Shown piece after piece: positions 1 to 56,069 of a stretch of DNA of 56,069 nucleotides; positions within the stretch are counted from its first letter, which is position 1, and each line of letters starts with the position of its first letter. The notes under the pieces are model-generated. The model saw nothing but the letters and a program-made list of their open reading frames with translations, was not told the origin of the DNA and did not search any database. Position numbers and translations under genes: made by a program. The DNA is taken from the NCBI GenBank assembly GCA_036005065.1, contig DASYQW010000222.1, forward strand, positions 1-56,069, in the 5' to 3' direction. The stretch comes from Candidatus Methylomirabilota bacterium. GTDB lineage: Bacteria > Methylomirabilota > Methylomirabilia > Rokubacteriales > DASRDR01.

Positions 1-3
1 GCC

Positions 4-819
4 CTAGCCGACGATGTCTTCGCCGCCATCCACGCCCAGCACGTTCCCGGTCATCCAGTAGGTGCTGGAATGCGCGAAGGCGACGAGGGCGCGGGCGACA
101 TCCACGGGTGTCGTCAGGCGGCCACCGGGGTTCCGGGCCAGGGCGGCGGCCTTGATCTTGTCGGCGCCCGGGATCTTCTGGAGCGCCGGTGTGTCGGTCA
201 CGCCGGCCCGCACGGCGTTGACCGTGATCCCCCGAGGGGCCAGCTCCATGGCGAGCTGCCGAACGTGGGACTCGAGGGCAGCCTTGGCGCCGGAGACCGC
301 GCCGTAGTTCGGGAGGACGCGGGCGCCGCCGCCACTCGTCATGGCGAAGACGCGACCTCCCGACCCCATGAGCCCGCGGACGACGATGTCCTGCGTCCAG
401 TAGACGAGGGTGTGGGCCATCACGTCGAGGGTCATGTCCATCTGGTCCTTGGACACGGCTTCCTTGATGGGTTCGGCCAGGAACGGCTTGAGCGTGCCGA
501 AGGCGAGCGAGTGGAGCAGGACCCGGAGCTGTCCCGGCTCACCGCGGGTCTCGAGATGGCGCTGGAGAGCGTCGAGCACCTCGGTCCGGCGGTCGGGGTC
601 GGCGGCGTTGACGTTGAAGAACAGCGCCTCGCGGCCGCGCCGCCTGATCTCCCCGGCGATCCGCTCGGCGTTCGGGAGCGTCGCCTTGCGGTCGAGGTGG
701 ACACCGGCCACCGACATGCCGGCCTCGGCCAGGGCCAGGGCGGTCGCTTCGCCAAAGCCGGACGACGCGCCCAGGACCAGAGCCCAGCCGGACAGGTGGA
801 TCGGGGAGTCGGGGGTCAT
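4..819 (-). CDS. SDR oxidoreductase, FabL-like enoyl-ACP reductase candidate
   Basis: 271-aa classical Rossmann SDR. The cofactor motif GASSGFG lies at residues 17-23. The catalytic pair is Y172 and K179 with six residues between them (Y-x6-K) instead of the usual YxxxK. Y-x6-K is the hallmark of enoyl-ACP reductases FabI and FabL, and the stretch LLHSLAFGTLKPF (101-113) resembles the SIAF/SLAF segment of that group. The likely reaction is NAD(P)H-dependent reduction of enoyl-ACP or enoyl-CoA in the cytosol. The C-terminal TGNVLGVDGG motif is intact. A TTGTCA-18-TAGAAT promoter lies about 25 nt upstream. Family assignment as an SDR is firm; the enoyl reductase role is inferred from the Y-x6-K spacing. 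Confidence 0.85.
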   Translation of the reverse strand: MTPDSPIHLSGWALVLGASSGFGEATALALAEAGMSVAGVHLDRKATLPNAERIAGEIRRRGREALFFNVNAADPDRRTEVLDALQRHLETRGEPGQLRVLLHSLAFGTLKPFLAEPIKEAVSKDQMDMTLDVMAHTLVYWTQDIVVRGLMGSGGRVFAMTSGGGARVLPNYGAVSGAKAALESHVRQLAMELAPRGITVNAVRAGVTDTPALQKIPGADKIKAAALARNPGGRLTTPVDVARALVAFAHSSTYWMTGNVLGVDGGEDIVG

Positions 820-842
820 CGTGCTCGCCGCTCAGTCGCGCC

Positions 843-872
843 ATTCTACATCAGGCCCGCGCGTGCTGACAA
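843..872 (-). promoter_or_regulatory. sigma70-like promoter for the FabL-like SDR
   Basis: Reading the minus strand, TTGTCA (872-867) is followed after 18 nt by TAGAAT (848-843). The ATG of the SDR is at 819, giving a leader of roughly 15-20 nt. The spacing matches other promoters in this window. Confidence 0.5.
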
Positions 873-895
873 CGCAGAGGCGCCGGCGTGGAGGA

Positions 896-1270
896 TCAGG
901 TGAGGATACCGAGCAGCAACGCGAGAGCCACGAGGCCGATCCCGATCCACCGTCGCCGACGAAGCGCGACGGCGGCGATCACGCCGAGGGTGACGTGGAA
1001 GAGGGCGAGCCCCAGGTAGAAGTCGGTGAGCGCCATACCGGCCAGGTTCAACGCCACGAAGCCCACGCCGAGAGCCACCGGGACGCCGAGCAGGGGCGAT
1101 CGGGCGCCCAGGCCGAGGGCGACGAGGCAGAAGAGGTCGGCGAGGAGCAGCCACCGCGTGGCGGTCGGGCCCGGGAGGAGCCAGGCGAGCCGATCGAGCC
1201 ACGGGCGCGGCGGAAAGGCGTCGGTCGAGAGCGCCACCAGAAAGGTGAGGAGAGTCCCGGGCCGGATCAC
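896..1270 (-). CDS. small four-helix membrane protein, unknown function
   Basis: About 124 aa when started at GTG 1270-1268, which overlaps the TGA of the upstream TPR gene as GTGA; an ATG at 1327 would extend it 19 residues into that gene and is less likely. The protein is almost entirely hydrophobic, with about four predicted transmembrane helices separated by short loops and an Arg-rich segment (RRRRW) near the C terminus. I do not recognise the family. The translational coupling suggests it is co-expressed with the TPR membrane protein before it, and both are probably in the inner membrane. Confidence 0.65.
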   Translation of the reverse strand: MIRPGTLLTFLVALSTDAFPPRPWLDRLAWLLPGPTATRWLLLADLFCLVALGLGARSPLLGVPVALGVGFVALNLAGMALTDFYLGLALFHVTLGVIAAVALRRRRWIGIGLVALALLLGILT

Positions 1271-1965
1271 GGCCAGAGGCTTCGCGCGGCCAGCCGCCGC
1301 CGGAGCCAGCCGGCTCGCAGGCGCCACAGCCGCTCCTGGCGCCGCCTGAACCGTGGCGCGTCCCGGTAGACCCGGATGGCCTCGTCGAGCGCGGCCCGGG
1401 CCCGGCTCACCTGGTCGGTCGCGCGGTAGGCGCGGGCGAGTTTGTAGCGACCCTCCACGCTGGAAGCATGCAGAGCGGTGAACTCCTCGAGGTGAGGGAC
1501 GGCCCGGGCGGCCTCGCCCCGCCGGAGGTGGTAATTGGCGAGCGCCAGATGCGGCTCCCCGTAGCGGAGCTTGGGATCGAGGGCGAGCGCCTGCTCGATG
1601 AGGGGGCGGCCACCCGCGAGGTCGCCGAGGCCCAGTCGAGCGGCGCCGAGGTAGTAGAGGACTTCGGGGGCGTCCGGCACGCGGGCGGCGGCCGCCTCCA
1701 GGTGTGGCAGGGCTCGGGCCGGCCGGCCCGCCTCGACCAGGAGGCGACCGAGGTCACTCTGGGCCGCCGCGTCGTGGGGGTTCGTGCGTACGGTCCGGTC
1801 GAGCTCCCGGATCGTTCGCCACCGCTCGAAGGCTTCTGGGATGCGGAAGAGTCGCCCGGTCAGGTACCCGTAGGTGCCGCCGGTGAGCAGGAGCACCACC
1901 AGGAGGGAGAGAAGGGGTTGCCCCGTGAGCCAGGACAGGACCGCCAGGAGGAGCAGCTTTTCCAC
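1267..1965 (-). CDS. membrane-anchored TPR protein
   Basis: Begins best at GTG 1965 (VEKLLLLAVLSWL), giving about 232 aa; an ATG at 2127 would run into the divergent CinA-like gene and adds low-complexity Arg-rich sequence. The N terminus has two hydrophobic segments (about residues 3-35), then TPR-like helices: DPKLRYGEPHLALANYHLRR and EGRYKLARAYRATD fit the TPR pattern. This is likely a scaffold with its TPR domain on one face of the cytoplasmic membrane. It is followed by a GTGA-coupled small membrane protein and is divergent from the gene at 2075. Confidence 0.7.
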   Translation of the reverse strand: MEKLLLLAVLSWLTGQPLLSLLVVLLLTGGTYGYLTGRLFRIPEAFERWRTIRELDRTVRTNPHDAAAQSDLGRLLVEAGRPARALPHLEAAAARVPDAPEVLYYLGAARLGLGDLAGGRPLIEQALALDPKLRYGEPHLALANYHLRRGEAARAVPHLEEFTALHASSVEGRYKLARAYRATDQVSRARAALDEAIRVYRDAPRFRRRQERLWRLRAGWLRRRLAARSLWP

Positions 1966-2024
1966 GACCTGACGATACCGATCGACCCCCGGGTGCTGCA
2001 AGCGCACGCTGGCGACGCGTCGCC

Positions 2025-2054
2025 TTGCCCCGCCCGTCGCGCTCTGAGTACAAT
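2025..2054 (+). promoter_or_regulatory. promoter for the CinA/MoaB-like gene
   Basis: TTGCCC (2025-2030), 18-nt spacer, TACAAT (2049-2054), then ATG at 2075. It lies in the 109-nt gap between divergent starts at 1965 (minus) and 2075 (plus). Confidence 0.45.
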
Positions 2055-2074
2055 CACGCCTGACGGGTCGCAGC

Positions 2075-2803
2075 ATGGCGAACACCGCCGGCATCATCCT
2101 GATCGGTAACGAGCTTCTCTCGGGCAAGGTCGTGGACGCGAATGCGACCTACCTCTGTCGTCAGTTCCGGGATCTCGGGGTAGACGTCCGCAAGGTCTCG
2201 GTGATCCCCGACGAGGTGGAGCTCATCGCCCGCGAGGTCCGCGAGTTCCACCAGGTCTACACCTGGGTCTTCACGTCGGGGGGCGTGGGCCCGACCCATG
2301 ACGACGTCACGATCGAGGGAATCGCCCGGGGGCTCGGAGTCGGAGTGGTCCGGCACCCGGCTCTGGTTGCACGCCTCGGCCAGCTCTACCAGGGTAGGGT
2401 CAACGAGGCGCGCCTCAAGATGGCTGAGATCCCCGAGGGCGCCGAGCTGCTGGCCGAGGACGCCTTGATCGTGCCGGTGCTCGCCATCGAGAACGTGTTC
2501 ATTTTCCCCGGCGTGCCCGAAATCTTCCGCCAGAAGTTCGACGCGATCAAGGAGCGCTTCCGCGAGCGCCCGTTCATCCTCCGGAGCGTCTACGTCCGGA
2601 TTGGCGAGGGCACACTGGCCGAGCACCTGAACGCGATGCTGCGGGAGTTCCCCCAGCTCTTGTGTGGCTCCTATCCCGAGTTCTCGAACCCCGAGTACAA
2701 GGTCCGGGTGACGTTGGAATCGAAGGAGCCGGACTACCTCGAGCAGGCCCTCGCCTATCTCCTCGGCCGGCTGCCTGGCGAGGTCGTCGTCCGCATCCAG
2801 TAG
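2075..2803 (+). CDS. molybdopterin-binding (MoaB/CinA N-terminal type) domain protein
   Basis: 242 aa. The N-terminal two thirds form a MoCF-biosynthesis fold: IILIGNELLSGKVVDANATY at the start and TSGGVGPTHDDVT at about 69-81 are diagnostic of the MoaB/MogA/CinA family. It lacks the C-terminal nicotinamide-nucleotide amidase domain of full CinA (about 420 aa), so it is a stand-alone version. These proteins bind molybdopterin-like ligands or hydrolyse ADP-ribose and related nucleotides; the substrate here is not evident. MoeA, XdhC, MoaD-like, MoeB-like and a molybdenum hydroxylase operon elsewhere in the window make a cofactor role plausible. Confidence 0.8.
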   Translation: MANTAGIILIGNELLSGKVVDANATYLCRQFRDLGVDVRKVSVIPDEVELIAREVREFHQVYTWVFTSGGVGPTHDDVTIEGIARGLGVGVVRHPALVARLGQLYQGRVNEARLKMAEIPEGAELLAEDALIVPVLAIENVFIFPGVPEIFRQKFDAIKERFRERPFILRSVYVRIGEGTLAEHLNAMLREFPQLLCGSYPEFSNPEYKVRVTLESKEPDYLEQALAYLLGRLPGEVVVRIQ

Positions 2804-2871
2804 ATCATCAGAGGGGGCCTCTGCGGCCTCCGAAGCCTCCCCCAGGACCGTTGCGGCGGCAGAGCCGCCGC
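2804..2871 (+). repeat. stop-anchored two-hairpin element, diverged copy
   Basis: Seven nt after the TAG of the CinA-like gene, GGGGG (2813-2817) can pair with CCCCC of the segment ending near 2843. A perfect 8-bp hairpin follows: GCGGCGGC (2853-2860), loop aga, GCCGCCGC (2864-2871). The order stop, G-rich hairpin, GC palindrome with a three-base purine loop matches the elements at 10496, 30295 and 56005. The first hairpin is imperfect here. Confidence 0.45.
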
Positions 2872-2945
2872 TCGGAGCGGACACCAACCCGCGCGGCTGG
2901 CCGAGCCCGGGCGCGTGGGTTGTCCGAGAGGCTCTCGGTCCGGGG

Positions 2946-3755
2946 TCAGCGTGCGTCCCAGCCCGGGACGTGGGTTGCCAGGAAGCGCTCCCAGACTTCC
3001 CAGTACGCCTCACCGCCGACCAGGAACGTGTCGTTGTGGCGGGCCCCCGCGATCCGGTGGAAGGCCTTGGGATCGGGGGCAGCCTCGAAGACGGCCCGCC
3101 CGTGCCGGAACGGCACAACTTCGTCGGCGTCGCCGTGGAGGACTAGAATGGGGGCGCGCACCTGGCCCATCCGGCCGAGGGTGTCGTAGCGGGTGCGGAA
3201 GAGGTAGCCCGCGCCGGGCAGGGTCAGATTGGCCATCGCCTGGACCGAGGTGAAAGGCGTTTCCAGAATGAGGGCCGCCGGCGGATCCTCGACGGCGAGG
3301 ACCGCGGCGACGGCGGCGCCGAGGGAGCGGCCGAAATAGACGACGGGTTCGTCGCGCCGGAGCGCGTGACGGCGGAGCCAGGCTCGGAAGGCCCGGGCGT
3401 CGCGATAGGTCCCGGCTTCCGAGGGAACGCCCTGGCTCTCGCCGTAGCCCCGGTAGTCGAAGAGGAGGGTGCCCGCCCCGAGGCGGTCATGGAGAAGCCG
3501 GAGGTTCTCCACCCGGTGGGAGATGTTGCCCCCATTGCCGTGGCACCACAACACGGTCACCGGCCGCCGGCCCGGGACGTACCAGCCGTGGAGGCCGACG
3601 CCGTCCTCCGCGACCAGCCGGATCTCCTCGAAGGCGAGTCCGTAATCTCCCGGGGTTGCCTCGAGGCGACGTGTGGGGTAGTAGATAAAGGATCGCTCGA
3701 CGGCGCTCCCGCACCCCGTGAGCAGAGCCAGGGTCGTGACGACGGCAGCCCGCAC
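2946..3755 (-). CDS. alpha/beta-hydrolase lipoprotein (S33 family)
   Basis: About 269 aa from GTG 3755. This start exposes a lipoprotein signal (VRAAVVTTLALLTGC, lipobox LTGC); an ATG at 3824 adds 23 residues that hide the signal. The alpha/beta-hydrolase core contains an HGNGGN oxyanion loop, LLFDYRGYGES, the nucleophile elbow GRSLGA, Asp in HGDADEVV and His in GARHND, so the Ser-Asp-His triad is complete. It resembles the BEM46/ABHD13-type hydrolases. It is probably a membrane-anchored esterase or acyl hydrolase in the cell envelope; the substrate is unknown. A TACAAT box at 3767-3762 sits only 6 nt before the GTG, so the mRNA may be leaderless. Confidence 0.8.
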   Translation of the reverse strand: MRAAVVTTLALLTGCGSAVERSFIYYPTRRLEATPGDYGLAFEEIRLVAEDGVGLHGWYVPGRRPVTVLWCHGNGGNISHRVENLRLLHDRLGAGTLLFDYRGYGESQGVPSEAGTYRDARAFRAWLRRHALRRDEPVVYFGRSLGAAVAAVLAVEDPPAALILETPFTSVQAMANLTLPGAGYLFRTRYDTLGRMGQVRAPILVLHGDADEVVPFRHGRAVFEAAPDPKAFHRIAGARHNDTFLVGGEAYWEVWERFLATHVPGWDAR

Positions 3756-3847
3756 GCGGTCATTGTAGCCGAGCCGACCCGGAAAGGGGCAGCCCGCCCG
3801 CGGGCGCACGGGGGCCCGGGACACCGGGAGGCCGACAGGAGGTCGTC

Positions 3848-4240
3848 GTGACGCACACTATGAGGTGGACGGTGCTCTGGCTCCTCGTCGCCATCGCCGC
3901 GCTGACTCCCAGCCCGGCGTCGGCCCTCTGCGCCATCGAGGGCAAGCTCGAGATGGTCCGGCTGAACCTCGACGAGACACTCGCCTTCGTCGTGCACGTC
4001 CGGCAGCCGCGGGGCGTGGTGCCGAATGCCTTCCACGTCGAGCGGACGCCTAACGGCGGGCTGGGCGACATCCCCGTGCTCATCCAGCTCCTGAACCTGG
4101 CGAATCCTGACAAGGCGACGATTCTGGCTGTGGGCGATGCCGCGTCCTGTCCCGACGCCGCGGAGGTCGAGCGAGCCAGGGCCGACAACAAGGCGGCCTA
4201 CTCGGGGCGTCTCCTCCGGGTGTTCGTCAAGTACCGCTGA
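3848..4240 (+). CDS. small secreted protein, unknown function
   Basis: 130 aa with a clear Sec signal peptide (positive MTHTMRW, hydrophobic VLWLLVAIAAL, cleavage near PASA-LC at about residue 26). The mature part has two Cys residues that could form a disulfide and no recognised domain. It diverges from the hydrolase lipoprotein, separated by under 100 nt. The next gene has its own strong promoter, so this one is probably monocistronic. Its compact size and conserved-looking hydrophobic pattern argue it is real. Confidence 0.6.
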   Translation: MTHTMRWTVLWLLVAIAALTPSPASALCAIEGKLEMVRLNLDETLAFVVHVRQPRGVVPNAFHVERTPNGGLGDIPVLIQLLNLANPDKATILAVGDAASCPDAAEVERARADNKAAYSGRLLRVFVKYR

Positions 4241-4258
4241 GCCGCTGTGATGCATTTC

Positions 4259-4288
4259 TTGACATCCCCCGGATGCTCTCCGTAAACT
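4259..4288 (+). promoter_or_regulatory. strong sigma70-like promoter for the TPR/CsgG/kinase operon
   Basis: TTGACA (4259-4264), 18-nt spacer, TAAACT (4283-4288). The GTG start of the next gene is at 4301, so transcription would begin only a few nt upstream of it. Confidence 0.6.
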
Positions 4289-4300
4289 AACCGGTCTGCA

Positions 4301-5635
4301 GTGAGACCCGGGAGGGCTTCCGTGGGCGCTCGGCCGAGATCCTGGAGGGTCATCCTCCGCCGGGACGCGCCCGGCGAGAGGGGGGCCCTTGCCCCGCGAT
4401 ACGGCGTCGCGGCCGCCTGGCGATCCCTCGTGGCCGGGGCGCTGCTGATCGGCTCCGGGTTTGTCTCCGCGGCCGACGCGACCCCCCTCAGCAAGCCCGA
4501 GGTCGTCAAGCTCATCCGGAAGAACGTCCAGGAGCGACGGCTGCTGGCCGTCGTGCGAGAGCTCGGAATCGACTTCAAGATGACCGCGGAGATCACGGAC
4601 GAGCTCCGGGCCGCCGGCGCCACGCCGACGCTGGTTCAGGCGCTTCAGGCCCTCGCCTGGGGGGAGGGGACCGTCGCGCCCGGCGGGAGTCCCCCGGGCC
4701 TCCTGCCCTCGGCCCCGGCTCCTGCCGGCGCCGCGCCTCCGGCCTCCTCGGTCGCCGTGGCCCCCTCTCCCCCGGCGCCCGCTCCCGCCGCGGCCACAGC
4801 CTCGGTCCCCTCGGTCGCCGCCGCCCCCGTGCCGGCTCCCGCTCCGGCCGCCGCGCCTCCTCCGGCGCCGACCCCGCCCGCGACTGCCACCCGACCGGTG
4901 TCCAGCGAGGCCGAGGAGCCGCGGGAAGAGACGAAGCCGGGGCACCCTCTGGAGCCGCCGCCTGCCGCCGCCTTGCCCAAGGGGGCGGCCGAGACCATGG
5001 CCGCCCTGATTCTGGGACCGCCGCCACCGCCGCCGCCGCCCATTGCGTCACCGGCCCGGGTGCCCGTGATGACCACGGCCCTGCCACCGGCGGGCATCCC
5101 GGCGCCCGCGCCCACAGCCCCGGCTCCCGAAGCCCCGCCGGCGGCCGAGGCTCCCAGCCGGTGGGAGCTGGTGCGCCCGCTCCTCGAGAAGGCCCAGACG
5201 CTCGCCACCGAGGGCGACATTCGTGGCGCCCAGACGCTCGTCGTCAGGGCCATGGAAATCGACCCCGGCGAGCCGCAGGTCTGGAAGGCCTTCAAGGGGA
5301 TCGAAGCCGACCTCCTCGCCCGCGCGGAGACGTTCCTGGCCGACGGCCAGCTTCCCCGCGCCCTCCGCGAGTTCCAGTTCGTGATCCGGGCCAACCCGGA
5401 GTCCGCCCTCGGGCACAACGGTGTCGGCCTCGCCCTCTTGCAGCTCAAGAACTACGACGAGGCGGTGGCGGCCTTCGAGCGAGCGCTCTCCCTCGACTCC
5501 GCGAACGCCCGGTATCGGCAGGCGCTGACGCGGGCGCGAAGCCTGCAGAGGGCCTCCAAGGCGCTCGAGCGGACCGGGCAGGAGAACCTGAAGGAGATGC
5601 TCGGCGACCAACCCGGGAAGAAGAAAGGACCCTGA
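4301..5635 (+). CDS. exported Pro/Ala-rich protein with TPR domain
   Basis: 444 aa from GTG 4301. A long basic N-region precedes a hydrophobic segment (SLVAGALLIGSGFVSAADA, about residues 42-60), probably a signal peptide. Residues about 64-115 form a small helical domain (LRAAGATPTLVQALQAL). Residues about 120-285 are a low-complexity Pro/Ala linker including a poly-Pro run. The C-terminal 150 residues contain TPR units (ALREFQFVIRANPESALGHN, YDEAVAAFERALSLDSANAR). It is the first gene of an operon with a TPR-CsgG lipoprotein two codons downstream and a Ser/Thr kinase. It probably acts as an extracytoplasmic scaffold for the other two. Confidence 0.8.
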   Translation: MRPGRASVGARPRSWRVILRRDAPGERGALAPRYGVAAAWRSLVAGALLIGSGFVSAADATPLSKPEVVKLIRKNVQERRLLAVVRELGIDFKMTAEITDELRAAGATPTLVQALQALAWGEGTVAPGGSPPGLLPSAPAPAGAAPPASSVAVAPSPPAPAPAAATASVPSVAAAPVPAPAPAAAPPPAPTPPATATRPVSSEAEEPREETKPGHPLEPPPAAALPKGAAETMAALILGPPPPPPPPIASPARVPVMTTALPPAGIPAPAPTAPAPEAPPAAEAPSRWELVRPLLEKAQTLATEGDIRGAQTLVVRAMEIDPGEPQVWKAFKGIEADLLARAETFLADGQLPRALREFQFVIRANPESALGHNGVGLALLQLKNYDEAVAAFERALSLDSANARYRQALTRARSLQRASKALERTGQENLKEMLGDQPGKKKGP

Positions 5636-5637
5636 CG

Positions 5638-7626
5638 ATGGCGAGGTGGCGGACACACAGCCGAGTCGGGCTCGTGGCGATAGTGGCGCTCTGGCTGGCG
5701 GGATGTGCCGCCGGGGGAGCGGACTTCGAGCTGGGGCAGAAGTTATCGGGCCAGCAGAAGTGGGATGAGGCGATCCGCGCCTACGAGCAGGCCCTGCAGA
5801 AGGAGCCCGACAACGCCCAGTACAAGACCGCGCTGGCCCAGACGCGCGCGGGCGCCGCTCAGGAGCAGCTTCGGGGCGCCACCGCGGTGGCCGGCGCGAT
5901 GAATCGGCTCCCCGAGATCGACCAAGGACTGGCGGCGGTGGAGCGCGCGCTCAAGTACGATCCGGGACACGCTCCGTCCCTCCAGTTCCAGGCGACGCTG
6001 CGCGAGCGTCGAACGGCGCTGGCTCGCCAGGTCGAGCAGCTTCTCGCCGAGGGGCGCGGGAACGCGCAGCGCGAGGAATGGGCGGAGGCCGAGCAGGCCG
6101 CCGTCCGGGCGCTCGCCATCGACCCCGGCAATGCGGTCGCCACCCGCCAGCGGGCGGAGGCGATCCGGGGGGCGATCGACCGAAGCCTCCGGCTGGCGAC
6201 CCAGGCGGAGGCCGCCGAGGAGTGGCGTGAGGCGGCGCGGCACCTGGAGGAAGCGCTCGGGCGCGATCCGTCGAACGAGGGGATCCAGTCGCGCCTGAAG
6301 ACGGCTCGCGAGCGCGACAGCCTCGCCTACTACATGGGTCGCGCCAGCCGGCTGGAGGCGGAAGGCCAGCCCGAGAAGGCCTTCTGGTTCCTGCGGGCCG
6401 CGGCCAAGTACTGGCCCAACGACGTGCGTCTCCGCGACAGCATGGAACGGGTGGCCCGAGAGGGACGCCGACGGTACTACGCGGAGGCCCTCCGGCGCGC
6501 GGAGAACGACGACTGGGGTAAAGTCTACGCGGCCCTCGGGCAGTCGCTGCAAGCCTTCGGCCCCGCCGCCGGCGTCGACTCCCAGCTCCGCGGGGTGACC
6601 CGGGAGCTGACGGCCAAGCTCTACGAGCGGGCCCTCGAATTCGAGAACCAGAAGATGTGGGGCAACACGTTTCTCTGGTTCCAGACCCTCCAGCAGGTCG
6701 ATCCGCTCTATCGCGACGTCGCGAACAAGGTCGAGCAGACGCGCGAGAAGCTCCTGGATCGGGCATCCTTGAAGATCGCCGTGCTCGAGCTGGAGGCGCC
6801 CAAGGCGGCGCCCGACGCGGGGTCGATCGTCTCGGGCAGCATCGTGACCAATCTCTTCAAGCTCGGGCGGAAGGATTTCCGGGTGATCGAGCGGGAGGCG
6901 CTCCAGTCGATCATCAAGGAGATCTCGATCGGCCAGGCCGGCGTCCTCGACGTGGAGACGGCCAAGGAGATCGGGAAGATCGCCGGCATCGACGTCATCC
7001 TCGTCGGACGCGTGCTGCAGTACAAGGTGGACCAGAACGAAGCCGAAGGGCGGAAGACGGTCACGGTCCAGGTGGGGTCGCGGACGGTCCCCAACCCCGC
7101 CTACGAGATCCACCTCGCCCAGGTCCGCGAAGGGCGGAAGAAGGCTGCGGACGGGGTGCCGCCCCAGACCATCCAGGAGCCGGTCCACCAGCTGTTCACC
7201 TATCGCGTGGGCACGGTGACGGCGGTCGGCTACGTGAGCGTGTCCTTCCGGCTGGTCGGAGTCGAGCGCGGCGAGATCCTCCTGGCCGAGAAGATCGACG
7301 AGCAGGAGACCTTCAAGCAGGACTTCTCCGAGGGCGTCGAGGCGGCCGGCATCCAGGCGGTGGCGAAGAACGCGCCCATTCCGACCGAAGTGCTCAACCG
7401 GGTCACCGAGAAGGTCGTGGTCAACATCGTCCGGCTGATCGCCAGGCACTACGGCAGCCGGCAGGAGTACTACCTGAACGCGGGCCGCGAGCTTCAGCGG
7501 CGACGGCAGTTCACCCGGGCGGTCGAGGAATACATGAACTGCACCGCGAGCGCGGAGCTGGAGCGGACCGGGGAGCAATTCGCCGCTCTCGCCAAGAATC
7601 ACATCGAGGACCTCCTGCGCCAGTAG
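5638..7626 (+). CDS. TPR-CsgG lipoprotein
   Basis: 662 aa from ATG 5638, two nt after the preceding TGA. The open frame continues far upstream, but this ATG gives a classic lipoprotein signal ending LWLAGC (C23). Residues about 30-370 are TPR-like helical repeats (WDEAIRAYEQALQKEPDNAQ, EWREAARHLEEALGRDPSNE). From about residue 377 a CsgG-type domain begins: LKIAVLEL, GSIVTNLFKL, FRVIEREALQSIIKE, EIGKIAGIDVILVGRVLQY. In curli systems CsgG forms the outer-membrane secretion pore. Here no curli subunit is present, and TPR fusions of this type are common in large soil and myxobacterial genomes. The role is probably envelope assembly; the partner is unknown. Confidence 0.85.
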   Translation: MARWRTHSRVGLVAIVALWLAGCAAGGADFELGQKLSGQQKWDEAIRAYEQALQKEPDNAQYKTALAQTRAGAAQEQLRGATAVAGAMNRLPEIDQGLAAVERALKYDPGHAPSLQFQATLRERRTALARQVEQLLAEGRGNAQREEWAEAEQAAVRALAIDPGNAVATRQRAEAIRGAIDRSLRLATQAEAAEEWREAARHLEEALGRDPSNEGIQSRLKTARERDSLAYYMGRASRLEAEGQPEKAFWFLRAAAKYWPNDVRLRDSMERVAREGRRRYYAEALRRAENDDWGKVYAALGQSLQAFGPAAGVDSQLRGVTRELTAKLYERALEFENQKMWGNTFLWFQTLQQVDPLYRDVANKVEQTREKLLDRASLKIAVLELEAPKAAPDAGSIVSGSIVTNLFKLGRKDFRVIEREALQSIIKEISIGQAGVLDVETAKEIGKIAGIDVILVGRVLQYKVDQNEAEGRKTVTVQVGSRTVPNPAYEIHLAQVREGRKKAADGVPPQTIQEPVHQLFTYRVGTVTAVGYVSVSFRLVGVERGEILLAEKIDEQETFKQDFSEGVEAAGIQAVAKNAPIPTEVLNRVTEKVVVNIVRLIARHYGSRQEYYLNAGRELQRRRQFTRAVEEYMNCTASAELERTGEQFAALAKNHIEDLLRQ

Positions 7627-7673
7627 GGGCCCGGGGCGGACCGCCAGGTGAGCCCCGCGAGCACGAGGTTCCG

Positions 7674-9605
7674 GTGAGCGGCGCCCCCGAGCGCATCGGC
7701 AAGTACCGCGTCCTCGAGCCCCTCGGCCGCGGGGGGATGGGCGCCGTCTACAAAGCCCACGACCCGCAGCTGGACCGACTGGTCGCGATCAAGGTCATGG
7801 CGGAGGGCGCGGACGTCGGGGTCGAGGCCCGCGAGCGCTTTCTCCGCGAAGCCCAGTCGGCGGCCCGCCTCAATCATCCGCACATCATCACGGTCTACGA
7901 GCTCGGGGAGGACCAGGGACAGATCTTCATCGTCATGGAACTCCTGGAGGGTGAGCCCCTCTCGCGAGTCGTCGACCGCACGCCCCCGCTGCCGCTGCGA
8001 CAGAAGCTCAACCTGATGATTCAGATCTGCTCGGGGCTGGCCTTCGCCCATCAGCGTGGAGTGGTCCACCGCGACATCAAGCCGGCGAACATCTTCGTGC
8101 TGCGGAGCGGTCAGGTGAAGATCCTCGACTTCGGGATCGCGCGCCTGCAAACCTCCGAGCTCACCCGCACGGGCCTGGTGATGGGTACTCCCAACTACAT
8201 GTCCCCCGAGCAGGCACGGGGCCGGCGGACGGATGCCCGGTCGGACATCTTCTCGGTAGGGGTCGTGTTCTATGAGCTCCTGTCCGGGCAGAAGCCGTTC
8301 GGGGGCGAGGACTACTTCGAGACGATGGAGAAGGTGCGCTCGGAGCCGCCGCCTCCGCTCGAGGAGCTGGCGCCGAGCCTGCCGCCGGCCCTGGTTCGCG
8401 CGGTGAGCCGCGCCCTCGCCAAGGATCCCGCGGCCCGCTATCAGAGCCTCGACGCGCTCCGCGCGGACCTGGAGGTGGTGCTGGATCTCGTCCCGGCCGA
8501 GACCCCCACCGACCTGCGCGAGGAGGTCGACCGGAAGTTCGCGGAGGTCATGCGGCTCCACCGAGTGCTGGTGGCGGCGGTCGGGGCGGCCGCGCTGGGC
8601 GAGGAGACGCTCCCGCTGGCCGAGCCCCACCTCTCGGACGCGGGCCTCACGACGATCCTGCGGGATCTGGAGAGTCAGGCCGAGCGGCTGCGCGGCTTCG
8701 CGCGCACTGTCGAGAGCCTGGAGCCGAAGGTGGCCCGCGGGATCGCGGCGTTCGAGCGCGGCGCGTTCGACGAGGCGGTCGCGGAGCTGGACGCTGTCCT
8801 CCGGGAGGTCCCCCAGCACCAGCGCGCCCGCGATTACCGCGACCGGGCGCGGCTCGAAGAGTTCCGCGAGCGCACGGTCAGAACCCTGGGGCCGACGCGG
8901 GGCGCCCCGCAGCCAGGGTCCGAGCGACCGACGGTGGTGGCGGGGCCCCGGCTCACCCCGCGCGAACCGGCCGGCGCCATCGCCGTGGCGACGCCGCCCC
9001 CGCGCCCGCTCACCGAGGGGGGGCCGCGGAGCGACACCACTCCGTCGATCGCCGACGCGACCCGCTCGGTCTCCGACCGGCGGGGGCGCCTCGTCCTGGC
9101 GGGAGTGGCGCTGGTGGCAATCCTCGGAGGCGGGGCCTTTCTCTACCGCTTCCCGAGCCCCCAGGGCGGGAGCGCGCCCTCGGCGCCGGCGGCGCCCGTT
9201 CAGCCCCCCGTCGTGGCGTCTCCGCCCTCCCCGCCCGCGCCGGCTGCCCCCGCGCCCGCGGCACCCGCCGAAAGCCGGCCGGCGCCGGCGCCCGCCCCTC
9301 AGGCTCCGCGGCCGACACCGCCGCCGGCCGCATCCAAGCCGCAGCCGGCGCCGGCCGGGAAGCCCGCCGCCGCAGCGCCGGCGCCCGGCCAGGGGTCGCC
9401 GGCCAGGCCGGCCGAGAGCCGGCTCACGGCGGACCAGCGACAAGCGGTGGCCGACTACCTCGAGCTGGCCCAGTTCCACCGGGAGCGGGGCGACAACCAG
9501 CGGGCGCTGAGCGAGTACCAGCGAGCGCTCGAGATCGATCCGGAGAACGTCCAGGCGCGAAAGGGCAGGGCCGAGGTCGAGCAGGCGTTGAAGGCCAGGC
9601 GCTGA
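7674..9605 (+). CDS. membrane Ser/Thr protein kinase with C-terminal TPR
   Basis: 643 aa from GTG 7674, preceded by GAGG seven nt upstream; the frame is open much further upstream but without homology. The kinase domain (about 10-270) has the Gly loop GRGGMGAVY, VAIK with Lys40, HRDIKPAN with catalytic Asp134, DFG at 152-154 and the APE-equivalent SPEQ. A transmembrane helix (LVLAGVALVAILGGGAFLY) lies at about 473-491. It is followed by a Pro/Ala-rich linker and a terminal TPR (HRERGDNQRALSEYQRALEI). PASTA repeats are absent. The layout places the kinase in the cytosol and the TPR outside, next to the TPR-CsgG lipoprotein it is cotranscribed with, suggesting envelope signalling. Confidence 0.92.
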   Translation: MSGAPERIGKYRVLEPLGRGGMGAVYKAHDPQLDRLVAIKVMAEGADVGVEARERFLREAQSAARLNHPHIITVYELGEDQGQIFIVMELLEGEPLSRVVDRTPPLPLRQKLNLMIQICSGLAFAHQRGVVHRDIKPANIFVLRSGQVKILDFGIARLQTSELTRTGLVMGTPNYMSPEQARGRRTDARSDIFSVGVVFYELLSGQKPFGGEDYFETMEKVRSEPPPPLEELAPSLPPALVRAVSRALAKDPAARYQSLDALRADLEVVLDLVPAETPTDLREEVDRKFAEVMRLHRVLVAAVGAAALGEETLPLAEPHLSDAGLTTILRDLESQAERLRGFARTVESLEPKVARGIAAFERGAFDEAVAELDAVLREVPQHQRARDYRDRARLEEFRERTVRTLGPTRGAPQPGSERPTVVAGPRLTPREPAGAIAVATPPPRPLTEGGPRSDTTPSIADATRSVSDRRGRLVLAGVALVAILGGGAFLYRFPSPQGGSAPSAPAAPVQPPVVASPPSPPAPAAPAPAAPAESRPAPAPAPQAPRPTPPPAASKPQPAPAGKPAAAAPAPGQGSPARPAESRLTADQRQAVADYLELAQFHRERGDNQRALSEYQRALEIDPENVQARKGRAEVEQALKARR

Positions 9606-9625
9606 TCCTGCACGTGACACCCGGG

Positions 9626-10051
9626 TCAGGAGGTATCGGTCTCCGTCTCCGACGCGCCGGGCGCCGACAGGATGTGCGAGGCGTGGTGGTGAACCATGAG
9701 CCAGTCGTCGCCGTGGCGCTCGAAGACGTTGGTGGCGAGGATGGCGGTCACTGAAAGGTTCCCGCGGGCCTCGGACAGGATGTTCTCGGTGCAGATGACC
9801 CACGCGACGTCGCCGCGGACCTCCACTTGCACGTCTGTCACGGTGAAGCGCATCTCCAGGGTATTCCGGAAGATCGCGTCCCAGGAGTCACGGACTGCCT
9901 CCCAGCCCACCAGGCGCGGCCACCCCGGGTGGACGCAGGCCACGTGCGCCCCGTGGGCCCAGAGGGGCTCCATCTCGGCCAGGCTCAGGCTCTCGAAGGC
10001 GCGGTAGAAGCGCTCGTTCGCCGTCCGGACGGCGTCGACTTCCTCAGCCAT
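9626..10051 (-). CDS. NTF2-like / SnoaL-type protein
   Basis: 141 aa from ATG 10051; the open frame extends upstream antisense to the Rieske gene and is spurious there. The fold is NTF2-like: FYRAFESLSLAEMEPLWAH, CVHPGWPRLVGWEAVRDSWD and the C-terminal DDWLMVHHHAS are typical of the nuclear-transport-factor-2/DUF4440 group. Members are cytosolic enzymes or ligand-binding proteins with a cone-shaped cavity; a specific reaction cannot be read. Its start overlaps the stop of the Rieske gene by 8 nt, so the two are translationally coupled. Confidence 0.85.
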   Translation of the reverse strand: MAEEVDAVRTANERFYRAFESLSLAEMEPLWAHGAHVACVHPGWPRLVGWEAVRDSWDAIFRNTLEMRFTVTDVQVEVRGDVAWVICTENILSEARGNLSVTAILATNVFERHGDDWLMVHHHASHILSAPGASETETDTS

Positions 10052-10403
10052 CGCCCGACGGGTCTGCCGAGACGATGACGCGATCCTCGACGACGCGGAC
10101 GGCGAGGGTGTAGAGGCTCCCGCCTCCGCACGGTCCGCCCGCGCAGTGTCCCGTTTCGGGCGCGTACAGCGCGCCGTGGGTCGCGCAGATGAGCAGACGG
10201 CCGTCGTCGGTGAAGAACTCGTTGGGCCACCAATCCAGCGGCGTGCCCGCGTGGATACAATGGTTGACGTAGGCGTAGAAGCGCCCTTCGAAGTTGACGA
10301 CGAACCCCTCGACGCGCCGCCCGCGCCAGACCAGCGGGAACTTGGCGGAGGCGCCCGGCGGAATCTCATGCGTCGCCGCGGACCACTCGGTAGGCTCGGT
10401 CAT
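10044..10403 (-). CDS. Rieske [2Fe-2S] ferredoxin-like protein
   Basis: 119 aa. Cluster ligands are visible as C49-x-H51 and C73-x2-H76, the Rieske signature. The spacing between the two boxes (about 22 residues) is slightly long, and a Cys pair (GHCAGGPCGGG) follows at about 87-93. It is a stand-alone soluble Rieske protein, probably an electron carrier or redox sensor. It is cotranscribed with the NTF2-like protein; NTF2-like small subunits and Rieske proteins also pair in ring-hydroxylating dioxygenases, but no catalytic large subunit is present here. Confidence 0.88.
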   Translation of the reverse strand: MTEPTEWSAATHEIPPGASAKFPLVWRGRRVEGFVVNFEGRFYAYVNHCIHAGTPLDWWPNEFFTDDGRLLICATHGALYAPETGHCAGGPCGGGSLYTLAVRVVEDRVIVSADPSGDG

Positions 10404-10418
10404 GGCGTGCGTCCGATC

Positions 10419-10448
10419 ATCCTAACAGGGTGGGAAGGGGAGGCACAA
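10419..10448 (-). promoter_or_regulatory. promoter for the Rieske/NTF2 pair
   Basis: On the minus strand TTGTGC (10448-10443), 18-nt spacer, TAGGAT (10424-10419), then ATG at 10403. Confidence 0.4.
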
Positions 10449-10495
10449 CCCGCGCGCCCGGCCAACGGGGGCCGGCCGGTTGCGCTTCCACCTCC

Positions 10496-10575
10496 GAGCG
10501 CGGGCTTGGCCCGCGCCACCTATCCTGGGGGTGGGCGTGGGAGGGGGCCGTCGAGGCCCCCTCGCATTTTGCCTA
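10496..10575 (-). repeat. stop-anchored two-hairpin element, copy A
   Basis: Read on the minus strand it starts at the TAG (10575-10573) of the small membrane protein gene. After a short spacer comes a 9-bp hairpin, GAGGGGGCC with GGCCCCCTC (10563-10541, loop of 5). A C-rich spacer follows, then an 8-bp hairpin GCGCGGGC with GCCCGCGC (10516-10498, loop of 3). The segment is about 85% identical by eye to 30295-30373, which sits at the same position relative to another stop codon. It may act as a terminator or mRNA 3' stabiliser. Confidence 0.7.
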
Positions 10576-10896
10576 GCGGTGGCAGCCGGGGAGGAGCTCG
10601 GTGAAGTCGACGGTCGGGACTTCCAGGATGCCGCCCTGGACCGCCAGGTCTCCGGGGGCCGGCAGGCCAAGGCTCAGCCCGGCTCCGGGGGAAGCGGCGG
10701 CCGGCATCGCGGGGCGGCTGACCGTCGGCGGCGGCGGTTCCGCGGGTCGGGCACTGGCATAAAGCCAGCCGCCCGCCGCCGCGATGGCTGTCCCGACCAG
10801 CGCCCCCGCGGCGTGGACCAGCTGGCGGCGCTGCCGCCGGGTGAGGCGAGAGCGCCGGCTCGATCCCTCGGGGCGTCGCGGGCGTGTCGGCTTCAT
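10573..10896 (-). CDS. small membrane-anchored protein, unknown function
   Basis: 107 aa from ATG 10896. The N terminus is strongly basic (RRPEGSSRRSRLTRRQRRQ) and followed by a single hydrophobic segment (LVHAAGALVGTAIAAAGGWLYA, about 26-47), then a Pro/Ala-rich tail and the more ordered C terminus ILEVPTVDFTELLPG. The topology is probably N-in, C-out. No family is recognised. Upstream frame extension to 11121 overlaps the ABC transporter gene and looks spurious. Confidence 0.45.
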   Translation of the reverse strand: MKPTRPRRPEGSSRRSRLTRRQRRQLVHAAGALVGTAIAAAGGWLYASARPAEPPPPTVSRPAMPAAASPGAGLSLGLPAPGDLAVQGGILEVPTVDFTELLPGCHR

Positions 10897-11046
10897 CCGG
10901 GACAGGGTGCAGCAAGAAGAATGCCGACGGCATTGCCGCGCCAGCGCCACCGAGCCGGCTGGGGCGTGCGAAGCTTTTTCCGGCGCCCGGCAGGTCCTAC
11001 CGCACCGGCCCGGGGGCGGCCAAATCGCGTGTGGTAGAGTGGCCCC

Positions 11047-11994
11047 GTGGGGACCCCGCGGCACACCGTCGAGGTCCGGGAACTGGAGAAGATCTTTCGG
11101 GCGCCGTGGCCGCGCCGCCATCGCCAGGTCGCCCTTCGGGGCGTGTCATTCGCGGTGCCGGAGGGGGCCATCTTCGGGATCCTGGGGCCGAATGGGGCCG
11201 GCAAGACGACCCTCCTGTCGATCCTGGCCACCCTCCTCCTGCCCGATCGGGGTGAAGCCCGGGTGCTCGGTCTCGACGTCGTTCGCGACGCCCGCCGGCT
11301 ACGGGAACGGATCAACATGGCCTCCGGCAGCACGTCCTTCCTCTGGAGCCTCACCCCGCGCGAGGTGCTCGACGTGACGGGACGCACCTATGGCCTCGCC
11401 CGGGCGGCGCGGGCGCGTCGCGTGGCGGCCCTCCTCGAGCAGTTCGAGCTGGCGGCGTTCGCCGACGTGCCCTACAACGAGCTGTCCACCGGCCTCAGGC
11501 AGCGCCTGGCCCTCGCCAAGGCATTCGTCAACGATCCCGAGCTCCTGATCCTCGACGAGCCCACCGTCGGGCTCGACCCCGACGTCGCGGTGCGAGTCCG
11601 CGAGGAGATCGCCGCCCTCCGGCGCGTTCGGGGAATGACGATCCTGCTGTCGACCCATTACATGCGCGAGGCCGAGCAGCTCTGCGACGACATCGCCTTC
11701 CTCCGGAACGGGGCGATTCTGGCCCGCGGCGACGCCCAGAGCCTCAAGCGGCAGATCTTCATGGGCGACCGCATCCTGCTGAGCGTCGAGGGTGAGGGGT
11801 GGACGGGCATCGGGCGACTGCCGGGCGTCCTGGCGGTGCGGAGCGAGGTGAGCCGGGTCGAGGCCCTGGTGGACGACGCCCGGAAGCGGCTCCCCGAGAT
11901 CCTCCGGCACCTCATGGAGCAGGGAGTGCCGGTCACCGACGTGAGCGTGGCCGAGCCCAGCCTGGAGTCGGTTTTCATCGAGCTCGCCCGATGA
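11047..11994 (+). CDS. ABC-2 type exporter ATP-binding protein
   Basis: 315 aa from GTG 11047. Walker A GPNGAGKTT lies at about 48-56. The signature reads LSTGLRQRL (about 146), a variant of LSGGQ common in the drug and polyketide exporter (DrrA/CcmA) class. Walker B LLILDEPTVGLD is at about 166-177, and the switch His is in LLSTHYM. The extended C terminus (about 230-315) is typical of DrrA-like subunits. It overlaps the permease gene by ATGA, so the two form a two-gene exporter. The substrate is not evident. A TAGAGT box at 11035-11040 lies 6 nt before the start, without a convincing -35. Confidence 0.93.
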   Translation: MGTPRHTVEVRELEKIFRAPWPRRHRQVALRGVSFAVPEGAIFGILGPNGAGKTTLLSILATLLLPDRGEARVLGLDVVRDARRLRERINMASGSTSFLWSLTPREVLDVTGRTYGLARAARARRVAALLEQFELAAFADVPYNELSTGLRQRLALAKAFVNDPELLILDEPTVGLDPDVAVRVREEIAALRRVRGMTILLSTHYMREAEQLCDDIAFLRNGAILARGDAQSLKRQIFMGDRILLSVEGEGWTGIGRLPGVLAVRSEVSRVEALVDDARKRLPEILRHLMEQGVPVTDVSVAEPSLESVFIELAR

Positions 11995-12800
11995 ATCGCC
12001 GGCGCGTGGCCTGGCAGCGCGAGCTCACCAAGACCTCGGCGTTCTTCCGGAAGAACTGGCTGATGAGCCGCCGGAACGTCATGACCGTCTTCGAAGTGGT
12101 CTTCTGGCCGGTGGTGACCCTGCTCTCGGTGGGGTTCATGACCACATTCCTCAGAGTGGGGCCGGACGCGACCGTGTTCGTCCTGGTGGGAACGCTAGCC
12201 TTCTCCATCGTCCAGGTCTGTCAGCTGGATGTCGCGTACGCGGTCATGTTCGACATCTGGGCCAAGAGCGTCAAGCACCAGTTCCTCGCGCCGGTCGAGC
12301 CCTGGCACATGGCGGTGGGGGCCTGGCTGATGGGCGTGGTACGGGGGCTCGTCGTGTTCGCCCTGATGGGAAGCGTGAGCCACTGGGCCTTCGGCGTGAG
12401 CCTCCTCGCCCCCGGGTGGGCACCGGCTGCCGGGTTCGTCCTCGGCCTCCTCCTTTCGGCCGCGGGAGTGGGGCTCCTGGTGGTGACCGTGCTCCTGCTC
12501 TTCGGCGTCCACGCGGAGGTCACCGCCTGGTCCGGGGTGAGCCTGGTGCTCCTCCTCTGCGGCATCTACTACCCGGTCTCGATGCTGCCGGGGCCGCTCG
12601 CCGGCATCGCGGCAGGCATCCCGCTCACGTACTTCCTGGAGGGATTCCGGGCCTACTACGGCTTTCCGCCGGTCTTCCCGAATGCCTGGAGCCGGGGCTT
12701 CGGGCTCGCCCTCGCCTACATCGTCGTGGGCTACGGAGCCTTTCGATGGGCCGTGACGCGGTCTCGGCGGACCGGGATGCTGCTCAAGCTGTCAGACTGA
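11991..12800 (+). CDS. ABC-2 type transporter permease
   Basis: 269 aa from ATG 11991, which shares ATGA with the stop of the ATPase gene. About six transmembrane helices are visible (VFEVVFWPVVTLLSVGFM, VFVLVGTLAFSIVQV, GLVVFALMGSVSHWAF, FVLGLLLSAAGVGLLVVTVLL, VSLVLLLCGIYYPVSMLP and a C-terminal one). The segment YYPVSMLPGPLAGIAAGIPLTYFLEGFR is the conserved ABC-2 motif near the fifth helix. It forms the membrane channel of the exporter with the preceding ATPase. Confidence 0.92.
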   Translation: MNRRRVAWQRELTKTSAFFRKNWLMSRRNVMTVFEVVFWPVVTLLSVGFMTTFLRVGPDATVFVLVGTLAFSIVQVCQLDVAYAVMFDIWAKSVKHQFLAPVEPWHMAVGAWLMGVVRGLVVFALMGSVSHWAFGVSLLAPGWAPAAGFVLGLLLSAAGVGLLVVTVLLLFGVHAEVTAWSGVSLVLLLCGIYYPVSMLPGPLAGIAAGIPLTYFLEGFRAYYGFPPVFPNAWSRGFGLALAYIVVGYGAFRWAVTRSRRTGMLLKLSD

Positions 12801-12867
12801 GGCCGCACTCGACGTCGCTACCTCGCCACGGCTACAGGGTTTCCCGCAGGGGTCCGTGGCAAATTTC

Positions 12868-12897
12868 TTGACACCGAAGCGCTGGGGTCCCTAGAGT
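12868..12897 (+). promoter_or_regulatory. promoter for the alpha/beta-hydrolase gene
   Basis: TTGACA (12868-12873), 18-nt spacer, TAGAGT (12892-12897). The predicted leader to the ATG at 12981 is about 75 nt and structured. Confidence 0.55.
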
Positions 12898-12920
12898 TAC
12901 GCTGAAGGCAAGGGGGTTTA

Positions 12921-12939
12921 GCCAACCTTATGGGTTGGC
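12921..12939 (+). promoter_or_regulatory. leader hairpin upstream of the alpha/beta-hydrolase
   Basis: GCCAACC (12921-12927), loop ttatg, GGTTGGC (12933-12939): a perfect 7-bp stem inside the predicted 5' leader. It is flanked by two direct repeats, GGCAAGGG (12906-12913 region and 12961-12968 region) and TTTAGC on each side. No known riboswitch was recognised. Confidence 0.4.
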
Positions 12940-12980
12940 ACTGATTTAGCAGAAGCCGTGGGCAAGGGAGAAAAGCTGAC

Positions 12981-14042
12981 ATGGATGGGACCCTCTGGCG
13001 AGTCTTCTGCGGTCTGGCCGATCGAGCTCGAGTCCGCCAGGTTCCCCCTCCCACCCTGGTGTCGTGCGGGACGAGTCCCCTCGGAGAGGATCTCTGCCTC
13101 GACCCGCGGTCGGCTACCGACCCCGAGTGGTTCTACCCGGCCCCGGGCCCCATCAACCCCGACGTCTGGGAGACGGTCGACGAGGCGGAGGGGGTGGAGG
13201 TCGAGTCTCTGGCCTTCCAGAGCTCCGCACCCTTCGGGATCTCGGCCAACGATCGCGTGGTCGTCCGGTTCTATCGTCCTGCCCATCAGCCCATCCGGTG
13301 GGCGCTCCTGGTTCTCCACGGGATCTGGCGCCAGGACCAGGAGTTCGAGGACCGCCTCTGTCGGGATCTCGCGCGCCACGGGGTCGCGAGCGCGTTGATG
13401 TCGCTGCCGTTTCACTGGGAGCGTGCCCCGAACAAAGCCCCGAGCGGCGCCTACTTCCTCTCCAGCGACCCCCTGTGGACGTCAGCCGCCTTCCGCCAGG
13501 CGATCATCGATGCGCGGGGCGTAGTCGGTCTGCTCCGGGGCCGCGGGGTTCCGGTCGGCGTCATCGGGTTCAGCCTGGGGGGGATCATCGCCCACATCCT
13601 CATGGCGGTCGAGCCGTTCGACCTCGGGGTATCGGCGCTCGCCGGCGGCGACACGGCGGGCATCGTCTGGGAAAGCATGCTGACGCAAGCCTATCGCCGC
13701 GCGATGGAGGCTCGCGGGATCACGCTGGCGCGCCTCGCGGCCCTCTGGGCGACCGGGAACGCCACGCTCTATGCCACACGGGTCCAGGCCGCCCGCCTGC
13801 TGATGCTGAACGCGCGCTACGATCGCCTCGTCCCGCTCCACTTCACCCTGGAGCTCTGGCGCGCGCTGGGCGAGCCGCCGATCCGCTGGCTGTCGGCCGG
13901 GCACATCACCGCGTTCCTTTTCCGACAGACCATCGCTGGCGAGATTCTCGGAGCGATGGGATTGCCGCGGACTGCCGAGGCGCCGGGGCGTTTCCGGATC
14001 CCTCCCGTCCTGGTCAGACGCGAAGCCCGGTGGGCGGCCTGA
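12981..14042 (+). CDS. alpha/beta-hydrolase family protein
   Basis: 353 aa. The core of an alpha/beta hydrolase is recognisable: LLVLHGIWRQDQEF (oxyanion region), the nucleophile elbow GFSLGGIIAH, an acid residue in LNARYDRLVPL and His in SAGHITAFLF, so a Ser-Asp-His triad is plausible. There is no signal peptide, so it is cytosolic. The N-terminal 100 residues are family-specific and not recognised. It resembles the abhydrolase 18 / PHB-depolymerase-like group, but the substrate is unknown. The secreted protein gene after it overlaps by 13 nt. Confidence 0.75.
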   Translation: MDGTLWRVFCGLADRARVRQVPPPTLVSCGTSPLGEDLCLDPRSATDPEWFYPAPGPINPDVWETVDEAEGVEVESLAFQSSAPFGISANDRVVVRFYRPAHQPIRWALLVLHGIWRQDQEFEDRLCRDLARHGVASALMSLPFHWERAPNKAPSGAYFLSSDPLWTSAAFRQAIIDARGVVGLLRGRGVPVGVIGFSLGGIIAHILMAVEPFDLGVSALAGGDTAGIVWESMLTQAYRRAMEARGITLARLAALWATGNATLYATRVQAARLLMLNARYDRLVPLHFTLELWRALGEPPIRWLSAGHITAFLFRQTIAGEILGAMGLPRTAEAPGRFRIPPVLVRREARWAA

Positions 14043-14461
14043 GGCGGCGTCGGCGCCGCCAGCCGCCCTCAGCCTGCCGGTACGGCGTCCTTCGGATCCT
14101 CGCCCTGGCGGCGATCCTGGCCCTGCTGCCCGCCCCCGGGCTCGCGCAGCGGGCCCTGCGCTACTCCGGCAAGGTCGAGCGAGTCGACTTGGGTGATGGC
14201 CGGGTCGTCGTGGAAGAGCTGGCGGAAAAGGGACAGCGGCGCCGCCACGAGGTCTACGTCGATCGCGACACCCCGATCGTGAGCGCGGTGCGCCTCCGTG
14301 CCTGGGAAATGCGGGGGCGGGGAGCGTACGACGAGGTGCCGGTGACGCTGGCTGATCTCCTGGCGGGCGACTTCGTCGTCGTGGAGTCAACGGAGGAGGG
14401 GGATCGCCCCGTGGCTCGACGCATCACGATCGTGGAGAGCGTCCGGCGCCCGAGGCCCTGA
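14030..14461 (+). CDS. small secreted protein, unknown function
   Basis: 143 aa from GTG 14030, which overlaps the hydrolase stop by 13 nt. The N terminus has six consecutive Arg, then a hydrophobic signal core (VLRILALAAILALLPAPGLA) with likely cleavage after GLA at about residue 42. The mature domain (RYSGKVERVDLGDGRVVVEE, LLAGDFVVVESTEEGDRPVA) is beta-rich and looks like an OB-like or DUF5666-type fold, but no family is certain. It is probably periplasmic and co-translated with the hydrolase. Confidence 0.6.
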   Translation: MGGLRRRRRRQPPSACRYGVLRILALAAILALLPAPGLAQRALRYSGKVERVDLGDGRVVVEELAEKGQRRRHEVYVDRDTPIVSAVRLRAWEMRGRGAYDEVPVTLADLLAGDFVVVESTEEGDRPVARRITIVESVRRPRP

Positions 14462-14503
14462 TCGTCGGCGACGCCACGCGGTCGCCTCAGGGTGGCTCGA
14501 GGC

Positions 14504-15697
14504 TCACAAGGGCTCGACGAGCACCGACTCGCCTGGCTTGACGTCTCCGCGCGACTCCTCGAGGATGACGAGGCAGCTCGCCGCCACCATCGAGGAGAGA
14601 ATGCCCGAGCCCTGGGGCCCCGTGGTCGAGACCTCCCAGCCCCTCCCGGTGTAGGTCAGGATGCCGCGTTTGAACTCGCGCCGCCCCACCCTCTTTCGCA
14701 TCGACTCGGCGGCCACCGCCGTGAACTGGCGCGGCTCGAGCTCCCGGCGTCCCGCGAGCTTCCAGAGGGCCGGGCGGACGAACAGGAGAAAGCACAGCAT
14801 GGATGCCACGGGGTTGCCCGGCAGCCCGAAGAAGTGGCTCTCGCCGATCTTCCCCACCGCCAGGGGTCGGCCCGGCTGCATCGCCACCTGCCAGAACTCG
14901 ACGCCGCCGATCTCGGCCAGGACGTCCTTGACGAGATCGTAGACTCCGACCGACACGCCACCCGAGGTGAGGACGACGTGGGCCGCCTCCGCCGCCTCGA
15001 GGAGGCGCGCGCGCAGGATGTCCCGAACGTCCGGCACGATGCCGAGGTCGATGGAAACGCCGCCGGCCGCCTCCACGAGTCCGTGTAGCGAGAAGCGGTT
15101 GGCGTCGTAGATCTGGCCGGGCTTGCGGGGCAGCCCGGGCTCCACCACCTCGTCGCCGGTGGAGAGCAGGGCGACGCGGGGCCGGTCGTGGACCCAGGTC
15201 TCCGGAAGACCAAGCGAAGCGAGGAGGCCGAGCTCCTGGGGCCGGAGCACCGCGCCACCGGCGATGACCACGGCGCCCGTCCGGACGTCCTCGCCGCGCG
15301 CGCGGACGTTGGCCCCCGGCTCGACGGCCTCCGGGAGCACGGCATCGCCATCCCGCTCGGCAACCTCCTGCGGCACCACGGTGTCGGTGCCGGCCGGCAT
15401 CGGGGCGCCGGTCATGATGCGGAGCGCCTCACCCGGACCCACGGTCCCGGCGAACGCCGAGCCGGCGGGCAGGTCACCCACCACCCGGAGTCGCGCGCGT
15501 CCGCCGGGCCGGAGGTCCCCCGCTCGGACGGCGTAGCCATCGACTGCCGAGTTGTCCGCGGGCGGCACGTCGAAGGGGGCTGCGACGTCGCGGGCCAGCA
15601 CCCGTCCGAGGGCCTGCTGGAGTGGGACCGCCTCGGGCCCGAGAGGGCGGACGACCTGGGCAAGGATGTGGGCCAGAGCCTCGGCGACGGAGATCAT
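14504..15697 (-). CDS. moeA: molybdopterin molybdotransferase MoeA
   Basis: 397 aa, the usual MoeA length. Typical features: RPLGPEAVPLQQALGRVLA at the N terminus, DNSAVDGYAV at about 45-54, the glycine-rich motif IMTGAPMPAGTDTVV, LLSTGDEVVEPG, TSGGVSVGVYD and the C-terminal LPGNPVASMLCF. MoeA inserts molybdate into adenylylated molybdopterin to make active Mo cofactor in the cytosol. A TATAAT box (15715-15710, minus strand) lies 12 nt upstream. It is divergent from the RDD-XdhC pair, and all three are plausible servants of the molybdenum hydroxylase operon at 51.8-56 kb. Confidence 0.95.
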   Translation of the reverse strand: MISVAEALAHILAQVVRPLGPEAVPLQQALGRVLARDVAAPFDVPPADNSAVDGYAVRAGDLRPGGRARLRVVGDLPAGSAFAGTVGPGEALRIMTGAPMPAGTDTVVPQEVAERDGDAVLPEAVEPGANVRARGEDVRTGAVVIAGGAVLRPQELGLLASLGLPETWVHDRPRVALLSTGDEVVEPGLPRKPGQIYDANRFSLHGLVEAAGGVSIDLGIVPDVRDILRARLLEAAEAAHVVLTSGGVSVGVYDLVKDVLAEIGGVEFWQVAMQPGRPLAVGKIGESHFFGLPGNPVASMLCFLLFVRPALWKLAGRRELEPRQFTAVAAESMRKRVGRREFKRGILTYTGRGWEVSTTGPQGSGILSSMVAASCLVILEESRGDVKPGESVLVEPL

Positions 15698-15770
15698 GGT
15701 GCAGACGGTATTATACCGGCCGGGCAGGGCCCGAGACGCCTCCGGTCGGCTCTGTTATAGTGGCGGGGCG

Positions 15771-16349
15771 ATGGGCGCCGGCGGGCTTCTGGATGTCGGC
15801 GAGACGCCACCACCATCCGCCCGGGAGCGGCCGCCGGACGCGGCAACGACCGGGCCGGTCGGGCTGCGGTCCCGGACGGAGGCGGCCGGGCCACGACCGG
15901 CCGGCTTCTGGCGGCGCACGTTTGCGCTGGCCGCGGACGTCGTCGTCGTGTGGGGGCTGCTCGTGGTCGGCGACTTCCTGGCGGTGCCGCTCGCAAGGTG
16001 GCCGCTCCTCGAGCGGGCTTTCGAGGCCGCCTACATCCTGGTGGTACCCGCCGCGTACTTCATCCTCATGCACGGCACCGGCGGACGGACCCTGGGCAAG
16101 ATGCTCGCCGGCGTCCGCGTCGTCGCCGAGAGCGGTGAGGCGATCGGCTACCCCCGCGCGCTCGCGCGTCAGGCGGCGTGGGTTCTCTCGACGATTCTCT
16201 TCCTCGTCGGCCACCTGGCCGTTGCGGTGCGCCGGGACAAGCGCGCCCTTCACGATCTGGTCGCGGGCACGCGCGTGATCCGGGGCCCCCGAGAGCAGAC
16301 CCTTGCCCCGAGTCGAACCGACGATGCTGCTATGATGAGAGCACCATGA
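15771..16349 (+). CDS. RDD family membrane protein
   Basis: 192 aa from ATG 15771. A disordered Pro-rich N terminus is followed by FWRRTFALAADVVVVWGLL (RDD helix 1), a second helix (AAYILVVPAAYFILMHGTGGRTLGKMLAGVRVV, the family signature) and a third (WVLSTILFLVGHLAVAV), ending in KRALHDLVAGTRVI, which is diagnostic. RDD proteins are small inner-membrane proteins, some linked to transport. It overlaps xdhC by ATGA. A TATAGT box at 15756-15761 is 9 nt upstream of the ATG, suggesting a leaderless or near-leaderless transcript. Confidence 0.9.
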   Translation: MGAGGLLDVGETPPPSARERPPDAATTGPVGLRSRTEAAGPRPAGFWRRTFALAADVVVVWGLLVVGDFLAVPLARWPLLERAFEAAYILVVPAAYFILMHGTGGRTLGKMLAGVRVVAESGEAIGYPRALARQAAWVLSTILFLVGHLAVAVRRDKRALHDLVAGTRVIRGPREQTLAPSRTDDAAMMRAP

Positions 16350-17470
16350 GCGTAGACATCCTGCGGGAAGCATGGCAGCGGGTCTCGATCGGAGAACGGG
16401 TGGCGCTGGCCACGCTCGTGGCAACCCGGGGCTCGACGCCGCAGAAGGTCGGAGCGCGGATCCTCGTGCGGGGCGACGGAGGCTCGCTCGGCACGCTGGG
16501 GGGTGGCGCCGTCGAGGCGGAGGCGGTGCGCGAGGCGGCGGCGCAGCTGGGCTGGGGCGAACCCGTCTTGCGGGAATACGCGCTCTCCACGGGCACCGAC
16601 GAGTGGGGACTCGCCTGCGGCGGGACGATGGTGGTCTTCATCGAGTCGCTCGCCGAGGAGGCTCTCGGGTGGCTTCGGGCGGTGACCGAGGCGAGCGGGA
16701 GCGGCGGTGAGCCGCTCGCGCTGGTGACGGTGGTCGAGGGGCCGCAGGCCGGCCGGCGCCTGCTGGTCCGGGAAGGGGACCCGCCGGAAGCGCCCGGCGA
16801 GCCGGGCCTCGAGCGAGCGGCGGCGGAGCTCGGGCGGCGTGTTCTGGGGGAAGAGCGCGCCGAGCTGATGTCGATCGAGAGCGTGCGTCTCTACGCGGAG
16901 GCCTTCGCCCCCGATCCGGCTCTCGTGATCGTGGGAGCCGGACACGTCGGCAAGGCCCTGGCGACCCTCGGAAAGTTTCTTGGCCTCCGGGTCACGGTCG
17001 TGGACGATCGCGCGGAGTACGCGAGCCGCGGGCGCTTCCCGGAGGCGGACGAGGTGCTCGCCGGGCCCGTCGGCGAGACACTCGGCACCATCGCGGTGAG
17101 CGCGCGGACGGCTATCGTCGTCGCCATGCGCAACCACGACCTCGATTTCGAAGCGACGGCGGCCGCGGTCCGGACCCCGGCCCGGTACGTGGGCCTCATG
17201 GGCTCCCGGCGCAAGGCGATCCTCGTCGCGGAGCGGCTGCTGGCCGACGGTGTTCCGCCTGATCGGGTGCGGGCGCTCCGGAGTCCCATCGGTCTCGACA
17301 TCGGCGCCCGCACGCCCCAGGAGATCGCCCTGTCGATCCTGGGGGAGTGGATCATGCTCCGGCAGGGCGGGCGTGGCACGCCGCTTCAGCTCGGCGAGGA
17401 ACTCTTCGCCAAGGCGGCGGGCCGGACGACGGTGGCCACGCCGAGCGCGACGGGCGGCGGCGATCGCTGA
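16346..17470 (+). CDS. xdhC: XdhC/CoxI family molybdenum hydroxylase maturation protein
   Basis: 374 aa from ATG 16346, overlapping the RDD stop as ATGA. The N-terminal XdhC/CoxI domain has ATLVATRGSTPQKVGARILV and GGAVEAEAVREA. The C-terminal XdhC Rossmann domain begins with VIVGAGHVGKAL at about 194 and contains YVGLMGSRRKA and SPIGLDIGARTPQEIALSI. The family binds molybdenum cofactor and promotes its sulfuration and insertion into xanthine-dehydrogenase-type enzymes. The likely client is the coxL-like gene at 52764. Confidence 0.93.
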   Translation: MSVDILREAWQRVSIGERVALATLVATRGSTPQKVGARILVRGDGGSLGTLGGGAVEAEAVREAAAQLGWGEPVLREYALSTGTDEWGLACGGTMVVFIESLAEEALGWLRAVTEASGSGGEPLALVTVVEGPQAGRRLLVREGDPPEAPGEPGLERAAAELGRRVLGEERAELMSIESVRLYAEAFAPDPALVIVGAGHVGKALATLGKFLGLRVTVVDDRAEYASRGRFPEADEVLAGPVGETLGTIAVSARTAIVVAMRNHDLDFEATAAAVRTPARYVGLMGSRRKAILVAERLLADGVPPDRVRALRSPIGLDIGARTPQEIALSILGEWIMLRQGGRGTPLQLGEELFAKAAGRTTVATPSATGGGDR

Positions 17471-17497
17471 GCGCCCCCGCGCGCCGGACGCCGTCGC

Positions 17498-18169
17498 GTG
17501 GCACTTCCCCTCGGACTCCGTAATCGCCTGGCCGAGCTGATCCTCGACGCTTTCGACGACGTCTCGGCCCGCGAGACGCTCGGGGCCCTGGTGCGGTTCT
17601 GCGGCAGCGAGGAGGGGCGGCTTCGGCCCGAGGACGCGACCCGGCTCCTGACGCTCGGCTGGTTCGAGAGAGCGGGCCCGGATCGCCTGCGGCTTCGGGG
17701 CGCTCACCAGATGTACCGGCCGGCGCTGTGCGGACGGGTGGCGGCCGCCACGTCGATGGTCGCCGAGGGCGCCGGCGGTGAGGCGGGCGGGAGCCAGGCG
17801 GGCCTGCTCGGCCGGGCTGCGCGGCTTGCCGACGCGGGGCTCTACTTCGAGGTGCACGAGCTGCTGGAGCCCGCCTGGATGCGCGCGGAGGGCCTCGCGC
17901 GAGTGGCGTTGCAGGGACTCATCCAGGTCGCGGTCGCCTTCCACCACGCCCAGCAGGGGAACCATCCTGGCGCACGCTCGCTGCTGGCGGAGGGTCTCGC
18001 CAAGCTCACCGCCGCCCGGGGCGCCCTCCCGCTGGACACGGAGGCCTGGGAGCAGTCCCTTGGCGGCGTCCGCGACGCGCTCGAGGCCGGTCAGCCTCCA
18101 CCCCCCGCCTCACCCTGGCCGCGCCCGCGGACGACATCGCCGACGGAGTCGGCATGGCGCTGCTCCTGA
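17498..18169 (+). CDS. DUF309 domain protein
   Basis: 223 aa from GTG 17498. The middle contains the DUF309 signature (LYFEVHELLEPAWM, then LQGLIQVAVAFHHAQQGN and ARSLLAEGLAKL). The N-terminal 75 residues (LAELILDAFDDVSARETLGALV) look like a separate helical domain, and the C terminus is Pro-rich and probably disordered. DUF309 has no established biochemical role; its HEXLE-like HELLE motif suggests metal binding. No ribosome binding site is visible, so the start is uncertain. Confidence 0.75.
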   Translation: MALPLGLRNRLAELILDAFDDVSARETLGALVRFCGSEEGRLRPEDATRLLTLGWFERAGPDRLRLRGAHQMYRPALCGRVAAATSMVAEGAGGEAGGSQAGLLGRAARLADAGLYFEVHELLEPAWMRAEGLARVALQGLIQVAVAFHHAQQGNHPGARSLLAEGLAKLTAARGALPLDTEAWEQSLGGVRDALEAGQPPPPASPWPRPRTTSPTESAWRCS

Positions 18170-18224
18170 CGAGACCTGCTGGAGCAGGGGAGCTCGGTAT
18201 CACCGAACCAGAACGGAGGGCGGC

Positions 18225-19016
18225 GTGGAGCTCGGACTGAACGGACGGGTGGCGCTGGTGACCGGGGGATCCAAGGGCATCGGCCGCGCCTGCGCGGCCG
18301 GCCTGGCGGCCGAGGGATGCCGGCTGGCGCTCTGCGCGCGGGGCGCCGAAGGGCTCGAGCGAGCGGCGGCCGAGCTTCAGGCCAAGGGAGCGGAGGTCCT
18401 GACGGTGGCGGCCGATCTGACCGAGGCCGACGCGGCGCGCCGCGTGGTGGCGGCTGCGATAGGCCGATTCGGGCGCCTGGACATCCTGGTCAACAACGCG
18501 GGCGCCATCCGAGGTGGCGACTTCCTGACGACGCCCGCCGAGCAGTGGGCCGATGACTGGCGACTGAAGGTCCTCGGCTACGTGCGGATGGCCCAGGCCG
18601 TCCTCCCCCACATGCGGGCGCGCCGCTGGGGGCGCATCATCAACGTGATCGGCGCCGCCGCCCGGAACCCGACTCCCACCTACATGGCGGGCGGCATCGC
18701 GAACGCCGGGCTGATCAACTTCACGCGGGCCCTGGCCGATCTGGCCGCCCGGGACCAGATCCTGGTGGCGGCGGTCAGCCCGGGCGCCACGGCCACCGAG
18801 CGGTGGGACAGCCTGGTCGCCCGGCAGGCGCAGGCCCAGGGACGATCCCCGGAAGACCTCCGGGCCGAGGTCGAGCGGGCCCAGCCGCTCGGGCGGATCG
18901 GGCGACCGGAGGACGTGGCGGATCTCGTGGTCTTCCTGGCCTCGGAGCGTGCGAGCTTCCTCACCGGTCTCAGCATCACCGTGGACGGCGGCGCCAGCCG
19001 AGGGGTCTACCTTTAA
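18225..19016 (+). CDS. SDR family protein with non-canonical catalytic motif
   Basis: 263 aa from GTG 18225, preceded by GGAGG six nt upstream. Rossmann motif TGGSKGIG and NNAG are intact. Where YxxxK is expected the sequence reads TYMAGGIANAGL: Tyr is kept, but the catalytic Lys position holds Gly. The C terminus (LTGLSITVDGGASRG) is normal. Known SDR subfamilies with YMAGSAGN-type motifs exist. The protein may be a dehydrogenase with altered proton relay or a non-catalytic binder. The substrate is unknown. Confidence 0.85.
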   Translation: MELGLNGRVALVTGGSKGIGRACAAGLAAEGCRLALCARGAEGLERAAAELQAKGAEVLTVAADLTEADAARRVVAAAIGRFGRLDILVNNAGAIRGGDFLTTPAEQWADDWRLKVLGYVRMAQAVLPHMRARRWGRIINVIGAAARNPTPTYMAGGIANAGLINFTRALADLAARDQILVAAVSPGATATERWDSLVARQAQAQGRSPEDLRAEVERAQPLGRIGRPEDVADLVVFLASERASFLTGLSITVDGGASRGVYL

Positions 19017-19037
19017 GTGTTTGTCCGAAAATGGGCC

Positions 19038-19066
19038 TTGACACCGCTCGGGCGCCCGAGTAGGGT
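19038..19066 (+). promoter_or_regulatory. promoter for the RRM RNA-binding protein
   Basis: TTGACA (19038-19043), 17-nt spacer, TAGGGT (19061-19066). The leader to the ATG at 19169 is about 95 nt with two hairpins. Confidence 0.6.
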
Positions 19067-19072
19067 GTAGCG

Positions 19073-19135
19073 GCCAAGGGTCACCTTTGGCGCATTCGCG
19101 TAGAGTGCCCTCAAAGAGGCCCGACTCTTTGGGGG
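19073..19135 (+). promoter_or_regulatory. structured 5' leader of the RRM gene
   Basis: Hairpin 1: GCCAAGGG (19073-19080), loop tca, CCTTTGGC (19084-19091), 8 bp with one G-U pair. Hairpin 2: CCCTCAAAGAG (19108-19118), loop gcccga, CTCTTTGGGGG (19125-19135), 11 bp with one U-G pair. The linker between the hairpins and the loop of hairpin 2 are single-stranded and could be RNA-binding targets. Confidence 0.5.
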
Positions 19136-19168
19136 CGTTGTTGTCTCGGCCAGTCCAGGAGGTGGGGG

Positions 19169-19498
19169 ATGTCGGCCAAGCTCTTCGTGGGGAACCTTTC
19201 GTACCAAGCGACGGAGGAAGACCTGCGTGAGCTGTTCCAGCAGGCCGGGACCGTCGAGTCCGTCCGGATCATCACGGACCAGTTCACGGGTCGGCCCCGC
19301 GGTTTCGGTTTCGTGGAGATGTCCACCAAGGAAGAGGCCGAGCGGGCGATCGAGCAGCTCAACGGTCGCCTCTTCCGCGACCGGAACCTGGTGGTCAACG
19401 AGGCCCGTCCGCAGCCGAACCGGTCACCGGGCGGCGGCGGGCGCGGGCGCCGGGAGGGCGGTCCCGGTGGCGGTGGAGGCGGCTGGGGCCGGCGCTAG
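19169..19498 (+). CDS. RRM-type RNA-binding protein with Gly/Arg-rich tail
   Basis: 109 aa with a strong ribosome binding site (AGGAGG, 19157-19162). A single RRM covers residues 3-80: RNP2 LFVGNL (5-10) and RNP1 RGFGFVEM (44-51), aromatic residues intact. The tail from about residue 86 is a Gly-rich RGG-like sequence. These cold-inducible type RNA-binding proteins act as RNA chaperones in the cytosol and in cyanobacteria are induced by cold. The long structured leader is consistent with post-transcriptional or autogenous control. It is monocistronic, with its own promoter and terminator. Confidence 0.95.
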   Translation: MSAKLFVGNLSYQATEEDLRELFQQAGTVESVRIITDQFTGRPRGFGFVEMSTKEEAERAIEQLNGRLFRDRNLVVNEARPQPNRSPGGGGRGRREGGPGGGGGGWGRR

Positions 19499-19542
19499 CG
19501 GCGGCCGACGCGGTACGTCGCCGACAGACGGCCGCGCGACAT

Positions 19543-20265
19543 TCAGCCGAGCCGGGGGTTTCCAGAGCCCCCGGCTTTCGTTTCGCTGGCCGCCGAAGGG
19601 TCCGTGGCGGGAAGGGCGGGGCTGTCAGCCCTCAGGTAGGCGAGAACTTCCTCGGGGGTGTCGGCGAGGCGCAGGATGGCGAGCTCGTCGTCGTTGACCC
19701 GGCGGTCGCGCACCACGACGGCGCGGAGCCAATCCAGCAGCCCCTGCCAGTAGGCCGCGCCGAGTAAGATCACCGGGAAGCGCCGGATGCGCCGCGTCTG
19801 AACCAGGGTGGTGGCCTCGAAGAGCTCGTCGAGAGTACCGAAGCCTCCGGGAGCGATGACGAAGCCGATGGAATACTTGACGAACATCACCTTGCGCACG
19901 AAGAAATAGCGAAAGTTGAGGAGCCGGACGAGGTAGGGGTTCGGCGCCTGCTCCTGGGGCAAGTCGATGTTGAGACCGACGGAGAGCCCGCCCACCTCCA
20001 TGGCGCCCTTGTTGGCAGCCTCCATGATCCCGGGGCCGCCGCCGGTCAGGATCGTGAACCCGTGCGCGGCGAGCAGCCGGGCCGTCTTCTCCGCGAGGGC
20101 ATAGGCGGGGTCGTCCGGTGTGGCCCGCGAGGAGCCGAAAAAGGCGACCGCTGGAGGGATGTTCGCGAGCCCCTCGAACCCGGCGACGAACTCGTCCATG
20201 ATCTTGAAGACCCGCCAGGGATCCTCGGTATCGAGATGAATCGGAGTCGGCTGGAGCTCGGCCAC
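19543..20265 (-). CDS. TIGR00730/LOG family Rossmann-fold protein
   Basis: 240 aa. GGGPGIMEAANKG (75-87) and PGGFGTLDE (139-147) are the two conserved motifs of the LOG/lysine-decarboxylase-like family. Characterised members hydrolyse nucleoside 5'-monophosphates, including cytokinin ribotides; many bacterial ones are AMP or pyrimidine nucleosidases (PpnN-like). The N-terminal extension MDEFVAGFEGLANI is typical of the bacterial type. The C-terminal tail (from about 220) is poor in order and overlaps the convergent terminator. The DsbA-family gene lies only 9 nt upstream on the same strand. Confidence 0.9.
   Translation of the reverse strand: MAELQPTPIHLDTEDPWRVFKIMDEFVAGFEGLANIPPAVAFFGSSRATPDDPAYALAEKTARLLAAHGFTILTGGGPGIMEAANKGAMEVGGLSVGLNIDLPQEQAPNPYLVRLLNFRYFFVRKVMFVKYSIGFVIAPGGFGTLDELFEATTLVQTRRIRRFPVILLGAAYWQGLLDWLRAVVVRDRRVNDDELAILRLADTPEEVLAYLRADSPALPATDPSAASETKAGGSGNPRLG
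19550..19583 (+). terminator. rho-independent terminator of the RRM gene
   Basis: AGCCGGGGG (19550-19558), 9-nt loop, CCCCCGGCT (19568-19576), then ttcgttt. The 9-bp GC-rich stem plus T-rich tail fits an intrinsic terminator 50 nt past the RRM stop. It lies inside the 3' end of the convergent LOG-family gene. Confidence 0.7.
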
Positions 20266-20274
20266 GAGCGGGAA

Positions 20275-20871
20275 CTAGGCCGCGATGGTCCGGCGGTACT
20301 CGGTGAGGGGGACAGCCCCCACGATGCGGCGGCCATCCGCGAGCACGACGGTCGGGATGGCCCGCACGCCGTGCTCTCGCACGGCCGCCTCGTAGTCGTC
20401 GAGGACGGCCTGCCGGCCCTTCCCGGCCGTATAATCGGCCATGAAGCGTGCGCCGTCGACCTCGGGCACGGCCCGCACGACCGCTGCGACCTCGTCGGGG
20501 ATGCCGATGTTGACGCCGTCGCCGAAGAAGGCGGCGTAGAGCCTGATGTGCACCGCCTCGAACGCGGCGTCACCCTGCAGCCCCACACACTTGGCGGCTT
20601 CCAGGGCGGGAAGGCTCCAGGCGGGGAAGTCCGGTCGCTCCCACATCCGGAAGCTGACGCCGGTGTCGCGGGCCAGCTCCCGGCAGCGCCGCCAGGCTTC
20701 CTCGCGATAGGTGCCGGCGAAGGTGGCGGTCGGGTCGGGCGTGGGGCGGAGGGGAAAGGCACGCCAGCGGAGCGTGAGGCGGTCTCCCAGCTCCGCACGG
20801 AGCTGCCGGAGGCGCACGGCCGCCGGGTAGCACCAGGGTCAGAGGTAGTCGGCGTACTCGAGGATCTCCAC
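20275..20871 (-). CDS. DsbA/FrnE-family thiol oxidoreductase, predicted selenoprotein (UPWC)
   Basis: 198 aa when read from GTG 20871 through an in-frame UGA at 20841-20839. The sequence around it reads YADYL-U-PWCY, so UGA replaces the first Cys of the CxxC active site of thioredoxin-fold DsbA/FrnE proteins. A Shine-Dalgarno AGGA lies 5 nt before the GTG. The rest is an intact FrnE-like fold: AFPLRP, a helical insert with WSLPALEAAKCVGLQG, and HGVRAIPTVVLADGRRIVGA containing the cis-Pro loop. Without readthrough the protein would start at GTG 20817, lacking strand 1 and the active site. Function would be dithiol/selenol redox chemistry, probably cytosolic as no signal peptide exists. Alternatives are a pseudogene or a sequencing error. 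Confidence 0.72.
20788..20841 (-). promoter_or_regulatory. candidate Sec UGA and SECIS-like hairpins in the DsbA/FrnE gene
   Basis: UGA at 20841-20839. Fifteen nt on, CCGG-C-GGC (20826-20819) pairs with GCC-T-CCGG (20813-20806), with one C-T mismatch and the 5-nt loop CGTGC (20818-20814); the loop GU lies about 22 nt from the UGA. A second perfect stem CAGCTCC/GGAGCTG with loop GTGC lies at 20805-20788. The first fits the distance and loop rule of bacterial SECIS elements. Confidence 0.5.
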
Positions 20872-20966
20872 GGGGTTCCTCGGCTCGATTCTAGCCGCTG
20901 GCCGGCACGGCGGCAAGCCAACTGCGGGAAGATGGCGGTGCCGAGACGTGAAGAGACCGCGCGGAC

Positions 20967-21221
20967 ATGACGAGCGAGGGGCTCCGCTACGTCTTCGTCG
21001 TCCGCCGCTCTCAGAGCGACGTGTACAAGATGCTCAAGGAACGGTTCGCCGAAGACCCGGACGTGCGGGTCGTGTGGGACCGCCGGGCGGGCGACCGCCG
21101 AAAGGCCCGCCGCCCGGTCGGCCGCGATCAGCGCCGCGTCGACCGTCGGGGCGCGCAGCCCTCGACCTGGGAGACGTTTGGGTTCCTCGTCGTCATTGAA
21201 ACCCCCGAGGAGATGGCGTGA
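20967..21221 (+). CDS. small conserved-looking protein, unknown function
   Basis: 84 aa. The order is a beta strand (RYVFVVRR), a helix (SQSDVYKMLKERFAEDP), a strand (VRVVWDRR), a basic linker rich in Arg/Asp (GDRRKARRPVGRDQRRVDRR) and a final hydrophobic strand (TFGFLVVIE). The charged DRR repeats are unusual. No family is recognised. The next gene starts 10 nt after its stop, so the two are probably cotranscribed. Confidence 0.55.
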   Translation: MTSEGLRYVFVVRRSQSDVYKMLKERFAEDPDVRVVWDRRAGDRRKARRPVGRDQRRVDRRGAQPSTWETFGFLVVIETPEEMA

Positions 21222-21231
21222 GCCGCCCGGG

Positions 21232-21960
21232 ATGACTCGCACGTTACCGACCTCGAAGGCCGAGGTCCGCGAGATGATCTGGCGGGCGATGGAGGTCCGC
21301 GGGGTCGCGCGATTCCCGGGGGCGAAGGGCCGGATCCCGAACTTCGTCGGCGCCGAGCGGGCGGCGCTCTGCCTCCAGAGCCTGCCGGCGTGGCGCGGGG
21401 CCCGGGTCATCAAGATCAACCCGGATGCGCCGCAGCTCCCCGTGCGGCGCCTGGCTCTCCGGGAAGGCAAGCTCCTCTACATGGCGGTCCCGCGCCTCCG
21501 CACCCTCGAGTGCTTCCTGGAGCTGGACCCCGCCCGGCTGGCCCGCCGCGCGCTCCAGGCTGCCTCCATCAAGGGGGCGGAACGCCTCGGTCGGCCGGTG
21601 CGGCTCGACGCGGTGCCGCCGATCGACCTGATCGTGTGCGGGTCGGTGGCCGTGAACGGGAAGGGCGCCCGGGTCGGAAAAGGGGGCGGATTCTCCGACC
21701 TCGAATACGGCCTCCTCGCCCAGGCCGGCAAGGTCGACGCCCAGACGCTCATCGTGACCACCATCCATCCGCTGCAGATGGTTCCGCAGGCGCTCGAGAT
21801 GCGCGCCCATGACATCCCGGTCGACGTGGTGGTGACGCCGGACGGGCCGATCCGGATCACCCCGGCCTACCCGCGCCCCCGGGGAATCTATGCCGAGGCG
21901 CTGACGCCCGAGAAGATCGCGGAGGTGCCCGTGCTCCAGCGGGTGCTGGGGCGGGCGTGA
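21232..21960 (+). CDS. 5-formyltetrahydrofolate cyclo-ligase-like (MTHFS domain) protein
   Basis: 242 aa from ATG 21232. The MTHFS fold is visible: KAEVREMIWRAMEVRGVARFP, GKLLYMAVPRL, DLIVCGSVAVNGKGARVGKGGGFSDLEYG (the ATP/folate-binding glycine-rich motif) and a C-terminal VVVTPDGPI. The family converts 5-formyl-THF to methenyl-THF. This longer variant resembles MTHFSD-type proteins, whose activity is not settled. It is in an operon with an SDR starting 16 nt later. Confidence 0.8.
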   Translation: MTRTLPTSKAEVREMIWRAMEVRGVARFPGAKGRIPNFVGAERAALCLQSLPAWRGARVIKINPDAPQLPVRRLALREGKLLYMAVPRLRTLECFLELDPARLARRALQAASIKGAERLGRPVRLDAVPPIDLIVCGSVAVNGKGARVGKGGGFSDLEYGLLAQAGKVDAQTLIVTTIHPLQMVPQALEMRAHDIPVDVVVTPDGPIRITPAYPRPRGIYAEALTPEKIAEVPVLQRVLGRA

Positions 21961-21976
21961 GGGAGGAGGCTGCCGA

Positions 21977-22768
21977 ATGGATCTCGGACTCAAGGGGAAG
22001 GCGGCGCTCGTCGCGGCGGCCTCGAAGGGGCTGGGCCGGGCCTCCGCGCGCGGTCTGGCGGCGGAGGGCGCCCGCGTGGCGATCTGCGCTCGCTCGGGCG
22101 ACGAGCTGGCCAGAACGGCCGAAAAGATCCGCGGCGAGACCGGCGCCGAGGTGCTCCCGATTCCGACCGACGTGCAGGACCCGGAGGCGGTGCGGGCGCT
22201 GGTGGCCCGCACGGTCGAGGCCTTCGGCAGCGTGGACATCCTGGTGACCAACGCCGGCGGCCCGCCGTTCGGGCGGTTCGATCAGATGACGGACGCCGAC
22301 TTTCAGGCGGCCTTCGAGCTGAATCTCCTCTCGACCGTGCGGATGATCCGGGAGGTGCTCCCCCACATGCGCCGCCGCCGGTGGGGACGGATCATCAACA
22401 TCCAGTCGACCTCGATCAAGCAGCCGATCAACGGTCTGCTTCTGTCGAACTCGATCCGCCCGGGCGTGGCCGGTCTGACGCGCTCGCTGGTGGACGAGGT
22501 GAGCGGGGACAGGATTACCGTGAACACCATCTGCCCGGGTCGCATCATGACCGACCGCGCGCGGGGCTTCCTCGAAAGCCGGGCGAGGGTCGTCGGCGTT
22601 CCCCTCGAGGAGTTCATCAGGCAAGACGCCGCCACGATCCCGATGGGGCGGATGGGGCAGCCGGAGGAGGTCGCCAGCATGGTGGTGTTCCTCGCTTCGG
22701 AGTGCGCCTCCTACGTGACCGGGGTGACGGTGCAGGTCGATGGCGGGCTCGTCCGCAACCTCGCCTGA
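21977..22768 (+). CDS. SDR family protein of the BKR-like group lacking YxxxK
   Basis: 263 aa. Rossmann motif is AAASKGLGRASA, and TNAGG replaces NNAG. In place of YxxxK the sequence is LLLSNSIRPGV, with both Tyr and Lys missing, while the preceding Ser region (INIQSTSIKQP) is kept. A BKR-like SDR subgroup with LSN-x-x-R motifs is known, so this is a natural variant, not decay. The C terminus (VTGVTVQVDGGLVRNLA) is normal. The start of the kelch gene overlaps its 3' end by 29 nt. Confidence 0.88.
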   Translation: MDLGLKGKAALVAAASKGLGRASARGLAAEGARVAICARSGDELARTAEKIRGETGAEVLPIPTDVQDPEAVRALVARTVEAFGSVDILVTNAGGPPFGRFDQMTDADFQAAFELNLLSTVRMIREVLPHMRRRRWGRIINIQSTSIKQPINGLLLSNSIRPGVAGLTRSLVDEVSGDRITVNTICPGRIMTDRARGFLESRARVVGVPLEEFIRQDAATIPMGRMGQPEEVASMVVFLASECASYVTGVTVQVDGGLVRNLA

Positions 22769-23711
22769 CCCGCGGCGGGTCCGACGGCTGCGCGGTCCGG
22801 CCACGATCGTCGCGGTCGTGGCGCTCGGCGCGTCCGCGCTCGCGCAGGGCGGCGGGTCCTGGCAGAACGCCGCGCCGCTTCCGTCGAGCCGGACCGAGGT
22901 GACCGGGGCCGAGGTCGCGGGCAGGCTCTACGTCGTGGGGGGATTCGGGGGCGGCGACCACGTCGAGGCCTACGACCCGAAGGGCGATCGCTGGGAGCGA
23001 CGGGCCTCGCTTCCCGCCTCGGTACATCACGCGGCGGCGGTGGGCATCGGCGGCCGGCTCTACGTCCTCGGCGGCTACTCCGGCGTGCTGTGGGGCGTGC
23101 TCGACGGGGTGTATGAGTACGATCCGGCGACGGATCGCTGGCGCGAGCGCGCGCCGCTGCCGACGCCCCGCGGAGCGCTGGCGGCTGCCGCCATCGACGG
23201 GAAGCTCTACGCGGTGGGCGGCGTCGGCAGGGACCGGCAGAACACGGGTGCGCTCGAGGTCTTCGATCCGGCCGCCAACCACTGGGAGACACGGCCAGCG
23301 ATGCCCACGCCGCGGGATCACCATGCGGCCGGCGTGCTCGAAGGGAAACTCTACGTGGTAGGTGGGCGCCTCGGCGGGAGCTATTCGCAGAACCTGGACC
23401 GCCACGAGATGTACGACCCCGCCCGGAACGCCTGGGTCACACGGGCTCCGCTCCCCACGGCCCGGAGCGGCATCGCGGCCGCCGTCCTCGGCCAGCGCCT
23501 CTTCGTCTTCGGCGGCGAGGCCCCGGGCGGGACCTTCCGGGAGGTCGAGGCGTACGAGGCCGCCGCCGATCGCTGGACCGCGTTTGCCCCGATGCCGACT
23601 CCGCGCCACGGGCTCACCGCCCTCGCCTACGGGGGCCGGATCCACGTCATCTCGGGCGGTCCCCGCCCCGGCGGCTCTTCCAGCAGCGTGAACGAGGTCT
23701 TCACACCGTAA
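22740..23711 (+). CDS. secreted kelch-repeat beta-propeller protein
   Basis: 323 aa. A signal peptide (RRLRGPATIVAVVALGASALAQ) ends at about residue 36. About six kelch repeats follow, each with the GG doublet and spaced Tyr/Trp: LYVVGGFGGGDHVEAYDPKGDRW, LYVLGGYSGV, LYAVGGVGRD, LYVVGGRLGG, LFVFGGEAPG, IHVISGG. The fold should be a closed beta-propeller outside the cytoplasm, a binding or lyase scaffold. Partner unknown. Two gene remnants follow it. Confidence 0.9.
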   Translation: MAGSSATSPDPRRVRRLRGPATIVAVVALGASALAQGGGSWQNAAPLPSSRTEVTGAEVAGRLYVVGGFGGGDHVEAYDPKGDRWERRASLPASVHHAAAVGIGGRLYVLGGYSGVLWGVLDGVYEYDPATDRWRERAPLPTPRGALAAAAIDGKLYAVGGVGRDRQNTGALEVFDPAANHWETRPAMPTPRDHHAAGVLEGKLYVVGGRLGGSYSQNLDRHEMYDPARNAWVTRAPLPTARSGIAAAVLGQRLFVFGGEAPGGTFREVEAYEAAADRWTAFAPMPTPRHGLTALAYGGRIHVISGGPRPGGSSSSVNEVFTP

Positions 23712-23758
23712 GGTCCCCGCCGAACGTGCGCGGCCGCCAGGCGGGGCGACGGCGGAGC

Positions 23759-23896
23759 TCACCAGCCGCGGGTCTCGCCGTGGCGGAGGAGCCAGATCCG
23801 GTCCGGGTCGAGGCCGAGCCGCCGGCCCTCGGCCCGGACGCGCTCGGCCGGCTCGCCGAATGGCTCGTCCGTCAGGTCGAACGTCCCCCAGTGCAG
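23759..23896 (-). pseudogene. C-terminal fragment of an MBL-fold (UlaG/NAPE-PLD-like) hydrolase
   Basis: The minus-strand frame reads LHWGTFDLTDEPFGEPAERV, then RAEGRRLGLDPDRIWLLRHG, ending ETRGW before TGA at 23761-23759. HWGTF-x-LTxEP is the C-terminal motif of metallo-beta-lactamase-fold phospholipase-D-like hydrolases, normally about 300 aa. A TAG lies directly upstream at the junction, so the N-terminal five sixths are absent. Confidence 0.65.
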
Positions 23897-24080
23897 CTAC
23901 GGGTCCTTCGAGCGCTCGCTCGTCCTGCCGGAGGGGGTGGACCCCGCCAAGGTGAGCGCCCGGTATTCGAAGGGGATGCTCGAGATCAGCATGCCGGCGC
24001 CGCTGGCTGTCGCCCCCAAGAAGGTCGAGATCCGGGTCGAGGGCCAGCAGGGCGCGCAGAAGGCCATCAAGGCCGCCTGA
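23895..24080 (+). pseudogene. C-terminal fragment of an Hsp20 small heat-shock protein
   Basis: The frame from 23895 reads SYGSFERSLVLPEGVDPAKV, then SARYSKGMLEISMPAPL, ending near KKVEIRVEG and TGA at 24078-24080. This is the C-terminal half of the alpha-crystallin domain of Hsp20 (about 60 of about 150 residues). The N-terminal half and any start are missing. The fragment begins within a few nt of the point where the opposing MBL fragment begins. Confidence 0.7.
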
Positions 24081-24123
24081 TCGCCGAGGTCGTTCCGGGC
24101 GGGGCATCCGCGCGCCCCGCTCC

Positions 24124-24159
24124 CTGCGGCCCCCGGGCTCCGGGGGCCGCAGCTCTTTT
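24124..24159 (+). terminator. strong rho-independent terminator
   Basis: A perfect 13-bp stem: CTGCGGCCCCCGG (24124-24136), loop gct, CCGGGGGCCGCAG (24140-24152), followed by ctctttt. It is probably the original terminator of the Hsp20 gene, retained after its truncation, and it insulates the downstream amidohydrolase. Confidence 0.85.
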
Positions 24160-24176
24160 GGAGTATAGTTGGGGCC

Positions 24177-24998
24177 ATGCGTCCCTGGCTCGTCTTCACC
24201 CTCCTCGGCCTCGTGGTCGGCGCCTCCGGCGCGCGCGCGGCCGAGGAGCTTCCGATCGTCGACACCCACCTCCATTACAGTCAGGACGCCTGGACTGCCT
24301 ACCCGACGCCGAGCATCCTGACGCTGCTGACCCGAGCCGGCATCATCCGGGCATTCGTCTCGAGCACGCCGGACGACGGAACCGTGCGCCTCTACGAAGC
24401 GGCCCCCGATCGGGTGGTCCCGGTCCTCCGGCCATACCGGGGGCCGGGGGACCAGGGAGCCTGGCACCGCGATCCGGGTGTCGTCGCCTACCTCGAGGGT
24501 CGCATCAGGCGCGGCATCTATCGTGGAATCGGCGAGTTCCACCTGTACGGGCGGGACGCGCAGGCCGAGGTGGTTCGACAGGTGGCGGAGCTGGCGGCGA
24601 GGAACGGGTTGTTCCTGCACTGCCACTGCGACGTGGAGGCGCTCGAGATCGTGCTGGGCCTGGTCCCCGGTGTCCGTGTGCTGTGGGCGCATGCCGGCAT
24701 GTCGTCGGGACCCGAGGTGGTGGGACCGCTCATCGACCGCCACGCCGGGCTGACCGTCGAGCTCGCCTTGCGGTCGGACGTCGCGACGGGCGGCACCCTC
24801 GACGCGGCCTGGCGCGCCCTGTTCCTCCGGCACCCCGACCGCTTCATGGTGGGGGCCGACACCTGGGCGCCGTCACGCTGGAGCGACCTCGCCGCGATCA
24901 CCGAGGCCACCCGAGGCTGGCTGCGGCAGCTCCCCCCCGAGGTGGCACGGCGCATCGCCCGGGAAAATGCCGAGCGCCTGGCCGGCGTCGGGCGCTGA
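24177..24998 (+). CDS. secreted amidohydrolase-like TIM-barrel protein
   Basis: 273 aa with a signal peptide (MRPWLVFTLLGLVVGASGARA). The mature protein starts with DTHLHYS, the HxH metal motif of amidohydrolase-2 family barrels. Other likely ligands are in IGEFHLYG, HCHCD and LWAHAGMS, plus a catalytic Asp in MVGADTW. The family includes amidohydrolases and decarboxylases. A TATAGT box at 24162-24167 is 9 nt upstream. Hydroxypyruvate isomerase follows after 32 nt. Confidence 0.85.
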   Translation: MRPWLVFTLLGLVVGASGARAAEELPIVDTHLHYSQDAWTAYPTPSILTLLTRAGIIRAFVSSTPDDGTVRLYEAAPDRVVPVLRPYRGPGDQGAWHRDPGVVAYLEGRIRRGIYRGIGEFHLYGRDAQAEVVRQVAELAARNGLFLHCHCDVEALEIVLGLVPGVRVLWAHAGMSSGPEVVGPLIDRHAGLTVELALRSDVATGGTLDAAWRALFLRHPDRFMVGADTWAPSRWSDLAAITEATRGWLRQLPPEVARRIARENAERLAGVGR

Positions 24999-25030
24999 CT
25001 CGGAACCTCCACACCTCGGAGAGACTCCAC

Positions 25031-25819
25031 ATGGTCCGGTACTCGGCGAACCTCACGATGCTCTTCAACGAGGTCCCATTCCTGGAGCGCTTCGAGCGCG
25101 CGATCGCGGCCGGCTTCCACGCGGTAGAGTTCCTGTTCGCCCACAACGTGGACCAGGGTGGGGTCGCGCGGGAGCTCGAGCGCCACGGGCTCGAGCTGGT
25201 GCTCTTCGACCCGGAAGGCGGAGACTTTCCGGCGGGTGACCGCGGTTACCTCTGCGATCCCGGGCGGCGGGAGCGCCTGATGAAGACCGTCGACGACGCC
25301 ATCGCCACCGCCCGGCGGCTCGGCTGCCGACGGCTGAACGTGCTGGCCGGGAACCGGGTGGAGGGTGTCGGGGACGCCGAGCTCCGGCGAACGGTGGTGG
25401 AGAACCTCCGGGCGGCCGCCCCCCGGGCGCGGGCCGCCGGGATCACCCTCCTGATCGAGGCGCTGAACACCTGGGAGAGCCCGCGGTACTTCCTCGACCG
25501 TTCGCGGCTCGGCCTCGAGATCGTCCGGGAAGTCGGCGAGCCGAACGTACGGTTCCAGTACGACTGCTACCACATGCAGCGCATGGAAGGGCAGCTGATC
25601 GAGACGCTGACCGCGAACCTCGAGTGGATCGGACACGTCCAGATCGCCGACGTCCCGGGACGCCACGAACCAGGCACCGGCGAGATCAACTACACGAACG
25701 TGCTGGGCGCCCTGGAGGGGGCGGGGTACGACGGTTACGTCGGGCTGGAATACCGACCTTCCGCGAAGACCGAAGACTCGCTGGCCTGGTTACCGCGCGA
25801 GGCCCGCGCTCGCCGGTAG
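25031..25819 (+). CDS. hyi: hydroxypyruvate isomerase family protein
   Basis: 262 aa, usual length for Hyi. TIM-barrel xylose-isomerase-like fold: RYSANLTMLFNEVPFLERF at the start, GFHAVEFLFAHN, LLIEALNTWESPRYFLDR (catalytic Glu), FQYDCYHMQRMEG and GLEYRPS. Hyi interconverts hydroxypyruvate and tartronate semialdehyde in glyoxylate use. Glycerate 2-kinase at 37789 would act in the same pathway, though the genes are not adjacent. Confidence 0.9.
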   Translation: MVRYSANLTMLFNEVPFLERFERAIAAGFHAVEFLFAHNVDQGGVARELERHGLELVLFDPEGGDFPAGDRGYLCDPGRRERLMKTVDDAIATARRLGCRRLNVLAGNRVEGVGDAELRRTVVENLRAAAPRARAAGITLLIEALNTWESPRYFLDRSRLGLEIVREVGEPNVRFQYDCYHMQRMEGQLIETLTANLEWIGHVQIADVPGRHEPGTGEINYTNVLGALEGAGYDGYVGLEYRPSAKTEDSLAWLPREARARR

Positions 25820-25877
25820 CCGCGGACGTGCTCAGCCGCCGCGGATCCGGCCGCTCCATCAGTCCGAAGCTACCCCA

Positions 25878-26696
25878 GTGACCCCGCTCTTCGGGGACAC
25901 CCTTCGCTGCTTCTGGCGGAACGATGGCTTCTTTCTCGCGGCAGGGCTCTCCTTCTACGTGATCATCTGCGTGGTCCCGTTCAGCCTGCTCCTCGTCGCC
26001 GGCGGCGGCTTCCTCCTCTCGGACGAAACGGTGGTGGAGGAGGTCGTCAACCAGCTGTCGGAGATCCTTCCGGTTTACCGCTCCGAGATGGAACAGATGC
26101 TCATCGGCGTGGCCAGCCGCCGGGGCGTGTCCGGCCTGGTCGGCGTGGGCATCCTGCTGCTCTTCGCCGTTCAACTCTTCGCGGCCACCCGGTTCGTGCT
26201 CAACCGGATCCTCGGTACCAAGGGGCGCGGGTTCGTTCACGGGCTTCTGTTCGACCTCGGCATGCTTCTCCTCCTGACGCTGCTCTTCTTCGTCACCATG
26301 GGCATCACCGCGGCGTTCGTGTGGATGCGGAGCCTCCTCCTGCTGTTCCGCCACGGGCTGTTCTTCGCCCATCTGTTTGCGTGGGCCGGGCTCTTCCTGG
26401 CCATCGCCTTCGACACCGCCCTGTTCGTCGTGCTCTACCGCTTCGTGCCGGTCCGGCGGATCCCGTGGTCGAGCGTGCTGCAGGCCAGCGCGGCCACGGC
26501 GGTTCTATGGGAAATCGCCAAGCAGCTCTTCCGCTTCTACATCGAGGGCATCGGAGTGTACAGCACCATGTACGGCTCGCTGGGCGTCACCATCGCGCTG
26601 ATCATGTGGGTGTACTACTCGGCGATCGTGTTCGTCCTGGGCGCCGCCTTCATCCGGGTGCTGGAGGATCGGCGGTCACACCTCGCGCCGGTTTGA
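25878..26696 (+). CDS. YihY/BrkB family membrane protein
   Basis: 272 aa from GTG 25878. Six transmembrane helices are apparent, with the family features NDGFFLAAGLSFYVIICVVP at the N terminus, GVGILLLFAVQLFAATRFVLN, VPVRRIPWSSVLQASAATAVLWEIAKQLF and the terminal YGSLGVTIALIMWVYYSAIVFVLGAAF. Once proposed as RNase BN, the family is now regarded as inner-membrane proteins of uncertain, perhaps transport, function. The -35 box of the selD promoter overlaps its stop. Confidence 0.9.
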   Translation: MTPLFGDTLRCFWRNDGFFLAAGLSFYVIICVVPFSLLLVAGGGFLLSDETVVEEVVNQLSEILPVYRSEMEQMLIGVASRRGVSGLVGVGILLLFAVQLFAATRFVLNRILGTKGRGFVHGLLFDLGMLLLLTLLFFVTMGITAAFVWMRSLLLLFRHGLFFAHLFAWAGLFLAIAFDTALFVVLYRFVPVRRIPWSSVLQASAATAVLWEIAKQLFRFYIEGIGVYSTMYGSLGVTIALIMWVYYSAIVFVLGAAFIRVLEDRRSHLAPV

Positions 26697-26722
26697 CGCG
26701 GCGCGCGAGCCCTGACTATAAT
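26693..26722 (+). promoter_or_regulatory. near-consensus promoter of selD
   Basis: TTGACG (26693-26698), 18-nt spacer, perfect TATAAT (26717-26722). The selD GTG is at 26769, giving a leader of about 40 nt. Confidence 0.65.
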
Positions 26723-26768
26723 GCCGCATCCGATCGCGCCGGGGCCGCGTCGGAGCGCGTGAGAGGGG

Positions 26769-27821
26769 GTGGCCGCGACGGAAGAGCCTGTTCGGCTGAC
26801 GACGCTCTCGCACGGGGCCGGCTGAGCCTGCAAGCTCGGGCCGGAGGATCTGGCCCAGGTGCTGCGGCTGCTCCCGCCGATTACCGATCCCAATGTGCTG
26901 GTGGGGCCCGAGACGTGCGACGACGCGGCGGTCTACCGGTTGAGCGACGACCTCGCCCTCGTCCTGACCGTGGACTACTTCACGCCCATCGTCGATGACC
27001 CCTACGCCTTCGGCCAGATCGCGGCCGCCAACTCGCTCTCCGACGTCTATGCCATGGGGGGGCGGCCGATCGCCATGCTCTCCATCGTGGGCTTCCCCAA
27101 AGACCGCCTGCCGTTCGGGGTCCTCGGCGAGATTCTCAAGGGCGGGGCTGAAAAGGGGCGCGAGGCGGGAGTCAGCGTGGTCGGCGGCCACAGCATCGAC
27201 GACGCGGAGCCGAAGATCGGGTACGCGGTGACCGGGCTCGTCCACCCCGGCCGGATCTGGAAGAACGTGGGCGCGCGCCCGGGCGACGCGCTGGTGCTGA
27301 CCAAGCCGCTCGGCACCGGCATCATCTCGACGGCGATCAAGAACGCCAAGGCCCGACCGGCCGCCATCGAGGCGGCCACCCGGACGATGGCGGCGCTGAA
27401 CCGGGCGGCCGCCGAGGCGGCCGGCGAGGTCCGGGTGCACGCCGTCACCGACGTCACGGGTTTCGGCCTCCTCGGGCACCTGCGCGAGATGACGTGCGGG
27501 TCCGGGGTGGCGGTCCGGCTGGAGGCGGGACGGATTCCCCTGTTGCCGGATGTCGTGGCCCTGGCCGAGGCCGGGATGGTGCCGGGCGGCACCAAGCGCA
27601 ACCTCCGCGCCACCGCGAGCGTGGTGCGCTGGGCCCCCGCGATTCCGGAGGCCCTCCGCGCCGTCATCGGGGATGCCCAGACCTCGGGCGGCCTCCTGGT
27701 GGCGACTCCCGAGGGCGAGGCGTTCCTTCGCGCGCTCGACCGGGCCGGCGTGTTGGAGGCGCGGCAGATCGGCACCGTCATCGGCGAGGACCCGGCTGGC
27801 ACCATCGAGGTCGGCTCCTAA
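26769..27821 (+). CDS. selD: selenide, water dikinase SelD, itself a predicted selenoprotein
   Basis: 350 aa when started at GTG 26769 and read through UGA 26823-26825 (residue 19). The N terminus is RLTTLSHGAG-U-ACKL, aligning with the catalytic Cys (and following Lys) of E. coli SelD. Sec-containing SelD is well known in bacteria. An earlier start is excluded by a stop at 26760-26762. Downstream motifs are intact: PETCDDAAVYRL, TVDYFTPIVDDPYAFGQIAAAN, SVVGGHSIDDAEPKIGYAVTG and TDVTGFGLLGHL. SelD makes selenophosphate from selenide and ATP, the Se donor for selenocysteine and selenouridine. A conventional call would begin at 26859 and lose the active site. A SECIS-like hairpin follows the UGA. 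Confidence 0.9.
26823..26860 (+). promoter_or_regulatory. candidate Sec UGA and SECIS hairpin in selD
   Basis: UGA at 26823-26825. GGGCCGG (26838-26844) pairs with CTGGCCC (26850-26856) with one G-U pair around the loop AGGAT (26845-26849). The stem extends below a C-A mismatch by three more pairs (26834-26836 with 26858-26860). The loop GG is about 21 nt from the UGA, in the range of bacterial SECIS elements. Confidence 0.6.
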
Positions 27822-27867
27822 CGCAGACCCACCGGACCCGTCGCCGCCGCCGGCTCGGAGGGAGGGC

Positions 27868-28779
27868 ATGCTGCTCAAGGACAAGGTTGCCGTGGTCACC
27901 GGGGGCGGCCGCGGCATCGGCCGGGAGATCGCCCTCATGATGGCCCAGGCCGGCGCGCGGGTGGTGGTCAACGACTTCGGCGGCCGCGAGGACGGGACGG
28001 GCGGGGCGGCGTCGGCGGCCGACCAGGTGGTGGGGGAGATCCGGCAGGGTGGCGGGCAGGCCGTGCCGAGCTACGAGTCGGTCGCCACCATGGCCGGCGG
28101 CCAGCGGATCGTTCAGACGGCGCTCGACAGCTGGAACCGTCTCGACATCGTCGTGAACAACGCCGGCATCCTCCGCGACCGCATGATCTTCAACATGACC
28201 GAGGAGGAGTGGGACTCGGTGATCGCCGTCCATCTCAAGGGCAGCTTCGCGGTCACCCGGGCGGCGGCACCACGCTTCAAGGAGCAGCGCTGGGGGCGCT
28301 TCATCAACATGACCTCCACCTCGGGGCTGATCGGGAACGTCGGGCAGGCCAACTATGCCGCGGCCAAGCTCGGGATCGTGGGCCTCACCCGGGTCACCGC
28401 GCTCGACATGGCGCGCTACAACGTCACCGCCAACTGCATCTCGCCGTTCGCCTGGACCCGCCTGATCGGCACCATTCCGACCGAGACGCCGGAGCAGCAG
28501 GCGCGCGTCGCCAAGCTCGAGAGGATGTCCCCGCGCGACATCGCGCCGCTCGCCGTCTATCTCGCCTCCGAGGAGGCTCAGCACGTCTCGGGCCAGCTCT
28601 TCGGCGTTCGCGGCAAAGAGATCTTCGTCTTCTCCCAGCCCCGCCCGGTTCGGTCGATCCATCACGCAGAGGGCTGGACACCGGAGCGGATCGCCGAGAC
28701 GTTCCCGGGCACGCTGGCCCATCACCTGACGCCGCTCGAGACTTCGGGCCAGTTCTTCAGCTACGATCCCCTGGTTTAG
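27868..28779 (+). CDS. SDR, 17-beta-HSD4/MFE-2-like dehydrogenase
   Basis: 303 aa from ATG 27868 with a good ribosome binding site (GGAGGG). The Rossmann motif TGGGRGIG, NNAGILRD and complete catalytic YAAAK are present. The sequence NDFGGREDGTGG after the second strand and VVNNAGILRDRMIFNMTEEEWD are typical of the 3-hydroxyacyl-CoA dehydrogenase domain of peroxisomal multifunctional enzyme type 2 and its bacterial relatives. The C-terminal extension (about 240-303, EGWTPERIAETFPG) is also found in that group. Likely role: beta-oxidation-type oxidation of a 3-hydroxyacyl-CoA. Confidence 0.9.
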   Translation: MLLKDKVAVVTGGGRGIGREIALMMAQAGARVVVNDFGGREDGTGGAASAADQVVGEIRQGGGQAVPSYESVATMAGGQRIVQTALDSWNRLDIVVNNAGILRDRMIFNMTEEEWDSVIAVHLKGSFAVTRAAAPRFKEQRWGRFINMTSTSGLIGNVGQANYAAAKLGIVGLTRVTALDMARYNVTANCISPFAWTRLIGTIPTETPEQQARVAKLERMSPRDIAPLAVYLASEEAQHVSGQLFGVRGKEIFVFSQPRPVRSIHHAEGWTPERIAETFPGTLAHHLTPLETSGQFFSYDPLV

Positions 28780-28963
28780 GGACGCCACCGGAGCCCCTCG
28801 GAGCGGATCACCATCGCGCGGCGGGTCAGCGTCCCGCCGTGCGCGGTTACCCGGACAGACGCCGACCGCGCGCCGTCTTGCCGGCGGGACGGGTGCCCTC
28901 GCCCTGCTGGCCGGGATCCTGGCGCCGACGTCGCCGGCCGCCGATCCCGGCCTCCTCGTCACG

Positions 28964-30235
28964 GTGGGCGAGGTCACCGGTCGAAGCGCTGTGGTGTGGG
29001 CGCGGGCCGACGCCCCGGGCGCGATCACGGTCGACGTGGAGGCGGCGGGTGGCGCTCGCCGACGACTGGCCGCCGAGGCGACGGCCGATTCGGACTTCAC
29101 GGTCAAGCTTCACGCCGACGATCTGGTCCCGGGGACGCGGCATGCCTATCGGGTGGCGTGGCGGCGTGAGGAGGCTCGCGGCGAGTTCGTGACCGCGCCG
29201 GCGCCCGGCGTCTCGGGCCCGGTGCGCCTCGCCTGGAGCGGAGACCTCGGCGGCGGCGGCCGCTGCCGCACGCCGGCCGCGGGATACCCGATCTTCCGGG
29301 TGCTGGCGGCACGGCAGCCGGACTTCTTCGTGTTCGTCGGCGACACCATTTACGCCGACCACCGGTGCCGGGTTCCCGAGAACCTCCCGGGCGCCGACTT
29401 CCGGGCCAGCGACCTCGGCGGGTTCCGCGCCAAGCACCGGTACAACCGGGCCGACGCGGCCGTGCAAGCCTTCTTCCGGAGCACCTCGGTCTACGCCATC
29501 TGGGACGACCACGAGGTGCGCAACGACTTCGCGGGACCGAGTGAGCCCCTCATGCCCGTCGGCCGGCGCGCGTTCCTCGAGTACTGGCCGATCCAGCCGC
29601 CAGCGGACGACCCCCACCGTCTCTATCGCCGGATGCGCTGGGGTCGCGTCGCCGAGCTGTTCATCCTGGACACGCGCCAGTATCGGAGTCCGAACACCAT
29701 GTCCGACGGCCCCGGCAAGACCATGCTGGGCGCCGCCCAGAGGAGCTGGCTGCTGACCGGCCTGGCCGGGTCCGCCGCAGTCTGGAAACTCGTGGTCTCG
29801 AGCGTATCGCTCTCGATCCCGACCGGGCGGGTGGTGCGGGACAGCTGGGCGAACGGGAGCACCCACCTGACCCCCGAGGGCAGCCCCACCGGCTTCGAGC
29901 ACGAGCTCCTCGGGATCGTCCACGAGCTCGGGGCTCGCCGGATCTGCAACGTGGTCTGGCTGGTGGCGGATGCCCACCGTCCGGAAGTGATCCGCCATGC
30001 CCCGCTTCCCGGCCTCATCTTCCACGAGCTGGTGGCCGGGCCCCTGAGCGGGAGCGCGGGCCGGCCGGGCATTCTCGACCACACGCTGCGCCCGACCCGG
30101 CTCTACGCCGAGGGCGGCTTCACGAGCTTCGGTGAGCTGGTGGCCGACGACGCCGGCCTCACCGTCCGTATCGTCGACGGCGACGGCCGGGTCCGCTTCG
30201 CGACGACGCTCTCGCCGGAGCGCCCGAACAACTAG
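28964..30235 (+). CDS. PhoD-like alkaline phosphatase/phosphodiesterase, 5' end probably frameshifted
   Basis: 423 aa as called from GTG 28964. PhoD-type motifs: VFVGDTIYADHRC, YAIWDDHEVRNDF, LFILDTRQYRS, LVVSSVSLSIP and WLVADAHRP (metal-binding Asp and His). The domain starts with VGEVTGRSAVVWARAD, the usual N-terminal Fn3-like part. In frame but upstream of the GTG is a signal-peptide-like stretch (GTGALALLAGILAPTSPAAD) with no start codon. A GTG at 28839 begins VRGYPDRRRPRAVL in another frame, so one base seems to be missing near 28880. The true protein is likely secreted and about 40 residues longer. Confidence 0.85.
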   Translation: MGEVTGRSAVVWARADAPGAITVDVEAAGGARRRLAAEATADSDFTVKLHADDLVPGTRHAYRVAWRREEARGEFVTAPAPGVSGPVRLAWSGDLGGGGRCRTPAAGYPIFRVLAARQPDFFVFVGDTIYADHRCRVPENLPGADFRASDLGGFRAKHRYNRADAAVQAFFRSTSVYAIWDDHEVRNDFAGPSEPLMPVGRRAFLEYWPIQPPADDPHRLYRRMRWGRVAELFILDTRQYRSPNTMSDGPGKTMLGAAQRSWLLTGLAGSAAVWKLVVSSVSLSIPTGRVVRDSWANGSTHLTPEGSPTGFEHELLGIVHELGARRICNVVWLVADAHRPEVIRHAPLPGLIFHELVAGPLSGSAGRPGILDHTLRPTRLYAEGGFTSFGELVADDAGLTVRIVDGDGRVRFATTLSPERPNN

Positions 30236-30294
30236 AGCGGATCGGAGTAACCCGGCGCCGACCACCGATCGCGTGGTCCAGCGAGGAGTGCTCT

Positions 30295-30373
30295 GAGCGC
30301 GGGCTTCGCCCGCGCAACCGACTCTTGGGGGTGGGCCTGGGAGGGGGCCGCGGAGGCCCCCTCCCATTGTCTA
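30295..30373 (-). repeat. stop-anchored two-hairpin element, copy B
   Basis: Read on the minus strand it begins at the TAG (30373-30371) of the large membrane protein gene. An 11-bp hairpin follows, GGGAGGGGGCC with GGCCCCCTCCC (30365-30339, loop of 5), then a C-rich spacer and the 8-bp hairpin GCGCGGGC/GCCCGCGC (30315-30297, loop gaa). The sequence and geometry match copy A at 10496-10575. Between convergent genes it could also end the PhoD-like transcript. Confidence 0.7.
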
Positions 30374-32377
30374 GCGGCGGCGCCGGCGACGCTCCAGGGC
30401 CGAGGCCGGTTTCCCGCGAGCCGGCGCCGGGCCTCGGCGGCGGCGCCCGGCCCAGACGGCCCAGGCGAGACCACCCAGCAAGGTGACGGCAAGCGCGCTC
30501 CACTCGAGGAGTCCTTCCGAGTACGTCAGCTCTGCCTCGAAGACGTCGAGAGGCATGCGGACCTCGAGGAGCCCCCAGGCGTCCGCTCGGGTTTCCAGGC
30601 GGCCCTGGCCGCTCTTCGCCTGCCAGAGCGGGTAGGCCGCGATCCCGGTCGCGACCCACACGCCCCCGGTGGGCGGCACCAGGAGCCGATAGCGGCGGTG
30701 GGTGATGCGTTCGAGCTGCGGCCACGGCCGGTCACGCCGCTCGAAGACCGTGAAGCCCGCGACCGTGTGCGCGGGCGTGTAGTGGGCGTCGAGGAAGCGC
30801 GCCCGGGGGGCATCGCCGGTCGGGGCGACCACCGTCGCGACCCGCAGCCGGCGCGCGAACGCTTCGAAGGCGTCTGCCGAGAGCCGCTCGGGGGGCTGGC
30901 CGAGCACCCGCTGGCCGTCGAGCTCCTCGGTGAGGGTCTCGATGCGTCGAGGTCGACTCGGGCTGCCCGCGTAGAAGCGCGCCGCCAGCGGGGCCGGATG
31001 GGTGAAGGTGCCATGGACGATCTCGCGGGCCGCGAAAAGTGGAGCGAGGCCGAGGACGTGACTGTGGGCCGCGTACCACGCCGGATCGTGAGCGAGGCGC
31101 AGCGCCGAGGTGAGGAAGAGGACACGGTCAGTGCCGCCGCGCAACACCGCCCAGAGGCGGTCGAGATCGTGGGCGCGGCTCACCTCGTCGAGGTGGGGCC
31201 ACCGCGCCGGCCGCTCTCGGGGCCACAGCGTGAGCGTCGGCTCGCTGCGGGCCGGGCTCGGCAGGAGGGCGAGGAGGGCGACGAGGGCGAGGGCCGCCAC
31301 CGGCCGCGCGCGGCCGCGGGCCTGCTTGGCCGTGGCCGCGGCCACCAGCGCTCCGACGCCGAGGCCGGCGGCCCAGAGCGCGGCGAGCACGACGCCGTCC
31401 GCGAGGCGATCGGGCTCGATGGCCGACCAGCCGCGCCGGAAGAGCGGGGCGTCGAGCAGCAGAACGCCGAGGAGGGCGATCGGGAAGAGCGCGAGAACCG
31501 CGTCGAACGGCCGGCGGCGCAGGAGGATGGCCACCCAGGCCAGCAGGGCCCCGATGCCGATGAGGACGAGGAGCGGGCGCGACCCGAGCTGAGCGAGAAG
31601 CGCCCAGGGTCCCAGGTGGCTCCAGGCGAGCGGAACGACCCAGGCGTGGCGGACGGCGAACGGCAGCGTCCAGAAGGCGGTGAGGGCGAGCGTGAAGCTG
31701 GCGACCGCCCCGGCGGCGAGGAGCGTCGGACGCCCCGGGCGGAGGACCAGGGTGAGGCCGGCGGCCAGGATCATGAGCGTTGCCGCGGCGGGCGCGTTCG
31801 CGGGGTGGCACAGGACGACGGCGGCCGCCGCCGGCGGGGCCCAGCGGGGTGGCTGCCCGGTCTCGATCCAGCGCCGAAGCGCCAGCGCGAGGAGCGGGAG
31901 GAAGCCGAGCGAGAGCCGGCTCGTCAGGATGCCCCAGCGAAGGCTCTCCTCGACCCCGCTCTGGAGCCCGGCGGAGAGCGTGAGGGCGACGAACGCCGGC
32001 GGGAGCGCGAGCCAGCCATCGCCGAGCACCGCGACCAGCAGGACATAGGTGGTGAGGGCCGGGAGGAGCAGCACGACGCCGCAGAGCGCCTGGTAGACCA
32101 CTTCCACCGAGATCGACCAGAGGCCGACCAGCCGGATGAGCGCGCCGGCCACCACGAAGCCGGGCGGGTAGAACTGCAACTCGGGATAACCGCCCCACCA
32201 GTCCGGGTTCCAGTCGGCGGTCCAGCGGCCGTCCGGCACCGTCCGCTCGAGCGCATGCCAGAGACGGAAGAACTGCCCGGGATGATCGTCGAAGGCGGGG
32301 AGGCCGCCGCCGAACGCGGCGAGGGCGAACGCGCCGGCGTACGCCACGAGGAGCAGGGCGGGCCCGACACGCCGCAC
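30371..32377 (-). CDS. large polytopic membrane protein, GT-C-like
   Basis: 668 aa. About ten or more transmembrane helices cover residues 1-380 (ALLLVAYAGAFALAAFGGGLPAFDDHPGQFFR, VLLLPALTTYVLLVAVLGDGW and others). An extracytoplasmic domain follows (about 385-620, with the paired strands AAHSHVLGLAPLF and RITHRRYRLLVPPTGGVWV), then a last helix and Arg-rich tail. The early loop DDHPGQFFR and NPDWWGGYPELQFYPPGF resemble the membrane families annotated as 6-pyruvoyl-tetrahydropterin-synthase-related or GT-C glycosyltransferases. The acidic DD motif in the first loop would fit lipid-linked sugar transfer. It is the last gene of a three-gene operon. Confidence 0.65.
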   Translation of the reverse strand: MRRVGPALLLVAYAGAFALAAFGGGLPAFDDHPGQFFRLWHALERTVPDGRWTADWNPDWWGGYPELQFYPPGFVVAGALIRLVGLWSISVEVVYQALCGVVLLLPALTTYVLLVAVLGDGWLALPPAFVALTLSAGLQSGVEESLRWGILTSRLSLGFLPLLALALRRWIETGQPPRWAPPAAAAVVLCHPANAPAAATLMILAAGLTLVLRPGRPTLLAAGAVASFTLALTAFWTLPFAVRHAWVVPLAWSHLGPWALLAQLGSRPLLVLIGIGALLAWVAILLRRRPFDAVLALFPIALLGVLLLDAPLFRRGWSAIEPDRLADGVVLAALWAAGLGVGALVAAATAKQARGRARPVAALALVALLALLPSPARSEPTLTLWPRERPARWPHLDEVSRAHDLDRLWAVLRGGTDRVLFLTSALRLAHDPAWYAAHSHVLGLAPLFAAREIVHGTFTHPAPLAARFYAGSPSRPRRIETLTEELDGQRVLGQPPERLSADAFEAFARRLRVATVVAPTGDAPRARFLDAHYTPAHTVAGFTVFERRDRPWPQLERITHRRYRLLVPPTGGVWVATGIAAYPLWQAKSGQGRLETRADAWGLLEVRMPLDVFEAELTYSEGLLEWSALAVTLLGGLAWAVWAGRRRRGPAPARGKPASALERRRRRR

Positions 32378-32381
32378 GGCG

Positions 32382-33125
32382 TCATGGTAGCAGAGGCAGC
32401 GTCTCCAGCGGCCAGAAGATGACCCGCAGGCGCCGGGCGAAGTGGAGAAGCGGCGCGGTCGCCGGCAGCGGGATGTCGTGGCCGAGCGTCATCGTGTTCC
32501 GATCGAGCCGGGCCGCCGCCGGCTGGAGCGGCCAGGGCTCGTGGTGGATCTCGCCGCGGCGCAGCCGCCCACGGGACCCCGGCGTGTAGAGACAGTAGCG
32601 CTCCGTGAGCCAGTGGGCGAGCGAGCCGGTCGGAGCGCGGAACACGTCGCCGACGGGGCGATACTGCGCGGCGAACTCGGCCGGCGGCGCATCCTGGTGG
32701 ATCCGCCGGCTCGCGTATCGGACGGCGTCGCCGGCGCCGTCCACCGTCATGCGGGCACGGAAGTACGGGAGCCGGTACCACTGCCGGGCGATGGCGACGA
32801 TCAGGCGGTTCCCGGCATCGAGGCTGAAGAAGAAGACGCCGGGCTTCCCCTCGACCGTGACGTAGGTGCGCACGTTCAGCTCGGGGAAGGCCGAGAGCCC
32901 GGGTACGGCCGGCAACCCGCGGAGGCGGACCGTCATGTGGAAGGGGATGATGCCGAGCCAGGCCTCGCCGTCGAAGGTGTCGATGGCGAGGGTGGGCGGC
33001 ACCAGCGCGCGCAGCAGCGCGACCGGAACCGGCCAGTGAGCGAAGAGCAGGTCGTACCAGGTCTGGGTCATCACCCACGGTCGGTCGGGGAGAGGCCATG
33101 GCCGGTGCTCGGCGGGTGGGATCAT
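32382..33125 (-). CDS. DUF2071 (YqjF-like) protein
   Basis: 247 aa from ATG 33125, which overlaps the stop of the SPL-like gene as ATGA. The DUF2071 pattern is clear: WVMTQTWYDLLFAHWPVPVALLRALVPP, LAIDTFDGEAWLGIIPFHM, LNVRTYVTVEGKPGVFFFSLDAGN and FWPLETLPLLP. The family resembles acetoacetate decarboxylase folds; function is not established. The membrane protein starts 4 nt after its stop. Confidence 0.9.
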   Translation of the reverse strand: MIPPAEHRPWPLPDRPWVMTQTWYDLLFAHWPVPVALLRALVPPTLAIDTFDGEAWLGIIPFHMTVRLRGLPAVPGLSAFPELNVRTYVTVEGKPGVFFFSLDAGNRLIVAIARQWYRLPYFRARMTVDGAGDAVRYASRRIHQDAPPAEFAAQYRPVGDVFRAPTGSLAHWLTERYCLYTPGSRGRLRRGEIHHEPWPLQPAAARLDRNTMTLGHDIPLPATAPLLHFARRLRVIFWPLETLPLLP

Positions 33126-34033
33126 GGGGGCGAGGACTGGATGGCCAGAGCGAGCTGAGCCGGCTCCGGTGGGGGCACACGCGGTGCCCGCCGGCGGTCG
33201 GCGATCTCGTACTGCTGCCTGAGCTCCCCGACCTGCCGGAGGACCGGCACCGACTCGCGGCGGGGGAGGGAGGCGCGCCCGCCGTAGAGCCGCTCGTAGC
33301 GGCGAAGCTCGTCGGGCCAGTCGCGCGCGAGGTGCGCGAGGAAGTGCTCGCGCGTCCCCGGCCGGAGATACAGGAGATTCGCCCACAGATGGGTCGCGCC
33401 CGCCTCGCGGGCCGCCCGGACCACCTCGGCGAGCTGCTCGGGACGATCGGAGAGCCCGGGAAGGATCGGCGCGATCCCCACGCCGGCCTTGATGCCGGCG
33501 TCCACGAGGGCTCGGAGGGCCCGCAGCCGCTGGCGGGGAGGCGCGGTCCCCGGCTCGGTCGTTCGCCACACGTCGGCATCGAGAGTCGGCACCGAGAAGT
33601 TCACGGAGACCTCGGCCCGGCGCGCCGCCTCCTGGAGGACGTCGATGTCACGGACGATCAGGGGCCCGCGCGTGATCAGACTGAATGGGTTGCCCACCGA
33701 TCCGAGGACCTCGAGACAGCCGCGCGTGAGGCGATAGCGGCCCTCGGCCGGCTGGTAGGGATCCGTCGCCGCGCCGATTGCGACATCCTCGCGCCGCCAG
33801 GACGGCCGGGTGACCTCCCGGCGAAGCACCTGGGCGATGTTGACCTTGACGCGGATCGACCGCCCGTAGCGGTCATCGGCCGGGCGATCGGCGCGCTGTT
33901 CGAAGGCGCGCACGTAGCAGAACGTGCAGCGGTGGGTGCAGCCCATGTACGGGTTCAAGGACCACTTGAAGTCCATCCCCGTGACCCGGTTCAGGGCTGC
34001 CCGGCAGGGCTCCTCGCGGTACTCGACGGGCAC
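33122..34033 (-). CDS. SPL-like radical SAM protein (Rv2578c family)
   Basis: 303 aa from GTG 34033. The cluster motif C32-x3-C36-x2-C39 (GCTHRCTFCYVR) is the radical SAM [4Fe-4S] site. The N-terminal LNPYMGCTHRCTFCYVR and IGAATDPYQPAEGRYRLTRG match the Rv2578c family, related to spore photoproduct lyase. Substrate unknown. It heads an operon with the DUF2071 and membrane protein. A promoter with an imperfect palindrome in its spacer lies immediately upstream. Confidence 0.92.
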   Translation of the reverse strand: MPVEYREEPCRAALNRVTGMDFKWSLNPYMGCTHRCTFCYVRAFEQRADRPADDRYGRSIRVKVNIAQVLRREVTRPSWRREDVAIGAATDPYQPAEGRYRLTRGCLEVLGSVGNPFSLITRGPLIVRDIDVLQEAARRAEVSVNFSVPTLDADVWRTTEPGTAPPRQRLRALRALVDAGIKAGVGIAPILPGLSDRPEQLAEVVRAAREAGATHLWANLLYLRPGTREHFLAHLARDWPDELRRYERLYGGRASLPRRESVPVLRQVGELRQQYEIADRRRAPRVPPPEPAQLALAIQSSPP

Positions 34034-34039
34034 GAGGTC

Positions 34040-34068
34040 ACTATATCAACACCTGTTAAGCCACACAA
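34040..34068 (-). promoter_or_regulatory. promoter with embedded palindrome, SPL-like operon
   Basis: On the minus strand TTGTGT (34068-34063), 17-nt spacer, TATAGT (34045-34040), GTG at 34033. The spacer holds TTAACA-GG-TGTTGA (34059-34046), an 11-of-12 dyad, well placed to be an operator. Confidence 0.5.
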
Positions 34069-34148
34069 GGGTGGGTCTCGACCGGATGCCGCCGCGATGC
34101 CCGCGAGGTGGGCGTCCCTGCCAGGGGCCGGGAAATGGCCGCGCTTCC

Positions 34149-34178
34149 TTGACGCGTGCCCGTCGCGCGTGTTAGATG
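34149..34178 (+). promoter_or_regulatory. possible promoter for threonine synthase
   Basis: TTGACG (34149-34154) followed after 18 nt by TAGATG (34173-34178). The -10 is weak. The ATG is at 34224. Confidence 0.35.
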
Positions 34179-34223
34179 TGTCAGATATCGTCGGGGCTCG
34201 AATCCCCGGGAGGACCCGGCCGA

Positions 34224-35471
34224 ATGGAAAGGGTGAAGGGGCTCAAGTGCCGGGAGTGCGCCCGCGGCTATCCTCTGGCCCCACTTCACGTTTGCGACTT
34301 CTGCTTCGGCCCGCTGGAGGTGGACTACCGTTACGAGGCGCTGCGGGGGCTGGTGACTCGGGACCGCATCGCCGCCGGTCCTCCCAGCATCTGGCGCTAC
34401 AAGGACCTGCTGCCGGTCGAGGGGGAGGTCGCCATCGGCCGCCACGCGGGGTACACCCCTCTCGTCCGCGCCTGGAACCTGGGTGAGGAACTGGGCGTCC
34501 GCGAGCTGTACGTCAAGAACGACGCGGTCTGCCATCCGACCTGCTCGTTCAAGGACCGGGTGGTCAGCGTCGCGGTCACCAAGGCCAAGGAATTCGGCTT
34601 CGACACGGTCGCCTGCGCGTCTACCGGAAACCTGGCCAACTCGGTGGCTGCTCACGCGGCCCAGGCCCGGCTGCGCTCTTTCGTCTTCATCCCGGCCGAC
34701 CTCGAGCCGGGGAAGGTGCTCGGCACGCTCGTCTATGGTCCGGTGCTGGTTGCAGTCGAGGGAACGTACGACGAGGTGAACCGCCTCTGCTCCGAAGTGG
34801 CCGACCAGTACCCCTGGGCGTTCGCCAACATCAATCTCCGGCCCTTTTACGCCGAAGGGTCCAAGACCTACGGCTACGAGATCGCCGAGCAGCTCGGCTG
34901 GCACGCCCCGGCCCACGTCGTGGTGCCCTGCGCCGGCGGGTCGCTCCTCACCAAGATCTGGAAGGCCTTCCAGGAGCTCCACGCGCTCGACCTCATCGGG
35001 GACGTCCGGACGCGGATGTACGCGGCCCAGGCGGCCGGATGCGGCCCTATCGTGACGATGATCAAGCAGGACTCGGACACGCTCGTCCCCGTCCGTCCCA
35101 ACACCATCGCCAAGTCGCTGGCCATCGGGAATCCGGCCGACGGCTACTACGCGTACCGCGTCGTGAAGGACTCCGGCGGCGCCGGCGAGCACGCGACCGA
35201 CGAGGAGATCCTGGAGGCGATGGGGCTCCTGGCGCGCACCGAGGGGATCTTCACGGAGACCGCCGGGGGCGTGACGCTGGCGGCCGCCCGGAAGCTCATC
35301 GATCGGGGCGTGATTCCCCGCGACGAGTCGATCGTCGTCTGTATCACCGGCAACGGGCTCAAGACGGTCGAGGCGCTCGGGTCGCGGCTCTCCGAGCCCG
35401 TGCGGATCCGCCCGAACGTGGCGGCCTTCGATCGGGCCCTGGCGGATCTGAAGACCCTTACCCAATCCTGA
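34224..35471 (+). CDS. thrC: threonine synthase (fold-type II PLP enzyme)
   Basis: 415 aa from ATG 34224, with GGGAGG upstream; an ATG at 34176 lacks a site. An N-terminal zinc ribbon is formed by C9, C12, C24 and C27. The PLP Lys is K110 in TCSFKDRVVSVAV. Other family motifs: ACASTGNLANSVAAHAAQA, PCAGGSLLTKIWK and TGNGLKTVEA. Threonine synthase converts O-phosphohomoserine to threonine. The next two genes encode a MoaD/ThiS-like carrier and its E1-like activator, a context also seen for thiocarboxylate-dependent PLP sulfhydrylases such as CysM with CysO, so a sulfur role is possible. Confidence 0.9.
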   Translation: MERVKGLKCRECARGYPLAPLHVCDFCFGPLEVDYRYEALRGLVTRDRIAAGPPSIWRYKDLLPVEGEVAIGRHAGYTPLVRAWNLGEELGVRELYVKNDAVCHPTCSFKDRVVSVAVTKAKEFGFDTVACASTGNLANSVAAHAAQARLRSFVFIPADLEPGKVLGTLVYGPVLVAVEGTYDEVNRLCSEVADQYPWAFANINLRPFYAEGSKTYGYEIAEQLGWHAPAHVVVPCAGGSLLTKIWKAFQELHALDLIGDVRTRMYAAQAAGCGPIVTMIKQDSDTLVPVRPNTIAKSLAIGNPADGYYAYRVVKDSGGAGEHATDEEILEAMGLLARTEGIFTETAGGVTLAAARKLIDRGVIPRDESIVVCITGNGLKTVEALGSRLSEPVRIRPNVAAFDRALADLKTLTQS

Positions 35472-35520
35472 CGGCCGTGCCGATGGCGGTCGCAGCCCGT
35501 CCTCAAAGGAGGAGCGAGAG

Positions 35521-35799
35521 ATGCCTGTCCTGGTGCGTATTCCGACCCCTCTTCGCCGCGTCACCAACGGCATCGGCGAGGTCAAGGGGGGGGGCAAGGA
35601 TGTCGCGGCGCTGATCGACGATCTGGAACGCCAGTATCCCGGGCTCCGCGATCGACTGGTCGAGGAATCCGGCGAGCTCAGGCGGTTCATCAACATCTAC
35701 GTGAACGAGGAAGACATCCGTTTCCTCTCGGGGAAGGGGACCGCGCTCAAGGACGGGGACGAAGTCTCCATCGTGCCGGCCATCGCGGGAGGGTGGTGA
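35521..35799 (+). CDS. MoaD/ThiS-like ubiquitin-fold sulfur carrier ending GGW
   Basis: 92 aa with a good ribosome binding site (AAAGGAGG, 35502-35509 region). Beta-grasp fold: VLVRIPTPLRRV, EVKGGGKDVAALIDDLERQ, VNEEDIRFLSGKGTALKDGDEVSIVPAIAGGW. The C-terminal GG that must be adenylated and thiocarboxylated is followed by one extra Trp, so the tail would need trimming first. The closest relatives in style are archaeal and actinobacterial MoaD-like and CysO proteins. It lies between threonine synthase and the ThiF/MoeB-like enzyme. Confidence 0.9.
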   Translation: MPVLVRIPTPLRRVTNGIGEVKGGGKDVAALIDDLERQYPGLRDRLVEESGELRRFINIYVNEEDIRFLSGKGTALKDGDEVSIVPAIAGGW

Positions 35800-35840
35800 G
35801 GCGCGAACATCCGACGGGCGGCCGTGACCCGAGGCGCTCG

Positions 35841-36605
35841 ATGTACGTTGAACTGACGGAGGAAAGACTGCGGCGGTACAGCCGCCAGGTCATCCTGCCG
35901 GAGGTCGGCGGGGCCGGGCAAGCCCGTCTCTTCGCCTCCCGCGTCCTGGTGGTCGGGGCCGGCGGTCTCGGCTCGCCGGCCGCGCTCTACCTGGCGGGAG
36001 CGGGGATCGGCACGCTCGGGCTCGTGGACTCCGACGCGGTCGAGCTCTCGAACCTCCCGCGACAGATCCTCCACGGCACCAAGGATCTCGAGCGCCCGAA
36101 GGTAGACTCGGCTCAGGCGCGGCTCGAGGAGCTGAACCCGGAGGTGCGAGTCGTGCCGCACCACGTGCGACTCGCGGCCGACACCGCGCGGGCCCTCATC
36201 GAGGACTACCAGGTCGTCGTCGAGGGCTCGGACAGCCTGACCACCAAGCTCCTGGTCAACGACGCCTGCGTGGCCCTCGGGGTGCCCCTCGTCGTGGCCG
36301 GGGTCGTGGGCTGGGACGGCCAGCTCCTGGTGGTGCGCCCGGGCGCCACCGCTTGCTACCGATGCGTCGTCCGCACCGCGCCGCCGGCGGGAGCGGTGCC
36401 GTCGTGCCAGGAGGCCGGCATTCTGGGGCCGATCGCGGGCATCGTGGGAAGCCTCCAGGCGACGGAGGCGTTGAAGCTCTGCCTCGGGCTCGACAGCCCC
36501 ATGGCCGGTCACCTCCTCTTCTTCGATGGCCGCTCGGGGGAGACGTCGTGGGTGTCGGTACGCCGGGACCCGACCTGTCCGGCATGCGGGAGTTGTGATC
36601 GATGA
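35841..36605 (+). CDS. moeB: ThiF/MoeB-type adenylyltransferase (E1-like)
   Basis: 254 aa from ATG 35841. The nucleotide-binding GAGGLGSP is at 39-46, with RYSRQVILPEVGGAGQ before it, DSDAVELSNLPRQILH for the adenylation site, and a zinc site formed by C172/C175 and C246/C249. C189 in PSCQEAG is the position of the proposed catalytic or acceptor Cys. There is no rhodanese domain, so sulfur must come from another protein. It would adenylate the C terminus of the adjacent MoaD-like carrier. Whether it serves Moco, thiamine or amino-acid sulfur cannot be decided. Confidence 0.92.
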   Translation: MYVELTEERLRRYSRQVILPEVGGAGQARLFASRVLVVGAGGLGSPAALYLAGAGIGTLGLVDSDAVELSNLPRQILHGTKDLERPKVDSAQARLEELNPEVRVVPHHVRLAADTARALIEDYQVVVEGSDSLTTKLLVNDACVALGVPLVVAGVVGWDGQLLVVRPGATACYRCVVRTAPPAGAVPSCQEAGILGPIAGIVGSLQATEALKLCLGLDSPMAGHLLFFDGRSGETSWVSVRRDPTCPACGSCDR

Positions 36606-37777
36606 CGACGCCGCGGATCTCGAAGCGCGTCCAGGGGTTCACCGAGTCGGTGATCCGAGAGATGACCCGGGTGAACGCCGAGCACGGGGGCGTGAACCTG
36701 GCCCAGGGGTTCCCGAACTTCCCGCCGCCCAAGGAGCTGGCTGAGGCGGCGCACCGGGCGATCGATGGCGACTTCCACCAGTACGCGATCACCTGGGGAG
36801 CGCGGAACCTGCGCGAGGCGATCGCCGCCAAGTTCGAGCATTTCTACGGCAAGCCGGTGGATCCCGAACGGCAGGTGACGGTCTGCTGCGGCTCGACGGA
36901 GGCGATGCTCTCGAGCCTCCTGGCCGTCCTCGACCCCGGCGACGAGATCATCATCTTCGAGCCGTTCTACGAGAACTACGGACCCGGAGCGATCATCTCC
37001 GGAGCCCGACCGGTGTACGTCCCGCTCGAGCCGCCGGCGTTCTCGTTCGACCCCGACCGGCTCGCCCGGGCCTTCACTCCCCGCACGAAGGCCATCATCT
37101 TCAACAGCCCGAACAACCCCACCGGAAAGGTCTTCAACCTGCGGGAGCTCGAGTCGATCGCCGAGCTCTGCCAGAAGCACGACGTCCTCGCCATTACCGA
37201 CGAGATCTACGAGCACATCGTGTTCGACGGCCACCGGCACATCCCGATCGCGACGCTTCCCGGGATGTGGGACCGGACGATCACCATCTCGGGTGTCTCC
37301 AAGTCGTACTCGGTGACGGGCTGGCGGATCGGCTACACGATCAGCTCTCCCGAGATCGCCGTCGGGATCCGCCGCGCCCACGACTTCGTGACCGTGGGCG
37401 CGCCGGCTCCCCTGCAGGAGGCGGCGGTGACCGCCCTTCACCTGCCGGACAGCTACTATCTGAGCCTCCGTGAGGCGTATCAGGCCCGTCGGGATCTCCT
37501 CTGCCCGCTGCTCGAGAAGGCCGGGTTCCCCATCTTCAGGCCGTCCGGGGCCTATTACGTGTTGACGGAGTGCCGGCACTTCCTCCAGCGCTACGGCCTG
37601 CCCGATGACACGGCCTTCGCCATGTACCTCGTGAAGGAGGTCGGAGTCGCGACGGTTCCGGGATCCTCCTTCTACGCCCACCCGGAGCTCGGCCGGACCA
37701 AGATCCGCTTCTGCTTTCCGAAGACCGACGACGTCCTCCTGGACGCCGGACGCCGCCTGCAGGCGCTCGCCCGCTGA
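36602..37777 (+). CDS. class I/II aminotransferase
   Basis: 391 aa, starting within the ATGA of the MoeB-like stop. PLP Lys is K234 in SGVSKSYSVTGWRIGY. NSPNNPTGKVF and ITDEIYEHIVFDG carry the Asn and Asp/Tyr cofactor contacts, and KIRFCFPK has the carboxylate-binding Arg. The sequence is closest in style to kynurenine/glutamine transaminase K and methionine aminotransferases. Cytosolic. It is part of an operon from the MoaD-like gene to glycerate 2-kinase. Confidence 0.93.
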   Translation: MTTPRISKRVQGFTESVIREMTRVNAEHGGVNLAQGFPNFPPPKELAEAAHRAIDGDFHQYAITWGARNLREAIAAKFEHFYGKPVDPERQVTVCCGSTEAMLSSLLAVLDPGDEIIIFEPFYENYGPGAIISGARPVYVPLEPPAFSFDPDRLARAFTPRTKAIIFNSPNNPTGKVFNLRELESIAELCQKHDVLAITDEIYEHIVFDGHRHIPIATLPGMWDRTITISGVSKSYSVTGWRIGYTISSPEIAVGIRRAHDFVTVGAPAPLQEAAVTALHLPDSYYLSLREAYQARRDLLCPLLEKAGFPIFRPSGAYYVLTECRHFLQRYGLPDDTAFAMYLVKEVGVATVPGSSFYAHPELGRTKIRFCFPKTDDVLLDAGRRLQALAR

Positions 37778-37788
37778 GGCGAGCGCCC

Positions 37789-39156
37789 GTGACCGACCTC
37801 GCCGCGCTGCGCCGCGCGGCCCGCCAGATCCTCGACGTCGCCATCGCCGCCGGCGATGCCCGCCGCCTGACCGAGCACGCGCTCCGGCTCGAGGACGGCC
37901 GCCTCTTGGTGGCCAGCCGGAGCTTCGAGCTCGGGCGGGTCCGCCGGATCGTGGTGGTCGGGGTGGGGAAGGCCTCGGAGGCGATGGCTGACGCGATCGA
38001 GGACGTGCTGGGCACGCGCATCGCCGACGGGCTGGTCGTCGTCAAGGAGGCGCGCGGGGCGCGCTCGGGGCGCATCCGTGTCGTGGAAGCCGGCCACCCA
38101 CTCCCCGACGAGCGGGGCCGGGCGGCGGCCGCGGAGATCCTGCAACTGGTGCGTGGCGCGGGGCCCGACGACCTCGTGGTGTGCCTGATCTCCGGTGGCG
38201 GCTCGGCCCTGGCGCCGGCCCCGGTCCCCGGCATCGGTCTGGCGGACAAGCAGACGGTGACGCGCCTCTTGCTGGAGACCGGGGCGACCATCAACGAGCT
38301 GAACACGGTTCGCAAGCACCTCTCCTTCCTGAAGGGAGGCCAGCTCGCCCGGGCGGCCTCCCCGGCCTCCGTCGTCGCGCTCCTTCTCTCCGATGTGATC
38401 GGCGACCCCGTCGACGTCATCGCCTCGGGGCCGACGGCGCCCGACCCGACGACGTTCGCCGATGCCCTCGCCGTGCTCGAGCGGTTCGGTCTGCGCGCCC
38501 GGGTTCCCGACTCGGTGCGGGCGCACCTCGAGGCGGGCGCGCGAGGCGACGTCCCCGACACGCCGAAGCCCGACGATCCGGCGTTCGCGAGGGTGACCAA
38601 CGTCGTCATCGGCAACAACCGCCTCGTCGCCACGGCGGCAACAGAGGAGGCGGCGCGGCTCGGCTACCCGCCGCTCTTCCTGACACGCCAGATTCAGGGC
38701 GAAGCCCGGGAGGTCGCTCGCGTCTTCGCCGCGGTGCTGCGCGACGCGGCGGCGGCGGGCGCTCCGGTCGGCCGGCCCGGCTGCCTCCTCGCCGCCGGGG
38801 AGACGACCGTCACCGTGCGCGGTCCGGGGAAGGGAGGGCGGTGCCAGGAGTTCTGCCTCGCGCTGGCCCCGATGCTGGCGGAGCTGCCCGGAGTGGTCGT
38901 GCTGGCGGCCGGGACCGATGGCAGCGACGGGCCGACGGACGCCGCGGGGGCAGTCGTGGATCCGACGACGGTCGCCCGGGCGCGCGCTCTGGGACTCGAC
39001 CCGCGTCCGGCGCTCGCCGCGAACGACGCCTACACCTTCTTCTCGGGCCTCGGCGACCTCGTCGTCACCGGACCGACGGGGACCAATCTCCTGGATCTCT
39101 ACCTGGGGCTCGTCGGCGACCCCACGGATTCGCGCCAGGCGAGGCATCTCGCATGA
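37789..39156 (+). CDS. glycerate 2-kinase (MOFRL family)
   Basis: 455 aa from GTG 37789, 11 nt after the aminotransferase. The GckA/TtuD type is recognised by VVVGVGKASEAMADAIEDVL, EAGHPLPDERG, CLISGGGSALAPAP, TINELNTVRKHLSFLKGGQLA, LLLSDVIGDPVDVIASGPT, and the C-terminal MOFRL part (GGETTVTV-type AAGETTVTVRGPGKGGRCQE, TDGSDGPTDAAGAVVD, GDLVVTGPTGTN). It phosphorylates glycerate to 2-phosphoglycerate. With the aminotransferase and Hyi this suggests glyoxylate/serine or hydroxypyruvate assimilation. Confidence 0.94.
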   Translation: MTDLAALRRAARQILDVAIAAGDARRLTEHALRLEDGRLLVASRSFELGRVRRIVVVGVGKASEAMADAIEDVLGTRIADGLVVVKEARGARSGRIRVVEAGHPLPDERGRAAAAEILQLVRGAGPDDLVVCLISGGGSALAPAPVPGIGLADKQTVTRLLLETGATINELNTVRKHLSFLKGGQLARAASPASVVALLLSDVIGDPVDVIASGPTAPDPTTFADALAVLERFGLRARVPDSVRAHLEAGARGDVPDTPKPDDPAFARVTNVVIGNNRLVATAATEEAARLGYPPLFLTRQIQGEAREVARVFAAVLRDAAAAGAPVGRPGCLLAAGETTVTVRGPGKGGRCQEFCLALAPMLAELPGVVVLAAGTDGSDGPTDAAGAVVDPTTVARARALGLDPRPALAANDAYTFFSGLGDLVVTGPTGTNLLDLYLGLVGDPTDSRQARHLA

Positions 39157-39311
39157 GCTTCGGCATTCCCGACGCTGCCCAGCGCATAGGCGGGGAGGTG
39201 TTTGCCCCTTGTCCTTCGCGTGCTTGCCGGCGTTTCCCACCAACTTATCCACGGTCGGCGCACCGAAACGGTGGAAACGGACAGACCGGGCGAGCGCGCG
39301 GGGTCCGCGGT

Positions 39312-39340
39312 TTGACCGGGTGGAACCCATCCGGTATCCT
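39312..39340 (+). promoter_or_regulatory. promoter for the rlmN operon
   Basis: TTGACC (39312-39317), 17-nt spacer, TATCCT (39335-39340), ATG at 39350. The transcript would begin almost at the start codon. Confidence 0.5.
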
Positions 39341-39349
39341 AGGGCCGCG

Positions 39350-40432
39350 ATGTCCGCGATGAACCTGCTCGAATTGACTCCGGACGAGCTCGGGTCGCTC
39401 GTGGTGGACTGGGGTGAGCTGGCCTACCGCGGCCGCCAGCTGGCGATCTGGGTCTACCAGAAGGGGGTGCGCGACTTCGCCGCGATGTCGAACCTCCCGA
39501 TGTCGCTCCGCAATCGCCTCGAGGCCGAGGCGACCGTTCATCCTCCGGAAGTCGCCGACATCTTGGGCTCGCGCGATGGGAGCCGGAAGCTCGTGCTGCG
39601 GCTCGGCGACGGGCGGATCGTCCACGCCGTCCTCATGCCGGATGAGGACCGGCTGACACTCTGTCTCTCGACGCAGGTGGGCTGCGGCTTCGCCTGCCGC
39701 TTCTGCTACACGGGGACGATGGGCCTCGTCCGGAACCTGACGGCCGGGGAGATCGTGGGCCAGGTCCTCGCGGCGCGCAGCCTCCTGGCTCCCGGTGAGC
39801 GGCTGACCCACATCGTCTTCATGGGCATGGGGGAGCCGCTCGCCAACTACGCGGCGACCGTGAAGGCGCTCCGGATCCTGGTCGCGCCCGACGGCTTCGG
39901 CTTCTCGCCGCGCCGGATCACGGTCTCGACCGTGGGACTGGTCCAGGCGATCGAGCGGCTCGCCCGGGAGAACCTTCGCGTCAACCTGGCGATCTCGCTG
40001 CACGCGGCCTCCGACGAGGTGAGGAACCGCCTCATGCCCGTGAATCGCGGCTGGGGGCTCGACCAGCTGCTGGCCGCCTGCCGGCGCTTCCCGCTGCCCC
40101 TGCGCCAGCGAATCACGTTCGAGTACGTCCTGCTGGACGGCGTGAACGACAGCCGCGAGGACGCCCGCCGGCTGGCGCGCCGCCTGGCCGGCTTCCGGGC
40201 CAAGGTGAACCTGATTCCGTTCAATGCCTGGGAGGGCGCCGACTTTCGCCGGCCGCCGCTCGCGCGGATCGAGGCGTTCCAGCGGGTACTCCTCGACGCG
40301 GGGCTGACGGCGACCGTGCGCTGGTCGAAGGGCGAGGACGTGGGCGCGGCATGCGGACAGCTCCGGACGCAGGATCGGCGGCCGCCGGACTCCGCGGCCG
40401 CGCCGTCCGTGATGGTCGCCCGTGGTGCCTGA
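39350..40432 (+). CDS. rlmN: 23S rRNA (adenine(2503)-C(2))-methyltransferase RlmN
   Basis: 360 aa from ATG 39350. The radical SAM motif CGFACRFC (QVGCGFACRFCYTGTMG), FMGMGEPLANYAATVKAL, NLAISLHAASDEVRNRLMPVNRG and the C-terminal resolving Cys in KGEDVGAACGQL are all present. RlmN methylates A2503 of 23S rRNA and A37 of some tRNAs through a methyl-Cys intermediate. It overlaps the MtaB gene by 11 nt. Confidence 0.96.
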   Translation: MSAMNLLELTPDELGSLVVDWGELAYRGRQLAIWVYQKGVRDFAAMSNLPMSLRNRLEAEATVHPPEVADILGSRDGSRKLVLRLGDGRIVHAVLMPDEDRLTLCLSTQVGCGFACRFCYTGTMGLVRNLTAGEIVGQVLAARSLLAPGERLTHIVFMGMGEPLANYAATVKALRILVAPDGFGFSPRRITVSTVGLVQAIERLARENLRVNLAISLHAASDEVRNRLMPVNRGWGLDQLLAACRRFPLPLRQRITFEYVLLDGVNDSREDARRLARRLAGFRAKVNLIPFNAWEGADFRRPPLARIEAFQRVLLDAGLTATVRWSKGEDVGAACGQLRTQDRRPPDSAAAPSVMVARGA

Positions 40433-41798
40433 GGCCCCGTCGGCCGCTCCCGTCACGGTCGCGTTCGCGACTCTCGGCTGCAAGCTCAACCAGTACGACA
40501 CGACGGAGATCCAGGCACTCCTGGAGGCGCGGGGCTTCCGGACCGTGCCCTTCGAGGAACCCGCCGAGCTCTACGTGATCAACACCTGCACGGTGACCGC
40601 GCGGGCCGACCAGTCGGACCGGCAGGCGATCCACCGGGCGGTGGCCCGCAATCCGCACGCCGTGGTCGTGGTCACTGGCTGCTATGCCCAGACCAACGCG
40701 GAGGCGGTGGCGCGGATCCCCGGCGTCGACGTGGTGCTCGGCACCCGGGACAAGTACGAGCTGCCGGATCTCCTGGCGAGCCTCCGGAAGCGCGTCCGTC
40801 CGCTGGTGCGGGTGACCGACGTCTTCCAGCCCCGCTCGATGCCGGTCGTCCCGCTTCGGAGGTTCGCGCCGGGCTACACCCGCGCCTTCGTCAAGGTGCA
40901 GGACGGCTGCCAGCACCGCTGCGCGTTCTGCATCGTGCCGTTCGCCCGAGGCGGGAGCCGGAGCCAGCCGCTCCCGGTCATCGTCGAGCAGGTCGCCGAG
41001 CTCGTGGCGGCGGGCTACGCCGAGGTGGTGCTGACCGGCGTCGATCTCGGCCACTACGGCTGGGACCTCGTCCCGCGGCTGAGTCTGGCCGCGCTGGTGC
41101 GCCGGCTCCTCGACGTCCCCGGCCTCGCCCGTCTCCGGCTGTCGTCGATCCTGCCGGCCTATTTCACCGAGGAGCTGATCGAGGCGATCGTCGGCGCGCC
41201 CCGGGTCTGCCGTCACCTCCACATTCCTCTCCAGTCCGGGGCTGACCGCATCCTCCGCGCGATGCGGCGCCCCTACAACGCGCGCCTCTACCGCGCGCTG
41301 GTGGAGCGTCTGGCGACGGCCCTGCCCGGGCTCGGGCTCGGCACGGACATCATCACCGGCTTCCCGGGCGAGATGCCGGCCGAGTTCGAGGAGACGGTCG
41401 CCCTGGCTGAGGCGCTGCCGTTTACCTATCTCCACGTCTTCTCCTACTCGGACCGGCGCGGCACGGAGGCCGCGCGCCTGTCGATCCCGCGCGTGCCGCC
41501 CGCGGAGATCCGGCGGCGGACGACCCGTCTCCGCCGGCTCGGGGCGGCCAAGCACCTCGCCTTCCGCGAGGCCCACCTGGGTCGCGAGATCGAGGTGCTC
41601 GTGCTGGAGCACCGGGAGGGCGGGGCACTCGCCGGACTGACGGGGAACTATCTCGAGGTGACCTTCGATGGTCCGGATGCGCTCAGGCGCCGGCTCGTCC
41701 GCGTCCGGGTCACTGGAGTCTCGCGTGAGGCGCTTCGCGGGGAGATCGTCGGTTCGGAGGTCGAGGGCGCGCGCGGCGAGGGCATCGCGCATGCTTGA
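40422..41798 (+). CDS. mtaB: tRNA t6A methylthiotransferase MtaB
   Basis: 458 aa from GTG 40422. MiaB-like order: an N-terminal UPF0004 domain with C20 (TLGCKLNQYDT), NTCTVT and VTGCYAQ ligands for the auxiliary cluster, the radical SAM CQHRCAFC, and a C-terminal TRAM-like domain. TLGCKxNxxE/D and the tight RPYNARLYRALV segment favour the MtaB group, which makes ms2t6A at tRNA position 37. Start and stop overlap both neighbours by 8-11 nt, so this is one translation-coupled operon. Confidence 0.93.
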   Translation: MVPEAPSAAPVTVAFATLGCKLNQYDTTEIQALLEARGFRTVPFEEPAELYVINTCTVTARADQSDRQAIHRAVARNPHAVVVVTGCYAQTNAEAVARIPGVDVVLGTRDKYELPDLLASLRKRVRPLVRVTDVFQPRSMPVVPLRRFAPGYTRAFVKVQDGCQHRCAFCIVPFARGGSRSQPLPVIVEQVAELVAAGYAEVVLTGVDLGHYGWDLVPRLSLAALVRRLLDVPGLARLRLSSILPAYFTEELIEAIVGAPRVCRHLHIPLQSGADRILRAMRRPYNARLYRALVERLATALPGLGLGTDIITGFPGEMPAEFEETVALAEALPFTYLHVFSYSDRRGTEAARLSIPRVPPAEIRRRTTRLRRLGAAKHLAFREAHLGREIEVLVLEHREGGALAGLTGNYLEVTFDGPDALRRRLVRVRVTGVSREALRGEIVGSEVEGARGEGIAHA

Positions 41799-42744
41799 GG
41801 GGCGCATCGGCGTCATCGGCGGCAGCGGGCTCTACGAGCTCGAGGGTCTGACCGACGTCCGCTGGCTTCGGGTCCGGACGCCCTTCGGCGAGCCGTCGGA
41901 CGAGTACTGCCTGGGACGCTTCGGCGACCGGGAGGTCGTCTTTCTGCCCCGGCACGGCCGGGGGCACCGGCTGCTTCCCTTCGAGCTGAACTACCGGGCG
42001 AACATCTACGGGCTCAAGGCCCTCGGCGTCGAGTGGGTCGTCTCGGTCAGCGCGGTCGGCAGCATGCGAGAGGAGATCGCTCCGCTCGACCTCGTGGTCC
42101 CCGACCAGTTCTTCGACCACACCAAGCGCCGCCTCTCCTCGTTCTTCGGAGACGGCATCGGGGCTCACGTCGGGATGGCCGAGCCCGTGTGCCCGGACCT
42201 GGCCAGCTGGCTCTACCGGGCCGCCGTCGAGACCGGCGCCCGCGTCCACTCCCGCGGGACCTACCTGTGCATCGAGGGACCCCAGTTCTCGACGAAGGCC
42301 GAGTCACGGATCTACCGTGGGTGGGGTGTCGACGTCATCGGCATGACGAACATGCCCGAGGCGAAGCTGGCGCGCGAGGCCGAGCTGTGCTACGCGACGC
42401 TGGCCCTGGCGACCGATTACGACGTGTGGCACGAGAGCGAGGCGGCAGTGACGGTGGAGGCGGTGATCGCGAACCTCTTGAAGAACGTGGCCACCGCCAA
42501 GGACGTGCTGCGGCGGCTCATCCCGATGGTCGGCTCCCCGCGGACCTGCCCGTGCCCCGAGCTCCTGCGGAACGCGGTCATCACCGCGCCGCACGCGTTC
42601 CCGGCGGCGGCCCGGAAGCGGCTCGACCTCCTGGTCGGCAAATACTTCCCGCCGACCGGTGCTCCGGCCCGGCCGCCAGCGGTGGCGCCGCGACGATCGC
42701 CGCCGCCCCGGCGGGCGGCGAGAGGACCGAAGAGCCGTGGCTGA
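41791..42744 (+). CDS. mtnP: S-methyl-5'-thioadenosine phosphorylase
   Basis: 317 aa from ATG 41791, overlapping MtaB by 8 nt. MTAP motifs: IGVIGGSGLYELEGL, PFGEPSDEY, FLPRHGRGHRLLPFELNYRANIYGLK, VSVSAVGSMREEIAPLDLVVPDQFFDHTKRR split over residues 80-112, and IEGPQFSTKAESRIYRGWGVDVIGMTNMPEAKLAREAELCY read across 152-192. It cleaves methylthioadenosine, the by-product of radical SAM and polyamine chemistry. The two preceding genes are radical SAM enzymes. The C-terminal 30 residues are a Pro/Arg-rich tail beyond the usual end. Confidence 0.95.
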   Translation: MLEGRIGVIGGSGLYELEGLTDVRWLRVRTPFGEPSDEYCLGRFGDREVVFLPRHGRGHRLLPFELNYRANIYGLKALGVEWVVSVSAVGSMREEIAPLDLVVPDQFFDHTKRRLSSFFGDGIGAHVGMAEPVCPDLASWLYRAAVETGARVHSRGTYLCIEGPQFSTKAESRIYRGWGVDVIGMTNMPEAKLAREAELCYATLALATDYDVWHESEAAVTVEAVIANLLKNVATAKDVLRRLIPMVGSPRTCPCPELLRNAVITAPHAFPAAARKRLDLLVGKYFPPTGAPARPPAVAPRRSPPPRRAARGPKSRG

Positions 42745-43645
42745 GCTCCTGGTCGTCGGCTCGGTCGCGCTCGATTCGGTCCGGACGCCGTTCGGCAAGG
42801 CCGACGACGTGCTCGGCGGCTCGGCGACGTATTTCGCGTTCGCGGCCTCCTTCTTCACCAAGGTACGGCTGGTCGCCGTCGTGGGGCGCGACTTCCCCAG
42901 AGCCCACCTCGATCTCCTGACGCGCCGCGGTGTCGACCTCGGCGGGCTCCAGGTTGCCGACGGCCCGACCTTCCGCTGGGCGGGGGAGTACGGCTACGAC
43001 CTCAACGAGGCGAAGACCCTCGACACGCGACTCGGCGTCTTCGCGGACTTTCGGCCGACGTTGCCGGATCACTTCCGGCAGAGCCCGTTCCTCTTCCTGG
43101 CCAACATCGATCCCGACCTCCAGCTCGACGTGCGCCGGAAGGTGACCCAGCCCACCCTGGCCGCCCTGGACACGATGAACTTCTGGATCCGGGGCAAGCG
43201 CGAGGCCCTGCGCCGGGTGCTGGGTGAAGTGGATGCGGTGCTGCTGAACGACGCCGAGGCGCGCATGCTGACCGAGGAGCCGAATCTCATCAAGGCGGCG
43301 CGGAAGATCCTGACCTATGGCCCGCGGAACGTCGTGGTCAAGCGTGGCGAGTACGGCGCGCTCATGGCCGGCCAGGGACGCTTCTTCTTCGCCCCGGCGT
43401 TTCCGCTCGACTCGGTCTTCGACCCGACCGGGGCCGGGGATACATTCGCCGGAGGCTTCATGGGCGCGCTCGCCCGGGCCGAGACCGTCGACGAAGCCGC
43501 GCTCCGGCGTGCTATCGTGTACGGAAGCGTCATGGCGTCGTTCACCGTGGAGGACTTCTCGCTGAATCGCCTGGTGCGCCTGCACGACGCCGAGATCGAG
43601 GACCGCTATCGGACGTTCCGGGAGATGATGCGGCTTGACCACTGA
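42737..43645 (+). CDS. PfkB family carbohydrate/nucleoside kinase
   Basis: 302 aa from GTG 42737, overlapping the mtnP stop by 8 nt. The ribokinase-like fold is shown by LLVVGSVALDSVRTPFG, VLGGSATYFAFAASFF, VVGRDFP and the anion-hole/catalytic motif DPTGAGDTFAGGFMGAL. The catalytic Asp is in GAGD. The substrate is not clear; coupling to mtnP hints at a product of methylthioadenosine or adenosine breakdown. It is followed by larE after an overlap of 11 nt. Confidence 0.92.
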   Translation: MAELLVVGSVALDSVRTPFGKADDVLGGSATYFAFAASFFTKVRLVAVVGRDFPRAHLDLLTRRGVDLGGLQVADGPTFRWAGEYGYDLNEAKTLDTRLGVFADFRPTLPDHFRQSPFLFLANIDPDLQLDVRRKVTQPTLAALDTMNFWIRGKREALRRVLGEVDAVLLNDAEARMLTEEPNLIKAARKILTYGPRNVVVKRGEYGALMAGQGRFFFAPAFPLDSVFDPTGAGDTFAGGFMGALARAETVDEAALRRAIVYGSVMASFTVEDFSLNRLVRLHDAEIEDRYRTFREMMRLDH

Positions 43646-44507
43646 GGCGTCACTCGCCGGGCTGGCCCCCGAGGTCCGCGCGAAGTACGCGCGGCTCCTC
43701 GGTGTGCTGGACGATCTGGGGAGCGTGGTGGTGGCCTTCTCGGGCGGCGTGGACTCGACGCTCCTCGGCTGGGCGGCGCGGGAGGCGCTCGGCGACCGCG
43801 CCCTGCTCGTCACCGCCGACTCGGAAAGCTATGCCGAGGGTGAGCTCGAGGAGGCGCGACGCCTGGCCGCCCTCATCGGGCTCCGCCACGTCGTCGTGCG
43901 TACGCGCGAGGTGGAGAATCCGGCCTACGCGGCGAACCCGCCGAACCGGTGCTTCTTCTGCAAGGAGGAGCTCTTCACGCGGCTTCTACCCGTGGCCGCC
44001 GCCGAGGGCCTCCGGCACCTCGTCTACGGCGCGACCGTGGACGACCTCGGCGACCACCGGCCCGGGATGGTGTCCGCCCGGGAGCGCGGCGTCAAGGCGC
44101 CCCTCATCGAAGCGGGGTTGGGGAAGTCGGAGATCCGGGAGCTCTCGCGTGCCTTCGGGCTGCCGACCTGGGACAAGCCCGCCATGGCCTGTCTCTCCTC
44201 CCGCTTCCCCTACGGCACCCGGATCACGCCCGAGAAGCTCCGCCAGGTGGACCGGGCGGAGGCCTTCGTCCGGAGCCTCGGCTTCCGGACCTTCCGCGTC
44301 CGCCACCACGGCGAGATCGCCCGGCTCGAGGTGGACAAGGCGGAGATGGAGCGGCTCTGGGTCGAGGGGCGCGCGGAGGCCATTGCCGCGCGGCTCCGCG
44401 AGCTCGGGTTCCTCTTCGTCACCGTCGACCTCCAGGGCTTCCGCTCGGGAAGCCTCAATGAGGTGCTCGTCGCCCTGCGGGCAAAGACGGGCGCCCCGGC
44501 TTCCTGA
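43635..44507 (+). CDS. larE: LarE sulfur transferase, three-Cys type
   Basis: 290 aa from TTG 43635. PP-loop ATPase motif SGGVDS at 36-41. C186 in MACLSSR corresponds to the sacrificial Cys of L. plantarum LarE. In addition C106 and C109 form NRCFFCK. LarE homologues with these three Cys are reported to bind a [4Fe-4S] cluster and act without losing their own sulfur, so this one is probably of that type. It supplies the thiocarboxylates of the nickel-pincer nucleotide cofactor. LarB follows 5 nt later. Confidence 0.95.
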   Translation: MTTEASLAGLAPEVRAKYARLLGVLDDLGSVVVAFSGGVDSTLLGWAAREALGDRALLVTADSESYAEGELEEARRLAALIGLRHVVVRTREVENPAYAANPPNRCFFCKEELFTRLLPVAAAEGLRHLVYGATVDDLGDHRPGMVSARERGVKAPLIEAGLGKSEIRELSRAFGLPTWDKPAMACLSSRFPYGTRITPEKLRQVDRAEAFVRSLGFRTFRVRHHGEIARLEVDKAEMERLWVEGRAEAIAARLRELGFLFVTVDLQGFRSGSLNEVLVALRAKTGAPAS

Positions 44508-44512
44508 CCCGC

Positions 44513-45271
44513 ATGGACGTCGATCGGCTGCGCGAGCTACTCGGCGCCCTGCAGGCCGGCACCGTCTCCCCCGACGAAGCCCTGGGCCGCCTGCGGCGTC
44601 TCCCGTTCGAGGACCTGGGCTTCGCGAAGCTCGACACGCACCGCGCGATGCGATCCGGCATGCCGGAGACGGTCTTCTGCGAGGGCAAGACGTCGGAGCA
44701 GGTGATCCGGATCTTGAGCCGGCTGATTCAGGAGCACCGGAACGTGCTGGCCACCCGGGCCTCGGCCGCCATGCACGGGGCCGCCCGGGCGGCGGGGCTC
44801 CCCTGCGCCTACCACCCGGAGGCGCGACTCCTGGTCGCCCGGCCCGAGCCGGTCGACGGCGTGGGGCTGGTGGCGGTGGTGAGCGCCGGCACCTCGGATC
44901 TGGCGGTGGCGGAGGAGGCAGCGCTGACGGCGGAGGTGCGGGGAAACCGCGTGGAGCGCATCTACGACGCGGGCGTCGCGGGCCTCCACCGGCTGCTCGA
45001 GCATCACCCGCTGCTCCTGGAGGCCAACGCCATCGTCGTCGTGGCCGGCATGGAGGGGGCCCTGCCCAGCGTCGTGGGAGGCCTGGTCGACCGCCCGGTG
45101 ATCGCGGTGCCGACGAGCGTGGGATACGGGGTGTCGCTCGGGGGCTTCGCGGCGCTCCTGACGATGCTCGCCTCCTGCGTTCCGGGAGTCGCCGTGGTGA
45201 ACATCGACAACGGCTTCGGCGCCGCCTGCCTGGCTGATCGGATCAACAAGCTCGCCGCCAAGATCCGTTAG
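44513..45271 (+). CDS. larB: LarB, pyridinium-3,5-biscarboxylic acid mononucleotide synthase
   Basis: 252 aa. Family motifs: FAKLDTHRAMRSGMPETVFCEGKT at the N terminus and the AIR-carboxylase-like C-terminal core, VSAGTSDLAVAEEAA, RIYDAGVAGLHRLL, VVVAGMEGALPSVVGGLVD, VPTSVGYGVSLGGFAALLTML and the closing NIDNGFGAAC. LarB carboxylates and hydrolyses nicotinate adenine dinucleotide, the first step of nickel-pincer cofactor synthesis. Confidence 0.95.
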   Translation: MDVDRLRELLGALQAGTVSPDEALGRLRRLPFEDLGFAKLDTHRAMRSGMPETVFCEGKTSEQVIRILSRLIQEHRNVLATRASAAMHGAARAAGLPCAYHPEARLLVARPEPVDGVGLVAVVSAGTSDLAVAEEAALTAEVRGNRVERIYDAGVAGLHRLLEHHPLLLEANAIVVVAGMEGALPSVVGGLVDRPVIAVPTSVGYGVSLGGFAALLTMLASCVPGVAVVNIDNGFGAACLADRINKLAAKIR

Positions 45272-45321
45272 CGCGGTGCCGCCAGGCGCCAGCGGGTTCG
45301 CTTCGACACGGGAGACGAGTC

Positions 45322-46998
45322 ATGCCGTTCATGGCAGGCAAGCAGGCCTTCCTCGCGTTGCTCCGGCAAGAAGGCGTCGAGTACCTCTTCGGCAATCCCG
45401 GCACCACCGAGCTCCCCCTCATGGATGGCCTGGTCGAGGAGCCCGTGATCCGCTACGTCCTCGGCCTCCAGGAGGCGGCGGTGGTCGCCATGGCCGACGG
45501 CTACGCCCAGGCCTCGGGCAAGCTCGGCGTCGTCAACGTCCACGTGGCCCCCGGCCTCGGGAATGCGCTCGGGATGCTCTACGATGCCCAGAAGGCGGGC
45601 GCGCCGCTCCTGGTGACGGCGGGCCAGCACGACCAGAGCTTCAACTTCACCGAGCCGATCCTCTGGGCCGATCTGCCGCCCATCGCCCGGCCGTTCGTGA
45701 AGTGGTCGGCCGAGGTTCGGCGGCTCGCGGATCTGCCGCGCGCCGTGCACCGGGCGGCCAAGACCGCGCTGGCCGCGCCGACCGGCCCCGTGTTCCTCTC
45801 GCTTCCGGCCGACGTCCTCAACGCGGAAGGCGAAATCGAGCTCGGCCGGCCGACGCGGGTGGCGCCGCGGCACCGTGGCGACCGGGCCGCGGTCGAGGCG
45901 GCGGCCGATCTGCTCGCGCGGGCGGAGCGCCCGCTGATCATGGCGGGCGACGCCGTGGCGGCGAGCGACGCCCACGCCGAGCTGGTCGCCGTCGCCGAGC
46001 TCCTGGGGGCCACGGTGTACGCGGAGGGCGTCCCGAGCACGGCCTCGTTTCCGGCCTCGCACCCGCTCTTCCGCGGGGCGCTGGTCCGGCAGGCGCCGGT
46101 CATCCGCCAGGCGCTCTCCCAGGGTGACCTGCTCTTCTCGGTCGGCGGCGACCTCCTGACCATGTCCCTCCCGTCCGACCTCGACCCGATGCCGCCCGAG
46201 TTGCCGATCGTCCACCTCGACGTGGACCCGTGGGAGCTCGGCAAGAACTATCCGGCCCGCGTCGCGATCCTCGGCGACCCGAAGGCGACCCTGCCGGAGC
46301 TGTGGGCCGCGATCGAGGAGCGCCTGTCACCCGAGCGGCGGGCGCGCGCGGCCGAGCGCCTGGCGGCGGCCCGGGCGGCCAAGGCCCGGCACGCCGGGGA
46401 GCTCCGCGCGCGGGCCCTCGCCGATGCCCACAAGCTGCCCATGCCGCCGCTGGCGCTGATGCATGCCGTCGCCGAGGCGCTGCCGCCGGAGGCCGTGGTG
46501 GTGGACGAGACGATCTCGTCGGGGGCCGGGCTCCGGACGTTCCTCAAGAGCGACGATCCCAAGAGCTTCTTCGGTCTGCGCGGCGGCGGAATCGGCTGGG
46601 GGTTGCCGGCGGCCATCGGGGTGAAGCTGGCGCTCCCGAGCCGGCCTGTCGTGGGACTCATCGGAGACGGGAGCGCCATGTACACCTGTCAGGCGCTCTG
46701 GACCGCCGCGCGCTACCGCGTCCCGGTGGTGCTGGTGATCCTGAACAACGCCTCGTACCGGATCCTCAAGCAGCGGATCCACGCGATGAAGGGGCTGGCC
46801 GCCCAGGCGGACCGCTACGTCGGAATGGACCTCGAGGATCCGCGCGTGGACTTCGTCGGCCTCGCCCAGTCGCTCGGGGTCGAGGCCGAGCGGGTCGAGA
46901 AGACCGCCGAGGTCGCCCCCGCGCTCGGCCGCGCCCTCGGCCGCGGCGGCCCGACCCTTCTCGACGTGGAGCTGGAACGCTCCTTCAAGTCGGCCTGA
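45322..46998 (+). CDS. ThDP-dependent enzyme, benzoylformate decarboxylase-like
   Basis: 558 aa. The N-terminal Pyr domain has FGNPGTTELPLMDGL and the catalytic Glu in VLGLQEAAVVAMADGYA. The PP domain has GDGSAMYTCQAL at about 447-458 with the metal-binding LNNASYRILK. The middle domain is present (ERPLIMAGDAVAASDAH). The GNPGTTELP and length fit MdlC-like 2-oxoacid decarboxylases more than acetolactate synthase, but the substrate is not proven. It sits between larB and larC, suggesting a hydroxyacid or oxoacid link. Confidence 0.88.
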   Translation: MPFMAGKQAFLALLRQEGVEYLFGNPGTTELPLMDGLVEEPVIRYVLGLQEAAVVAMADGYAQASGKLGVVNVHVAPGLGNALGMLYDAQKAGAPLLVTAGQHDQSFNFTEPILWADLPPIARPFVKWSAEVRRLADLPRAVHRAAKTALAAPTGPVFLSLPADVLNAEGEIELGRPTRVAPRHRGDRAAVEAAADLLARAERPLIMAGDAVAASDAHAELVAVAELLGATVYAEGVPSTASFPASHPLFRGALVRQAPVIRQALSQGDLLFSVGGDLLTMSLPSDLDPMPPELPIVHLDVDPWELGKNYPARVAILGDPKATLPELWAAIEERLSPERRARAAERLAAARAAKARHAGELRARALADAHKLPMPPLALMHAVAEALPPEAVVVDETISSGAGLRTFLKSDDPKSFFGLRGGGIGWGLPAAIGVKLALPSRPVVGLIGDGSAMYTCQALWTAARYRVPVVLVILNNASYRILKQRIHAMKGLAAQADRYVGMDLEDPRVDFVGLAQSLGVEAERVEKTAEVAPALGRALGRGGPTLLDVELERSFKSA

Positions 46999-47021
46999 CA
47001 GTCGTGTCCGGGCGGCCATCC

Positions 47022-47840
47022 ATGGGCGTCGCGAGCGCGGATCAGCGACCGGACGGCTGGGACGCGGTCGCCTCGACCTACGCGCAGGTCCTCGACCCGT
47101 TCACGGCCCTGTACGCCGAGGAAGCGCTCCGGCTCGTACCGCCGGAGCCCGGGTCCCGGGTCCTCGATGTCGCCACGGGGTGCGGGAACCTGGCATGTCT
47201 CGCCGCCGGGCGAGGCGCCGACGTCCTCGCGATCGACTTCGCGCCGGCGATGCTGGCCCGCCTCCGGGTGCGCCTCGCGAAGACGGAGGGACGGGTCCGG
47301 CCGGCCATCATGGACGGCCAGGCGCTCGCGCTTCCCGACGCGGCCTTCGACGCCGCGTACTCGGTCTTCGGCCTGATGTTCTTTCCCGATCGTGTCCGCG
47401 GGCTTCGCGAGATGTGGCGGATCCTGAAGCCGGGAAGCCGCGCGGTGGTCGCCGCCTGGAGCAGCCCCGAGCGCATGGCCTTCCTTCCCCTCGTCCGCCG
47501 TGCCGTGCAGGCGGCCGTCCCGGGCTGGGCGCCGCCGGCCCGCCGGCCGTCCTGGCACGACCTGGGAGCGCCCGGCGCGTTCGAGGCCGAGGCGAGGGCG
47601 GCCGGCTTCCGCGAGGTGACGGTCCATGCGGTGGCGAGACCCGGGACCTTCCCGTCCGCCGACTGGCTCTGGTCGAACATGACGGGGGTGTCGCCCGTTC
47701 TCTCGGAGCTGCTCGGGTCCCTGGCCCCCGAGAGCGTCGCCGCCGCCGGCCGCGTCTTCGTCGCGGAGCTCCAGGCCAGGTTCGGCGGGGGTTCCGTGAC
47801 GCTGCCGGCGGAAGCCCTGCTGGCGGTGGGGCGCAAGTAA
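47022..47840 (+). CDS. class I SAM-dependent methyltransferase
   Basis: 272 aa from ATG 47022 (a GTG at 47004 is an alternative). SAM-binding motif I VLDVATGCGNLA, an acidic end of strand 2 (VLAIDFAPAML), motif II MDGQALALPDAAFDAAYSVFG and motif III LREMWRILKPGSRAVVAAW are the UbiE/Methyltransf_11 order. Substrate unknown. It is followed 3 nt later by larC. Confidence 0.92.
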   Translation: MGVASADQRPDGWDAVASTYAQVLDPFTALYAEEALRLVPPEPGSRVLDVATGCGNLACLAAGRGADVLAIDFAPAMLARLRVRLAKTEGRVRPAIMDGQALALPDAAFDAAYSVFGLMFFPDRVRGLREMWRILKPGSRAVVAAWSSPERMAFLPLVRRAVQAAVPGWAPPARRPSWHDLGAPGAFEAEARAAGFREVTVHAVARPGTFPSADWLWSNMTGVSPVLSELLGSLAPESVAAAGRVFVAELQARFGGGSVTLPAEALLAVGRK

Positions 47841-47843
47841 GCG

Positions 47844-49028
47844 ATGCGGGCCGCCTACTTCGATTGTCCAGCCGGCGCAAGCGGCGACATGATCCTCGGC
47901 GCGCTGGTCGATGCGGGCTGTCCGATCGGGGCGCTGGAAGCAACCCTGGGCGCGCTCTCGGTGACGGGGTGGCGCCTCGACGCCCGGCCGGTCGAGCGGG
48001 CAGGTCTCCGCGGCACCCACCTGGCCGTCGAGACGGACCCCGCGGTCCGGTTTCACGATCTGGCCGACCTCCTCACGCCGATCAAGCGAAGCGCGCTGCC
48101 GGGGACCGTGAAGACGCGCGCCACCCGGATCCTCACGCGGCTCGCGGAGGCGGAGGCGCGCGTCCACGGGGTGTCCGTGGAGGCGGTTCACTTCCACGAG
48201 GTCGGTGCCCTCGATACGCTCGTCGACGTGGTGGGCGCGCTGGCCGGCCTGGACGCGCTCGGCGTCGAGGCCGTCCACGTCTCGGCGTTCCCGCTCGGCG
48301 GGGGCACCGTCGAGTCGGCGCACGGGCGCCTGCCGGTGCCAGCCCCGGCGACCGCCGAGCTGCTGCGCGGGTTCCCCGTGTACGACAACGGCGTGCGCGC
48401 GGAGCTCGTCACCCCCACCGGCGCCGCGATCCTGACCACCCTGGCCACGCCCGGTCGGCTGCCCACGATGACGCTCGAGGCCCTGGGCTGGGGGGCCGGG
48501 ACGCGGGAGCTTCCGATCCCGAACCTCCTGCGCGTGATGATCGGCGAGGCGACCGAAGGCCCCGGTGGAGCAGAGACCGAGACGCTATCGGCCGTCGAGA
48601 CGACGATCGACGACATGTCGCCCCAGCTCTACGAGCCCTTGATCGAGCGGTTGCTCGAGGCCGGCGCGCTCGACGTCTACCTGACGCCGGTCATCATGAA
48701 GCGGAGCCGGCCGGGGATCGTCCTCACCGCGTTCGGCTCACCGGGGCGCGTCGCGGAGCTGGCGGCGCTCCTCTTCCGGGAGACGACGACGATCGGGGTC
48801 CGCTGGCACGAATGGCAGCGGGCGCGCCTGCCGCGCGAGCTCGTCCGGGTGGAGACGGCCTTCGGTCCGGTCACGTTCAAGGTGTCGCGCCTCGGCGGGC
48901 GCGCCGTCACGGTCACCCCGGAGTTCGAGGAGGTGCGGCGGATCGCGCGCGAGCAGGGGCGGCCGGTCCGCGAGGTGCTCGAGCTCGTCCGCGCCGAAGG
49001 GCGCCGTCTCCTCGACCCGAGCGACTGA
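47844..49028 (+). CDS. larC: LarC, nickel insertion protein, single-ORF form
   Basis: 394 aa in one frame. N-terminal DCPAGASGDMILGALVDAG, the metal-binding region VHFHEVGALDTLVDVVGAL, VPAPATAELLRGFPVY and the C-terminal DDMSPQLYEPLIERLLEAGALDVYLTPVIMKRSRPG. In Lactobacillus larC1 and larC2 are joined by a programmed frameshift; here they are one open frame. LarC inserts Ni into the pincer cofactor. LarE, LarB and LarC are all here, but LarA (lactate racemase) is not in the window. Confidence 0.95.
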   Translation: MRAAYFDCPAGASGDMILGALVDAGCPIGALEATLGALSVTGWRLDARPVERAGLRGTHLAVETDPAVRFHDLADLLTPIKRSALPGTVKTRATRILTRLAEAEARVHGVSVEAVHFHEVGALDTLVDVVGALAGLDALGVEAVHVSAFPLGGGTVESAHGRLPVPAPATAELLRGFPVYDNGVRAELVTPTGAAILTTLATPGRLPTMTLEALGWGAGTRELPIPNLLRVMIGEATEGPGGAETETLSAVETTIDDMSPQLYEPLIERLLEAGALDVYLTPVIMKRSRPGIVLTAFGSPGRVAELAALLFRETTTIGVRWHEWQRARLPRELVRVETAFGPVTFKVSRLGGRAVTVTPEFEEVRRIAREQGRPVREVLELVRAEGRRLLDPSD

Positions 49029-49046
49029 ACCCGGAAGGGAGGGGCG

Positions 49047-49304
49047 ATGGGAGTTCCGACCATGTTGGTCGTGGACGCGGGCTACGCGGCGATCCTGGCC
49101 GGCGGGATGCTGCTGCTGATGGTCGCGTTCTGGTGGTCGTGGGCGGGCGATGGGATCGAGGTCCCGCGCGAGCGCTGGCCGGCGGCGATCCGGGCGGCGG
49201 CCATGGCCGGCTGGGCGCTCTTCATCGGAGGGATCTTCGTCCAGCTCGTCGGCTACGTCGCGCAGGTGGGCGTGGCCCGATGGCCGGGAGCGCTCACGCA
49301 CTAG
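49047..49304 (+). CDS. small two-helix membrane protein, unknown function
   Basis: 85 aa with a strong ribosome binding site (GGGAGGGG before ATG 49047). Helix 1: YAAILAGGMLLLMVAFWWSW; a short polar loop with an Arg/Glu pair; helix 2: AAMAGWALFIGGIFVQLVGYVAQVG. No family recognised. It follows larC by 18 nt and is probably cotranscribed; a role in nickel or cofactor handling is only a guess from position. Confidence 0.65.
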   Translation: MGVPTMLVVDAGYAAILAGGMLLLMVAFWWSWAGDGIEVPRERWPAAIRAAAMAGWALFIGGIFVQLVGYVAQVGVARWPGALTH

Positions 49305-49377
49305 CCGGGCCTCCGCGCTCCTTTTGCTCCGCGGGGGCGGGGGGAGGACGTGGCCCAGGCGGTTGGCGGCGAGGGGC

Positions 49378-49722
49378 CTACCGGCCGAGGACAAGCGCGA
49401 TGCCGTCCAGGATCACCTCGAGCTGTCGCCGGCTGAGCCGACTCACGCGATCCACGAGCAGGGTCCGATCGATCGCGACGATCTGTGACACGTTCGCAAC
49501 CGAATCCTTGGGGAGCCGGGTGCTGCGGGCGGGAAGCACCACGTTTCCCGGCGCCTCGGCCCAGCGGAGGTTGCTCGTGAGCGGAACGCACACCACCGTG
49601 CCGATGCGGCTCCGGTTCAGGGCGTCACCCTGCACGACGACCACGGGGCGGCGAAACCCCGGACCGGACCCCGTAGGATCGGGCAGATCGGCCCAGCAGA
49701 TATCGCCCTGGGCGATTACCAC
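49378..49722 (-). CDS. MazF/PemK-type endoribonuclease toxin
   Basis: 114 aa from GTG 49722. The CcdB/MazF SH3-like fold starts with IAQGDICWADLPDPTGSGPGFRRPVVVVQGDALN (the family signature), then TVVCVPLTSNLR, GNVVLP, LPKDSVANVSQIVAIDR. MazF toxins cleave mRNA at short sites. Its start overlaps the antitoxin stop by 7 nt, so toxin translation depends on antitoxin translation. Confidence 0.92.
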   Translation of the reverse strand: MVIAQGDICWADLPDPTGSGPGFRRPVVVVQGDALNRSRIGTVVCVPLTSNLRWAEAPGNVVLPARSTRLPKDSVANVSQIVAIDRTLLVDRVSRLSRRQLEVILDGIALVLGR

Positions 49723-49952
49723 TCGGTCCCGGCGAGCACCCGCCGGGCCGCAGCCCCTACCATGGGGTCGGGGCGGGGGTCGATGGCCGAGCAGACACGA
49801 TCGAAGGCCTCGGTGAGCGCCTCGGCGTCGTGTCGGCGCAAGTACGCGGCCATGGCTTCGGCATAGAGCTGGCTGCGTGATTTCTTCAAGCGGCGCGCGA
49901 GCCGTTCGGCCTCAGCATAGATGGGATCAGGAACGGAGATCGCGGTTTTCAT
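49716..49952 (-). CDS. ribbon-helix-helix antitoxin partner of the MazF toxin
   Basis: 78 aa from ATG 49952. N-terminal RHH DNA-binding domain (MKTAISVPDPIYAEAERLAR, then KKSRSQLYAEAMAAYLRRHD), C-terminal segment likely to wrap the toxin. Such antitoxins repress their own operon. A TATACT box is 6 nt upstream with an imperfect dyad ATAC...GTAT beside the start, a plausible operator. Longer upstream frame is not credible. Confidence 0.85.
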   Translation of the reverse strand: MKTAISVPDPIYAEAERLARRLKKSRSQLYAEAMAAYLRRHDAEALTEAFDRVCSAIDPRPDPMVGAAARRVLAGTEW

Positions 49953-49958
49953 ACCCGG

Positions 49959-49988
49959 AGTATAACCCCCCTTCGGCCGCGACGGCAA
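49959..49988 (-). promoter_or_regulatory. promoter of the toxin-antitoxin pair
   Basis: On the minus strand TTGCCG (49988-49983), 18-nt spacer, TATACT (49964-49959), ATG at 49952. The near-palindrome ATACTCCGGGTAT lies between the -10 and the start, suited to autorepression by the RHH antitoxin. The transcript would be leaderless. Confidence 0.5.
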
Positions 49989-50096
49989 GGATCGCGCGAG
50001 GCGTCCTTGCTTCGCGACCCGGGTCTCGGGACTCCTCAGGTCGGTCATCGCGCGGGCGGTGACATTGTGTGACGCAACGGCATGTTCGGCCGTGAC

Positions 50097-50125
50097 TTGA
50101 CCGCCTTCGGAGCCGGGGGTAGGGT
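50097..50125 (+). promoter_or_regulatory. promoter for the truncated STN-like gene
   Basis: TTGACC (50097-50102), 17-nt spacer, TAGGGT (50120-50125), ATG at 50136. Same -10 sequence and spacing as the RRM gene promoter. Confidence 0.45.
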
Positions 50126-50135
50126 AGTGTCTTCC

Positions 50136-50543
50136 ATGATCGTACGGGCGACGCTCATCTGTCTGGCGCTCCTCGGAACCGCGCCGGCCACGGCCGGGGC
50201 GCCGGTCACCGTCGACTGGGCGGACGATCGCCTCAGCGTGACCGCGGAGCTGGTGGCGCTGTCGGCCGTGCTCCGCGAGGTCGCTCACCGGACAGGTCTG
50301 GAGATCCGCGGCACCGAGCAGCTCGAGGAAAAGGTGACGGTCCGGCTCGCCGCGATGCCGCTGGCCGAAGGTCTGCGACGCCTCCTCGCCCACCTGAGTT
50401 ACGCCGCCGTGGAGGAGACCGGCGAGCGGGGGACCCGCCTCACCAGGCTTGCTTCATCGACGACCGCCGCGGTGGCGATCACGAGGTCCATAGTCGAGAT
50501 ACGCTGGCGGGCCCGATTCGGCGCGGCCAGTAGCCGCGCATAG
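50136..50543 (+). pseudogene. secreted STN-like domain protein, apparently 3'-truncated
   Basis: 135 aa from ATG 50136 to a stop in unrelated sequence. A signal peptide (MIVRATLICLALLGTAPATAGA) is followed by an STN-like domain (VTAELVALSAVLREVAHRTGLEIRG, EKVTVRLAAMPLAEGLRRLL, YAAVEETGERGTRLTRL), as in secretins or TonB receptors. From about codon 105 (50448) the frame is antisense to a PIN-domain gene and loses any resemblance. The original protein probably continued. This may be a deletion scar, or two genes that overlap convergently. Confidence 0.55.
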
Positions 50544-50764
50544 GTCGGCGGGAACCGCTGGTCTGGATACACGATCCGCAGGTCGGCGCACAGTTCGTCG
50601 ACACGCTGGCGCTCGACGGACGGCCGGGTGGCCAGTTCCGCACCCGCCAGCAGTTCGCAGACGACGTGGATGCCGACCCCCACCTCCTCCTCCGCGATCC
50701 GGTCCAGCAGGGTGACAGCAGGCCCGGGTTGGCGGCGAGCGCTCTCGCCCAAGGGATCGGCCAT
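50399..50764 (-). pseudogene. PIN-domain fragment (VapC-like), truncated
   Basis: The minus-strand frame contains a PIN core: VTLLDRIAEEEVGVGIHVVCELLAGAEL and the late motif STMDLVIATAAVVDEASLV read across about residues 17-107. The expected N-terminal acidic DTNxL motif is missing or altered (MADPLGESARRQPG), and the C-terminal strand (TRNxxDF) is replaced by sequence antisense to the STN-like gene after about 50448. It is probably a decayed toxin; no partner antitoxin is visible. Confidence 0.5.
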
Positions 50765-50836
50765 GCCCAGTCCGATGGCCGAGCCTGGGGATGCCGAGGA
50801 CTGAGCCGGCCCGGTCCTCCCCGCCGGGGCTGACCG

Positions 50837-51613
50837 TTACGCCGGCTTCGCCGCCCGAAGGAGCGCGAGGGTCTCCTCGACGCTATCCCCGGCCGTGATG
50901 GCGCGGATGACGACCTCGTCGACCACCGACTGCCAGCGACCGAGCGCGGGGGCGATGGCGTCGGGCGTGGGGGCGCCGATCGCCGTCTCGACGGGATCGA
51001 CGCCCATGCGCGCGAAGTGGGCGGCGTAGGCCGGGATCCTCGCGTAACGGGCCGCTTCCTCCCCCAGCCGATCGGAGGCGGGCCCCCCGAGCGCCACGCG
51101 GACGTACGCGAAGAGCCGCGGCGCCGACCGATCCACGGCCGCCGCGCCGGCCCGCACCCACTCGGCCGACACCCGCGCGTGCTCCGGGGTCAGCCAGTTG
51201 AAGAGGACGCCGTCGGCGACCTCTCCTGCCAGGCGACACATCCGGGGGCCCAGCGCCGCCGCCACCAGACGCGCCCGAAGGTGCGAGCGCAGCTCGGCGA
51301 CCCCGGCGCGCACGCGTTCGAGAGCCCCGGGGTTCGGGCTCCCGACCCCGAGGAGGAGGCGATCGACGGGCAGCCCGTTCGCGCGTACCCCCTGGACGAT
51401 GCTGTCCGGTTGGCGCGTGTGGAGAGGGATCACGCCGATGCCGAGCTCGATGCGCCGCGTTTCCCCGACGGCATGGGCGAGGGCGGCCAGCCCATCGAGC
51501 GAGCCGGGATGGTTCACCCAGAAGGAGCCGTAGCCGAGCGCCTCGGCCTCCCGCGCCGATGCGCGGATCACCTCGGGCGCCGTGCCGGCGAACAGCGCGA
51601 AGCCGGTTCCCAT
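50837..51613 (-). CDS. luciferase-like (LLM class) flavin-dependent oxidoreductase
   Basis: 258 aa, shorter than the usual 300-350. TIM-barrel features: FALFAGTAPEVIRASAREAEALGYGSFWVNHPG, LGIGVIPLHTRQPDSIVQ, LLLGVGSPNPGALERVRAGV and MCRLAGEVADGVLFNWLTPEHA. LLM proteins use FMN or F420 for oxidations; several act on sulfonates or alkanes. It is divergent from the molybdenum hydroxylase operon (180-nt gap). Confidence 0.88.
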   Translation of the reverse strand: MGTGFALFAGTAPEVIRASAREAEALGYGSFWVNHPGSLDGLAALAHAVGETRRIELGIGVIPLHTRQPDSIVQGVRANGLPVDRLLLGVGSPNPGALERVRAGVAELRSHLRARLVAAALGPRMCRLAGEVADGVLFNWLTPEHARVSAEWVRAGAAAVDRSAPRLFAYVRVALGGPASDRLGEEAARYARIPAYAAHFARMGVDPVETAIGAPTPDAIAPALGRWQSVVDEVVIRAITAGDSVEETLALLRAAKPA

Positions 51614-51738
51614 CTGGATCCGTCCAGGGTCCTCGCCGAGTGGGGGCTGGGAAGCGCGCGGCCGAAAGACGCGCGGCCGTGAGAACGACGCTACGACCAG
51701 CGGGCCGGGCGTGTCAAGCCCGCCGGGAAAACACCGCC

Positions 51739-51768
51739 TTGACAGCCTTCCGGCACGGGCGGTACGGT
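51739..51768 (+). promoter_or_regulatory. promoter for the molybdenum hydroxylase operon
   Basis: TTGACA (51739-51744), 18-nt spacer, TACGGT (51763-51768), ATG of the first gene at 51796. Confidence 0.55.
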
Positions 51769-51795
51769 AGCGCTACTTTCTTGTCTCCCTGACTC

Positions 51796-52245
51796 ATGAC
51801 CCTGGAAGGGACCCATCACTTCAGCGCGCCCCGGGATCGCGTTTGGGCCGTGTTCAACGACCCAGCCGTCCTGGCGCGGGCGACGCCCGGCTGCGAGCGG
51901 CTCGATCCCGTCGGACCCGACGAGTTCGAGGCGACGCTCTCGGTCGGCGTGGCCGCGGTGAAGGGGATCTACCAGGGTCGCCTCGCCATCACCGACAAGA
52001 AGCCGCCCGAGGGATACACGCTCCGCGTCGAGGGGAGCGGCCGTCCGGGCTTCGTCAAGGGTGAGGGTCGGCTGACCCTGACCGAGCAGGACGGCGGCAC
52101 CCTCGCGACGATCCGGGCGGAGGCCCAGGTGGGCGGCGTGATCGCGGCGGTGGGCCAGCGCCTCATCGGCGCGGCGGCCCGGATGCTCATGGAGCAGTTC
52201 TTCTCGGCCCTGGAAGCGGAGGTCGGCAAGGCCACCGCCCAGTGA
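51796..52245 (+). CDS. CoxG-like SRPBCC protein
   Basis: 149 aa. The CoxG/SRPBCC domain starts with LEGTHHFSAPRDRVWAVFNDPAVLARATPGCERLD and continues with GIYQGRLAITDKKPPEGYTLRVEGSG, a pattern shared by CoxG proteins, and ends with IGAAARMLMEQFFSALEAE. CoxG in aerobic CO oxidisers is tied to membrane anchoring of CO dehydrogenase through a C-terminal hydrophobic tail, which is absent here. As first gene of a G-S-L-M order it probably assists this hydroxylase. Confidence 0.9.
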   Translation: MTLEGTHHFSAPRDRVWAVFNDPAVLARATPGCERLDPVGPDEFEATLSVGVAAVKGIYQGRLAITDKKPPEGYTLRVEGSGRPGFVKGEGRLTLTEQDGGTLATIRAEAQVGGVIAAVGQRLIGAAARMLMEQFFSALEAEVGKATAQ

Positions 52246-52291
52246 GCGGGAAGCCAGAGACACGGAGCCAGCTACACAAGGGGGTTGAGCG

Positions 52292-52753
52292 GTGAAGATC
52301 CAGGTCAAGGTCAACGGCACGGCGCACACGTCCGACGTGGAGCCGCGGCTGCTCCTGGTGCACTACCTGCGTGACGTCCTCAACCTCACCGGGACGCACG
52401 TGGGCTGTGACACCAGTCAGTGCGGCGCCTGCACCATCCTGGTGAACGGGGTCTCGGCCAAGGCCTGTACCATGTTCGCCGTTCAGGCCGACGGGGCGGA
52501 GATCCTGACGATCGAAGGACTCGCCAAGGATGGAAAGCTTCATCCCATCCAGGAAGGGTTCTGGGAGAAGCACGGCCTCCAGTGCGGCTTCTGCACGCCC
52601 GGGATGATCATGGCGGCCTACCAGATCCTGCAGCGGCAGAAGAGTCCCAGCGAGGCCGACATCCGGCATGCCCTGGAGGGCAACCTGTGCCGGTGCACCG
52701 GCTACCACAACATCGTCCGCGCCATCCAGTACGCGGCCGAGAAGATGAAGTAG
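52292..52753 (+). CDS. CoxS-like [2Fe-2S] small subunit of a molybdenum hydroxylase
   Basis: 153 aa from GTG 52292. Plant-type cluster ligands C39, C44, C47 and C59 (CDTSQCGAC...C) and the helical-domain cluster C98, C101, C133, C135 (CGFC...CRC) are complete. It passes electrons from the molybdenum centre to FAD. The order S-L-M differs from the M-S-L order of classical coxMSL operons. Confidence 0.95.
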
Positions 52754-52763
52754 GGGGTGGGGG

Positions 52764-55121
52764 ATGGCCCAGGCGAAGCTCTTCGGCTCGAGCATCAAGC
52801 GCCGGGAGGATCCGCGCTTCATCACCGGTAAGGGCGTCTACACCGATGACGTGAAGCTGCCCGGCCAGACCCACGCCGTCTTCGTGCGGAGCCCGCACGC
52901 TCACGCTCGGGTCCGCCAGGTCGACGTCGCCAAGGCCAAAGCGGTGCCGGGCGTGGTGGCGGTCTACACGGGTAAGGACCTGGCGGCCGGCGGGGTGAAC
53001 CCGCTTCCGTGCGGGTGGCTTCTGCCGGACATCAAGATCCCCGAGTACCGGGCGATCGCCACCGGCAAGGTCCACTTCGTCGGCCACGCGGTGGCGGTGG
53101 TGATCGCCGAAACCCCGTACGCGGCCAGGGACGGAGCCGACGCGGTGACCGTGGACTACGAAGAGCTGCCATCGGTCAGCGACGGCGAGAAGGCGGTGGC
53201 CAAGGGAGCGCCGCAGCTCCACGAGAACGCCCCCGGGAACGTCGGCTTCGCCTGGTCCATCGGCGACAAGGACAAGACGGACGCCGCCATCAAGTCGGCG
53301 GCCAAGGTCGTGAAGCAGCGGCTCGTCAACCAGCGCCTGATCCCGAACGCCATCGAGCCGCGGGCCTCCTGCGCCTCTTTCAACTCGGCCACCGGCGACC
53401 TCACGCTCTGGGTCACCTCGCAGAACCCGCACGTGCACCGGCTCCTCATGGCGGCCTTCGTGCTCGGCATGCCGGAGCACAAGATGCGGGTGATCGCGCC
53501 GGACGTCGGCGGCGGCTTCGGTTCCAAGATCTTCGTCTACCCGGAGGAGGTCGCTGTCTCCTGGGCGTCCAAGGCCCTCGGGCGACCCGTGAAGTGGACG
53601 GCCGAGCGGCGCGAGTCATACGTGACCGACGCCCACGGCCGCGACCACCTCACCGAGGTCGAGATGGCCGTCGACAAGGACGGCAAGATCACGGCCCTGC
53701 GCGTCAAGACCAACGCCAACCTCGGCGCCTACCTCTCGACGTTCGCGCCGCTGATCCCGACCTACCTCTACGGCACCCTCCTGTCGGGGGTTTACGAGAT
53801 CCCCAACATCTACTGCGAGGTGGTCGGGGCCTTCACGAACACGACGCCGGTCGACGCCTATCGGGGGGCCGGACGCCCGGAGGCGACCTACCTGCTCGAG
53901 CGGGTGTGCGACCTGGCGGCGCGGGCGCTGGGTGCGGATCCCGCCGAGTTCCGTCGGAAGAACTTCATTCCGGCGTCGAAGTTCCCGTACCAGACGCCGG
54001 TCGCGTTCCAGTACGACAGCGGTAACTACGGCCCCGCGCTCGATCGAGCCCTCCAGATGGTCGACTACAAAAAGCTCCGGGCCGAGCAGGAAGCGGCCCG
54101 CAAGCAAGGGCGCTACCTCGGGATCGGCTTCGCCACCTACATCGAGGCGTGCGGCCCGGCGCCCTCCCAGGTGGCCGGGGCGCTGGGCGCCCAGGCCGGC
54201 TTGTGGGAAAGCGCCCACGTGCGGGTGCACCCGACCGGCAAGATCACCGTCTACACGGGCTCGCACTCCCACGGGCAGGGGCACGAGACGACCTTCGCCC
54301 AGCTGGCCGCCGACGAGCTCGGGCTGCCCTTCGAGGACGTCGAGATCGTCCACGGCGACACCGCGGCGGTTCCGTTCGGGATGGGCACGTATGGAAGCCG
54401 CTCGGCGGCCGTCGGGGGCGCCGCCATCCACACGTCGATCCAGAAGATCAAGGAAAAGGGGAAGAAGATCGCCGCCCACCTCCTGGAGGCCAGCGAGGCC
54501 GACCTCGACTACGGCGAGGGGAAGTACTTCGTCAAGGGCTCGCCGGGACGCGCCAAGACCTTCGCGGAGGTGGCGCTCATGGCCTACCTCGCGCACAACC
54601 TCCCGAAGGGGCTGGAGCCCGGGCTGGAGGCGACCTCGTTCTGGGATCCGCCCAACTTCGTATTCCCGTTCGGCTCACACATCGCGGAGGTGGAGGTCGA
54701 TCCCGAGACGGGCAAGGTCAAGGTGCTCCGCTACGTGGCCGTCGACGATGTCGGGCGGGTCATCAACCCGATGATCGTGGACGGCATGGTCCACGGCGGG
54801 ATCGCCCAGGGGGTGGCTCAGGCCCTCTGGGAGTACGCCGCTTACGACGCCAACGGCCAGCTCGTGACCGGGAGCATGATGGACTACGCCCTGCCGAAGG
54901 CCGGCGACCTGCCATCGTTCGAGACCGACCGGACCGTCACGCCGTCCCCGGTGAATCCGATGGGGATCAAGGGGGCGGGCGAGACGGGGACCATCGCCTC
55001 CACCGCAGCGATCGCGAATGCCGTGCTCGACGCGCTCGCTCCGCTGGGGATCACGCACATCGACCTGCCTCTGACGCCCGCCCGGATCTGGGCGGCCGTC
55101 CAGGCCGCGCGGAAGAAGTAG
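52764..55121 (+). CDS. CoxL-like molybdopterin-binding large subunit, not form I CO dehydrogenase
   Basis: 785 aa, usual length. Molybdopterin contacts and catalytic parts: GGGFGSKIFVYPEEV, DAYRGAGRPEATY (Y366-R371) and the catalytic Glu in GIKGAGETGT near residue 739. True aerobic CO dehydrogenase has AYxCSFR at the active-site loop; here it is AYRGAGR, as in form II and other hydroxylases, so CO is not a supported substrate. The enzyme probably hydroxylates a small organic compound. It needs MoeA, XdhC and Moco sulfuration, consistent with genes at 14.5-17.5 kb. Confidence 0.93.
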   Translation: MAQAKLFGSSIKRREDPRFITGKGVYTDDVKLPGQTHAVFVRSPHAHARVRQVDVAKAKAVPGVVAVYTGKDLAAGGVNPLPCGWLLPDIKIPEYRAIATGKVHFVGHAVAVVIAETPYAARDGADAVTVDYEELPSVSDGEKAVAKGAPQLHENAPGNVGFAWSIGDKDKTDAAIKSAAKVVKQRLVNQRLIPNAIEPRASCASFNSATGDLTLWVTSQNPHVHRLLMAAFVLGMPEHKMRVIAPDVGGGFGSKIFVYPEEVAVSWASKALGRPVKWTAERRESYVTDAHGRDHLTEVEMAVDKDGKITALRVKTNANLGAYLSTFAPLIPTYLYGTLLSGVYEIPNIYCEVVGAFTNTTPVDAYRGAGRPEATYLLERVCDLAARALGADPAEFRRKNFIPASKFPYQTPVAFQYDSGNYGPALDRALQMVDYKKLRAEQEAARKQGRYLGIGFATYIEACGPAPSQVAGALGAQAGLWESAHVRVHPTGKITVYTGSHSHGQGHETTFAQLAADELGLPFEDVEIVHGDTAAVPFGMGTYGSRSAAVGGAAIHTSIQKIKEKGKKIAAHLLEASEADLDYGEGKYFVKGSPGRAKTFAEVALMAYLAHNLPKGLEPGLEATSFWDPPNFVFPFGSHIAEVEVDPETGKVKVLRYVAVDDVGRVINPMIVDGMVHGGIAQGVAQALWEYAAYDANGQLVTGSMMDYALPKAGDLPSFETDRTVTPSPVNPMGIKGAGETGTIASTAAIANAVLDALAPLGITHIDLPLTPARIWAAVQAARKK

Positions 55122-55131
55122 GGGGAGGCTC

Positions 55132-56004
55132 ATGTATCCAGCGACCTTCGAATATCACCGTCCGACCACGGTCGACGAAGCGGTCAAGCTCCTCGCCACC
55201 CACAAGGATGACGCCAAGCTCCTGGCCGGCGGGCACAGCTTGATCCCGCTGATGAAGCTGAGGCTCGCGACCCCCAAGCACGTCGTGGATCTCCGGCGGA
55301 TCGGCGGGCTCTCGGGCGTCCGCGAGGAGGGGGGCACGCTCGTCATCGGCGCGCTCACCACCCACTACGCGATAGAGTCCAACGCCACGCTGAAGGCCAA
55401 GTGCCCGATCCTCCCGCAGGCCGCCGCCATGATCGGCGACCCCCAGGTGCGCAACCTGGGTACCATCGGCGGGAGCGTCGCCCACGCCGACCCGGCTGCC
55501 GACTGGCCGGCGGTCATCCTGGCGCTGGGGGCCGAGCTCAGGGCCACGGGTCCCAAGGGGGCGCGGACGATCAAGGCCGACGACTTCTTCAAGGACCTGA
55601 TGACCACGGCGCTCGGTCCCGACGAGATCCTGACCGAGATTCGGATCGCGGCGCCCGCGGCCGGCACCGGCATGGCCTACGTGAAGCATCCACATCCGGC
55701 CTCGCGCTTCGCGGTGGTGGGGGTGGCCGCTGTGCTGACGGTCAGTGGCAACACGTGCCAGAAGGCGAGCGTCGCCGTGACCGGTGCCGGACCGAAGGCG
55801 ACGCGGGCGAAGGGCGTGGAAGCGGCAATCACCGGCAAGGCGCTCGACACCCAGGGGATCGCGGCGGCGGCCGAAAAGGCGGCTGACGGCGTCGCCATCA
55901 CCGCGGATCTCCAGGGCTCCGTGGAGTACAAGGCGCATCTCACGCGTGTCTTTGCGAAGCGCGCCCTGGAGGCCGCGGCGGCCCACGCCCGAGGCGGCCG
56001 CTAG
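55132..56004 (+). CDS. CoxM-like FAD-binding medium subunit
   Basis: 290 aa. FAD-binding motifs AGGHSLIPLMKLRLA (about 36-50) and TIGGSVAHADPAADWPAV (about 112-129) are the two conserved segments of the family. The C-terminal CO_deh_flav_C domain has VAVTGAGPKATRAK. It transfers electrons to the quinone pool or another acceptor. It completes a G-S-L-M operon of one strand with gaps of 10-46 nt. Confidence 0.94.
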   Translation: MYPATFEYHRPTTVDEAVKLLATHKDDAKLLAGGHSLIPLMKLRLATPKHVVDLRRIGGLSGVREEGGTLVIGALTTHYAIESNATLKAKCPILPQAAAMIGDPQVRNLGTIGGSVAHADPAADWPAVILALGAELRATGPKGARTIKADDFFKDLMTTALGPDEILTEIRIAAPAAGTGMAYVKHPHPASRFAVVGVAAVLTVSGNTCQKASVAVTGAGPKATRAKGVEAAITGKALDTQGIAAAAEKAADGVAITADLQGSVEYKAHLTRVFAKRALEAAAAHARGGR

Positions 56005-56069
56005 GTCATTTCGGGGGGGTCTCGGAAGACCCCCCGATGCCCCCCCATCGTGGCGGCGGCGAAGCCGCC
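56005..56069 (+). repeat. stop-anchored two-hairpin element, copy D, cut by the window end
   Basis: Eight nt after the TAG of the CoxM-like gene, TCGGGGGGGTC (56011-56021) pairs with GACCCCCCGA (56028-56037) with one bulged G, then a C-rich spacer and GGCGGC-gaa-GCCGCC (56055-56069). The order and the gaa loop match copies A and B. It could also serve as terminator of the operon. Confidence 0.5.

Follow-up and report, generated by a model that had tools for sequence, protein, structure and literature searches.

A minus-strand reading frame for a DsbA/FrnE-like protein, located in the window analysed here (the whole 56,069-nucleotide stretch of DNA), is interrupted by a UGA codon at its active site. 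Is the gene broken, or is the UGA read as selenocysteine (Sec)? The frame runs from a GTG start at 20871 to a TAG stop at 20277–20275, a span of 198 residues with the UGA counted as Sec, and the UGA at 20841–20839 is its sole interruption. The first ten codons spell VEILEYADYL and the codons that follow the UGA spell PWCYPAAVRL, which places the UGA at residue 11, the first position of a U11-P-W-C14 active site (UPWC in place of CPWC). Re-reading the frame gave the same features as the original prediction, namely GTG at 20871, AGGA 5 nt upstream, ten residues, the UGA and then PWCY. The FrnE-like part after the UGA is open to the stop, as had been claimed, but it measures 187 residues rather than 185. 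We place the coding sequence at 20275–20871 on the minus strand, based on its translation, its Pfam DSBA match, its start context and its predicted fold, and the Sec codon at 20839–20841 on the same strand, based on translation and homologues. With support from the Sec machinery of the genome and from the recurrence of TGA at this one codon in 71 loci, we regard it as nearly certain that this is a genuine selenoprotein gene in which UGA 20841–20839 specifies Sec. The computational evidence comprises codon conservation, machinery, a covarying loop, a predicted promoter and a predicted fold; Sec insertion in vivo we infer.

Homologue searches covered 195 relatives together with named genomes, the latter drawn first from Rokubacteria/Rokuibacteriota and Methylomirabilota and then from Chloroflexi and Myxococcota. 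At the 136 homologous loci that were readable at the UGA site, the codon was TGA in 71, TGC in 49 and TGT in 16; no other codon occurred in any of the 136. Agreement on TGA or TGC/TGT in every aligned locus puts the position of the UGA beyond chance. With Cys codons in 65 loci and TGA in the remainder, the UGA does fall on the first catalytic Cys, and the alternation between UGA and Cys that had been anticipated among homologues is found, with nothing else at the site. The TGA loci represent 65 distinct sequences from many separate assemblies. In the closest clade, which is marked by the motif PAAVR, TGA is present in all 44 distinct sequences, and the frames downstream are intact at protein identities of 45–71%. 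These counts refute a reading of the gene as a pseudogene or a sequencing error, in which the true codon would be TGC or TGT or the UGA a recent nonsense mutation. Although Cys homologues have TGC or TGT at the site, one base away from TGA, decay or error would not become fixed at a single codon, let alone throughout the closest clade and with open frames at such divergence; nor does base-calling error explain TGA at one codon in so many loci and assemblies. We give this reading almost no chance of being correct.

On a quick tree with many weak forks, the site changed between Sec and Cys at least six times. One tight subfamily mixes the two forms, with Sec in L129 and L132–L135 and Cys in L054–L057 and L059; its members make up a second, related DsbA-like group in the same order, with high identity to one another. 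TGA also occupies the same site in more distant DsbA-like genes, including L130 and L136 (UPYC), L137–L147 (UPWC), L148 (UCWC) and L149 (UPFC). Judged by their sequences, these distant genes, found in related and unrelated genomes, suggest repeated use of Sec in the DsbA superfamily.

The original prediction depended on selA, selB and tRNA-Sec, and all three are present in the genome (G000, a relative of Rokubacteria/Methylomirabilota) on a single contig, C299: selB at 33461–35353 (363.8 bits), selA at 35585–36682 (516 bits) and a tRNA-Sec with anticodon tca (UCA) at 38012–38105 (76.2 bits). The UGA-containing selD that had been noted 6 kb away in the window is also real. The gene, on the plus strand at about 26769–27818, has AIRS and AIRS_C domains, and its translation places an in-frame TGA at 26823–26825 within the motif HGAGUACK, so that two Sec genes lie within 6 kb of each other. 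Given the UGA in this motif, SelD, the enzyme that provides the selenophosphate used to make Sec, is itself a selenoprotein. The genome therefore holds selA, selB, selC (tRNA-Sec) and selD, the set by which a bacterial selenoprotein is judged. Among 43 genomes with a closest-clade UGA gene, SelA scored over the cut-off in 36. Of the seven SelA-less genomes, G083 and G088 have selB over the cut-off, and tRNA-Sec is over the cut-off in three (G083, G087 and G088). In G007 and G026, selB is represented only by short N-terminal pieces close to the ends of contigs; G042 and G051 have a completeness of 77–78%. We read the missing machinery in these last four genomes as presumed assembly gaps.

Downstream of the UGA, folding and alignment identify a bacterial SECIS hairpin at 20806–20826 on the minus strand (CCGG-C-GGC-CGUGC-GCC-U-CCGG), which comprises 4 bp (CCGG/CCGG), a C-U mismatch, 3 bp (GGC/GCC) and the loop CGUGC. 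In the alignment, the apical loop (20814–20818, minus strand) has an invariant GU inside a covarying pair, here C-G. The loop begins 20 nt from the UGA, and its G is the 22nd nucleotide after it. As given in PMC13188914, the bacterial SECIS model places a G in the first two positions of a 3–9 nt loop, with a spacing of 16–37 nt and a minimum free energy of −7.5 or below; the hairpin, with its CGUGC loop, 20 nt spacing and −18.7 kcal/mol, agrees with this model on each point. However, a loose bacterial SECIS test was passed by 416 of the 1022 TGA triplets in the window (41%). The model is unspecific in the GC-rich DNA of the window, and the hairpin alone is weak evidence. As a single sequence it is no more stable than its shuffles (energy z-score −0.26), and an Rfam search of 20600–21100 gave no bacterial SECIS match, only chance hits. 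Thus the predicted hairpin is present, with the predicted loop at the predicted distance, but by itself it says no more than chance.

The loop is more informative when compared across genes. The hairpin is kept in most UGA-clade genes and is mostly missing from the Cys homologues. The GU of the loop is flanked by the third positions of two codons, Ala(7) and Val(8) counted after the UGA. In the 44 UGA genes, these positions are C..G in 17, G..C in 20 and G..T in 7, so that all 44 are paired, where 53% would be expected if the third positions were independent; in the Cys homologues, 6 of 19 are paired (Fisher 2.6e-9). The mutual information of the two positions is 0.96 bit, against 0.43 for the next codon pair, and since both are synonymous, protein selection fails to explain their link. 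The pair switches type at least six times on the tree, but only four independent switches lie on strongly supported branches (sign test p 0.125), and, because the sequences are related, the Fisher value overstates their independence. From sequence comparison, the covariation around GU fits recognition by SelB. The SECIS loop of Escherichia coli fdhF has the same x-GU-y form. Among Cys members of the mixed subfamily, there was no clear sign of SECIS decay, and some keep GCCG-CGGUG-CGGC; retention of the hairpin in these members may mark a recent change from Sec to Cys.

In the decoding step that we propose, SelB-GTP carrying Sec-tRNA(UCA) would bind the hairpin, and the hairpin, its loop starting 20 nt past the codon, would direct the decoding of UGA 20841–20839 as Sec. 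An in-frame UGA can in principle be suppressed, and the codon might instead be read as another amino acid (under code 4, for example, as Trp) or through low-level near-cognate readthrough, in either case with no Sec. We consider this highly improbable: the homologous residue is always Cys and never Trp, the genome has tRNA-Sec, SelA, SelB and a Sec-containing SelD, and the loop covaries around GU in the manner fitting SelB.

The assignment to the DsbA/FrnE family also held. The sequence downstream of the UGA has a Pfam DSBA match at 3.3e-12 (47 bits, cut-off 25.6), and the protein thus combines a DSBA domain with a UxxC active site, the combination that defines a DsbA-like selenoprotein (PF01323, UxxC). 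The closest sequence match in the PDB is FrnE of Deinococcus radiodurans (1e-4). An AlphaFold2 model, built from 22 window and locus sequences, has a pLDDT of 92.5 and a pTM of 0.89. By Foldseek, this predicted fold ranks FrnE structures at the top (5cp1: 4.7e-9, TM 0.81), with YjbH, HCCA isomerase-like and DsbA proteins next in rank. Residues D8, Y9, P12, W13, C14 and P173 are invariant in the family alignment, as is the site of residue 11; P173, in the loop IPT, occupies the cis-Pro position. With FrnE as its nearest solved structure and an active site of the CP(W/F)C type, the protein has two features of the FrnE subfamily (cd03024). Like D. radiodurans FrnE (5cnw, 5cp1 and 5xwh; TM 0.81–0.83), which has a CPWC active site, it is predicted to be cytoplasmic. 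It differs in its roughly 20% identity, in replacing the first Cys with Sec, and in being shorter, with no C-terminal CX4C pair; the only other Cys residues of the 198 are 63 and 95. Many FrnE-subfamily proteins have this C-terminal CXXXXC pair, and some are without it (PMC8945050). Because the pair is missing, we name the protein FrnE-like and not FrnE, although its absence is shared with some accepted members.

We also considered the Rcas_1661 family thioredoxin-like (seleno)lipoprotein (NCBIfam NF041057, DsbG-like), which shares a thioredoxin-like UxxC and a weak similarity over residues 85–197. The score of 38.9 bits, where the cut-off is 190, rules out membership, and the protein passed none of the NCBIfam models. 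A plasmid search returned only weak matches, in Caballeronia.

The program-made list of standard open reading frames reports only 20275–20817 for this gene. As had been foreseen, ordinary gene calling misses the gene as we define it, losing the N-terminus and the active site with a start at 20817. Automatic annotation probably does likewise, and a downstream start (for example GTG 20817, giving a 180-residue frame), with the UGA ending a short upstream frame and the protein working without a CxxC, would match such a call. Yet the family conserves both the stretch ahead of the UGA and the PWCY that follows it, D8, Y9, P12, W13 and C14 are among the invariant residues, and a downstream start would delete the active site and, from the predicted fold, the first β-strand and part of helix 1. 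The promoter and an ATG or GTG start, moreover, lie upstream in the relatives, where the start position is kept within a few codons. By sequence, a putative ribosome-binding site (AGGA, 20877–20880, minus strand) precedes the GTG by 5 nt. Farther upstream, a promoter scan predicted a sigma-70-type promoter, TTGCCG-17-TAGAAT (20888–20916, minus strand), the sole promoter in the 401 bases scanned, with none in shuffles; its TAGAAT box, just 5′ of the start, is near-invariant among relatives. We judge a downstream start to be vanishingly unlikely and retain the GTG at 20871 as the start of the selenoprotein. Nine bases past the TAG stop, a LOG/'possible lysine decarboxylase' gene (PF03641, 6.1e-33) occupies 19543–20265 on the minus strand and possibly shares a transcript with the DsbA/FrnE-like gene.

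The expected product would be a soluble 198-residue protein of the DsbA superfamily, with U11-P-W-C14 and the cis-Pro loop at its active site. It is probably a cytoplasmic disulfide reductase or isomerase. This is likelier than a periplasmic oxidase because an active site 11 residues from the start is too close for a signal peptide to precede it. From established knowledge of DsbA and FrnE, U11, the more nucleophilic active-site position, would attack substrate disulfides, and C14 would resolve the mixed selenylsulfide. The enzyme would then be re-reduced by thioredoxin or a low-molecular-weight thiol, a step we propose because the protein is without the C-terminal CX4C pair of FrnE.

A 2005 report on the Sargasso Sea (PMC1088965) described DsbA-like selenoproteins with UxxC (COG2761/PF01323); 'DsbA 1' selenoproteins were numerous in GOS (PMC2398784), and the family was counted in 41 organisms in 2016 (PMC5029168). 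PMC13188914 has an entry for 'DsbA-like protein form 1' and refers to a Methylomirabilota genome for which 63 selenoprotein genes were predicted. The present protein resembles this catalogued family in its Pfam DSBA domain, in having Sec at the first active-site position, in the bacterial SECIS right after the UGA and in its widespread Cys homologues. The published examples, as far as the available text of these sources goes, come from marine metagenomes and listed genomes, whereas in the Rokubacteria clade only the Sec form was seen (44/44). Rokubacteria/Methylomirabilota are not named for the family in the accessible parts of the catalogues (PMC1088965, PMC2398784 and PMC13188914), and our non-exhaustive literature search found no DsbA-like UxxC selenoprotein in Rokubacteria; an earlier specific description is possible. 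The selenoprotein family has thus been known since 2005, and what is added here is a clade with Sec throughout, in an understudied phylum, together with the clean covariation of the loop.

What looked like a pseudogene becomes a selenoprotein gene with good support, in a phylum that is known almost entirely through metagenomes; ordinary gene calling would shorten the gene and drop its active site. The clade with Sec alone and the close Sec/Cys subfamily offer a natural comparison of what Sec contributes to a DsbA/FrnE-type enzyme. Tentatively, and with less confidence than we place in the reductase or isomerase assignment, the protein of the Rokubacteria/Methylomirabilota clade could be an obligate selenoenzyme, its Cys form lost or never arisen, serving a function, such as reducing an unusual substrate, for which Cys would be inadequate. 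The TGA form of the gene is retained in dozens of relatives from soil and groundwater.
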